NCBI RefSeq assembly: GCF_964355755.1
Contig: NC_092679.1
Coordinates: forward strand, 19,892,932 to 19,956,931
DNA: 64,000 nucleotides
Direction of reading: 5' to 3'
Origin: Antedon mediterranea
Taxonomy: Eukaryota > Echinodermata > Crinoidea > Comatulida > Antedonidae
Shown here: positions 1 through 64,000 of the stretch, one piece after another
Layout of the letters: each line of letters starts with the position of its first letter
Numbering within the stretch: the first letter of the stretch is position 1
Notes under the pieces: model-generated
Database searches by the model: none
The model's input: the letters and a program-made list of their open reading frames with translations, nothing else
Told to the model about the DNA's origin: nothing
Program-made: the position numbers and the translations under genes

Positions 1-63
1 GATAGTGTAGACAGAGATTTTAGAATATATAAAATAAACAGGAAACATTTAAGAAACATTATC

Positions 64-207
64 TTAAGCTCAGTCTACACTATCAAACTTTATGTGACAA
101 AAAATGTGATGTTCCCATATATGGACATGATGATGTCATACTACTACCATATTTGGGCACATCAAACTTTTTTTGTCAAACTAGTTTGATAGTGTAGACA
201 GAGCTTT
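64..207. mobile_element. MITE family M1 ('GCTCTGTCTACACTATCAAA'), near-complete copy
   Basis: The terminal inverted repeat AAGCTCTGTCTACACTATC is present at both ends and bounded by TTAA-like words. The interior carries the family signature: a palindromic GGACATGATGATGTCAT and the sub-repeat CTACCATATTTGGGCACATC. There is no ORF. TTAA flanks suggest a piggyBac-type non-autonomous element. A second right end of the family sits at 1-18. Confidence 0.85.
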
Positions 208-280
208 AGAGTTAGATCTGTTTATTATTAGTTAAATACAAAAACAATCCAATACCATGTATAAAGATAAACATTTTTTA

Positions 281-11416
<11,136 letters not shown>

Positions 11417-11487
11417 GACTGCCCCCTGTCAGGTGTAGTCAGAGACTAGAGGATAAACTTCTTAGGCCTAAGGCTAGCATTCTTGCC

Positions 11488-12413
11488 CTATAATAAATAA
11501 AGAATAGTTATATAATGATTAACCATAATCTTTGGTAAAAAACACCATGATAGATTTAACAGAATTTGAACCAACGTCCAGTACAGTATGTGATGTACAG
11601 ATTTAAAGGTGAAGGAGAGGGCAATGTAATATTTGATTAAAATTAATTAACGTAATGTAATTAATGTCTAGACCAATCAGCCTGTCATGGTAATAATATT
11701 AATTGTATTTCTTTATCTTATTAGATTTTATATTTACAGTACAGTACCCAAATAAAAAATCACACAGACAGTAAAATTTAAAACAAAATAGATTAATTAT
11801 TAATTGGGTGAAATAAAAACATGTGTTAATGCAGTTATGTTATTAACTGTAACTGCTTTGGAATGATAATTGATATAATATTAAGAAATTATTTAGGTTA
11901 AAGGTAATGTACACATTGAATGTAGGCCTAATAACAAGTACAGTTGTAAGAAGGATTCTCAAATGACAAGATCAATCATTAAAATGTACAGACTAACCAC
12001 TACCAGCATACATTTTAGAAGATGGATTAATGGTTATAAAGGGCCCACAGCAGGGTAAAGAAGTGTGATTTCCGTGAATTGCAATCCTTGCCATACAGTA
12101 CAGTAAAACCCTTATTAAGGAGACATATTTGGGACCCAAAAAAGTGTTACCTGAATAGGGGTTGGTCGTGGTGTTTACTTTCTCTCGTTCATTTTACAAT
12201 TGTCCCCTCAATAGGGGTGTCTCCCAAAGCAGGGGTTATACTCTAATTGCAATTCTATGACTTATTCAAAAAATAAAATCAATTTTCCTTTTAATAGTTT
12301 ATGCTACAATAAAACTTTAATTTTATTTAAGAAACAATTTACAGGACCACAATGTAATTTAACAAGTATATTTCTACTTGATTGTGTATACTATAATCCT
12401 ATATAAATATGTT

Positions 12414-12444
<31 letters not shown>

Positions 12445-15400
12445 TTACAGTACATCAGAAACTTTTATTCCAAATACAGAACATATTACTGTAGTGCAAT
12501 AAGGTAATTAAAAATAAAAAGGCTTGAAATAGAATTGAAGAAAGGAACTAGAGACAAAATGGCCAATCTACAGTAACTATAGCACTGCAACAAGGCCTTC
12601 CATGTACTAAGCTGAATAATTGAAATTTACAGGGACATTAATACTAGAATTAAATATCACAGAGAGCCAATGATTTCAAATGAACTGCTAGCAATTAGAG
12701 TACACAGTTGAATATCGTACATCTCATGGCATCCATCTTAATATGTCATCAGTTGTATACTGCACTGTATGTTACTACCTTGCTAACAGCATGACACTGT
12801 AATGCCGCAATGTATTAGGCTATGTTGCCATAGGGGCTATCTTAATCGGATAGAAAGAAATGTAATATAATAAATAGAAAATGTGATAACCTAGTTTTAA
12901 AGAAAATATGATGACATTAGGAAAATAAATATTGAATTGCTCTGGGAATCATCTAACACATTTTTTTTCAAACCATTGGTACATCACTTTTGAATTAATT
13001 AAAATATTCAGGGTATCTAATGCAGTATGTCATCTTTTTTAGGTGAACTTACTTAACTGTAGAGATCGCTTCTGTCAATCCACAATAAACTAGAAATAAA
13101 GTAACCCTTTCCTTTGGGAAACTACCTCTATTCACGGGACACCCTTCAGGAACAAGGAGCAATATATTTATAACTACAGTACAGGCAACCAAATTTAACC
13201 TACTATACAGTATACAGTAAGTCAGGAGAAAGAATATTAAAGGGAACCCTTTGGTGGGTCCTAAAGGTGTCCCTTTAATAGGGGTTTATTGTACTGTAGT
13301 AAAAAAACAGGTTTGATATTCAAGATTTTACTCAGAATCCTGATTGCTAATAAAATATTGTTGAAATAAATAAATAAATAAACAAAATAAACAATCATTA
13401 TTTTTGCCACACACCTTTTCAACATCCGCCCAGTAATCTTCTTACATAGTTATTATAGTAAATGTTGTTTCACTTCCTAAGCTCCAACATTAATGTTAGA
13501 ATTGACCTCTGAACTACAGTATACTGTACTGTATGTACAGTATCTGAAAACAGTTTCCCTATTCTGCTCAGTCACTCGGATATTTTAATTATAGCTTTTA
13601 ATTAATGAACTATAATTATCTACTAACAGTAACTTTCCTTTTTGTTATCATGCATCATCATCGTCACTAGTAATAGTCATCGTTGTAGTAACAACGCCAT
13701 ATTGATTTCACTTCACCTGCTGCCTGGCACATTCCTCCTCCATTCTCCAGGTCAGACTCTGTACTTTAATGTATCTAAGGAGACAATGTTCAATGTACCG
13801 AGGTCTAACACAAGACTAATGACCCTTGCAATTTACTAAACATGTGACTGTACAGTGTTAATAACTTATCCATAGAGACTTGCCTAATGTGTCACCCAAA
13901 GGATGACTAATGCTAATGGTATAAAATATTGTTTAACACATGCATGACTTACTGTATAATTTTGTAAATAAATTGCTAAAAAGCTGGATTGATGAGAAGC
14001 TGTAGAATGGGTACATTACATAAACACACTCGTTGAGAAGGAATTAATTAAAATCAACTTAGAGTTAATCAATATTTTTATATACTCTGTGTTCTATTCT
14101 ATACACAATATTTATTCCTATGCTTAAACTGAAGGGGAAACTGTAGTATTCAATTTTTAATCCAATACGGAAGAAAATATCTCTATCTTTAAATGTCACA
14201 AGATTAAATTCTCATTTTAAGATTCTAAGTGTTCATTGCCAGTGAAGGATTAGGAACAACCGTACATTACTATTGGCATTTAAAACAACATGATAATGGT
14301 ACAGTCGTGCAAGGACCAATCACAATGCGGATTATTCCTGTTCGTTCTCTAAATGTCCCTACTGTACAACAAGTCGTGATTTTTATAAAAAACATAAATA
14401 CCGTAAATAATAAAATAAATTAATCATAAGCCTAATTATAATAAATAAATAAAAAATATTTAAATGAAAATATATAAAATATATAAAATAGTAAGCCTTA
14501 AATAGAATTTTAAAAAGTGATGATACACACACAGGCACAGTAAGTAAACAGCGGCAACAGCAACTTTTTTAAGATTTGAAATGTTAAAAAAAAAATTCAT
14601 GATGGAGTAAATAAATAGGCCTAGCTAGGGATTAGGACAAGTTGAGCCGCCGCCAGAAAAACGTTATTTTCTATGAAACGCCAAATGCTTACTTTCGCCG
14701 GTGCTCGTTTCTATTTAATAGAAGTTCTATTTATATTAATTATTAGATATAACGATGTATATTCCAAAGTTTATATATCACGGTTTTTAGTATATATTAT
14801 TAAATATTATAATTAAAGAGAAATAATTATGAATATCTGACTTGTAGATTCCAAAATATAAGGCCTAAAACATGACCGAAAATGATCGTTTTTAGCCAAA
14901 AATGACGTAAACATGTTTCCCCCTTAGGCGGCAGTTGTATGAACTAGGCCTACTCCATTTTTCGGTAAAATAATTGCATAAAATCACCGTTTTTTAGTAA
15001 AATATTTTGTGTATTAACATTGTAAAATTCAATAAAATATGATATTAAAAGATAGTAGATAAAAAATAATTATTATTTAACCTCATTCGAAGAGTATCAA
15101 TACTCTATTAGTCCTGAGAGACAACATGATTTTACGCGAGAAAAATATTATGGAGTGCACTGCACTTGAAAGAATTTGAAAGATTTGAAAGATTAAAAAC
15201 AATTAAATTATTAAATATGACTACTTTCCTTTGCTGTGTTGTTATGGCTGTTCAAACCAACAAAATTGTAGTATGTAATTATTATTTATTTTCATGACAC
15301 AATAAACCTAAAGACCATGAACTTATGTACTAGGACACCCCTCTATCACTACGCGAAATGTCGTAAAAGACGCACTGGGCGTTTCATAGAAATTACCGGC

Positions 15401-15819
15401 GGCTCAACTTGTCGGCGGCCCAACCGGTCATATCCCCTTGCTAGGCCTAGAGGCTAGGCCTAGGCTATGCCATTAAAATTAAAAATCACCTTTTCACTAC
15501 GAAAGCCATCACCATATTTTACTGATTTATATGATGTGAAATTCATACATTACACAACATTTCATAGATGCATTAGGCCGTACTACTGCTACCTTCTCTA
15601 ACTTGCTGATAGGGCCCAGGCATGGGGTAATGATACGTATTTCAAGGGAATTCTTCACTCAAGCTAGCTTAGCCTAGGCCTACTGTCGAACGATTTGGCA
15701 GTTTCGAAATATGTATGGTATGTGCAATATTTGTCGTTAATAACGAAACTCTCAAGTTAAGAATCAAAAGTCTGAGATATTTGGAATTAATAAACGACAT
15801 AACATATAACATTACTTAC
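11488..15819. other. Putative TTBK first intron, no coding sequence seen
   Basis: AT-rich, non-coding. It holds a TAAA microsatellite (about 12417-12444), remnants of a dispersed repeat containing 'cccctattaagggg'-type words (12100-12240, 13120-13300), many TACAGTA words, and a roughly 0.8-kb inverted-repeat element at 14623-15443. Confidence 0.6.
14623..15443. mobile_element. DNA-transposon-like element with GC-rich terminal inverted repeats
   Basis: Near 14638 the sequence reads ACAAGTTGAGCCGCCG and near 15401 its exact reverse complement CGGCGGCTCAACTTGT. The similarity extends inward (CTATGAAACGCC on both sides) and outward (AGGG-AT-GAC near both outer ends). The interior is AT-rich with no transposase ORF, so it is non-autonomous. 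Outer limits and target-site duplication are uncertain. Confidence 0.6.
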
Positions 15820-15905
15820 CAATTGGGTCTTCACATTGTACAGATACCGTAAATTAATAATAAAACTCTATCAAAACAATCCTGGCGATAACTTCTGTCG
15901 CCATT
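15820..15905 (-). other. TTBK: Probable untranslated first exon of TTBK and promoter area
   Basis: On the minus strand a segment beginning near AAAATGGCGACAGAAG ends in CCAATTG followed by a consensus GTAAGT donor (15814-15819). There is no long ORF, and the next acceptor downstream on that strand with a coding exon is at 11488, so this fits a non-coding first exon. The upper boundary (transcription start) is a guess. The ATGGCGACAG inside it could also start a short upstream ORF. Confidence 0.4.
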
Positions 15906-16987
15906 TTTACTGTGTGTGTGTGGGAGCTACACATCCAAGTCTAACAATGAAATGCGTTTCCAAAACATTTGCGTAATTTCCGTTTCATGTATTTCATAAA
16001 TAAATTATGTATTGTTTTAGCCTAGCCTAATCATTCCTATTCACAAATCAAACTAGATATATTATCATACTTAAACCAAAGAACTTTAAGTTCTTTGCTT
16101 AAACCTACAATGTAATTAAAAATAATATTATAGGCTTTGAAGGCCAATCAATTGGTAGCTATCGGCTGAACTTTTTTTTATTTTAATAATAAAAATCTCT
16201 ATGCCCAAACTAAAGTTTATAATTGTTATTTATAATAATTAAAGACGTAAAATGCTTATATAAGTATTCTTATTTTATATAAAAAACGATTGTTTAATAA
16301 AACTGACGTAATTAATGTAAAAGTTTGATAAAAATGAACAGTAAACAAGTACTTCTCAAGATTTTGTAAGTTTGTACTTAGAGTGCGCCCTCTGGAGGAG
16401 AGGTTTTTGTTGATTTTTACCGGAACTGTTTCTTTTTTGTACTGTATACAAACATTTTTTTATAGTGAGGTAGACAAATGGTTAGGTTCAGGAAAAATAC
16501 AAAAATGAAAAATGGTGAATTATATTATCTTGAAACTGTTATATATGGCCTCTTTAATTGTACCCGATATGTTTGTTTAAACAGGAATGCTGAAAAAAAT
16601 AAAAACAACTAGCACCACAAAATAACTTGTATAATTTTAATATAATATAGAAATTTGATTTGAAACTATATAGAAATTAAAAAAAGAAGAAATAACCGAC
16701 ATTTTGTAAAACTTTGTTTATAAAATAATTTTGAGTTTTCATACACAATCACAGTATCACGAAAACCTTGATAAATACATTTCAATTTGTTATACATGAT
16801 ATATACGAAAGAAAAATTGAAGTTATAATTACTTATATATCTTTCATAATTTTTACAGTACTATTTCATGTGAGTACTGTACTGCAGCTAGAGAAGTTTT
16901 ATCCCAAAATCAAAGTAACAGATTCAAAACATGTAACGAAAACTCTATAAAATCCTCATGATGTCCAATCCTAATACTTTGGTAAAC

Positions 16988-17154
16988 TTAAGCTCTGTCT
17001 ACACTATCAAACTAATTTGACAAAAAAGTGGGATGTGCCTAAACCTGGTAGTGATATGCCCAAATATGGTGGTTATATGATGTCATCATGTCCATATATA
17101 GGCACATCACACTTGTTTTGTCACATAAAGTTTGATAGTGTAGACAGAGCTTTA
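16988..17154. mobile_element. MITE M1 copy between TTBK and COMMD1
   Basis: Complete copy: TTAAGCTCTGTCTACACTAT at the left, GATAGTGTAGACAGAGCTTT at the right, internal CCCAAATATGGTGG. Confidence 0.85.
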
Positions 17155-17381
17155 GAAACACTTGTCCCAAGTTCTATACAAGTGGGTTTGGTCCTTTCTG
17201 TCTGATGGGAATTAGGTTGAGGTTGGCATATAACTGAAGATCAAAATGTCAATACTTGGATGAGTCATAGGTATCACCTGTGGAAAAATGTCAGTACATT
17301 TCATCAAAGAACTTATAACACAAGAATCTCCTTTCATTGTGGGATAGAATAGAGCTATGGGTGGCGCCATTGTAAGCCATG

Positions 17382-17640
17382 GAGTAGGGCGCCCGCATCA
17401 AATTAGAAAGTCAAAATCATAGAGGGGATCTGCTAATGCTCTAGGGGGATAGAGTAATTGACTGAGGAGGAGGGCGCCCGCATCAAATTAGGAAGTCAAA
17501 ATCATAGAGGGGATCTGCTAATGCTCTAGGGGGATAGAGTAATTGACTGAGGAGTAGGGCGCCCGCATCAAATTAGAAAGTCAAAATCATAGAGGGGATC
17601 TGCTAATACTTTAGGGGGGGTAGAGTAATTGACTTCCTAG
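17382..17640. repeat. Minisatellite, 85-bp period, three units
   Basis: GGGCGCCCGCATCAAATTAG recurs with GCCCGCATCA at 17391, 17476 and 17561 (spacing exactly 85). Each unit continues with AGAGGGGATCTGCTAAT and a G-rich AGGGGGATAGAGTAATTGAC. It sits about 200 bp beyond the 3' end of COMMD1. Confidence 0.9.
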
Positions 17641-17837
17641 TTTGGAGGGGGCGCTGCTCCATGCTGTGAAATAGCGTCGCCCAGTTTGACCTTTTAACCC
17701 TATACTTCCGATACTGTGTTTTGAATGCAAATTGAAGAACAGGAGATTCTTGTGTTATAAGTTCTTTGATTTCATTCATATATTCTAATTTTATGTCCAC
17801 ATGATGAGTTTAGCATAATTATATTTAGTTTCAATTT

Positions 17838-19885
17838 TCATGATATATGCAATTGTATTTGTTGCTCTATCTCTTCTAAATTCTTCATAACTTCTCCTAC
17901 TTTTTCTTCATCCATTTCAAAACGAACAACATCTGTTTCCTAGGTAACATAAAAAAAACAAACATCTTGATTAATATAATGTTTGATAAATAATAGCAAC
18001 ATTGTTACTGCAATTCCAAACTGTATAAAAGTTAATATTTATATTTGTGGTAATTAATTTTTGACAGCTTGAGATTATTATCTTCTCATTTCTCTCCTGG
18101 ATAATAAATAGAGGGCAGTATGGATATATTTAAAAAATCTAATTCTGAGCTAAAAAACAACCACCTCTCATTTATTTTAACTTCAGATGATGGCATGCAC
18201 TATTTGCATTGTTCTATTTTTACATAAGTATAAGTCCTGACATAGATACCAGATACTCTTATAAATAAACTATTTAGGAGTGCAATTTCATAAAAAAAAA
18301 CAAGGGTACACTCTTTGAGTATTGACTATTATTTATTAATTACAGGGAGGTTGGTAATCTATTGTCCGATGTGTGTCATACCTTATGTATACCATGATAA
18401 ACCACTGCATCATAACCTGCAATGTGACTATGACGAAACAATTGAAAAAATTATTGACGGCCCTTTTAGAGAACAAGGACACACCACGACTGTCCTTTTG
18501 TGGTAAAGTGACGGACATTGTTGGACAATTGTTCGTTAATAATTTAGGTATTTTGACACACCCCCCTGTGTCATTAATTATTTGTAAATGATGCACCCAT
18601 GACACACCTCTCCCGGGAGTCGTTAAGTGCATCATAGAAGTGCATTAAGGTTTATAATAAAGTATGTAAAACATGCACCTGTTTCTTGTTAAGAGGGTTT
18701 GCAATCTGTAATTCAACAATAGCTGTTGGTACACTTATTTGTTCAATATTTTTAGCCTGTCCTTTTACGTCAATCCTCCAGCTCATACTTTTTAATGTGT
18801 TGTTCCAACAACTCTGAAAAAGAAAAAACTATACTTTTTAATAAATTTCAAATATTTTACATTTCTCTTATGTATCGAATCACATGCCAAAATAGCTGTG
18901 ATTCTGACTCTTATGTTACACAGTGGGAAAATGTATGAAATTCATGTCACGTTATTGGATTGTCTTGTACTTTATGTAGTGTGAAAGTTATTCATCAGCA
19001 GTGGCGTATCCAGGATTTGAAATAGGGTTGAAACAATGGTAGAATAAAGTGCTGAACTAAACCTAAAGTCCTGAAGTCCTATTTTTTGCATTGTAAATTT
19101 CCAAATGTTGGGGTCTTGGGGCAGTCCTTCGATCTGCCTACTGTATGCTCAAGTTGGGATTCCCTGATGTTAAATGATCCCAGATGCTTGGATCTCATTC
19201 CCGTATTACCTGGGATATTACGCTTTCATGGATTTTAGTTTTATTATTTTTCCAGAACTTTGTGATTGCAGCGGCTTGTTCTTCTGTTAATCCTCCTTCA
19301 CGCTTCTTCTTGTGAGATGTTAAAAAAGCCTCAAGCTGATTAAAGTCCATGTCAGCTGAAACTAAACTCTTTAACGAAAAAAAAAGACTTCTTATTATGT
19401 GTATAATATTTAGAGTAACAAGAGAGAGATAGCCCCCTCATCCCACTTCGTAAATGGCTGAAAATACATTATTTGGCTTTAATATGATCCTAGCTAGGTA
19501 GGCTAGCCTAGTTCCTGATATAATAAGAATGTAGGGTGTGTATTGGAAGACAGTAGAAAACAAAACGGATTAGGCTAGGCCTAGTAACTTCCCCAGCAAG
19601 CCAAGACAAAATAACACACCGGAGCATGTGACATAAATCCCCACCCAATTATTCCCTTCACGAAAATATCGACAGCCTAGAATAGGCCTAGCTCTACAAC
19701 CAGTTTTATACCTTCAATAAACTTTTAAACTTTCTAAGTACCGACTGGAATTCATCATCGGATAGCTCAGGGAATAATTCACTTTTAATAAATTCATCCG
19801 TAAATTCTTTGTTTCCATAGTATTGTCTTTTAGCTATACCATTTAATAAACCCAAAAAAGTTTTACTCTGTTGTTGACCGGCCAT
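17838..19885 (-). CDS. COMMD1: COMM domain-containing protein 1
   Basis: Subunit of the Commander/CCC complex, which with retriever recycles endosomal cargo, and a modulator of NF-kB and copper handling. Four minus-strand exons in transcript order: 19712-19885, 19210-19368, 18679-18813, 17838-17939, all GT-AG and phase 0 at each junction. They give 189 residues against about 190 in vertebrate COMMD1. The N-terminal helical domain contains FLGLLNGIAKR and ELFPELSDDEF, then SADMDFNQLEAFLTS and AAAITKFWKNNKTKIHES. The C-terminal COMM domain begins around residue 115 with the diagnostic tryptophan in LKSMSWRID and ends EEIEQQIQLHIS. The motifs match COMMD1 rather than other COMMD paralogues. It shares a 215-bp head-to-head promoter gap with COQ6. 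Confidence 0.93.
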
Positions 19886-20100
19886 TTTTGCACATGATAA
19901 AAGTTATCCAATCAACGTATGTGTTTTATCTTACCTTCTCCAGAAAAAGTTTTGTTACGATCCAGGCGATTGGTCAACAATTGCTAGTTGTAGAGGCCGC
20001 TCGTCAATGTTGTTTTCGTGAACAAAAATTATTTTTGAGCATGTCTGACTAAAATCCTTGTTAATTTCGAATACACATAATATTTACCTAATATTCAGTA
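19886..20100. promoter_or_regulatory. Bidirectional promoter interval COMMD1/COQ6
   Basis: 215 bp separate the two start codons, so both 5'UTRs and core promoters must fit here unless exon 1 is preceded by others. Two CCAAT boxes are visible, CCAAT at 19908-19912 and an inverted one (ATTGG) at 19969-19973, a common feature of divergent housekeeping promoters. No TATA box is evident. Confidence 0.6.
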
Positions 20101-22580
20101 ATGCAATTTTTAAAAGTATTCTCAAGAACACTGCCTCAATGTAGATTTCGTGTTTTATTGACAGAAAACGTCAAAATACATCACCGATTTCTGTCATGTC
20201 AGTCTACTGGACGATTCCAATGTATGAAGGAGGTGGAACCAGATCAAAAGGAGAAGCAGAATCAAGAAGATAACCAGACAGAATTCTATGATATTGTTAT
20301 TGCAGGTGGTGGGATGGTTGGTACGGCAATGGCATGTGCACTAGGTGTGTATGATTGAGGATGGTTCCTTCCTTCTGGTTCCACGATGGTCAAAGTACTT
20401 TTATTGGAATGAATTTAAGTTTATTTTTTGTTTTCATTTAGGTCATAATTTAATGTTCGAACACCAAAAAATGTTGCTGTTAGAAAGCGGTAGTAAGCCA
20501 TCTTTTTGCAATGAACCTCCTGGAGCGTACAGTAATCGTGTCAGTGCTTTGAATCCACAAACTGTTGAGCTTATGAAAAGTAAGTGCAGCTCTACTTAGT
20601 ACTACTGTATTTAACTGTACTTTCTACTCATTCGAAGTACTCGCAATTCAATTTCAACAAGGTTAAAGTTGTCCATTTTTTCCTCTTCAGAGTTGAATGT
20701 TTGGAATCGCATAGAAGACACAAGAACAAAATCAGTTTGCCGAATGCAAGTTTGGGACGCATGCTCAGATGCACTTATTACATTCGATCAAGGAGACCTC
20801 ACAATAAGTGTTGCCCACATTGTTGAGAACAACATCACATTGGGGGCGTTAACCAATCGACTCGATGAGAGCAACGTAGAAGTACAATACAACAGTAGAA
20901 CGAAGCACATTGAGTTTCCAACACAAGAGGACGCTTCACAATTGGTTAAAATACAGTTAGATAATGGAAAGTTCATTGAAACAAGACTTCTGATTGGTGC
21001 AGATGGCAACAGGTCAATGATCAGGGAATCGGCTGGGATTAAAAATGTCGGATGGGATTATGATCAGTCAGGCATTGTGGCAACGTTGATGCTTTCAGAA
21101 GTAGGTTGAAAATCCTGTAAAATGTTTAAAAGAGTGGAGTTCTGAAGAAGCATCTCTTCCAAATTTAAATTTAATGTTACATATAGGTACTAAAATATTT
21201 GACACATACTTTGCTGTTTTTTCTATAAGCTCTGTCTACACTATCAAACTTTATGTGACAAAAATGTGTGATGTGCCCATATATGGACATCATGATGTCA
21301 TATCACTACCATATTTGGGCACATTACACTTTTTTTGACCAAAGTATTTCCTCTTTTCAGCCTGTAGAAAACACTGTGGCTTGGCAAAGGTTTTTACCGT
21401 CTGGACCAATCGCAATGCTGCCTGTAAGTCTCTGGTTGTGGACAAAATTGCAATATTAGTATACAAAACCACAGTGAACCTGTAGGCCTAATTGTTTTAT
21501 TGTTATGTAAAAACTTTGTTGTTTTTGTTAGTTAACAGATACTCTAAGCTCATTGGTGTGGTCGATAGACCATGACAAAGCAAAAGCATTGGTATCAATG
21601 CCAGAGGAGGAATTTGTTGATGCTGTCAATACTGCATTTGTAAGTAGCATCAGGGCGTTGGTTTTTTTCTTTTACACGTTGGGCTAAGTTCTGTTTAAGT
21701 TAACATAAAGAAAGCTTAATTTGTTTTCATTTATTTACAATATATTTTCTAGTGGAAGGACTACGAGAGTCATGATGTAGTGCATACCGCCTCAAACATG
21801 GTTGATAATTTGCTCAGACTTGTCAATCCAGATGGTTCCGACTTTCGTCAGCTGCCACCGAGCATCATCGGGGTGACTGAGGGAAGCAGAGCAAGATTTC
21901 CATTAGGATTGGGGCATGCCTCGTACTATGTCAAACCCAGATTGGCTTTAATTGGGTAATTTATATACTGAACTTCTTATAGTGTGATATGACACCATCG
22001 TGTCCATATATGGGCACATCACAGTTTTTGTCACATAAAGTTTTTGTAGACATAGCTTTACATGTTACAAATATGACAAATTTATAGCCATTTCAACAAA
22101 TTCTTTTTTCTTAAAAGTGATGCAGCCCACAGAATACACCCACTTGCAGGTCAAGGCGTGAACCTTGGCTTTGGTGATGTCATCAGCTTGACATCTAAGC
22201 TTGCAGAAGCCTTAAGTGTTGGAGGTGACATAGGTAAGAAAATTGAGTATTTTTAACAATCACATAATATTATGCAATTGTGGTGTAGTTTTGTGGCGGA
22301 TTACTTAGAGAGCTTGAGTTATTACCCTACTACGGTTCTGATTTTTCGAATTTTTATTTAAATGGTAAAATCTCTTTTAATAGGTTCACTTTTACATCTA
22401 TGCAAGTACGAGACGGAACGACAGCGCCACATTGTACCAATCATGGCAACCATCGATGCTTTGAAAAGGCTGTATTCAACCGATAGGCCAGAGATTGTGC
22501 TTCTAAGAACTGTAGGCCTAAAGTTGACAAATGCATTGCAACCTCTGAAAAATCAATTTATGGTTGGGGCTAGCAGTTGA
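20101..22580 (+). CDS. COQ6: Ubiquinone biosynthesis monooxygenase COQ6, mitochondrial
   Basis: FAD-dependent aromatic hydroxylase (UbiH/COQ6 family) that hydroxylates the C5 position of the ring during coenzyme Q synthesis on the matrix side of the inner membrane. Exons: 20101-20344, 20442-20579, 20691-21100, 21361-21423, 21532-21639, 21753-21955, 22118-22233, 22384-22580. All are GT-AG with matching phases, giving 492 residues. The N-terminus (about 1-60) is Arg/Ser-rich without acidic clusters at first, fitting a mitochondrial presequence. The FAD dinucleotide fold is [12 protein letters not shown] at 68-79. The DG motif is [10 protein letters not shown] and the second flavin motif is [19 protein letters not shown], split by the intron before exon 7. 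The C-terminus matches KYETERQRH and [17 protein letters not shown] of animal COQ6. Start chosen at 20101 because it is the first ATG and opens the presequence. Confidence 0.95.
21226..21340. mobile_element. MITE M1 copy, right end missing, just upstream of a COQ6 acceptor
   Basis: The left terminal repeat AAGCTCTGTCTACACTATCA and most of the interior are present. The copy stops at TTTTTTTGACC about 20 nt before the COQ6 exon 4 acceptor (AG at 21359-21360). Another fragment (21985-22060) lies in COQ6 intron 6. Confidence 0.75.
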
Positions 22581-22937
22581 ACCAATCAAATGTTGTGGTA
22601 GTATACAGCATTGCCATTGGTCAATACATTCTAAAGACTGGTCCTGGTATTCTGGGAGATTGTTTGCTATTGGTTAATTAGATGGCTTTCTTTAAAAAAT
22701 TGTTTCCCATTGGCCAATAGCGATGTCTCAGTATTGTCTGCCAATTGGTTAGTAAAGGTTAGACATACCTTGGTAGTATTTAAAACATCCCTGGTCAATC
22801 ATTTCCAGATAATTGTACCCATTAAAATTGTAATTCTCTAAAAGAATCTAAATATATTATAATTTGCTTATTAAAATTTTTCAAATTAGATATGAAAAAA
22901 AAATAGTGCTTTAAATTTGTTTTCTTTACGATACTGT

Positions 22938-22943
22938 AATAAA
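22938..22943 (+). terminator. COQ6: AATAAA polyadenylation signal of COQ6
   Basis: First clean AATAAA downstream of the COQ6 stop (22580), in ACTGTAATAAAGTTTTTA. It fits a 3'UTR of about 380 nt. Confidence 0.5.
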
Positions 22944-23071
22944 GTTTTTATTTTAGCAGTTATGCACAATAGCTCTTTATATTTATTATTATATACAGTA
23001 TTGATCAATATTCCAAATATTTACATTACATAAGAAGATGTGATGTATATTCATAAGCATACAAATATATA

Positions 23072-23077
23072 TTTATT
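23072..23077 (-). terminator. TARBP1: Candidate polyadenylation signal of TARBP1
   Basis: TTTATT on the plus strand, i.e. AATAAA on the minus strand, about 310 nt beyond the TARBP1 stop. Confidence 0.35.
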
Positions 23078-23251
23078 TTAATTCCATAAATTCTACAAAC
23101 TAGGCAGTAAAATAGTTTTTATAATAGTTGTGACCTTGACCTATGACCTTTCCCCTCAAATTCGAACTCGTCCGAGCTTTTGGGGCATAGATCATTGTTG
23201 GCAAATTTGGTGAGAATCGGATAAAAACTGTGGCCTCCAGGCTGTTCACAG

Positions 23252-23282
<31 letters not shown>

Positions 23283-23389
23283 CACAAACATACAGGGGTG
23301 AAAATATAACCTCCTTGGCGGATGTAATTATTGAAAACATTGTTATACAAAAGTAAACTATACTGTTTGTATCAAACAATGCTTGACAA

Positions 23390-26300
23390 CTATGAAGACA
23401 TCATGCATTGTTTCGTGTATTCCCAGACGGCGAGGGCGCCACTGACGTGAACGTTGAGTGAACGCAGCACACCAAGCTGTGGAATTTCAACACATACATC
23501 TAGTATGTTGATAAGTTCAACAGGTATTCCACTTCTCTCATTTCTACAACAAGAAAGGAGGAATAAGTATAAATTTTGGCAACTTAAGGGGTCCTTTTGC
23601 AGATGTGCCAATGAAATAAAACTGAAGAATTTACATTGTAAGATTAGTGATTTGTTTAATTCTTCGCTACAATATTTTAAAAATAATTTTACTAAAAATG
23701 TCAAAAAGAAGGAGAGGGAGGCTACTATTTTATTTTATTTTTATTTTATTTTATATTTATGTTTCTAGTTGAGAAACAGCAAGTTGTGTTCTAATTATTT
23801 CATAATTTCTACTAAAAAACATACCCCAATAAAATCAGTGTTTCTGGCGGGAATTTGCAATCAGTCAGGCTTTGACTGTTAGCAGTCTGCTCCAAACCAA
23901 CAAGTAAATACCCATCATGCCTCTTCCTCATCAAATATTCGTTCAAATGATACGGCCGAACCTGAAAAATAGAGTTATTGGTTATAAGATTGAATAAAAA
24001 CACTAACCAATGGCAAGATACTTTAGGATATTTTATTTATAAAGTAGTTTAATAAGCCTTTTACATGCAAAATGTAGAATGAAGAATAAGCCCACCCTTT
24101 CTAATTGTGCATGTGGGCTTATACCAGAGACCATTCTATAAAGTGGCAAGATACTTTAGTATTAATAATAATGTAATAAGCCTTTTTTATGCAAATTTAA
24201 TCTATGCAGGCATACATCCTTAATATTGTTTCACCTTCAGGAATAATCCCACCTTTCAATTTGTGTGTGTGGGCTTATACCAGAGTCAGTGCAGCAGCCA
24301 CCATTTTACTTACTTCTTCTATATTTAGCCACTTCTGAGCTGTGACACTAAGATTCTGAAATTCCTTTGTCTCAGTTAATTGAAGATTGGGTAAGACGAC
24401 TGTGCCTACGGCAAATATCTCACTTGTACGACAAAGACCTAAGATAAAAGAATATAAATCACGTATTGAAATGTTTTATCAAAATGTTTTAATAGGAACA
24501 AGCTTTAACACTAAATACATTTAATAAATAATCAAAAACATGGGTTTCTGGCAAAAAGTCTTGGTACTCAATCACTATGCTGCGGACTATGAAGAATTTC
24601 TTTTAATTTTAAATATGGTAATGTTATTTGTAATAAGAAATTTATTCATTCATTTATTGAAAATTGGTGAAACAAAGTTCATTACCTCCTAAATTTGGTA
24701 CTTTATTCACAAGTGATGTCACAAGAATTAATTTGCTTCTGTTGAGATTCATTCGTTGAAAGGCATCTACGTCTAGCCCTGGTATTGACTCTCCCGCTGG
24801 TACAATCTTCTTTTGGACATCATTGACGCTGTCAAAAGCACTATCAGCATCAGATTTTTGGCTGGCTAGAAAGGTTAAAAAATGTTTTATCCAAAGAGCT
24901 TCTATGAATTTCTAGAGATCGAACTCCACTGTAATCACAGCTCAAAAAAATTGATTATGGACACACACACTTGGCTGTCGCTTAGTTCGCTCTCTAGTGA
25001 GTTGTATAAGCTCTTTGAGTTTAGCATAGTAAACCCCTTGGTTGGTAAGTCAGTCTACATCATAGATCTAATGATGAATAAACCATGCACTTACTATTTT
25101 TCATTTTGCTAGCTTTCCATGCCCCAGGGACCAGCTCTTGTAGGCCTTGTCTGTCAGCGGATGGCTTCAGTTTATAGGGCAAGTTAGGCCTAGCCCACAA
25201 AGTTGCATTTGCTTCAATGAACAAATCTGCTGGAATTAACTGTTCAGGCATCATCAATGCTAGGTATGGAATTGTGTAGAATATAGTCTGAAAGTCAAAG
25301 GTCAAAACATTTTGGCAAGTCTACAGATCTGTCAATAACTGGACAACTTAATAAACATATTTGTTATTTATATTATGGTTTATTACGTCATAAAAGTAAT
25401 GCGCGATTTGCACACAACAAAAAGTTATTGGTTGCTGCAGCAACAGTAGTTTAATAATTGTAGGCTAACCTCAAAATTGCAATCATGTTGAGGATCAAAC
25501 TTCAAAAGGAAGAAGTTTGCTTGTAGTCGGTTGAGGATACTGAAATGTGCACTGTAAAAAAGTAAAGTATAAGCTTTGAAATACATTACATTCATAAATT
25601 TTCAATTGCGCTACAACCTCTCATTTGGAACACCCCTATTAAGGGGACGCTTTCCCATGAAATGAACAAAGGTAAAAACACTACAGCCAACCCCTTTTCA
25701 GGAGACACTTTGACCAGAATGTGTCCCCTTAATAGTGATTTGTCTGTAGCTAACTTTAGGATCATTTTACTCTAATTGGCACTTGCCTACTATTGTTCTG
25801 AAACTTCACGCAGGCAGCTACACCAGGGTACAAGGCCTGTACCTCCTCTAGGCCTGATCTTTCACACTCTGTCCACAACTTGGAGAGTGAAGCCTGAGCA
25901 TACAGCTGGATGGAGAAGTTTTTGGACAGACAAAATGGCAGGACTATGGGGAGAGCTTTTTTGAGAAATGCAGCCTGAAAAAAATCATTATAAAAAGAAC
26001 ATTTGCATTGTTGATTAATAGTGAGTTTAGTTGGATGAAAATGGAGAAATTATTGGACAGACAAAATGGCAGGACTACTTTGGTTTGAAGAAATTAATGT
26101 TCATCTTACCTTATGTTGTAGATCAGTGGTTATGGTGCCCAGGTGAGATAAGATGGTAAGCAATGAACACACTAGGTTTCTGTTCCAATCATCGGTAACT
26201 GTTGCCTGCAAGAAGGAAAAACAAAGATTACTTCAGTAACATTACAAAAGCTGTTATATCTCCACATATGGCAGTATTTGTCCAGTATCATAGTAACACA

Positions 26301-29300
26301 TGTATTTCACAAGCGATGCTATATCACAGAGCAAAATTAGTTACAGTACCAAGAATTGGCTATAACAAACATTTTATAAAATAATTTCCATGAAACAAAA
26401 TCTGTTTAAATACTGAATGTCTAATAATTCACTTTACAGGGTATATTGCTGTAATAATAATAATAATATAATATTCTTATGCTGGGTGACTATGCTATTA
26501 GTAATTACCTCTTGCAGTTGAGACCATAGTTGTTCTTGAAACTCTGGAAAACGGTCCATCAAGATAATATTTGCCCATTCCTGGAAGTACTTTACAGAGG
26601 GCTGGTTATCTACCTGCAAACAATCAATAATTGGCGGGAAAATCCCTTGAGCAGTTTGCAGGTGAACACATGGCAACAGCAACACAATTGTCTGCCAAAT
26701 CTTCTCTTTTAATCGATGCTTCTCTGAATTACACACGTATCGCTGATTTTTTCTGCTGGTGTCTTTCTTATTTTCCTCCTGAATTAAAACAAATGTGCCC
26801 AAATATGGTAGTGATATGACATCATCATGATCACATTTTGTTGTCACATAAAGTTTGATAGTGTAGATAGAGCTTAACAATCAAAAGGTCTCTCTACTTC
26901 TAGGCAGCCTGGCAGTCAAACATACCACTCAAACCCAGCCTATTATTTATGACAATTTTTTAAAAAGAATAATATTAAGCAAAACTTATTCAGATTGGAA
27001 AAGGTACTTACCTTTTTAAGAAGTAACTGTATCATATGAGGAGCCAACTGTGACAAAATATCAGAATGATAAACATGTAGCTTCACAATGAAGTTGATGG
27101 CAATCACTCTCACTAAGCGATGGTCTCTGTTGTAGCTGCAAGAATTGAAGAATAAAAAACAAAATCTAAAATATGCATAATGACCATGATAAAGCAGGAG
27201 GACCCTGGCCATTTTATGAACATTTTCATTTCAAACAAGACGTTTAGAGCAAATATTATTGCCTACCTTTTATAGACTTGGTTAACAGAACACTTTTCAC
27301 CCATCTCAATAATATCAGCAGATACATCTTGTAGTAACCTTAAAAAAGTATCAAAACAATCGGTAAATTCAAAGTATCACGTTCTAAACACTAAACACAC
27401 TCACGGTCGACACTATCAAAAAGTTTGATGTGCCCAAATATGGTAGTGATATGACATCATCATGTCCATATTTTTTTGTCACATAAAGTTTAATGAACGG
27501 ATTTTCTTAAACTTCAATAACCATGTTCTGTAAGTATATTTACAACGAAAAATTCAGAATGATAAAAAATTGTAGGCGCTATTGTGCTAACCAACAAACA
27601 CACAAAGCAAGTAGCAAGTAATGATTTCCTTTTCATTAGTGCAGACAAATCAACCAACATATCTTTATTCATACCTTTGATCTTTATTTAGAGGCGGACA
27701 AAACAAGTAAAAATTCATTAGTACATCCAAATATCTCAAAGTAGTAGAAAGGCACGCATGTGCATCGCTGGTTGCTAGGTACAGTAGTGAGTCACACATC
27801 TCATTGGTTAGGATGTTCACAAGACCTTGTTGATTCTCGCCAGTAACAAGGAAATCATTAGCAATCTGAAAAAAATAAAAACAAGTTTTGTTTTTTTATA
27901 GTTACGAAAATGTCCAAGGATAACCATAGGTGTATTCATTCACTGTCCCTCTTAAAGGTGGTAATCCTGTTCACAAGACAAACATATACACAAGATTCTC
28001 TACATAAACAAAGCCTTATTACAAGTCAACTATTGAGAAAATAGAATATATGACAATTAGCGGAAGCTTGGTGGTCTAGATGTATGAACCGAGGCTAGTG
28101 ATCTGGAAGTCGTGAGTTCAAGTCTCACTCGAGAATTACTTGTTCTCAATGTACTTAGTAAAAAGTACAAAATTAAGTCAGACTAATACAAACATTTGAA
28201 ACTGTATGCGACAAAAAAAATGTGACGTGCCTATATATGGACATGATGTCATATCACTACCATATTTATGCACATCACACTTTTTTTTGTTAGTGTAAAC
28301 AGAGTTTTACAAACCTTTTTCAGTTTACCAATCAAAAGGTCTGAATCAGATTTCAAGACATTAACTTGGAAGACTATCTGAATGAACGATTCCACACACG
28401 CCCAGTACACTTTCTGTTGGTTTCTGAGATCTCTCACAACATTCCAACAAACATCAAAGGCTTCAAGACAACATTCAGGATTGGCAGTAATCTAGAAGGA
28501 ACAGAATATTGACAGAGAAAGAGTGGTTACAAAGCTTTTTTAAAGGGAAGCTAGGTAATCATAGAGAAAACAAATTATATGTCAAAATGAGGAGTTGTTG
28601 CTGAAAATGTGCAATGTTGCATTAACAATATTGTTGAACACCTTCTATGTTTTGTTCCTCTTCATAGAATTTCAATGGCATCAGTGGCGCAACGTAGAGG
28701 CCAGATGTCCCTGGTTTAGGAAACCTAAGTGGCCCTCCAACTCTTAAGGCATTAGACGTTTTTAGCCTTCTTGACATATTTTAATGCCTGTTTTTTCCTC
28801 TGGGCACTGCTCAGGGGACCCCATAAACTCTAGGAAACAAAGCATTACCTGAGAAACGAGAAGCCGAACACAGTGCAACGCTGGTATGACTTCAACTCCT
28901 TGAATGATGGAGAGATCATTCAGACATGGCATCAGGATGTCTTTTGGATTCTTTGAAGAAAGAAAATCACCACTATGGCCTTGGAGAAGGTACAGAATGA
29001 TTCTCCATTTACTGCTGAGGAATGAATTGATCAATGAGCACTTGTCGGAGTGCTCCAGTTTGTCTCCTAAGCTACCAACTGTCAAGATATTTGTGACGAT
29101 TGAGTCGACAGATTGGAGACTCTCTAAAGGCATCGATGTACAAGACAGCCTCCATCCTAGAACTCTGGTGCTGGCTATGTAGCCAAGAATTTCTTTTTGT
29201 GATGTAATATTCTACAAAAAAAAGTAAACAAATTTATTTTACTTTAAAACATAACCAGGGTTTTGCTTTTCTATGGCTATTTTTTAGGGTCTAGGCGAAG

Positions 29301-32300
29301 GCTAGAGACTTTCCCCTATTTTCTACAGGTCTCTTCATCTAGATACTTTACATAAACAAATGATATAAATAAAGCATCTGACATAGTGGTACATTTTATG
29401 TAATTATTTATGTAATGCATTTTTAATATTAAAATTTTGTGAAAATTGATATTTTGGTATTGAGAAATTTTCATAGAGTCCATGGTTGAGGCGGAGTTGA
29501 TTTCTCAGTATTCTTTCATTGTTGAATTTCTCAAGTTTAATAATTTTTCTATGTATCTATTTGAATTTAAATATGTTGCTTTAAAAATTGTAATGTTCTT
29601 AATAATAATTCACAATAAAGTTATAAATATACCATAAATAAATAAACATTTCTAAATATATATGTACATCAACACACTTGTTTCTCCAACACTCACCAGT
29701 GAACTTGCTACCACGGCAGAACACTCATTCACAATTTTCATAAGACTTGTTGGCTGCAGAAGTTGATGTCGTAAGAGTTTGTCCAAGATGTTAATATACA
29801 GGTGCAAGCTACTCTCACATATACACTGAAAGAAAGTCCACAATACAAGCTAGAACAGCCTTACGCATTTGAGATCCCTGGTTCAAATTGGGAATTGGGA
29901 TCCTGGTCCGGATTTAGTGGAGTGGTCCTTGACCACATATCTATCTGTGGTTTCAATTTGGTAAAGATCTGACATAACCTGTTTGGCGGATGTAATGAGA
30001 TATATACTATGAACTAAAAAACAAACAGTAAACAATTAATCTAAAAAGCAGTATCATTTATGTATATAAAAAGATTGAAAATACCTCAGTTTCGTCAATC
30101 ACTATAAGTCTTCGTCTTAGGTAAAGAATAATTTCTTCCGCACATAAGAAAACAGACTTTTCAAGGCCTACTGTCCAATCTTCGAATAAAATTTATACTA
30201 AAAAATGGTATCCAGAAATATTGTGCACTATAGAATGGTATTCAGCAGAACCGCAAGAGGAGATGTCTTTGGGACCCAACAAAGTAAAGTACAAGGAATT
30301 GTGGTTGGATGTGTAGGTAGGTAGGTGTAGTTAAAATATACTGCCCCTTGTTTCATGGGAAAGTGTCAATTTAATAGGGGTGTCTAAAGAAGGGGCTCTA
30401 CATAAATTGTAGAGTGACACAAATACTATATGCTGGACTGATTTGAACAGATTTTAGTATAAAATGAAGACCTTACCATTTTCAATAGTCTTTCTTGGAT
30501 CAGCTTCATTCAGAATTGCCGATAGCAGATGCAAAGCATTGTCTGCTTGGGTCACAGGTAGATAAACATGGCTACCAACCTTGTGTAGCACTTTGGTCAA
30601 AGGTTGGATGAGGTCAGACATTGATTGACCTCTAAGCAACTGTTCCCTGGAAAATAAAAATTGGCATTTAGACATGCGACAATTCTCAGATTTTGCTACT
30701 ACCCATGGTATTCAATTAAGTTAAACCAAGTTCATGCATGGCTTTATGGAAAAGTAAAAGAATATGGGCACTGTACAACTTACTTGGTTTTGTAGTTGGC
30801 ATCAACAATAAGCACCAACAACCTGGCAACCCTTGTAGCTTCTTTAGCAGACGACGCAGTATCTGTATCACATGTCAAATACTCTGTGACTTCCAGTTGT
30901 AGAGCTTCAAATACATTCTGTACCTTGGAGTCTAATTTTAACTCAGATGCATGCTGCTGTAGCCAGTCCACAATCTTAAGAACAGAACGTTTACAAAATA
31001 TTAATTCATTTATTATTTTACAAATAAACAAATAGATTGGTAAATGTGATAGGAGAAAAATTAATAAAAGCAGTACAAGATATATATGTCCAAGTAGTCT
31101 CACTTGCGCACTGATGAAGGGCTAGTGTTGCCCGAAAGCTCTGCTAATTTTTCTGGCTGTTTTACTTTTTGATTTAGCTTTTTGCTTATTTGATTTCCAT
31201 TGAGATCCAGCCACTGATACCCACAGCATTGTCATTATTCAGTAATTTGCCTTTGGATTTAAATATATATATGTATAATCGTTTCAAATTAATTAATTAA
31301 ATTTCAGTATATCACCGGGCGGTTTAGAATTACTGTTCTTTGCCCGATTTGTTTATATATATATGTATCTCTTCGGAGATCCCGCCTCGTGAATAAAAAT
31401 ACTGAAAGATGAGAGCGTATCAATTTGATCTCTGTTGCGCTTGCGTACAACCGAGGACTAGTGCTGTTCCGCCGTACCACGCCGAGAATGTTAAAGAGTC
31501 GCTATCCAATCGAGTTCGAACAATACCATGAAAGCCCCAGTGGTCTAATGGTTAGGACATCTGCATATCAAGCAGGCGGTCCGAGTTCGAGTCTCGGTTG
31601 GGGCGACTTTTTCTCATTCTCACAGATTTCCTCATCTTTATCGTTTCAAATTAATTAATTAAATTTCAGTATATCACCGGGCGGTTTAGAATTACTGTTC
31701 TTTGCCTGATTTGTTTATATATATACGTATCTGATGGCAACTATGAAATTGAAAACGAGAACAATGTAAAATGTAATACTTTTAAATAAAAATAAAATAC
31801 TTTTTCCCAAATGGTAGTTTTTCTTTGCATACATTCCTCATAGTTGAGAGCAGAAAGCACATTGCTCAGCTGGCAGAGGCTAGCAGATGCTGGATCAATC
31901 AGGTTTAGAGCAGTGTGTATCAGATAGCACTGGATAGCACCACGGTGAAAAGGAAGAACAGTTGACAAGCCTATGCTTAGTAGCTCCCTAGAACAATGAA
32001 TGTATAACACAACATTTATTATTAGTTTATGAAATTAGAAGTGTGTTGCACATAATATAAAGCATTTATTACATACTTGTCACCAGTAGCCCTGTTGGCA
32101 ATGATATACTGGAAATGAATTGATACACAGGGCTTGATACACTTTCGACTACTATCATGTTATGATTAAAACCCTATTTATTGGATCTGCATGGTGGTAC
32201 GGTGGAACAGCACTAATTCTCAATTGCACGCGCATGCAACACGCCCAAAACGTCCTCATCTTGTAGTACATTAATTCACTAATTCATATATTCAATCATA

Positions 32301-35300
32301 TTTTCTACATTACCTAAGACACTGTAACGAAGTATCTCCCCAGGACTGGCTTGGCTGTATCCTGGCAAGGGACTGAGAGATGAATCCCAGTGGAACCGGT
32401 TTGGTCCGTAATTCTACAATTGCTGACAACAATTCCTGCAGAAAAACTGTGTGGTAAAAAGAATGAATTTATCAATTTTTCAGCACTTTAAGGTTGAATT
32501 TGTCAGTGGATGAATTGAGGCAACAGCTAGCTGTAGGAGATCTTGGGGATAGGAGATTTTACAGATGAAACGGAGCAGATTTATAGACATTTGAAGGGCA
32601 AGAAGTAGGCATTCTTTGTACTTGCCCTTGGCTTGATCAACAGGCAGGCTGGCCACACATTTCGGAAAGAATTCTAATATCCTGGTAGAAACTTCAGAAA
32701 ACCTCAACAAACTTTTCTCGCTGGTGTTGATATATAGCGTGTAATCAGTTAATACATTTAGCACTGGTCCAAGTACAAACTAAAAGAAACAAATAACAAA
32801 CCTATCAAACCTACAGTAGTAATATAGAACAATTATTAAGAGGACACCTTTGGGCCCCACAAAAGTGTCCCCCTAATGGGGGTTATCCTAAATACAGTAG
32901 GAGTTGGCTTTAGTGTTAAAACATATATTTCCACTTTTCATTGTACCTTAGGGGTGGCCTAAAAAGTATTTAACTACTACCTGCAAGCTCTCTAATTTTG
33001 AGAGGTGCACCAGAGGCTTAAAATTGTTTACCTTTGAGCCAACTTGAGTAAGAACAGGACACGCAACAAGGTCAAGGGTCATAACCTGCATCACACCCCA
33101 CCTGCTTACAGTTTTTGTTGCATGCTGGAAAAGTCGTTCAAAAATCACAACTAGCCAAGATGTGTGTAGTAATGGCCAACCTACAAGTCAATCACGTTCA
33201 GAATTAAATACATATAATAATATGTTTATTATTACAGATAATCCAGGATAACTTTTCTTATAAAACAATTTTCATTCTAGATCTATAAACTTTCATTCAT
33301 AAATTTATCAATTGAAGATGTACAGTAGAATAAAACAGACCGATGTTTTTATATCTTTTTTCCACTTGTAATCAAGTCAATTCATTAAACGCTCTGGCTA
33401 AAGATACGGTACCGTATCCTAACTTCCGTTTGCTAAAAGTACGGTAAAATTGAATTCCTATAAAACTCGTTCCTAAATATTAAAACTCGTCCTAAATATT
33501 AAAACTTGTCCTAAATATTAAAACTCTCAACTCTCTAAATAACCTTTCTTAAATAAAAAAAAAATCATCAAGCAGAAAACCGATCCCGCAACCCCTAGGC
33601 CATAGCATCATCACAAGCCCACCATGCCACACAGTTTGCTTGCAGAAAACAATTTCCATAACCTACTTCAATAAAATCTATGCTTACATAGTGCCTTCTA
33701 CAATTACCGTACCTTTAGTTTTCAGGAGTATGGATACGGTCCCGTATCTTAAGACATAACGTTCATTCAAATAAATTTATAAACAAACCTGTAATTGGTA
33801 AATAGGTGGCTTCAGTTAGCTTAGGAAGACGTGACAACACTGGCATAACTACATGAACCTAAAATAAAAACAATAAATTGGTTTATTTTAAATACTGAAT
33901 ATTCACGTTTTTAAAAAGAAAATGCAGATATTTTTAAAGAGAATTTTGTAAATATTCTGTTTAAAGATGGTTTAAAAAAGAATCATATTACAAAGCTTTC
34001 AAACAACTAGTTTAACACTTTGTGGGAATGCTGAGACATAATTGGGGTGTGCTTCATCAATTTTCTTTGGCAGATTCTAAGTCTATTCTAAGTCCACAAC
34101 ATAGGTCATAGGTCATCAGAAACCAAATACTCCTTAAGTTCTTGCTATTATTACCTGTGTTTCTTTCAGGGTCTCTAGAATCAAAATCATATCTGCCCAT
34201 AGCTTAGCGTGTTTATCTTCATTTTCACGATGCCAACAAAATAGAGGAACCTCTGTACAGTCCTTCACATCACCTCCAGGCACATCAAGACCTGCTGACA
34301 ACTCCACGACTTTCTTCAGCAAATACAACACTCTCTTTCTAGTCAACGAGTCGCCAGAAGTACAACCATGCTGGATTGCTTCCCAGAAAGACTTTTCTGA
34401 TAATATACTTGAAAGAATGTCTGGTTCCGTAATCAAGTCAGTATGTCGATGAAAATAATCAACGAAGGCGCATAGCACAATAAAAGAGTTACTGGAGTTT
34501 TTACCATTTGACAGCAGCATCTTCTGAATTCTTGTCCACATGGTTAATACTTTCTCATTGGGTGTTCTAACCATTTTAAGAATCTTTGGAATAAAAACAG
34601 TGGCAATCTGTCCACACACCCAATCTTCAGCATTTTCAATGACGTTAAGCAATTCAATGAAACATCTATCGAGCCAGTCTTTATCATAATCATGTGATAC
34701 ACAAGATGGTGTTTTCGCTAATACACATTCAGTATTTGACTTTGAGATACTTTCAAGAACAGTATTTAAAATTTCAAGTGTTGGATAAATAGGAATATTA
34801 TTATCGGATGAAGAAAAGGACATTGTATTTTCGTTTAATTTCTGTTCTTCTACGTACTCTTTTAGTGAGGCAATGCATGCGTCATAAATGATGGACCTTG
34901 ATTGTGGTTCACTGCACATGCTCAGACAAGTAAGGCAAAGTTCACAGGCAGCATGAAAAATGTCAAACTTTTTTGTACATGATCCAGATTTATCTGAAAC
35001 AACATTTTTTTCTAAAGCAGTCAATCTAAAAACTGGGTAACAAATTTCAGCAATTATCTTTTTTATTAATAATTGGAACTTGCCGTCAACTGATGCACCA
35101 TCCTTTTCAGTAATCATATTATTTTCTAGGCCTAAACTACCTAACCTTTGGCAACACACGTACCCTGGCGAAGAATTGCAGTTTGTCGGGTTCTCTCCTC
35201 CGACCACCAACGAATTCCCAAATCCAGGCCTAGCTAACACATCTTTGACTAGCGTGTTAAGAGCATTACAACATTCTAAAATACAAATCTGATCATCCTG

Positions 35301-35426
35301 GCTTGATGATATAACATTAATTGTGTAATCTACAAGTTTATTGACAAGATCTGCATTTTCAATATTAATATAATCAGTAAAAAACTTATACATTACAGAA
35401 GACATGTTGATTGAGTTGCACACCAT
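23390..35426 (-). CDS. TARBP1: TARBP1, tRNA (guanosine-2'-O-)-methyltransferase (SPOUT)
   Basis: Large helical-repeat protein with a C-terminal SpoU/TrmH SPOUT methyltransferase domain that 2'-O-methylates tRNA position G18. 24 minus-strand exons in transcript order: 34155-35426, 33789-33858, 32981-33180, 32563-32779, 32314-32446, 31801-31987, 30784-30974, 30477-30646, 30085-30179, 29697-29825, 28849-29211, 28315-28491, 27675-27865, 27267-27338, 27012-27135, 26509-26778, 26110-26205, 25791-25974, 25470-25551, 25095-25287, 24686-24865, 24314-24438, 23825-23961, 23390-23543. Length is about 1670 residues (human about 1620). SPOUT motifs: [12 protein letters not shown] (exons 21-22), LGNERSGIP (exons 23-24) and [16 protein letters not shown] (exon 24), forming the SAM-binding knot. 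The N-terminal 1272-nt exon is diverged. The start is ATG 35426, though an in-frame ATG at 35405 (MSSVMYKF) is equally possible. Exon 18 to 19 does not keep frame with canonical sites (see finding). Confidence 0.93.
26790..26876. mobile_element. MITE M1 fragment at the TARBP1 exon 16 acceptor
   Basis: Carries the family words TGTGCCCAAATATGGTAGTG and AGTTTGATAGTGTAGATAGAG. Its inner edge is about 10 nt from the acceptor of the exon 26509-26778, so it supplies nearly all sequence just upstream of the polypyrimidine tract. Confidence 0.75.
27406..27494. mobile_element. MITE M1 fragment, TARBP1 intron 13
   Basis: Contains CGACACTATCAAA, CCCAAATATGGTAGTGATAT and TCACATAAAGTTTAAT; the terminal repeat is cut short on the right. 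Confidence 0.7.
27908..28190. mobile_element. SINE remnants in TARBP1 intron 12
   Basis: 27908-28030 matches in reverse complement the SINE body at about 900-1015 (ATAACCATAGG, CTTAAAGGTGGTAATCCTGT). 28063-28190 is a plus-strand tRNA-like head plus body (GTGGTCTAGATGTATGAA, GAGTTCAAGTCTCACTC) of the family seen at 8158. Confidence 0.5.
28198..28309. mobile_element. MITE M1 copy beginning 5 nt inside TARBP1 intron 12
   Basis: The right terminal repeat (TTAGTGTAAACAGAGTTTTA) ends at about 28309, while the donor of exon 28315-28491 begins at 28314. Positions from about +6 of the 5' splice site are therefore transposon sequence. Confidence 0.75.
29880..30010. repeat. Dispersed repeat fragment, TARBP1 intron 9
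   Basis: Reverse-complement match to parts of 62875-63060: TTGACCACATATCTATCTGT, AAAGATCTGA and TTGGCGGATGTAATGAGATA. No coding potential. Confidence 0.5.
31105..31735 (+). repeat. Composite repeat in TARBP1 intron 6: hammerhead-like motif, 93-bp direct repeats, tRNA-like gene
   Basis: Starts with a hammerhead-ribozyme-like core (31111-31138), then a 93-bp near-identical direct repeat (31278-31370 and 31640-31732, start to start 362 bp). Each repeat contains TCGTTTCAAATTAATTAATT and ATCACCGGGCGGTTTAGAAT. The 269-bp interior includes the tRNA-like gene at 31534-31605. The arrangement resembles a terminal-repeat retroelement derivative; the family is not assigned. Confidence 0.55.
31534..31605 (+). 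tRNA. tRNA-like gene with anticodon ATC, possibly a tRNA pseudogene
   Basis: A full 72-nt cloverleaf can be drawn. Acceptor GCCCCAG pairs with TTGGGGC and discriminator G follows. The D arm is GTCTAATGGTTAGGAC. The anticodon stem TCTGC/GCAGG has loop ATATCAA with U33 in place, and the T arm is CCGAG-TTCGAGT-CTCGG. A Pol III terminator (TTTTT) follows within 2 nt. A box (TGGTCTAATGG) and B box (GTTCGAGTC) are intact. The anticodon ATC would read GAU (Asp), which animals normally read with GTC, so this is either a decayed Glu/Asp tRNA or a tRNA head used by the surrounding repeat. Confidence 0.6.
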
Positions 35427-35993
35427 GTGCCGTCATGCAATCATTCATGCGTGACAGACGTACAGAAACTTTTATATGTATGACACGCTATTTGTGTCAA
35501 AATGTCTGCGGAGTGGTGTTATGACACCGTCTTTGGTCTGCTATTTCTGGTGAGCGAAGGTTCTACAGTATGTGATGTTAAGAGTAAAATACATAATCTC
35601 AACTCATGCTAGGCCTAGTAGTAGTTCATGTAGGCCGTGTCGTATCGCGTATACATATATCATATAAAAACTACCCGGGTAGTTTGAATATCGTATTAGC
35701 CATGATGTTAAAATAAATAGGCCTTACAATTGGCAGAAAAAGAACAATGAAACGATGCGGCTTTCTGAATGAAAGTTCAAATTAGTAGACGTACTACTTA
35801 ATTATGCCAGAAAGTTATGCTAATATTCTTTTCTATCAACAACACAATTTACGTAAAATTTTTCTTTGAGCACAGGCTTCATAATTAGCCTAATAACTAT
35901 AATCGTCGGAGCCTGCGCTACTTTTGTGATGTAACTGTTACGCGTATATTTGGTTCAACATATTCGTATTCGTATTCGTAGCTTAGACTCTAG
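35427..35993. other. Upstream region of TARBP1, no gene seen
   Basis: The TARBP1 promoter is expected here (transcription to the left). No clear TATA box. Contains a short CGTATT run (about 35963-35980) and no open coding frame with conserved features. Confidence 0.5.
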
Positions 35994-36695
35994 CATGGAC
36001 ATAGCAATGAAATTGAGCGACGACACAAAAGCAATCAATTCCAATCTCTGTGATCTTTTTTCATCAGAGACAAGAGATTTATATGTCCCAGATTAGAGAT
36101 AATTCCAACCTCTCTCTGATTGTTTTTCATGACAAGAGAGGGATTTGTTGGAAACGAGTTTCTATAGCTTATGTCCTTTGCTTAGAGCTAGCATCCATGG
36201 ACATAGCAATGAAATTGAGTGACGACACAAAAGCAATCAATTCCAATCTCTGTGATCTTTTTTCATCAGAGACAAGAGATTTATATGTCCCAGATTAGAG
36301 ATAATTCCAACCTCTCTCTGATTGTTTTTCATGACAAGAGAGGGATTTGTTGGAAACGAGTTTCTATAGCTTATGTCCTTTGCTTAGAGCTAGCATCCAT
36401 GGACTTAACAATGACATTGAGCGACGACACAAAAACAATCAATTCCAACCTCTGATTGTTTTTCATCAGGGACAAGAGATTTATATGTCTCCTATCTTAG
36501 AGATAATTCCAACCTCTCTGATTGTTTTTCATGACAAGAGAGGGATTTGTTGTTAACGAGTTCCTATAGTCTTATTTCCTAGCTTAGCTAGGAGCATCCA
36601 TAGACTTAACAATGAAATTAATCGACGACACAAAAGCAATCAATTCCAATCTCTGATTGTTTTTCATCAGAGAGACAAGAAAGATTTCGTTTGAG
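35994..36695. repeat. Satellite-like tandem repeat, 202-bp period, about 3.5 units
   Basis: CATGGAC or its variant recurs at 35994, 36196, 36398 and 36599 (spacing 202, 202, 201). Each unit holds GCGACGACACAAAAGCAATC, two inverted TCTCTGATTGTTTTTCAT-like words and GACAAGAGAGGGATTTGTTG. The open frames across it are repeat artefacts. It ends exactly where the GMF duplication unit begins. Confidence 0.9.
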
Positions 36696-36840
36696 TCGCC
36701 GATGTTCTAGTAATTGTTATGCAAAAATCGTGCGACACGACACAATCTCTCTAAATTGTTGAATTGTCGAGGCTGCATCTGAGACGACAATATTTAAATT
36801 GTTTGTGTTTTAAAGCTTAGTCACGGGTTTGGGAGTACTG

Positions 36841-36847
36841 TATATAA
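36841..36847 (+). promoter_or_regulatory. TATA box of GMF-A1
   Basis: TATATAA in ACTGTATATAAGAGG, 102 bp before the start codon. The same motif lies exactly 102 bp before the ATG in A2 (43939) and in the chimera (49904), which supports it as the core promoter element. Confidence 0.7.
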
Positions 36848-36942
36848 GAGGATTTATTGGTTTTCAGACAAACAACGCACATCTCCTGACCCATCCAACT
36901 ACAGTAAAACACTTCTTCTGCTTTTCTTTCTGACAATTAAAA

Positions 36943-39402
36943 ATGGTAAGTACTATTAAAATCTCTGAGATTGAGCAGTAATATTAATATTAATCTGTTT
37001 CGAGAATTAATATATACTTAGGCTACTGTATAATGTAACTTGTGTAAAACTGCAAATCAGATAGGGATCGAGTCTTTCTTTTCTAACTGACGTCGTAGGA
37101 GACAAGAGCGTGTTACCAAATTGTTACTAGTAGACCATCGGTAGACTGTCTTTATTGAATTGACCAACCCACCACCGACATTAAGCAGCCATATTGTTCA
37201 TTCACGATTTTAAATCAGTATAACAATTAAATATTAACCTTTATTTTCAGTCAACAGATTTAAAAATATGTACAATTGATCCTGAGCTATTAGCGGACTT
37301 GAAGAAGTTCCGTTTCACTAAGGAATCAGTTAATATGTGTATGATATGTAAGTTGCAAGTTGTATATTGTTTGGAGGAAAAAAGTATAGTTCAGTTTTAA
37401 ACCGTACTGTAATTGAATATGGCTAAAAACAGTTTTATTACCTTTTTATTTTTCAGTAAAAATAGAAGTGGATACACAAACGATAAAGAAAGAAAAGACA
37501 TTTGAGGTAAACTGAATATGTTGTGATCAGAGTGGAAGGCATTGCAATGAATTGGATGACTATACAATATCCCAGTGCTCTGTATCTCCACATATTATCT
37601 ATTTCCGAATTATTATAGGAATATTTGGTAATACAGCATGCATCACATGTGGTGCCTGTAGGCCTATCATGTAAAGTTAGGTTACTAATAGATACATGTG
37701 AAACACATGTGATGTTGTATTACCAAATATTCCTATGATACTTCGGAGATAGATAGATACAGTACCGATAATCGGGTGCAATAATATCACGATACTATAT
37801 TATTGTAGTGTTTTATTATTTTTTTCAGGATGTGTCACCGGAAGATATCCACAAGGAATTACCAGCACAAGAACCTAGATATGTTGTATACAAATACACT
37901 ATGAGTCATGAGGATGGCAGAATTTCTTACCCCTTGATATTCATCTTTATTAATCCTTCTGGTAAACTTGTATACTGCCTAAATTCTATAATGACTAAAA
38001 CTTGGTTCCGACTAGCTACGCAATGCCCTTCCAGTAATTGTTATTTCCCCGCCTGCGTGAAATCAAACCTGCGATGTTTGCTGTACTGGTTGCGTCGTCG
38101 GTTCCCACTTGTGATTACACAATACAACACTTTGCGTCATTACGGCGTTGCGTTGCGTTCTAGTGGGAACCACGCTTTTCATAGGCCTATACAATCTAGA
38201 TAATTTACAGAATTTAGAAATTAAATGTTCATTCATTTTATATGCTATGCCAACAGGTTGCAAACCAGAGCTTCAGATGATGTATGCAGGATCTAAACAT
38301 AGTATGGTGAATGCAGGTGGCTTTACAAAGGTTAGCATTATTTAAGTGTGGTTCCCACTAGAACGCAACGAAGGCCTAACGCAGCGACGTTTCGAAGCAA
38401 AGTGCTGTATTGCGTAGTCACAAGTGGGAACCGACGACGACGCAATAGTGCTGCAAACATCGCAGGTTTGATTTCACGCAGGCGGGGAAAACACAATTAC
38501 AAACGCAATGATTGGAAGGGCATTTCCTTAAAGCTTGCTTCCCATTAGAACGTAACGCAAGGACGTAAACGCAACGCAAGCGTTTTAACCAATATGGCAA
38601 GCGAAGTTATAGACAGTTAGTAATCACAAGCGAATAAGCCATCGCTTGTGATTGGTCAATTCACTTGCGTTGCGTTACGTCCTTGTGTTGCGTCGCTAGT
38701 GGGAACCACGCGTAAGTTGCGTAGATTGCGTTACGTTGCGTCGCTAGTGGGAACCAAGCCTTAAGCTCTATATTGTCTAATTAGTTTGACAAAAATGGAT
38801 GTACCCAAATACGGTAGTGATATCCCCAAATATGGTAATGATATGACGACTGTTTTTACCAATAATACAAATACCGATTTCGATAAGCAATAATAAAGCA
38901 TGGATCCCACTAGAACGCAACGCAACCCAGCGACGTATCGCAGGTTTGATTTCACGCAGGAGGCGGGGACAAACACAATTATTAGAAATGCATTTTCTTA
39001 CGTTGCGTAGGTTGCGTCGCTAGTGGGAACCAAGCTTTAGGCCAATTAACACAGACGAGCAGTAACCGATATAGAATCTGTGTTCTTCATGACTATTTAC
39101 ACACAACGTGGAGCCGACGGGTTCAGGATAGATCGCACAGATTCTACGTGGGCCGGGACAAGCTACACGGTTTCCGCTCACCGTTACCGCTCGTCTGTGT
39201 ACGTAAATTTGCCTTTATAGGTATATTATATTGCGTGAGTTTAATAGATAAACTAAAAAACTACATTGTAAATGTAATAAAGAAGTCATTTATATCAAAT
39301 AGCAACATTTGGTTAACTCTGTAATCATTTTTGTTATAGGTGTTTGATCTCCGATGTATTGAAGAAATCACCGAAGAATGGTTGTTGAAGCAGCTCAAAT
39401 AA
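36943..39402 (+). CDS. Glia maturation factor-like, type A copy 1
   Basis: ADF-homology protein of the GMF class, which binds Arp2/3 and debranches or silences actin branches in the cytoplasm. Exons: 36943-36945 (the ATG alone), 37251-37347, 37457-37506, 37829-37961, 38257-38330, 39340-39402, giving 139 residues. Phases match the canonical GMF gene at 52650. Family motifs: [74 protein letters not shown]. It lacks the C-terminal aromatic tail (SFFR) of type C. An ATG-only first exon is typical of ADF/cofilin-family genes. Introns 4 and 5 are packed with GGTTCCCACTAG-type inverted-repeat elements. Intact, so presumably expressed. Confidence 0.9.
38001..39037. mobile_element. Cluster of GGTTCCCACTAG-type inverted-repeat elements (family M2) around GMF-A1 exon 5
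   Basis: Elements end in GGTTCCCACTAG / CTAGTGGGAACC, with CGCAACG-rich subterminal sequence and a core TAACCAATCACAAGCG. Copies: 38001-38176, 38347-38546 (inverted relative to the first), 38534-38711, fragment 38711-38762 and 38898-39037. An M1 MITE fragment is nested at 38761-38848. A further M2 copy is at 39463-39641 and a degenerate one at about 39650-39760. Confidence 0.8.
39049..39200. mobile_element. Small inverted-repeat element (ACACAGACGAGC ends) in GMF-A1 intron 5
   Basis: Begins ACACAGACGAGCAGTAAC and ends GTTACCGCTCGTCTGTGT (inverted). The duplicated copy is at 46124-46275. No ORF. Confidence 0.7.
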
Positions 39403-40122
39403 TCTTGTTACAAATCCCTCATGAACGACCGACGCCAAACTGGTCTCCACCTCCACTAAATCTTGGTTCCCACTAGAGCGTAACGTAAGGACGTAAACGC
39501 AACGCAAGCGTTTTAACCAATGACAAGCGAAGTTATAGACAGTTACCAATCACAAGCGAAGAAGTCATCGCTTGTGATTGGTCAATTCACTGGCGTTGCG
39601 TTACGTCCTTGTGTTGCGTCGCTAGTGGGAACCACGCTTTAAGAAGATTGGTTCCCGTATTACGCAACGCAAGTAATTTGACCAATCACGACCCGATGGA
39701 TCATCATGATTGGTAAAATTATACTTGCGTTGCGAGTACGTCCTTGCCTACGTCTGAAGGGGGAGAAGCTTAAGGGACAGTAGCGCGGGATTTTTGAAGT
39801 GAGATTATTTTGAGGTGGTTAGGAAACCTTATCTAGATCAATAGAATGCATTACAAATGAAACCAAGTACTTTTCTCACGATTATCATTCAATATATACG
39901 CTTATAATAACTTAACCCTAACAGGTACGTAGGCCTACTACTAAGAATATATTTTGCGACGACTTTTAGGACCTCAGTTAATTATGTTTAGAATTTAAAA
40001 TCTTGGATAATAGGCGTACTAATAAATGAATTCGATAAAGAAAGGATATATTTAGTGTTTTTGTTCTGCATTATGTTTACGGCCGTGTTTCCGCAGCCAA
40101 AACAAAATTATCTGTTAATTTT

Positions 40123-40474
40123 TACTCGGCTTTAGCTTTACACAGCTATAGAGCGAAAATGTTCGTACTTCAACCGGATGCAGAATTACGACGTCATAAA
40201 CATGGTACCAATCGAAACAATTGCGATTTATAAAGTATTACTCCTCCCTTATTTTCGTTGTAGTATTGAGCTGGGATTTGGCATAAATATACTACAGGGA
40301 CATGTCCTCAAAGCTATAGAGCCGGATTTCTTAATTTCTATCCGGATGCAGCCATATGACGTCTCGAAGATGGTACCGTATAGCCGTATTTGGTAGCAAG
40401 GTTGATGATGTGTATGTGACGTCACATCCCGTCTTATGACGTTATTACAGCTTCTTTTGCTGTGCCCCGAGTAT
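40123..40474. mobile_element. Inverted-repeat element (TACTCGGG ends) in the first GMF unit
   Basis: Ends TACTCGG and CCCGAGTA. The interior GGGACATGTCCTCAAAGCTA and GCAGCCATATGACGTCTCGA are shared with the longer-preserved copy at 58362-58689. The matching place in the second unit (47182-47254) keeps only the left end. Confidence 0.65.
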
Positions 40475-41280
40475 CGCACATTCGTGCTTGTTTAACCAAT
40501 AAAATGCGTACGATCAGTGATTACCAAAACAACCAGATGCTCAATCACAACGCAACAATTTGTCCTCCAGGTCAACGGTTAAAAATTATCCGATAATTAT
40601 CCCATTTGTATGAGATAATTATCGGTTAATTTTTCCCAACTGGAATTGGTTAGGATGTCTTCATGAACAAAATATCTCAACTTAAATAATGTGTCTACTT
40701 TTTTTTTTTGCATCTTGACAAACTATGAATATGATTTCCATGAAAGAAATTGATCAAATTTTACTGCAACAAACAAGACTTTTTTAGGCCTATACATTTT
40801 TTTCATTATATAGAGGTGCAATTTTGTTTAAAATGTTTCTTCTGTTTTAAAAAATATACAGATAGTTTAATTATTAATATATATTTGTATATCTTATGTA
40901 CGTGGGTTCATCCCACTTTTATTTCCATACATTACGGTATGTTCCCATTTCTTTACATATTTTTTTTTCTAAACACATTTTCATTTCAATACACTATACA
41001 TATATATTGTTTTCATCATCTGTCTACGTACACTTTTTTTTAAAGAGTTTTGTTCATTTGTTTAATTATTAATAATTAATAGTTAACGACCTCAATCGTT
41101 GTCATGCAATCTCCTGTACTTTTGTCTGTGATGCTGCCTCTGATACAACAATATTCAACATTTAAACTGCTATATTTTAAGCTGTATGTATGACGATTTT
41201 GGGACGAGCAGAAGATTTTAGACAAACTGACCCTTTTCAAAACAAAACTTCTTTCTCAACTTCAGCTGTATAACTGTTGA

Positions 41281-41583
41281 TAGGGAGTGAGTGGCCAAGC
41301 GGTTAAGACAGTGGAACCGTAATTACGTAGCCATAACATCAGCAGGGGTTCGAGACTCACTCACTCCATGGTTCTGGTGGTAGAACGATTCTTCTCGGAT
41401 AAGGACTATAAACCGTAGGTCCAGTGTACACATCTAGCTCGTGTGCACTTTAAAGAACCTAGTACATCTTTCGAGACGAGTAGGGGGTTACCCCGGTGTA
41501 TTAGTACATTACAGCCACTGATCACCAACCGGGCCCTCTGGGAGACCAGTCTTTGACTGAAGAGGTTACCCAGTATAAATATA

Positions 41584-41619
<36 letters not shown>

Positions 41620-41620
41620 T
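41281..41620 (+). mobile_element. SINE with tRNA-Ser/Leu-like head and TCAA tail
   Basis: The head GGGAGTGAGTGGCCAAGCGG and B box GGGGTTCGAGACTC fold like a class II tRNA. A 200-bp body containing CTCGTGTGCACTTTAAAGAA and GGGCCCTCTGGGAGACCAG follows, ending in (TCAA)n. The duplicated copy is at 48006-48339. It lies where type-B intron 1 would be. Confidence 0.75.
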
Positions 41621-42074
41621 GTATTGTAACTAGACCATGGCTGCAGTCACGTGCGCAAATTTGAGTTAGTGTTTACCGACCGACCAACCGACATAGTGAG
41701 CTGTAGAGCACGCGATTAAAAATTAAATAGGACCGAGCTCGAATCCTATGATCTGACCATGGCGTTAAATTAGTACCTCCATGATCTGATACTACGATAT
41801 CTAATTACCATCGAGTTGAGTTTGAGTATTATAAGGACCAAACCCACCACAACTGACATCTTACAATTATTAGTATTGTGCATTTTAAAGATTTATATCG
41901 TTAACAATGAAATATTAACCTTTATTTTCAGGCGACAGTAAACGTATGTACAATTGGTTCTGAGGTATTAGCGGACTTGAACAAGTTCCGTATGAACGTA
42001 AAAGCTATCAATCCATGTATGATATGTAAGTAGTAAGTTTTGTGTTGAGAAAATGAGAGGAGACAATAGTTTAA

Positions 42075-42455
42075 GCTTGGTTCCCACTAGATACGCAACG
42101 TAACGCAACCTACAGCTTGGTTCCCACTAGAACGTAACGCAAGGACGTAAAAGCAACGCAAGCGTTTTAACCAATGAAAAGCGAAGTTATAGACAGTTAG
42201 CAATCACAAGCGAATAAGCTTGTGATTGGTCAATTCACTTGCGTTGCGTTACGTCCTTGCGTTGCGTCGCTAGCAGGAACCACGCTTACGCAACGTAAGA
42301 AAATGCCCTTCCACTAATCGTGTTTTCCCCCGCCTACGTGAAATCAAATCTGTGATGTTTGCAGCACTGTTGCGTCTTTGGTTCCCACTTGTGATTACGC
42401 AATGCAGCACTTTGCGTCGATACGTCGCTGCGTTGCGTTCTAGTGGGAACCACCA
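42075..42455. mobile_element. M2 elements in type-B1 intron 2
   Basis: Two adjacent GGTTCCCACTAG elements (about 42109-42290 and 42290-42455) plus a partial end at 42075. Counterparts in B2 at about 48797-49190. Another copy lies in intron 5 (about 43302-43490). Confidence 0.7.
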
Positions 42456-42654
42456 GTTTTAAACATTATACAGTGATGTTGAATGTGGCTAAAAACAGTT
42501 TTTATCATTAATGATCTTTGGGTTTTTTTCTAGTAAAAATAGAAATGGATACACTAGCGTTAAAGACAGATACCGTAAGACGCTTGAGGTAAAAATGAAA
42601 TCTCGTTAATATTTTTTTCGTAGAGATCAAAGAGGAAAATGCAACTACAGTATT

Positions 42655-42800
42655 TGTCCGGGTGGTACTTGTCCTAGAGGGGTGGTTGTCCGTGGGGATA
42701 GTTGTCCTAGAGAGTAATTGTCCTATGGGCCGTAATTGTCCTAGTTATGGGGTGATTGTCCTTAGGGCTAGTTGTCCAGGGGTGGTTGTCCGGATACACT
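42655..42800. repeat. TTGTCC-rich interspersed repeat before type-B exon 4
   Basis: The word TTGTCC (GTTGTCCTAG, AATTGTCCTA, GGTTGTCCG) recurs every 15-25 bp for about 145 bp. The same block is at about 49375-49525, where it includes a run of 14 or so G, and at about 51230-51350, where it is shortened. Confidence 0.7.
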
Positions 42801-43938
42801 ATATCACGGTACGGTGTGCTCAGTTACCAATTTGCAGCAATTTCACTATCCTCGTTGTATTTTTTTAGGATGTGTTACCGGAAAACATACACAAGGAATT
42901 ACGTACAAATGAACCCAGATATATTGTCTACAATTACAAGTTCAGCCGTGACGATGGAAGAGTTACATACCCTGTGATTTTCATATTTATTAGTCCTGCT
43001 GGTAATACTGGATAAATATTAATATTTTATATTTTTTTAAATTATTTTTTAAATATTATTATTGAATTTCATATTACAACATAGACTTGTTTTATTAATA
43101 ATTAATTTATTTATCATTCATTGTTCATTCATTTTATATGCCAACAGATTGCAAACCAGAGCTTCAGATGCTGTATGCAGGCTCTAAACTAAGTGTTGTT
43201 AACGCGTGTGGCATTTCAAAGGTTAGCATTGTTAATATATAAAAACACATTTTTCTCTCCCGATTGCGGAGAGCGGCTGTTTTCACCTATCAAATCTAAA
43301 GGGTGGTTCCCACTAGCGACGCAGCGTAACGCAACACGACGTACGGTATTGACGCAAAGTGCCGTAGCCTATTGCCTAATCACGAGTGGGAACCGACGAC
43401 TGCACAAATTGCATGTTTGATTTCAAGCAGGCGGGGACAAACACAACTATTGGAAGGGCATTTTCTTATGTTGCGTACGTTGCGTTACGTTGGGTCAACA
43501 ACAGGAACAAGATAGCAATAAAAACTGTTTATTTTAATTAAATTGCATTGATTTAATAAACTAAAAAACTACATTGTAATATAAAAACGATGTCATTTGG
43601 TTAAATATGTCTTCATTGTTTGTTATAGACGCTTGAGCTCCGATCTGTAGAAGAATTCACTGAAGAATGGTTGAAGAAAAAGCTTAATGAAATGAAATAA
43701 TGAAAGTATTAATTATCGTCGTATGAAATTGAAAATATATTGAATGAGAAACAATTGAGAAACGAGATATTTTGATAAACGAGTTATTTTGAGTCTTCGA
43801 TGTTCTAGTCATTGTTATGCAAAAATCGTGCGACACGACACAATCTCTCTAAATTGTTGAATTGTCGAGGCTGCATCTGAGACGACAATATTTAAATTGT
43901 TTGTGTTTTAAAGCTTAGTCACGGGTTTGGGAGTACTG

Positions 43939-43945
43939 TATATAA
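43939..43945 (+). promoter_or_regulatory. TATA box of GMF-A2
   Basis: TATATAA in ACTGTATATAAGAGG, 102 bp upstream of the A2 start codon, in sequence nearly identical to the A1 promoter. Confidence 0.7.
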
Positions 43946-44040
43946 GAGGATTTATTGGTTTTCAGACAAACAACGCACATCTCCTGACCCATCCCACTAC
44001 AGTAAAACACTTCTTCTGCTTTTCTTTCTAACAATTAAAA

Positions 44041-46478
44041 ATGGTAAGTACTATTAAAATCTCTGAGATTGAGCAGTAATATTAATATTAATCTGTTTCG
44101 AGAATTAATATATACTTAGGCCACTGTATATTGTAACTTGTGTAAAACTGCAAATCAGATAGGGATCGAGTCTTTCTTTTCTAACTGACGTCATAGGAGA
44201 CAATAGTGTGTTACCAAATTGTTACTAGACCATCGGTAGACTTGTTTTTATTAAGTTGCCACCAACCCACCACCGACATCGTACAGCCAGGATTTTAAAT
44301 CGCTATAACAATAAATATTAACCTATATTTTCAGTCGACAGAATTAAAAGTATGTACAGTTGATCCTGAGCTATTGGCGGACTTGAACAAGCTCCGTTTC
44401 ACTAAGGAATCAGTTAATATGTGTATGATATGTAAGTTGCAAGTTGTATATTGTTTGGAGGAAAAAAGTATAGTTCAGTTTTAAACCGTACTGTAATTGA
44501 ATAATGGCTAAAAACAGTTTTTATTACCTTTTTATTTTTCAGTAAAAATAGAAGTGGATACACAAACGATAAAAAAAGAAAAGACATTTGAGGTAAACTG
44601 AATATGTTGTGATCAGAGTGGAACATTGCAATGAATTGGATCTGTATTGCTCTGTATCTCCACATACTATCTATTTCCGAAGTATTATAGGAATATTTGG
44701 TAATACAGCATGTGGTGCCTTGGTGCCTGTAGGCCTATCATGTAAAGTTAGGTTACCACTAGATACATGTGAAACACATGTGATGTTGTATTACCAAACA
44801 TTCCTATGATACTTCGGAGAAAGATAGATACAGTACCGATAATCGGGTGCAATAATATCACGATACTATATTATTGTAGTGTTTTATTATTTTTTTCAGG
44901 ATGTGTCACCGGAAGATATCCACAAGGAATTACCAGCAGAAGAACCTAGATATGTTGTATACAAATACACTATGAGTCATGAGGATGGCAGAATTTCTTA
45001 CCCCTTGATATTCAGCTTTATTAGTCCTTCTGGTAAACTTGTATACTGCCTAAATTCTATAATGACTAAAACTTGGTTCCGACTAGCTACGCAACGTAAT
45101 GCCCTTCCAATAATTGTGTTTTCCCCGCCTGCGTGAAATCAAACCTGTGATGTTTGCTGTACTGGTTGCGTCGTCGGTTCCCACTTGTGATTACACAATA
45201 CAACACTTTGCGTCATTACGGCGTGGCGTTGCGTTCTAGTGGGAATCACGCTTTACATAGGCCTATACAATCTAGATAATTTTACAGAATTTAGAAATTA
45301 AATGTTCATTCATTTTATATGCTATGCCAACAGGTTGCAAACCAGAGCTTCAGATGATGTATGCAGGATCTAAACATAGTATGGTGAATGCAGGTGGCTT
45401 TACAAAGGTTAGCATTATTAAGTGTGGTTCCCACTAGAACGCAACGAAGGCCTAACGCAGCGACGTTTCGAAGCAAAGTGCTGTATTGCGTAGTCACAAG
45501 TGGGAACCGACGACGACGCAATAGTGCTGCAAACATCGCAGGTTTGATTTCACGCAGGCGGGGAAAACACAATTACAAACGCAATGATTGGAAGGGCATT
45601 TCCTTAAAGCTTGCTTCCCACTAGAACGTAACGCAAGGACGTAAACGCAACGCAAGCGTTTTAACCAATGGCAAGCGAAGTTATAGACAGTTAGTAATCA
45701 CAAGCGAATAAGCCATCGCTTGTGATTGGTCAATTCACTTGCGTTGCGTTACGTCCTTGTGTTGCGTCGCTAGTGGGAACCACGCTTAAGTTGCGTAGAT
45801 TGCGTTACGTTGCGTCGCTAGTGGGAACCAAGCATTAAGCTCTATATTGTCTAATTAGTTTGACAAAAATGGATGTACCCAAATACGGTAGTGATATCCC
45901 CAAATATGGTAATTGTTATGACAACTGTTTTTACCAATAATACAAATACCGATTTCGATAAGCAATAATAAAGCATGGATCCCACTAGAACGCAACGCAA
46001 CCCAGCGACGTATCGCAGGTTTGATTTCACGCAGGAGGCGAGGACAAACACAATTATTAGAAATGCATTTTCTTACGTTGCGTAGGTTGCGTCGCTAGTG
46101 GGAACCAAGCTTTAGGCCAATTAACACAGACGAGCGGTAACTGATATAGAATCTGTGTTCTTCATGACCATTTACACACAACGTGGAGCGGACGGGTTCA
46201 GGATAGATCGCACAGATTCTACGTGGGCCGGGACAAGCTACACGGTTTCCGCTCACCGTTACCGCTCGTCTGTGTACGTAAATTTGCCTTTATAGGTATA
46301 TTATATTGCGCGAGTTTAATAGATAAACTAAAAAACTACATTGTAAATGTAATAAAGAAGTCATTTATATCAAATAGCAACATTTGGTTAAATCTGTAAT
46401 CATTGTTGTTTATAGGTGTTTGATCTCCGATGTATTGAAGAAATCACCGAAGAATGGTTGTTGAAGCAGCTCAAATAA
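44041..46478 (+). CDS. Glia maturation factor-like, type A copy 2
   Basis: Recent duplicate of A1 (start codon to start codon 7098 bp). Exons: 44041-44043, 44335-44431, 44543-44592, 44900-45032, 45334-45407, 46416-46478, giving 139 residues, all phases kept. Differences from A1 include STELKVCTVDPELLADLNKL in exon 2, LPAEEPRY in exon 4 (Q to E) and IFSFISPSG (two changes). Introns 4 and 5 contain the same M2, M1 (45835-45922) and ACACAGACGAGC (46124-46275) insertions as A1, so these predate the duplication. Intact ORF. Confidence 0.9.
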
Positions 46479-46700
46479 TCTTGTTACAAATCTCTCATGA
46501 ACGACCGACGCCAAACTGGTCTCCATCTCCACTAAAGCTTGGTTCCTACCAGAGCGTAACGCAAGGACGTAAACGCAACGCAAGCGTTTTAACCAATGAC
46601 AAGCGAAGTTATAGACAGTTAGCAACATCGCTTGTGATTGGTCAATTCACTGGCGTTGCGTTACGTCCTTGTGTTGCGTCGCTAGTGGGAACCACGCTTT
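45068..46700. mobile_element. M2 element cluster in the second GMF unit
   Basis: Counterparts of the A1 cluster at about 45068-45254, 45424-45630, 45613-45792, 45975-46115 and 46540-46700. The first two are inverted copies flanking A2 exon 5. Confidence 0.75.
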
Positions 46701-47928
46701 AAGAAGATTGGTTCCCGTATTACGCAACGCAAGTAATTTGACCAATCACGACCCGATGGATCATCATGATTGGTCAAATTATACTTGCGTTGCGAGTACG
46801 TCCTTGCCTACGTCTGAAGTGGGAGAAGCTTAAGGGACAGTAGCGGGATTTTTGAAGTGAGATTATTTTGAGGTGGTTAGGAAACCTTATCTAGATCAAT
46901 AGAATGCATTACAAATGAAACCCAAGTACTTTTCTCACGATTATCATTCAATATATACGCTTATAATAACTTAACCCTAACAGGTACGTAGGCCTACTAC
47001 TAAGAATATATTTTGCGACGACTTTTAGGAACTCCGTTAATTATGTTTAGAATTTAAAATCTTGGATAATAGGCTTACTAATAAATGAATTCGATAAAGA
47101 AAGGATATATTTAGTGTTTTTGTTCTGCATTATGTTTAAGGCCGTGTTTCCGCAGCCAAAACAAAATTATCTGTTAATTTTTACTCGGGGTACCCGAGTC
47201 TAGGACTCGCTCATCTTCTTCTTCTTCCATCTGGACATTATTGAGCCAACTTTCGCATTTATCCGATAATTATCCCATTTGTATGAGATAATTATCGGTT
47301 AATTTTTCCCAACTGGAATTGGTTAGGATGTCTTCATGAACAAAATATCTCAACTTAAATAATGTGTCTACTTTTTTTTTTGCATCTTGACAAACTATGA
47401 ATATGATTTCCATGAAAGAAATTGATCACATTTTACTGCAACAAACAAGACTTTTTTAGGCCTACATTTTTTTCATTATACAGAGGTGCAATTTTGTTTA
47501 AAATGTTTCTTCTGTTTTAAAAAGTATACAGATAGTTAATTATTAATATATATTTGATATCTTATGTGGGTTCATCCCACTTTTATTTCCATACATTACG
47601 GTATGTTCCCATTTCTTTACATATTTTTTTTTCTAAACACATTTTCATTTCAATACACTATATATATATTGTTTTCATCATCTGTCTACGTACACTTTTT
47701 TTTAAAGAGTTTTGTTCATTTGTTTAATTATTAATAATTAATAGTTAACGACCTCAATCGTTGTCATGCAATCTCCTGTACTTTTGTCTGTGATGCTGCC
47801 TCTGATACAACAATATTCAACATTTAAACTGCTATGTTTTAAGCTGTATGTATGACGATTTTTGGACGAGCAGAAGATTTTAGACAAACTGACCCTTTTC
47901 AAAACAAAACTTCTTTCTCGACTTTCTA

Positions 47929-48307
47929 ATGGTAAGTTCAAGTTGTACTGTTATAATGTGTGCATCATACGTCTGGTTTCGAGAATCAGCTGTATAACTG
48001 TTGATAGGGAGTGAGTGGCCAAGCGGTTAAGACAGTGGAACCGTAATTACGTAGCCATAACATCAGCAGGGGTTCGAGACTCACTCACTCCATGGTTCTG
48101 GTGGTAGAACGAGTCTTCTCGGATAAGGACTATAAACTGTAGGTCCAGTGTACACATCTAGCTCGTGTGCACTTTAAAAAACCTAGTACATCTTTCGAGA
48201 CGAGTAGGGGGTTACCCCGGTGTATTAGTACATTACAGCCACTGATCACCAACTGGGCCCTCTGGGAGACCAGTCTTTGACTGAAGAGGTTACCCAGTAT
48301 AAATATA

Positions 48308-48339
<32 letters not shown>

Positions 48340-49899
48340 TGTATTGTAACTAGACCATGGCTGCAGTCGCGTGCGCAAATTTGAGTTAGTGTTTACCGAC
48401 CGACCAACCGACATAGTGAGCTGTAGAGCACGCGATTAAAAATTAAATAGGACCGAGCTCGAATCCTATGATCTGACCATGGCGTTAAATTAGTACCTCC
48501 ATGATCTGATACTACGATATCTAATTACCATCGAGTTGAGTTTGAGTATTATAAGGACCAAACCCACCACAACTGACATCGTACAATTATTAGTATTGTG
48601 CATTTTAAAGATTTATATCGTTAACAATGAAATATTAACCTTTATTTTCAGGCGACAGTAAACGTATGTACAATTGGTTCTGAGGTATTAGCGGACTTGA
48701 ACAAGTTCCGTATGAACGTAAAAGCTATCAATCCATGTATGATATGTAAGTAGTAAGTTTTGTGTTGAGAAAATGAGAGGAGACAATAGTTTAAGCTTGG
48801 TTCCCACTAGATACGCAACGTAACGCAACCTACAGCTTGGTTCCCACTAGAACGTAACGCAAGGACGTAAAAGCAACGCAAGCGTTTTAACCAATGTAAA
48901 GCGAAGTTATAGACAGTTAGCAATCACAAGCGAATAAGCCATCGCTTGTGATTGGTCAATTCACTTGCGTTGCGTTACGTCCTTGCGTTGCGTCGCTAGT
49001 GGGAACCACGCTTACGCAACGTAAGAAAATGCCCTTCCACTAATCGTGTTTTCCCCCGCCTACGTGAAATCAAATCTGTGATGTTTGCAGCACTGTTGCG
49101 TCTTTGGTTCCCACTTGTGATTACGCAATGCAGCACTTTGCGTCGATACGTCGCTGCGTTGCGTTCTAGTGGGAACCACCAGTTTTAAACATTATACAGT
49201 GATGTTGAATGTGGCTAAAAACAGTTTTTATCATTAATGATCTTTGGGTTTTTTTCTAGTAAAAATAGAAATGGATACACTAGCGTTAAAGACAGACAAG
49301 ACGCTTGAGGTAAAAATGAAATCTCGTTAATATTTTTTTCGTAGAGATCAAAGATGAAAATGCAACTACAGTATTTGTCCGGGTGGTAGTTGTCCTAGAG
49401 GGGTGGTTGTCCGGGGGGGGGGGGGGATAGTTGTCCTAGAGAGTAATTGTCCTATGGGCCGTAATTGTCCTAGTTATGGGGTGATTGTCCTTAGGGCTAG
49501 TTGTCCAGGGGTGGTTGTCCGGATACACTATATCACCGTACGGTGTGCTCAGTTACCAATTTGCAGCAATTTCACTATCCTCGTTGTATTTTTTTAGGAT
49601 GTGTTACCGGAAAACATACACAAGGAATTACGTACAAATGAACCCAGATATATTGTCTACAATTACAAGTTCAGCCGTGACGATGGAAGAGTTACATACC
49701 CTGTGATATTCGTATTTATTAGTCCTGCTGGTAATACTGGCTAAATATTAATTTTTTATATTTTTTCAAATTATTTTTTAAATATTATTATTGAATTTCA
49801 TATAACAACATAGAATTATTTTATTAATAATTAATTTATTTATCATTGATTGTTCATTCATTTTATATGCCAACAGATTGCAAACCAGAGCTTCAGATG
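47929..49899 (+). pseudogene. GMF-like, type B copy 2, truncated in exon 5
   Basis: Keeps the ATG exon (47929-47931, donor GTAAGT), 48652-48745, 49260-49309, 49598-49730 and the first 23 nt or so of exon 5 (from 49877), which then runs straight into the type-A promoter (CTGTATATAAGAGG). Exon 6 is missing. The junction shares CTGTAT between the type-B exon and the type-A promoter. Reading on in frame, exon 5 stays open through the A-type 5'UTR, but at the A-type donor the frame no longer matches and a stop follows in exon 2. No full-length GMF can be made from it. Exon 4 shows IFVFISPA where B1 and B3 have IFIFISPA. Confidence 0.85.
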
Positions 49900-49903
49900 A
49901 CTG

Positions 49904-49910
49904 TATATAA
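49904..49910 (+). promoter_or_regulatory. TATA box of the chimeric GMF gene
   Basis: TATATAA 102 bp before the ATG at 50006. The sequence upstream of this box is type-B exon 5, so only about 100 bp of the type-A promoter survive here. Confidence 0.65.
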
Positions 49911-50005
49911 GAGGATTTATTTGTTTTCAGACAAACAACGCACATCTCCTGACCCATCCCACTACAGTAAAACACTTCTTCTGCTTTTCTTTCTAACAAT
50001 TAAAA

Positions 50006-52257
50006 ATGGTAAGTACTATTAAAATCTCTGAGATTGAGCAGTAATATTAATATTAATCTGTTTCGAGAATTAATATATACTTAGGCCACTGTATATTGTA
50101 ACTTGTGTAAAACTGCAAATCAGATAGGGATCGAGTCTTTCTTTTCTAACTGACGTCGTAGGAGACAAGAGCGTGTTACCAAATTGTTACTAGTAGACCA
50201 TCGTTAGACTGTCTTTATTGAATTGACCAACCCACCACCGACATTGAGCAGCCATATTCTTCATTCACGATTTTAAATCAGTATAACAATTAAATATTAA
50301 CCTTTATTTTCAGTCAACAGATTTAAAAATATGTACAATTGATCCTGAGCTATTAGCGGACTTGAAGAAGTTCCGTTTCACTAAGGAATCAGTTAATATG
50401 TGTATGATATGTAAGTTGCAAGTGGTATATTGTTTGGAGGAAAAAAGTATAGTTCAGTTTTAGACCGTACTGTAATTGAATATGGCTAAAAACAGTTTTT
50501 ATTACCTTTTTATTTTTCAGTAAAAATAGAAGTGGATACACAAACGATAAAGAAAGAAAAGACATTTGAGGTAAACTGAATATGTTGTGATCAGAGTGGA
50601 ACATTGCAATGAATTGGATGACTATACAATATCCCAGTGCTCTGTATCTCCACATACTATCTATTTCCGAAGTATTATAGGAATATTTGGTAATACAGCA
50701 TGCATCACATGTGGTGCCTGTAGGCCTATCATGTAAAGTTAGGTTACTAATAGATACATGTGAAACACATGTGATGTTCTATTTTTACTGCTGCAAACAT
50801 CACAGATTTGATTTCACGTAGGCGGGGGAAAACACGATTAGTGGAAGGGCATTTTCTTACGTTGCGTAAGCGTGGTTCCCACTAGCGATGTAACGCAAGG
50901 ACGTAAAAGCAACGCAAGCGTTTTAACCAATGAAAAGCGAAGTTATAGACAGTTAGCAATCACAAGCGAATAAGCCATCGCTTGTGATTGGTCAATTGAC
51001 TTGCGTTGCGTCGCTAGTGGGAACCACGCTTACGCAACGTAAGAAAATGCCCTTCCACTAATCGTGTTTTCCCCCGCCTACGTGAAATCAAATCTGTGAT
51101 GTTTGCAGCAGTAAAAATAGAAATGGATACACTAGCGTTAAAGACAGATAAGACGCTTGAAGTAAAAATGAAATCTCGTTAATATTTTTTTCGTAGAGAT
51201 CAAAGAGGAAAATGCAACTACAGTATTTTTCCGGGTGGTAGTTGTCCTAGAGGGGTGGTTGTCCGTGGGGATAGTTGTCCTAGAGAGTAATTGTCCTATG
51301 GGCCGTAATTGTCCTTAGGGCTAGTTGTCCAGGGGTGGTTGTCCGGATACACTATATCACGGTACGGTGTGCTCAGTTACCAATTTGCAGCAATTTCACT
51401 ATCCTCGTTGTATTTTTTTAGGATGTGTTACCGGAAAACATACACAAGGAATTACGTACAAATGAACCCAGATATATTGTCTACAATTACAAGTTCAGCC
51501 GTGACGATGGAAGAGTTACATACCCTGTGATTTTCATATTTATTAGTCCTGCTGGTAATACTGGCTAAATATTAATATTTTATATTTTTTTAAATTATTT
51601 TTTAAATATTATTATTGAATTTCATATTACAACATAGACTTGTTTTATTAATAATTAATTTATTTATCATTCATTGTTCATTCATTTTATATGCCAACAG
51701 ATTGCAAACCAGAGCTTCAGATGCTGTATGCAGGCTCTAAACTAAGTGTTGTTAACGCGTGTGGCATTTCAAAGGTTAGCATTGTTAATATATAAAAACA
51801 CATTTTTTTGTCCCGATTGCGGAGAGCGGCTGTTTTCACCTATCAAATCTAAAGCGTGGTTCCCACTAGCGACGCAGCGTAACGCAACACAATGACGTAC
51901 GGTATTGACGCAAAGTGCTGTAGCCTATTGCCTAATCAGAGTGGGAACAGACGACTGCACAAATTGCATGTTTGATTTCAAGCAGGCGGGGACAAACACA
52001 ACTATTGGAAGGGCATTTTCTTACGTTGCGTAGGTTGCGTTACGTTGGGTCAACAACAGGAACAAGATAGCAATAAAAACTGTTTATTTTAATTAAATTG
52101 CATTGATTTAATAAACTAAAAAACTACATTGTTAATATAAAAACGATGTCATTTGGTTAAATTATGTCTTCATTGTTTGTTATAGACGCTTGAGCTCCGA
52201 TCTGTAGAAGAATTCACTGAAGAATGGTTGAAGAAAAAGCTTAATGAAATGAAATAA
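50006..52257 (+). CDS. Chimeric GMF-like gene: type A 5' half, type B 3' half
   Basis: Exons: 50006-50008 (ATG), 50314-50410 (type A exon 2), then either 50521-50570 (exon 3A) or 51112-51161 (exon 3B), then type-B exons 51422-51554, 51701-51774 and 52186-52257. Using one exon 3 keeps frame and gives 142 residues. The protein starts STDLKICTIDPELLADLKK and continues DVLPENIHKELRTNEPRYIV, MLYAGSKLSVVNACG and [12 protein letters not shown]. Both exon 3 versions are 50 nt with the same phase, so including both breaks the frame. The A-to-B switch lies at about 50777, at the outer edge of a 346-bp palindrome. Whether it is expressed is unknown, as only a minimal type-A promoter remains. Confidence 0.75.
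50777..51122. repeat. Palindrome (112-bp perfect outer arms) at the A/B junction
   Basis: From 50777 the sequence TTCTATTTTTACTGCTGCAA and onward is the exact reverse complement of the sequence ending at 51122. The outer 112 bp on each side are identical, and the inner part is an M2 element with its own weaker hairpin. The right arm includes the exon 3B acceptor and the first 11 nt of exon 3B. Confidence 0.9.
51855..52060. mobile_element. M2 element in intron 5 of the chimeric gene
   Basis: GTGGTTCCCACTAGCGACGC at the left and the subterminal TTACGTTGCGTAGGTTGCGT on the right, with a degraded right end. Orthologous to about 43302-43490 in B1. Confidence 0.65.
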
Positions 52258-52327
52258 TGAAAGTATTAATTATCGTCGTATGAAATTGAAAATATATTGA
52301 ATGAGAAACAATTGAGAAACGAGATAC

Positions 52328-52333
52328 AATAAA
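52328..52333 (+). terminator. AATAAA signal of the chimeric GMF gene
   Basis: AATAAA in GATACAATAAAAAATATTGC, 71 nt after the stop codon. B1 lacks this stretch because the sequence there switches to the A2 promoter. Confidence 0.5.
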
Positions 52334-52649
52334 AAATATTGCACATTTATAATGTCAAAATATTGAATAAAAAAATACAATGATCATGGTAACAAGTTTG
52401 TTTACATAATCGCATTTTATTTTCTATTTATTATTAAATCAGTAAAACTGATACATCCGATGTTATGTCCTGTCGTCAGCACGTGTGTTTGTTTTTAAAT
52501 GTGCCGGCAATCAGGTCACAGGTCAAAGTCACTCGTGCGTGTTAATTTAGACAGTACACTTTTGTCACTTCCTGGTTTTGTATTTTTAGTTCAATCCTTG
52601 ATCGCCGCCCAATATAAATTTCTTCTTTCCCCTTTTAACTTTAAAAAAA

Positions 52650-54208
52650 ATGGTAAGTTGGGATCGTTGTACTAGGGGCCTAGTTTTAGGGCCGATCGAG
52701 TATCTTTCTCAGCTTTGATTATGTCCTTTTAATAGACCTAGCCTAGATATGTGAAGGCTCGACCGTCTCAGTGACTGTTAGGCCTAGTAGTATTGTCTGT
52801 CGGAATTTGATATAGTCAATGGGCAGTTCATAGAGGTATAAAACAGTTGAGTTCCTTATCCTAACTCCATGCTAAACAGTATCACGGCAGCTGTTTATTG
52901 AATTTATAGAGAAGTTTTGGGTACTAACTGGGTTTTAATATTCATATGATTTGGTGTTACTAACATTAACAAACAATGAACATGCTTATTAATTATAGAG
53001 TAATTATACCGTTGGCATTAATAATGAAATATTAATTATTATAACCTATTTATTTTCAGTCGTCCGAACTTAAAGTATGTGAAATTGATTCCGAGTTATT
53101 AGAGAACGTGAAAACGTTACGTCTCAAAAAAAACCCAAATAATGAATGTATGATATGTAAGTATACTACGATCGAGTATTAGAAAATAGTTCAGTTTTAG
53201 AGACATGTCATGTATACTATGCTAATCCTATATAGTGTTGAATGTGGCTAAAAACTACTGATTTTTGTTTTTCAGTAAAAATAGAAGTGGGTACACAAAC
53301 TGTAAAGATTGATGAAACATTTGAGGTAAAATCTGATTACAAATAATGTAAAATGAATGACCCAATAATGTATAATGACCCAATAATGTATAATGACCCA
53401 ATAATGTATAATGTCCCAATAATGTATAATGACAAAATAATGTATACAATTGTAATTGAGTGCAATAGTACTGTATATGAACACTGCTTTATTTGACTAT
53501 TTTCAGCAATTTATTAACTTATCATCATGTTTGTTTGTTTTCAGGATGTGTTACCAGAAGATATACAGGAGGAATTACCAGCTCATCAACCTAGATATGT
53601 TGTGTACAGCTACAAATTGAAACACGACGATGGCAGAATTTCCTACCCCTTTATATTCATATTCATTAGTCCTTCAGGTAAACTACCTACCTACTACTAT
53701 GTGTTTGACGTTGAATTATTAATCGTGAGATCGTGGTCCAATTCAACTCTGCCGCATTGCTTGTATCCTTAGACAAGACACTTTTCTTACATTTGCCCCT
53801 CTCCACCCAGGTGTATAAAATGGGTACTAGTTAGATTAAGACATAACTTTGTACCGATTACTAGCTGCTGCATTATTTTGGGAATAATTTTGATTTATAC
53901 ATTGTATATTGCATATTGAAATATATTCTATTTGGCAGGTGGTAAACCAGAGCTTCAAATGATGTATGCAGGATCTAAACTAAGCATTGTAAACGCGTGT
54001 GGCTTTACGAAGGTTAGCATTGTCAAGATTATGTAAAACAGACATTTTTCCTTCCATGATTTACAGTGTTAAAGTGATAAAATAGCAGCATATGTGTACA
54101 AACACTTTCTTCATCTACTGCTTTTGTTTGTTATAGGTGTTTGAGCTGCGATCTGTGGAAGAATTCACCGAAGAATGGTTGAAGAAAAAGCTTAGTTTCT
54201 TCCGATAA
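52650..54208 (+). CDS. GMF: Glia maturation factor, canonical type C
   Basis: Best candidate for the ancestral, conserved GMF: 142 residues, the same length as vertebrate GMFB/GMFG. It binds Arp2/3 and promotes debranching of actin networks. Exons: 52650-52652 (ATG alone), 53060-53156, 53276-53325, 53545-53677, 53939-54012, 54137-54208, all GT-AG. Motifs: [100 protein letters not shown] and a terminal FFR. No M1 or M2 elements interrupt its introns, unlike the duplicated copies. A TATAAA at 52613 lies unusually near the ATG. An AATAAA follows at 54371. Confidence 0.94.
53340..53440. repeat. Minisatellite of 18-bp units in GMF type C intron 3
   Basis: TGACCCAATAATGTATAA repeats about five times (last units degraded). 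Confidence 0.85.
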
Positions 54209-54370
54209 TCTACTATAACACCTCTGGCACAGGTCACAACGAGAGAAACCGCGGACGCTAAACTTTATAATGAAAGGGATGGTCAATACAATACAGATGA
54301 CTGAAGGGTTTTTAGTAGTAGTAGTGTGTTGCTGAGATTACATTTTGTCAGAGTTACCGGTTACCTAGCA

Positions 54371-54376
54371 AATAAA
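54371..54376 (+). terminator. GMF: AATAAA polyadenylation signal of GMF type C
   Basis: In CTAGCAAATAAAAAGATG, 163 nt after the stop codon. Confidence 0.5.
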
Positions 54377-55295
54377 AAGATGCTGGTGAGAAATAAGTAT
54401 CATACCATTAATATATAACATAACATCCTCTTAAAAGTACATTAATATAATTGGGAAAATAAAATGAATACCTATAATTATGCTTCAAATAAGTAGGTCA
54501 TTTATTTGCCCTGACCTTTTTAGAGGAGGCACCCTAAAGTAGCATGTGATAGTAATTTAAGAAATAGTGGTAATTTTATCTATTTGATTTTTGTAGTTAA
54601 TTTTTTTGTACTGTTTATTAATTAGCTTTGTTTTTTATATAACAATGAAGAAGAGCGCAACAACATACTCTCTGTCCACTTTTGGTCAAATTTTATTTGT
54701 TAAAGATAATTTTTTATTGAAATCTTATTTTTAAAATTGATGTTCGCAATACAGTTATTACTGTACTATGCATTTTAAAGTCATAAACACAGTGCCTTAC
54801 AAACTTACTAAAGAAGGTTGGACATTCCTCTAAAATAAAAGAGAATTTGTATTTGTGTTATATATTTGTTATGAAAGCCATTGGCAGATGTGGGACATTG
54901 AAGTTTTGTAATCACTGAGCTTAAAAATTGTAAAATGAAGTACTTATTCCAATGTTTTATATTTTTGCATTTTTTACTGGTATTTAAATCTCCCCTTGGA
55001 TATTCCTACTGTATCAATAAACTCACAATAGGTACATTCGTTTTTGTACTAACCCTCACTTCTAAAACAAAGCTTTAAACAACCATAAAACTACTTTTAA
55101 AGTTCTGTAGAAGGTAATACATTGATAAAATGTCACTGTAAACATCAGGGATTTCATCACAATTTCAAATCATATAATTAGTGGTATATGTTGTGGTACA
55201 TGTTTTGGTACATGTTTTGGTACATTCCTTTGTTGGTCTCAGGAATTATGCATTATTATTTTATGCATTATTATTTATCAGGTCCTTTGTTGGTC

Positions 55296-55462
55296 TTAAG
55301 CTCTGTCTACACTATCAAACTTTATGTGTCAAAAAAATGTGATGTGCCCATATATGGACATGATGATGTCATATCACTACCATATTTAAGCATAGCACTA
55401 CCATATATGGGTACATCAAACTTTTTTGACACATAAAGTTTGATAGTGTAGACAGAGCTTAA
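55296..55462. mobile_element. MITE M1, complete copy with TTAA flanks
   Basis: TTAAGCTCTGTCTACACTAT to ATAGTGTAGACAGAGCTTAA, a clean example of the family. The interior has GGACATGATGATGTCAT and two CACTACCATAT words. Confidence 0.9.
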
Positions 55463-56212
55463 TGCATTATTATTTTTAATGGGTGGGGCTGTTGGCGCAC
55501 TTTACGGTATTAACTCTACTGAAAACTAGACTCTGACAATCAAACTTTCTGGAAAATAAGCGCTAAAGAACCGTGCGTGTTTGATTCATTAAATAATTAA
55601 GTAATTTTTGTGTACTAATTATATGTATAATATATATATTAATATCTATATTAATTTTGCATGGATTGTTGTACAGTTAAGAAGCTTACTAAGACAATCA
55701 TTTTTCATTTAAAGATATATTGTCCCCTAAAAATTAAATTTTTGTTGAATATGCCATTTTAATGTCGCATAATAGTTATTCACTTTGACCAAAAACTGGA
55801 TCGAAAAACGAAATTAATTAAAATTAATGTTTCTTTTGTTTTCTTTTTTTAAGTAAAATAATTATTTTTGTTACGTTTTTTCCTTTGGTTTATTAAAACT
55901 GCAAAATGTCTGATTTTATTTCCATGTTTTTGAAGGACAATATATCTTTAACTATTGAAAACAAAAAAATTTGTGTGCTTTTTTTTTTAGTTTGAGTAGT
56001 AGAGGTTTATGTGAGCAGAAGATTTTGTTGATGTTATTCAAAACTCAATATAATAACTATTAAATTATAGTCGATCATGAAATAAATTAACACAAATTTA
56101 AAAAGACGGTCTTAATTTCATTTTGTAACAGAACAGTAACATTTATTCCTAAAAATACATTACACTATTTCAGATTATAACATACCCACGACTAAATTTT
56201 AATATTTTAGAC

Positions 56213-56330
56213 TAAAGCTCTGTCTACACTATCAAACTTTGTGACAAAAAATTTGATGTGCCCATATATGGACATATTTGGGAAAACACTTTTTTTTGTA
56301 AACTAGTTTGATAGTGTAGACAGAGCTTTA
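56213..56330. mobile_element. MITE M1, short complete copy
   Basis: TAAAGCTCTGTCTACACTAT to ATAGTGTAGACAGAGCTTTA, 118 bp, with the central repeats deleted. Confidence 0.85.
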
Positions 56331-58229
56331 CACAGTATTATTTATGGCAGTTCTCAATATTCTGCTCAATGATAAAGAGAGAAAAAAGAAAGTAAAGAGA
56401 AGATATTTGCACCACAACTTTTGATCAAATCTATCTATATTACCATTTTAAGTGAAAATAAAACAAATTACAGTAGGAACCCTCCTTCAGGACACCCCTT
56501 CTAAATGAACGAATGGCAATATATGTTATAACACTACGGCCAACCCCTATTCAGGAGACAACAAATTAAATGTACATTTTGTAAGTCACAAAAATACAAT
56601 CCCTTTAGCTGTGGACCTACTTATATGTTGTGGCCAACCTAATTTGAACACATGAAAATTGCTTGAAAACAACACAATCTACTATTACAATACAGTATGC
56701 CTACTTTTCTGGTATCAATTTTCATTATTAAAAAAACATCAAATTTACCACCATATAAATATCATAGCCACTAGAGAAAGATCGTATTTTTACACCACGA
56801 AACAATACACAAACATTTTGGGTTTCAGGACTGTTGGTAGGCGACGGGAGGAAGATGAAGGGGGAAATGTAATGCTGCCATATTTTACAAAGCTACAAAA
56901 AATAATTCATACAAGGAGAAGGTAATTGACCCATACGCACCATCTAGCTCACTCTGCTGCACCTATGTATTTGTGGGTTGCATAGTTTTAAAAGGGGGTA
57001 GAACGTAAATGTCAAATTATAATGTATGCATATGATGGAGGTGGATGAAGACTACTGAAGGTAGTATAGAATGACTTAAGTATATACTAGTACACAGATG
57101 CACTAAACACAAAAGCACGAACAGATTTAGATTAAATACAATATGAAACTTGATATTATCATGTGTGTGGTCAATGAGTTACATCAAGTTTGTGACACTA
57201 ATCGGGGGCCCAGGGCAAACCATTATTCAAGGCACACAACCCTACTGAATGTGAACCCATTGTTCATTGTACTTTAATGCTCCATTGTGACCTATATTGT
57301 AGTATGTCTTTTGACCAACTCGCTTTCATTGCATCCCAGTGGTAAACAAGCTAAATCCCTCTCTTTGGAATAAAAAAAAAAGCTGTTGGTAAAAAATGTT
57401 AAAGCTGGTACAAAAATGTAAAAAAAAAAAATTTAATGGAATAAAGATTTTCATCACAAAATCAATAAAGTTGCTGCATAGAAAATAAAAAAATATTTAT
57501 TTCTCTACAAACTACAGTATTGCCAATAAAAAATACTGCATTGACAAACGTAATAATATTACGAATGTTAACACAATATAGGTTCTGCCAAAGTAACTGG
57601 ATACTCCTATTAAGGAGACACTTAACATATAAAATAAACGAGAAACACACTAGAACCTCTTCTTTATGACATCATATTAAGTGACGTAACACAGGGAACA
57701 AAGGCCTCTTGTTAAGCACTCCTATGGGCCCTTCAACGCTAGGTAATTTCATTGGGCTGCTCATATTCTGAGGCCCCTTGGTTTAGCCAGCAAGCGCTCA
57801 TAGCCGTTATGCCAGTGACCCTATTCAGAGGACACCCCTAGACACTTTCCTGTGAAATGTGGGGTTCTAGTATATGTTTAAACACTCCTATTCAGGGGAC
57901 ACCCCTAGGGAACATTTTCTTGGATGTCCCTACAATTACGGTTCTATTGTATTTCACTAGCAATGTTGACTACAGTACAATTTGCTATAACTCATCCCAT
58001 AAACTAATTAAGTATGCTTCCCATATGAACTACTCAATTCTATATCTAATTCTTTTTTTACTGTAAAGAGAACATGTTATAAAAAAAGCCCATTTCTGGT
58101 GGAAAATTAGCCTCCGTCAAGACTGCCAATATTGATTTGTACAGTTTGAATGTTACAAAACGTTGCCTAAACGTGTGGTAACTTCTGGAGTTTGATGAAT
58201 AGTTAGCCTCCGTGAAGCCACCTCAATTA

Positions 58230-61018
58230 TTAAGATGACACCAACACATAAATCATACTGAAAAAAAATAGATAAAAAATAAATAATTTGATGTATTGAA
58301 AACAAAAGGCAATATAATCTACAGTACCTACTATTAAACAAAATATGAATCTAGCCCTTTTTACTCGGGGTACCCGAGTCTAGGACTCTCTCATCTTCTC
58401 CTCCATCAGACACTATTGAGTAAAAAGTGCGATTTATAAAGTACTATTCCTCCCTTATTCGTTGTAGTATTGAGCAGGGATTTGGCATGAATATACCACA
58501 GGGACATGTCCTAAAAGCTATAGAGCCGGATTTTTAAATTTCAAACTGGATGCAGCCATATGACGTCTCGAAGATGGTACCATACACAGTAGCCGTATAA
58601 ACTATTTGGTAGCGAGGTTATTGATGTGTATGTGACATCACATCCCGTCTTATGACGTCATTACAGCTTCTTTTGCTGTATCCCGAGTATCACACATTCG
58701 TGCCTGTTATGTTTATGTATATATTTTGTTCATTGTATAAGTTTTATTGAGTACCGTGATTGTAATTTTTGAAGTGGAGCAAGCGCAACCTATTTTAAAT
58801 CTACCTTTTTTATGGTTGTTTTTTTTCTTTTGTGTGGTTGGTGAAATACATGAATACTAGTACTGTATATTATATGAAAACATTAACAAAAACAGCAAGG
58901 AGTATAAATAAAACAAATACCTGTACAAATAGTAAAAGAAAGATAGAAGATAAAAGGCTAATTTAATCCATCCTTCTTTCATGCACCTGGACAGGCTATC
59001 TGCATTCATTATTGTGGTAGGATCATACAGGCCAGGCCCTGACATCACAGGACGATTTGCATATCTAAAAACAATAAAAATATTGCATTTTTATACTGTT
59101 GAAATGAAAAGCAACATAAATATCACACCCACAATCCCATTTTTAAAACCAAGTGTTATGTGCCCAAATATGGTAGTGATATACCCAAATATGGTAGTGA
59201 TATGACATCATCATGTCATCAATACATGGGCACATCACATCAAGTTTGATAGTGTAGACAGAGCTTTATTAATTACCTGTAGATGTGATACGCAACCAAG
59301 GGAATATTTAATAGTACAGTAAGAACTTGAAATGCACAAAAGAATAAGATGGTGTACAGTAGGTGAATGAAGTACTCTGGTAAAACCAACTGAAAGAGAA
59401 AAAATAACAATCAATAAGCCACAGTGAAAATAAACAAGAACCATCTACAAAGGTGGTCTAATGGTAAGACATCCATCTGAATATCAAGCATGTGAGAGGT
59501 ACAATTCTTAAATGAGTCAGGGTTTTTTTCTAGAGCGACCCAACCAATAAGGTACGTTGTGTGTTACCAAGGTAAGGGTTGGTCGGAAAATGGAAATTTC
59601 AGGTATACAGCGTCTTTTTTGGTTAATAATTGTAATAATTAAATAGGTATTAAAATTAACTTTAGGGTGGGTCGGGTGGAAGAATTTACTTTCAATGTGC
59701 GTGTCCTTCTCGCACACCTTAGCCAGCAAAGTGATACGTTTTTGATCTTGCATATTTAAAAAACAATTTCTGTTATAATATATAATGAAAAAAATACAGC
59801 TGCGTAGTACATACAGGATTCAAACTGTTACACTGATCAATTGGATTTTTGTAATCAGTCTTGAGTTCATCAAATGCAATTATCTATAAAAAAAAAAGAT
59901 AAGAAATTCATTTAACAATACATTATTTAATATTAAGGAGTAGCCTAGGCCTAGGCTATACACATCATAAAATAGCATAGCCTTGAACTGTATAAAACTA
60001 AAGGCCTGTTTACACCTAAAATATATAAATGGAATGTGCCAGTGCAATTCGATTCAATTTTATTCGAGCACATAAATAACAATACAATAATGGACGGTTG
60101 TAATATAAACTTAAAAGTAAAAAACAAAGCTCAGGATGACCCAATAAAACCTTACGGTTTATTTACGTGGGGGTCCTATAACAAAAAATTACCGGTACAC
60201 TCCATAACATTTAAAATACATTAAGACATGATGTACTAAAATAAACTACCTTAAATAAATACATGAATACTTTTAAAATTTAGTTAAATACACTATTACT
60301 ATAAAACTAGAAATAGGCCTATAATAAAATCAATTTAAAATTAACAGAAATATTAGATAAAATAAGATATTTTAAAAACTACTTTAGCTTTAAAATACTT
60401 TACAATTGAGTTAAATACTTTAAAATATGTAAAATATGTACGGTAAAATATTAAAATACTGATACTAATTTAATTTACCCCACCCAGTATGCAAACTGGA
60501 TTTGGTCGCTAAGTGTAATTTAACTTGATGTTTAAATCTATGTGTAGACTAGTTGAAGACTTAATAGTATTTATTAAAATAATAAAGCAACGGCAACGCC
60601 CACCACTCCACTGAGCGTATGTAACTAGCCTTTTATAGCTAGGCTAGTACTACTACTACTAGTTACTACACACACAAAAGCAAGACAAGAGCCTGACTGA
60701 GATGGTTAACCTGTTGTTGTGAGTGAGGCTTGGCTAGCGTAACCTACCTAGGCCTAGAGGCTAGTTTAGTTAGACCCAGCCTAGGCCTACCCTACCCTAC
60801 CTACTAGAGGCCTCTAACTAGCTAGGTAGGTAGGCCTAGCTAGCTAGGCCTAGTTACATGCCTGTCGATTTCTATACCTGAAATATACATGTATTTTAAT
60901 AAATAGCACAACAATGAGTAATATATAAAATACTTACATGAAATATTGCAAAAAATATAAGAACAGCTGATAAAATCATTGCAAAAAGGTAGCAAAACGC
61001 AGCAAATGTGAAAGCCAT
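58230..61018 (-). CDS. CNIH1: Cornichon family, CNIH1-like ER export receptor
   Basis: Small ER/early Golgi membrane protein that recruits cargo (TGF-alpha-type ligands, AMPA receptors in the CNIH2/3 branch) into COPII vesicles. Minus-strand exons in transcript order: 60938-61018, 59815-59883, 59277-59389, 58921-59064, 58230-58257, giving 144 residues, equal to human CNIH1. Sequence runs [19 protein letters not shown] (first hydrophobic segment), [19 protein letters not shown] (cornichon signature), [44 protein letters not shown] and the tail MIYVLVSS. It lacks the extra loop typical of CNIH2/3, hence the CNIH1-like call. The last exon is only 28 nt and was found by phase and homology. Intron 3 is 212 nt and mostly an M1 MITE; intron 4 holds a TACTCGGG element. 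Confidence 0.94.
58362..58689. mobile_element. Inverted-repeat element (TACTCGGG ends), CNIH1 intron 4
   Basis: Ends TACTCGGG and CCCGAGTA. Holds a left inner palindrome CTCGGGGTACCCGAG and the interior shared with 40123-40474. Confidence 0.7.
59151..59268. mobile_element. MITE M1 copy 8 nt inside CNIH1 intron 3
   Basis: The right terminal repeat GATAGTGTAGACAGAGCTTT ends at 59268; the donor of exon 59277-59389 starts at 59276. The other end is truncated. Confidence 0.8.
59440..59515 (+). mobile_element. Degenerate tRNA-like sequence, CNIH1 intron 2
   Basis: GGTGGTCTAATGGTAAGACATC resembles the A-box half of the tRNA-like gene at 31534, and AATATCAAGCATG its anticodon arm. The T arm is decayed. 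Likely a SINE or tRNA relic. Confidence 0.4.
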
Positions 61019-61208
61019 GATTAATTTTTTTCGCCAAGTTACAAAACGATGTACCGCCCTCAACAAATCAAAATAGTATTAGGCTCTCTTGTCCAGCCTC
61101 GCGACGCGAAAACAACAACTTCCACGACGACAGCAATCTTTTTGTAGAAAAATCCTTTACATTTTTTTAAATTTTAGTGTATAAAATGAATAAAAGTCGA
61201 CTTTGAAA
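61019..61208. promoter_or_regulatory. Bidirectional promoter interval CNIH1/CNIH4
   Basis: 190 bp between divergent start codons. No TATA box. Contains a short CpG-bearing stretch (CCTCGCGACGCGAAAACAAC) in an otherwise AT-rich area. Confidence 0.6.
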
Positions 61209-63635
61209 ATGGTTTCAGGCGAAATATTTACCTACGTTCTCACTCTAATTGACAGCACGGTTTTACTTTTTCTTGCTGTTTATTTTGTATCCTTTTTAAC
61301 TGTCAATTCGTTAGGCCTCGATTCTCATGGGAAAAGAGGTAATTGTTGGCCACGACTTTTTGCAGGGAATTGTGAGCTCAGCCTTCTCCACAACCAGGCC
61401 TAGAGAGGGGCCTAGCCATAAAAGTTTTATTAAAATTTATTTAATAATTTGAACAGTTTTATTTAGTTTATAATACACTAACCTAGGCCTAGTTAGTAAA
61501 ACTACAGTAGTTGGATGTAACATGCTTGGCCCTAGTTAGTTGACCAAAGAGTTAATAATAATAATAATTAATAATATGGCCAATGGCAATGGCCTAGGCC
61601 TTAGCCCTAATAAATAATGTTAATACAGTATTAAGTATTATTTTAGATTAAAAATGCATTGATTATTTTCCAATTAGACAAGTAGATTATCACATTATCT
61701 GATTTAGAATCAGATTATTTAAATGCACAATCATGCTGTTCTAAATTAAATACAGTAAGTATTTTAATTAAATGTTGTAATTAGATATTATAATTAAGAA
61801 TGTATATAAATATTATTGAATGTGTTTGGCACCACATGGCAAGTATATATTAATATCCATATCATGCTGTTTTTGTGCATAAATTAATATTTAATCATCA
61901 AATCTTAAAATTCTTGTATGATTTGCATTTTTATTGCCAAATTTGAACGCAAATAGCACAAAAAATCTTAATTGCAAAAAAAAGATGTTTGTAATTTTAT
62001 AAAACTTTAACCTATATTGATATTTGTGTAATCCATTTTTCTTTTAAGTGGGTAATACCCGAGATGCTGGCCAGTCTCGCTGCAACTCTACTGCTTCTAT
62101 TTAATTTTCATTGGTTTTTGTTCCTGTATAATATACCACTATCCGGATTCTTAGCTTACAGGTAATAAGCTCTGTCTACACAAAAAGTTATGATATTCCC
62201 AAATATGGTAGTGGATACCCAAATATGGTAGTGATATGACATCATCGTGTCCATGGTCACATCAAGCATTACTACTAGTTTACATTTGATATGTAACGAT
62301 TCTGTGTAACACCCTTATAAGGAGGACATATTGGGACCCAATTTGTTTTTCTGGAAGGTGTCCCCTGAAGAATTACACCCCCCCTCTGAATAGGTGTATT
62401 CCAAAGGAGGTTCTATCTACTGTTAAACCCGTTCTGTTTGTATTTGTAGGTATTTAAATATTCCAGCTGGTAATTTTGGTATGTTTGATCCCACTGAAAT
62501 TCACAATCGAGGCTACTTAAAGGGTTACATGAAAGAAACAATGGCAAAGATGGGCTTTCACCTAATTAGCTTTTTTATTTATTTATATTGGTAAGTATTT
62601 TATTTCTTTAGGCAATGTGGCCGAGGATTACCAATAGTAAATTAATCACATTCCTATCAGATAGGTGGTTTAGGGCTGGGTTCAAACTAGGACACATTTG
62701 CCTTACCATTGGTGATAAACTATCTATCTGATTTTCACTGCTGTATCTCCGCAATTGGCGAGTTACTCGCTATTGGATGCATATGAAAAAAAAAGCGCCC
62801 TCGAGAAAATTTACTTTTGTGAGATTTTTCCGAGTACGGAACAGCATGGAACATTGTACTGTTCACTTATTTACCTCCGCCAAGGAGGTATATGTAATCG
62901 GTAGCGTGTGTGTGTTTGTTTGTTAGCAGGATTACTCAAAAAGTAATTACAAGATCTTTACCAAAATGAATAGACAGATAGATATGTGGTCAAGGACCAT
63001 TCCATTAACTTTTGGGACCATTTGGGACCACAGTCCCAATTCTGGACCACTTTTTAGTATACTTTTTTAGACCTGCTAGTGTTAAAAGATAGGACAGAAT
63101 TTTTCAAAAGCCGGCGAGCAGTCTTTTCTCGAGAACTACCTGTCCAAAAAACTTCATTTTTGAACAAGAGGCAAGAGTTATAATTTGTGATTTGTAATTT
63201 AAAAACATAATTTGCTTTAATGTGCACGTTTTTTTATGCGAGTAGTTTAAAAAACCTATTTCTTTTCAAATTCACTCGTTTGATTTTCGCGTTGCTGTTC
63301 TATTGTTAGTCAACTGAAGCTATTGTTAATTACCATTACCCCAAACTCGCATACACATGCTTGTAGTGACATTAGTCTAAATCACAAACAGCATTAAAAC
63401 ACACACAAATATATATATATTTCTTTTTTACCGGAGAAATCTTATGTAGGAGAATTTTACAGTAGGCGGAGGTATGCCCTCTCGGAGTGGCTTTCTAGTT
63501 GGTGAATGTGGTTAGACGAATTTGAGATATGCATGCCTGTGCTCCAATACATGGAAAATACCAAACAGTAGCATTATTAATAGATTTCTTAATTTATTTT
63601 TTTTCAGTTTGATTTCAACATTAATCAATGGATGA
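61209..63635 (+). CDS. CNIH4: Cornichon family, CNIH4-like ER export receptor
   Basis: COPII-linked cargo receptor (in mammals for newly made GPCRs). Exons: 61209-61286, 61686-61754, 62049-62161, 62450-62590, 63608-63635, giving 142 residues against 139 in human CNIH4. Sequence: [100 protein letters not shown] and a final INGW-free LINGstop. The [10 protein letters not shown] motif and CC in the cytosolic loop mark the CNIH4 branch rather than CNIH1-3. Exon sizes 69, 113 and 28 nt and their phases equal those of the neighbouring CNIH1 gene. Exon 1 uses donor GTATCC. AATAAA lies at 63732. Confidence 0.93.
62164..62266. mobile_element. MITE M1 copy fused to the CNIH4 exon 3 donor
   Basis: The donor reads GTAATAAGCTCTGTCTACAC: the family's terminal repeat begins at intron position +3 to +5. 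The interior has two CCCAAATATGGTAGTG words. The right end is lost. Confidence 0.8.
62310..62420. repeat. Dispersed 'cccctgaa/ttatagggg'-type repeat fragment, CNIH4 intron 3
   Basis: Words TTATAAGGAGGACATATTGG and GTGTCCCCTGAAG recur in variant form at 12110-12240, 25625-25750, 30240-30400, 32835, 56480 and 57830. No ORF; unassigned family. Confidence 0.5.
62873..63503. mobile_element. Dispersed repeat with inverted CCTCCGCCAAGGAGG start, CNIH4 intron 4
   Basis: Begins ACCTCCGCCAAGGAGGTATA and ends TAGGCGGAGGTATGCCCTCT plus GGCTTTCTAGTT. These are words I recall as the ends of a repeat widespread in animal genomes. The interior has GGTCAAGGACCATTCCATTA, shared with 29880-30010. Confidence 0.55.
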
Positions 63636-63731
63636 TATCTGAACGGGAGACACTTTTGGCCCAAAATGTCAAATTCCTGGAAATTCCTACAAATATTGCT
63701 ATCTTTCTACTGTATTATCACCTTATTTGGC

Positions 63732-63737
63732 AATAAA
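63732..63737 (+). terminator. CNIH4: AATAAA polyadenylation signal of CNIH4
   Basis: In TGGCAATAAATTACC, 96 nt after the stop codon. Confidence 0.5.
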
Positions 63738-64000
63738 TTACCATGATTGAATAGAAAATTGCAAAACAATGTATATATCTTGTTATCTTACGATTAATTT
63801 GTTTGGTAAGCATTAAACATGTGCAGTATTTTACTGTTCATTTGGAGATAAATTACTGTATCAACTTTTGTTTTATTTCTGGGAAAATTTTTCTGGTTTC
63901 TGGTTTTCTAACAAGGCATCTCTTCATTAACATTTACGAAGAGGAAAAATAACATGATTTTTTTTAAAATTATGAATATTCCATCTGTATGTTCTATTGC

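Follow-up and report, generated by a model that had tools for sequence, protein, structure and literature searches.

The window analyzed here is a 64,000-nucleotide stretch of the Antedon mediterranea genome (354 Mb), which sits on a 25-Mb contig and contains a cluster of genes coding for glia maturation factor (GMF), which is actin regulating. The copies are mostly of two types, A and B, and an A and a B copy together constitute a tandem unit of ∼7 kb, with the units near-identical; one copy is chimeric, with a type-A gene (A3) fused to a type-B gene (B3). The gene copies, and the features in and around the fusion, are as follows, in window coordinates.

36.9-39.4 kb: A1, type-A GMF copy
41.9-43.7 kb: B1, type-B GMF copy
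44.0-46.5 kb: A2, type-A GMF copy
48.6-49.9 kb: B2, type-B GMF copy, truncated in exon 5
49.9-52.3 kb: A3 fused to B3, chimeric GMF copy
53.0-54.2 kb: a more distant GMF copy
49258-49906, plus strand: part of B2, exon 3B to the start of exon 5, from alignment with B1 and B3
49906-49907, no strand: second junction, B2 exon 5 (CAGATG) joined to the A3 core promoter (ACTGTATATAAG)
49907-50776, plus strand: A3, type-A 5' part with a TATA box, the ATG at 50006, and part of intron 3
50314-50410 and 50521-50570, plus strand: A3 exon 2 and exon 3A
50657-50776, no strand: M3, an inverted-repeat transposon of A intron 3, cut by the A-side break at 50776 ∼10 nt into its right arm
50777-50888, minus strand: left arm, an inverted copy of 51011-51122, containing 11 nt of exon 3, AG, truncated M1, and the outer part of the M2 right terminal repeat
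50868-51031, plus strand: M2 at the fusion, forming the spacer and hairpin core, with a hybrid left terminal repeat
51011-51122, plus strand: right arm, with the outer M2 right terminal repeat, the first half of M1, AG, and 11 nt of exon 3B
51112-51161, plus strand: exon 3B of the fusion
51422-52257, plus strand: B3, with exon 4 (51422-51554), exon 5 (51701-51774), and exon 6 (52186-52257)

The predicted fused protein matches the ADF-H family (PF00241, Cofilin_ADF; 8e-27) and, over residues 1 to 138, the solved GMF-gamma 4jd2 (2e-41), and all genome-wide matches to it are within this single cluster. A3 is closest to A1 (1.38% substitutions, versus 4.3% for A2) and exons 3 to 5 of B3 are closest to B1 (0.65%, versus 2.3% for B2), and the fused copy thus reads as a third A-B unit that would lack ∼4.4 kb reaching from intron 3 of the A gene into intron 2 of the B gene.

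The switch from type A to type B is at a palindrome (genomic position C10:19943708-19944053), whose arms at 50777-50888 and 51011-51122 are identical at 112 of 112 positions, the left being an inverted version of the right as originally described. It stands apart in a whole-window scan for perfect inverted arms up to 1.2 kb apart, in which the runner-up is 41 nt. A looser pairing spans 123 nt at 98% identity and a 122-nt spacer separates the perfect arms; pairing ends abruptly, exactly at 50777/51122, and the predicted RNA of the region is a single hairpin (−266 kcal/mol, z of −34). The inverted copy adjoins its source, and the spacer is a single-copy M2 core of 122 nt in its native orientation, such that an M2 hairpin does lie in the center of the palindrome. 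Type-A similarity ends at 50776, in agreement with the claim that it stops at the outer edge of the left arm, and the TT immediately beyond is common to both sides. The 11 nt of exon 3B that close the right arm are at 51112-51122, and the outermost 14 nt of the palindrome, CAGTAAAAATAGAA, are identical in exon 3A and its acceptor, so that 3A and 3B are indistinguishable as their source.

Much of the DNA on either side of the fusion derives from hairpin transposons, which account for ∼61% of intron 3 in type A and ∼68% of intron 2 in type B. M1 is a high-copy inverted-repeat element of about 167 bp, and M2 is likewise a high-copy inverted-repeat element, with 2,086 exact genome matches to a 25-nt word of its left end. 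One nested M2 copy, at locus L015, reads CCATTA/AGC...GCT/TTAATGG, which in this single copy is consistent with a TTA target-site duplication; PIF/Harbinger-type miniature elements would be expected to have TTA/TAA target-site duplications and terminal inverted repeats. A further inverted-repeat element in the window, at 55296-55462, has perfect arms of 41 nt, and part of it recurs at 56213-56330.

Native intron 2 of B1 and B2 is organized as M2, then M1, then the intron end with a pyrimidine tract and TAG, and ∼165 bp (the rest of M1 and the 3' end of the intron with its pyrimidine tract) lie between the region corresponding to the arm and exon 3B. At the fusion locus, M1 ends with GCAGC (51109), and the next letters are already AG/TAAAAATAG of exon 3B. 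The right arm was described originally as native type-B intron 2 plus 11 nt of exon 3B; the exon part stands, but the intron is not native, as it lacks these ∼165 bp. The deletion junction, at 51109/51110, is present as an inverted copy in the left arm, and its occurrence in both arms indicates that the deletion was no later than the inversion; this assembly has no copy that shows the deletion without the palindrome.

The outer edge of the arms, a 25-nt word spanning the M1/exon 3 junction (TTCTATTTTTACTGCTGCAAACATC), occurs at just two places in the 354 Mb with up to three mismatches allowed, one in each arm, and this uniqueness excludes independent transposon insertions as its source. The M1-M2 junction in the core of the arms has 15 matches, and among these the fusion is the only locus where both orientations occur, at a separation of 156 nt. 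These searches bear on whether a transposon whose own ends are long inverted repeats inserted at the fusion and gave the palindrome its shape, as might be supposed given the high copy number of the inverted-repeat elements M1 and M2, and given that oppositely oriented M2 copies elsewhere give perfect arms of up to 153 nt. However, the arms contain exon 3 and a truncated M1, their edge is unique to this locus, there is no second place among the 15 matches with the arm-core junction in both orientations, and dispersed copies with matching ends were not found; we therefore reject this explanation as extremely improbable. There is also no target-site duplication at 50777/51122, where GATG is the flank on the type-A side and ATGG on the type-B side, without a direct repeat of a common site. 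The inverted M1-M2 pair in A intron 4 (38446-38675) was considered as a source of the left arm and was rejected, with 83% identity to it versus 100% to the right arm.

The M2 element at the fusion has unusual ends. M2 typically has the left end CTAGAACGTAACGC and, reversed, the right end CTAGCGACGCAACGC, and the left terminal repeat at the fusion is a hybrid of the two, reading CTAGCGA then TGTAACGCAAGG from outside to inside, with right-type sequence (CTAGCGA) up to 50888, left-type sequence (GTAACGCAAGG) from 50890, and the switch at ∼50889. Such a hybrid is the expected product of self-priming inside an M2 hairpin. The hybrid word, CTAGCGA followed by TGTAACGC, is at six places in the genome, including the fusion locus. 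The other five are at loci L045 (a nested M2 cluster), L046, where the word is an M2 right end with one changed base, and L048 to L050, where the words belong to a small tandem array of partial M2 copies; besides the fusion, then, only one place (L045) looks like a true hybrid end. At L048, positions 1397-1740 (C11:272538-272697) are a tandem array of ∼67-bp units built from M2 ends. The right terminal repeat of the fusion M2 is short, with an 18-nt deletion between 11-nt direct repeats, and we rejected it as a mark of the event, as it has 13 exact genome places.

Perfect inverted arms are not by themselves proof of fold-back copying in this genome, as illustrated by locus L018 (C9), where M2 copies in opposite orientations (1338-1490 and 2021-2173) share a 153-nt perfect match; these are two separate M2 insertions 530 bp apart, and L018 was rejected as a fold-back, as were L015 and L017, which are nested M2-in-M1 or M2-in-M2 insertions. 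At L045 (1104-1913; C3:10578647 region), 119-nt perfect inverted arms surround the hybrid-ended M2. The symmetry there stops at the M2 ends and the nested elements are at TTA-type sites internal to M2, and L045 is thus probably a product of nested insertions and possibly a second fold-back. It is the inclusion of exon 3 and of the unique deletion junction in the inverted copy, and not the length of identity, that sets the fusion locus apart, and an equivalent structure is absent among the M2 copies examined.

Taken as a whole, fold-back copying through the M2 hairpin at the A/B fusion is the best, and a probable, explanation of the palindrome. The original proposal of fold-back or template-switch replication through a hairpin-forming transposon is supported by the hybrid M2 repeat, the unique inverted M1/exon 3 junction, the single-copy spacer, and microhomology at the join to A, which is TT at 50777-50778, followed by one mismatch and then TATT. 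In the path that we infer, a strand end from the type-B side would have run leftward from exon 3B through M1 into M2, stopped in the M2 left terminal repeat, and folded back onto the M2 right terminal repeat. The folded strand would then have served as its own template for 112 nt of outward synthesis, ending 11 nt into exon 3, before the copied end joined the A gene at the TT microhomology, within the M3 arm in intron 3. Compared with an unbroken A-B unit, ∼4.4 kb would have been removed by the joining, and the ∼165 bp, comprising half of M1 and the last part of intron 2, would have been lost beforehand or in the same pass. An initiating break and self-primed synthesis at M2 would be read from the junctions, and the direction of copying, a break or fork stall as the start, and one event rather than two are likewise read from the final arrangement and should be taken as inferred. 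The position of the A-side join in the M3 stem fits stalling at a hairpin; that both breaks are in hairpin transposons gives this weak support, as ∼61 to 68% of these introns is such DNA.

A somewhat unlikely alternative is multistep template switching begun on the A side, in which synthesis from A intron 3 would have picked up a reverse copy of 14 nt of exon 3, switched to M1, and continued into M2, turned at the M2 terminal repeats, self-copied the first arm, and exited to exon 3B through a 13-nt identity (AGTAAAAATAGAA). With this order the ∼165-bp deletion needs no separate event, as the left arm would be the template of the right, the identity of the 14-nt edge to exon 3A provides a homologous exit, and the second junction 870 bp upstream suggests several switches. 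It requires four or five switches, however, versus three for fold-back from the B side, and the arm is without a tract of clearly A-derived letters.

The second junction, which was absent from the original reading of the fusion, joins B2 to A3 with a loss of ∼765 bp by comparison with the B1-A2 interval, and A3 retains its TATA box and just a few bases upstream of it. Its position 870 bp upstream of the palindrome suggests that the two junctions arose in one complex event. The left-hand sides of both junctions (49906 and 50776) end in GATG.

Fold-back reads are a recognized sequencing artifact, and the tandem units of ∼7 kb are near-identical, which would lend itself to array collapse; an artifact of sequencing or assembly is nonetheless very unlikely, as the flanking DNA differs on the two sides (A to the left and B to the right), the hybrid terminal repeat is precise to the base, and there is no nearby gap.

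The identity of the arms was taken originally to mean that the event must be young, and this does not follow. Neighboring copies diverge by 0.46 to 1.38%, which predicts 0.5 to 1.5 differences for 112-nt arms of the same age, and the probability of zero differences is 0.21 to 0.60 (P of about 0.2 to 0.6); zero of 112 caps arm divergence at 2.6%. The arms are thus no evidence that the event postdates duplication of the units. Moreover, inverted-repeat arms can be homogenized by template switching between them (PMC8604942), which weakens the argument for youth further and would also permit an old fold-back whose arms gene conversion or template switching has prevented from diverging. That possibility concerns the age and not the origin of the palindrome, and we regard it as unlikely, being unnecessary when zero differences are already likely at neighboring-copy divergence.

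The fold-back process itself is already known, and the fusion is a well-preserved further example. In human fold-back inverted duplications, Hermetz et al. (2014, PMC3907307) describe a single-copy spacer with a hybrid repeat at its edge, along with short inverted homology, and yeast fold-backs use long-stem hairpins with large loops (PMC7467729). Like these, the fusion locus has an inverted copy adjoining the original, a single-copy spacer corresponding to the fold-back loop, a hybrid repeat from inverted homology at the spacer edge, and its other end joined by microhomology of a few bases; in contrast to these kilobase-to-megabase duplications, the copy is 112 nt and interstitial, and a small inverted-repeat transposon within a cluster of genes would have done the priming. 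Perfect hairpins arising by template switching (Monttinen and Loytynoja 2022, PMC8794818; PMC7954356) similarly have a reverse-complement copy and a perfect stem made in one event, although here the copy is coupled to a multikilobase deletion and gene fusion, and the switch point is within a transposon end. Short templated inverted insertions at breaks in yeast, mostly of about 5 to 34 bp, likewise have nearby DNA copied by fold-back into the repair junction (PMC11724301); compared with these, the copy at the fusion is 112 nt and uses a preexisting transposon hairpin.

The fusion leaves a chimeric GMF gene. Exon 3 is 50 nt, and the combinations 1A-2A-3A-4B-5B-6B and 1A-2A-3B-4B-5B-6B are both open and code for 142 aa, whereas exon 3A followed by 3B in one transcript gives an immediate stop. 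The exon 3B acceptor of the fusion is without the native pyrimidine tract and is located in the hairpin stem, and the last base of the exon (51161) is changed from G to A, giving GAA/GTAAAA instead of GAG/GTAAAA, which should weaken the donor. Because of the lost tract, the changed last base, and the position of the acceptor in the stem, exon 3B is likely skipped in the fused gene, to judge from these splice signals. A more speculative extension, and a long shot, is that burial of the acceptor in the 112-bp RNA hairpin made 3A splice to 4B, with one accident giving both a working chimeric GMF and an exon-silencing, or small-RNA-producing, hairpin; if so, the fold-back had an effect beyond leaving a scar.

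The fusion thus provides a base-resolved germline case in which a miniature transposon would have primed fold-back copying with a gene fusion as the result, and in which the switch point is readable from the hybrid M2 terminal repeat. With at least about 2,000 copies of M2, a test for hybrid ends offers a simple route to further such scars in this genome.
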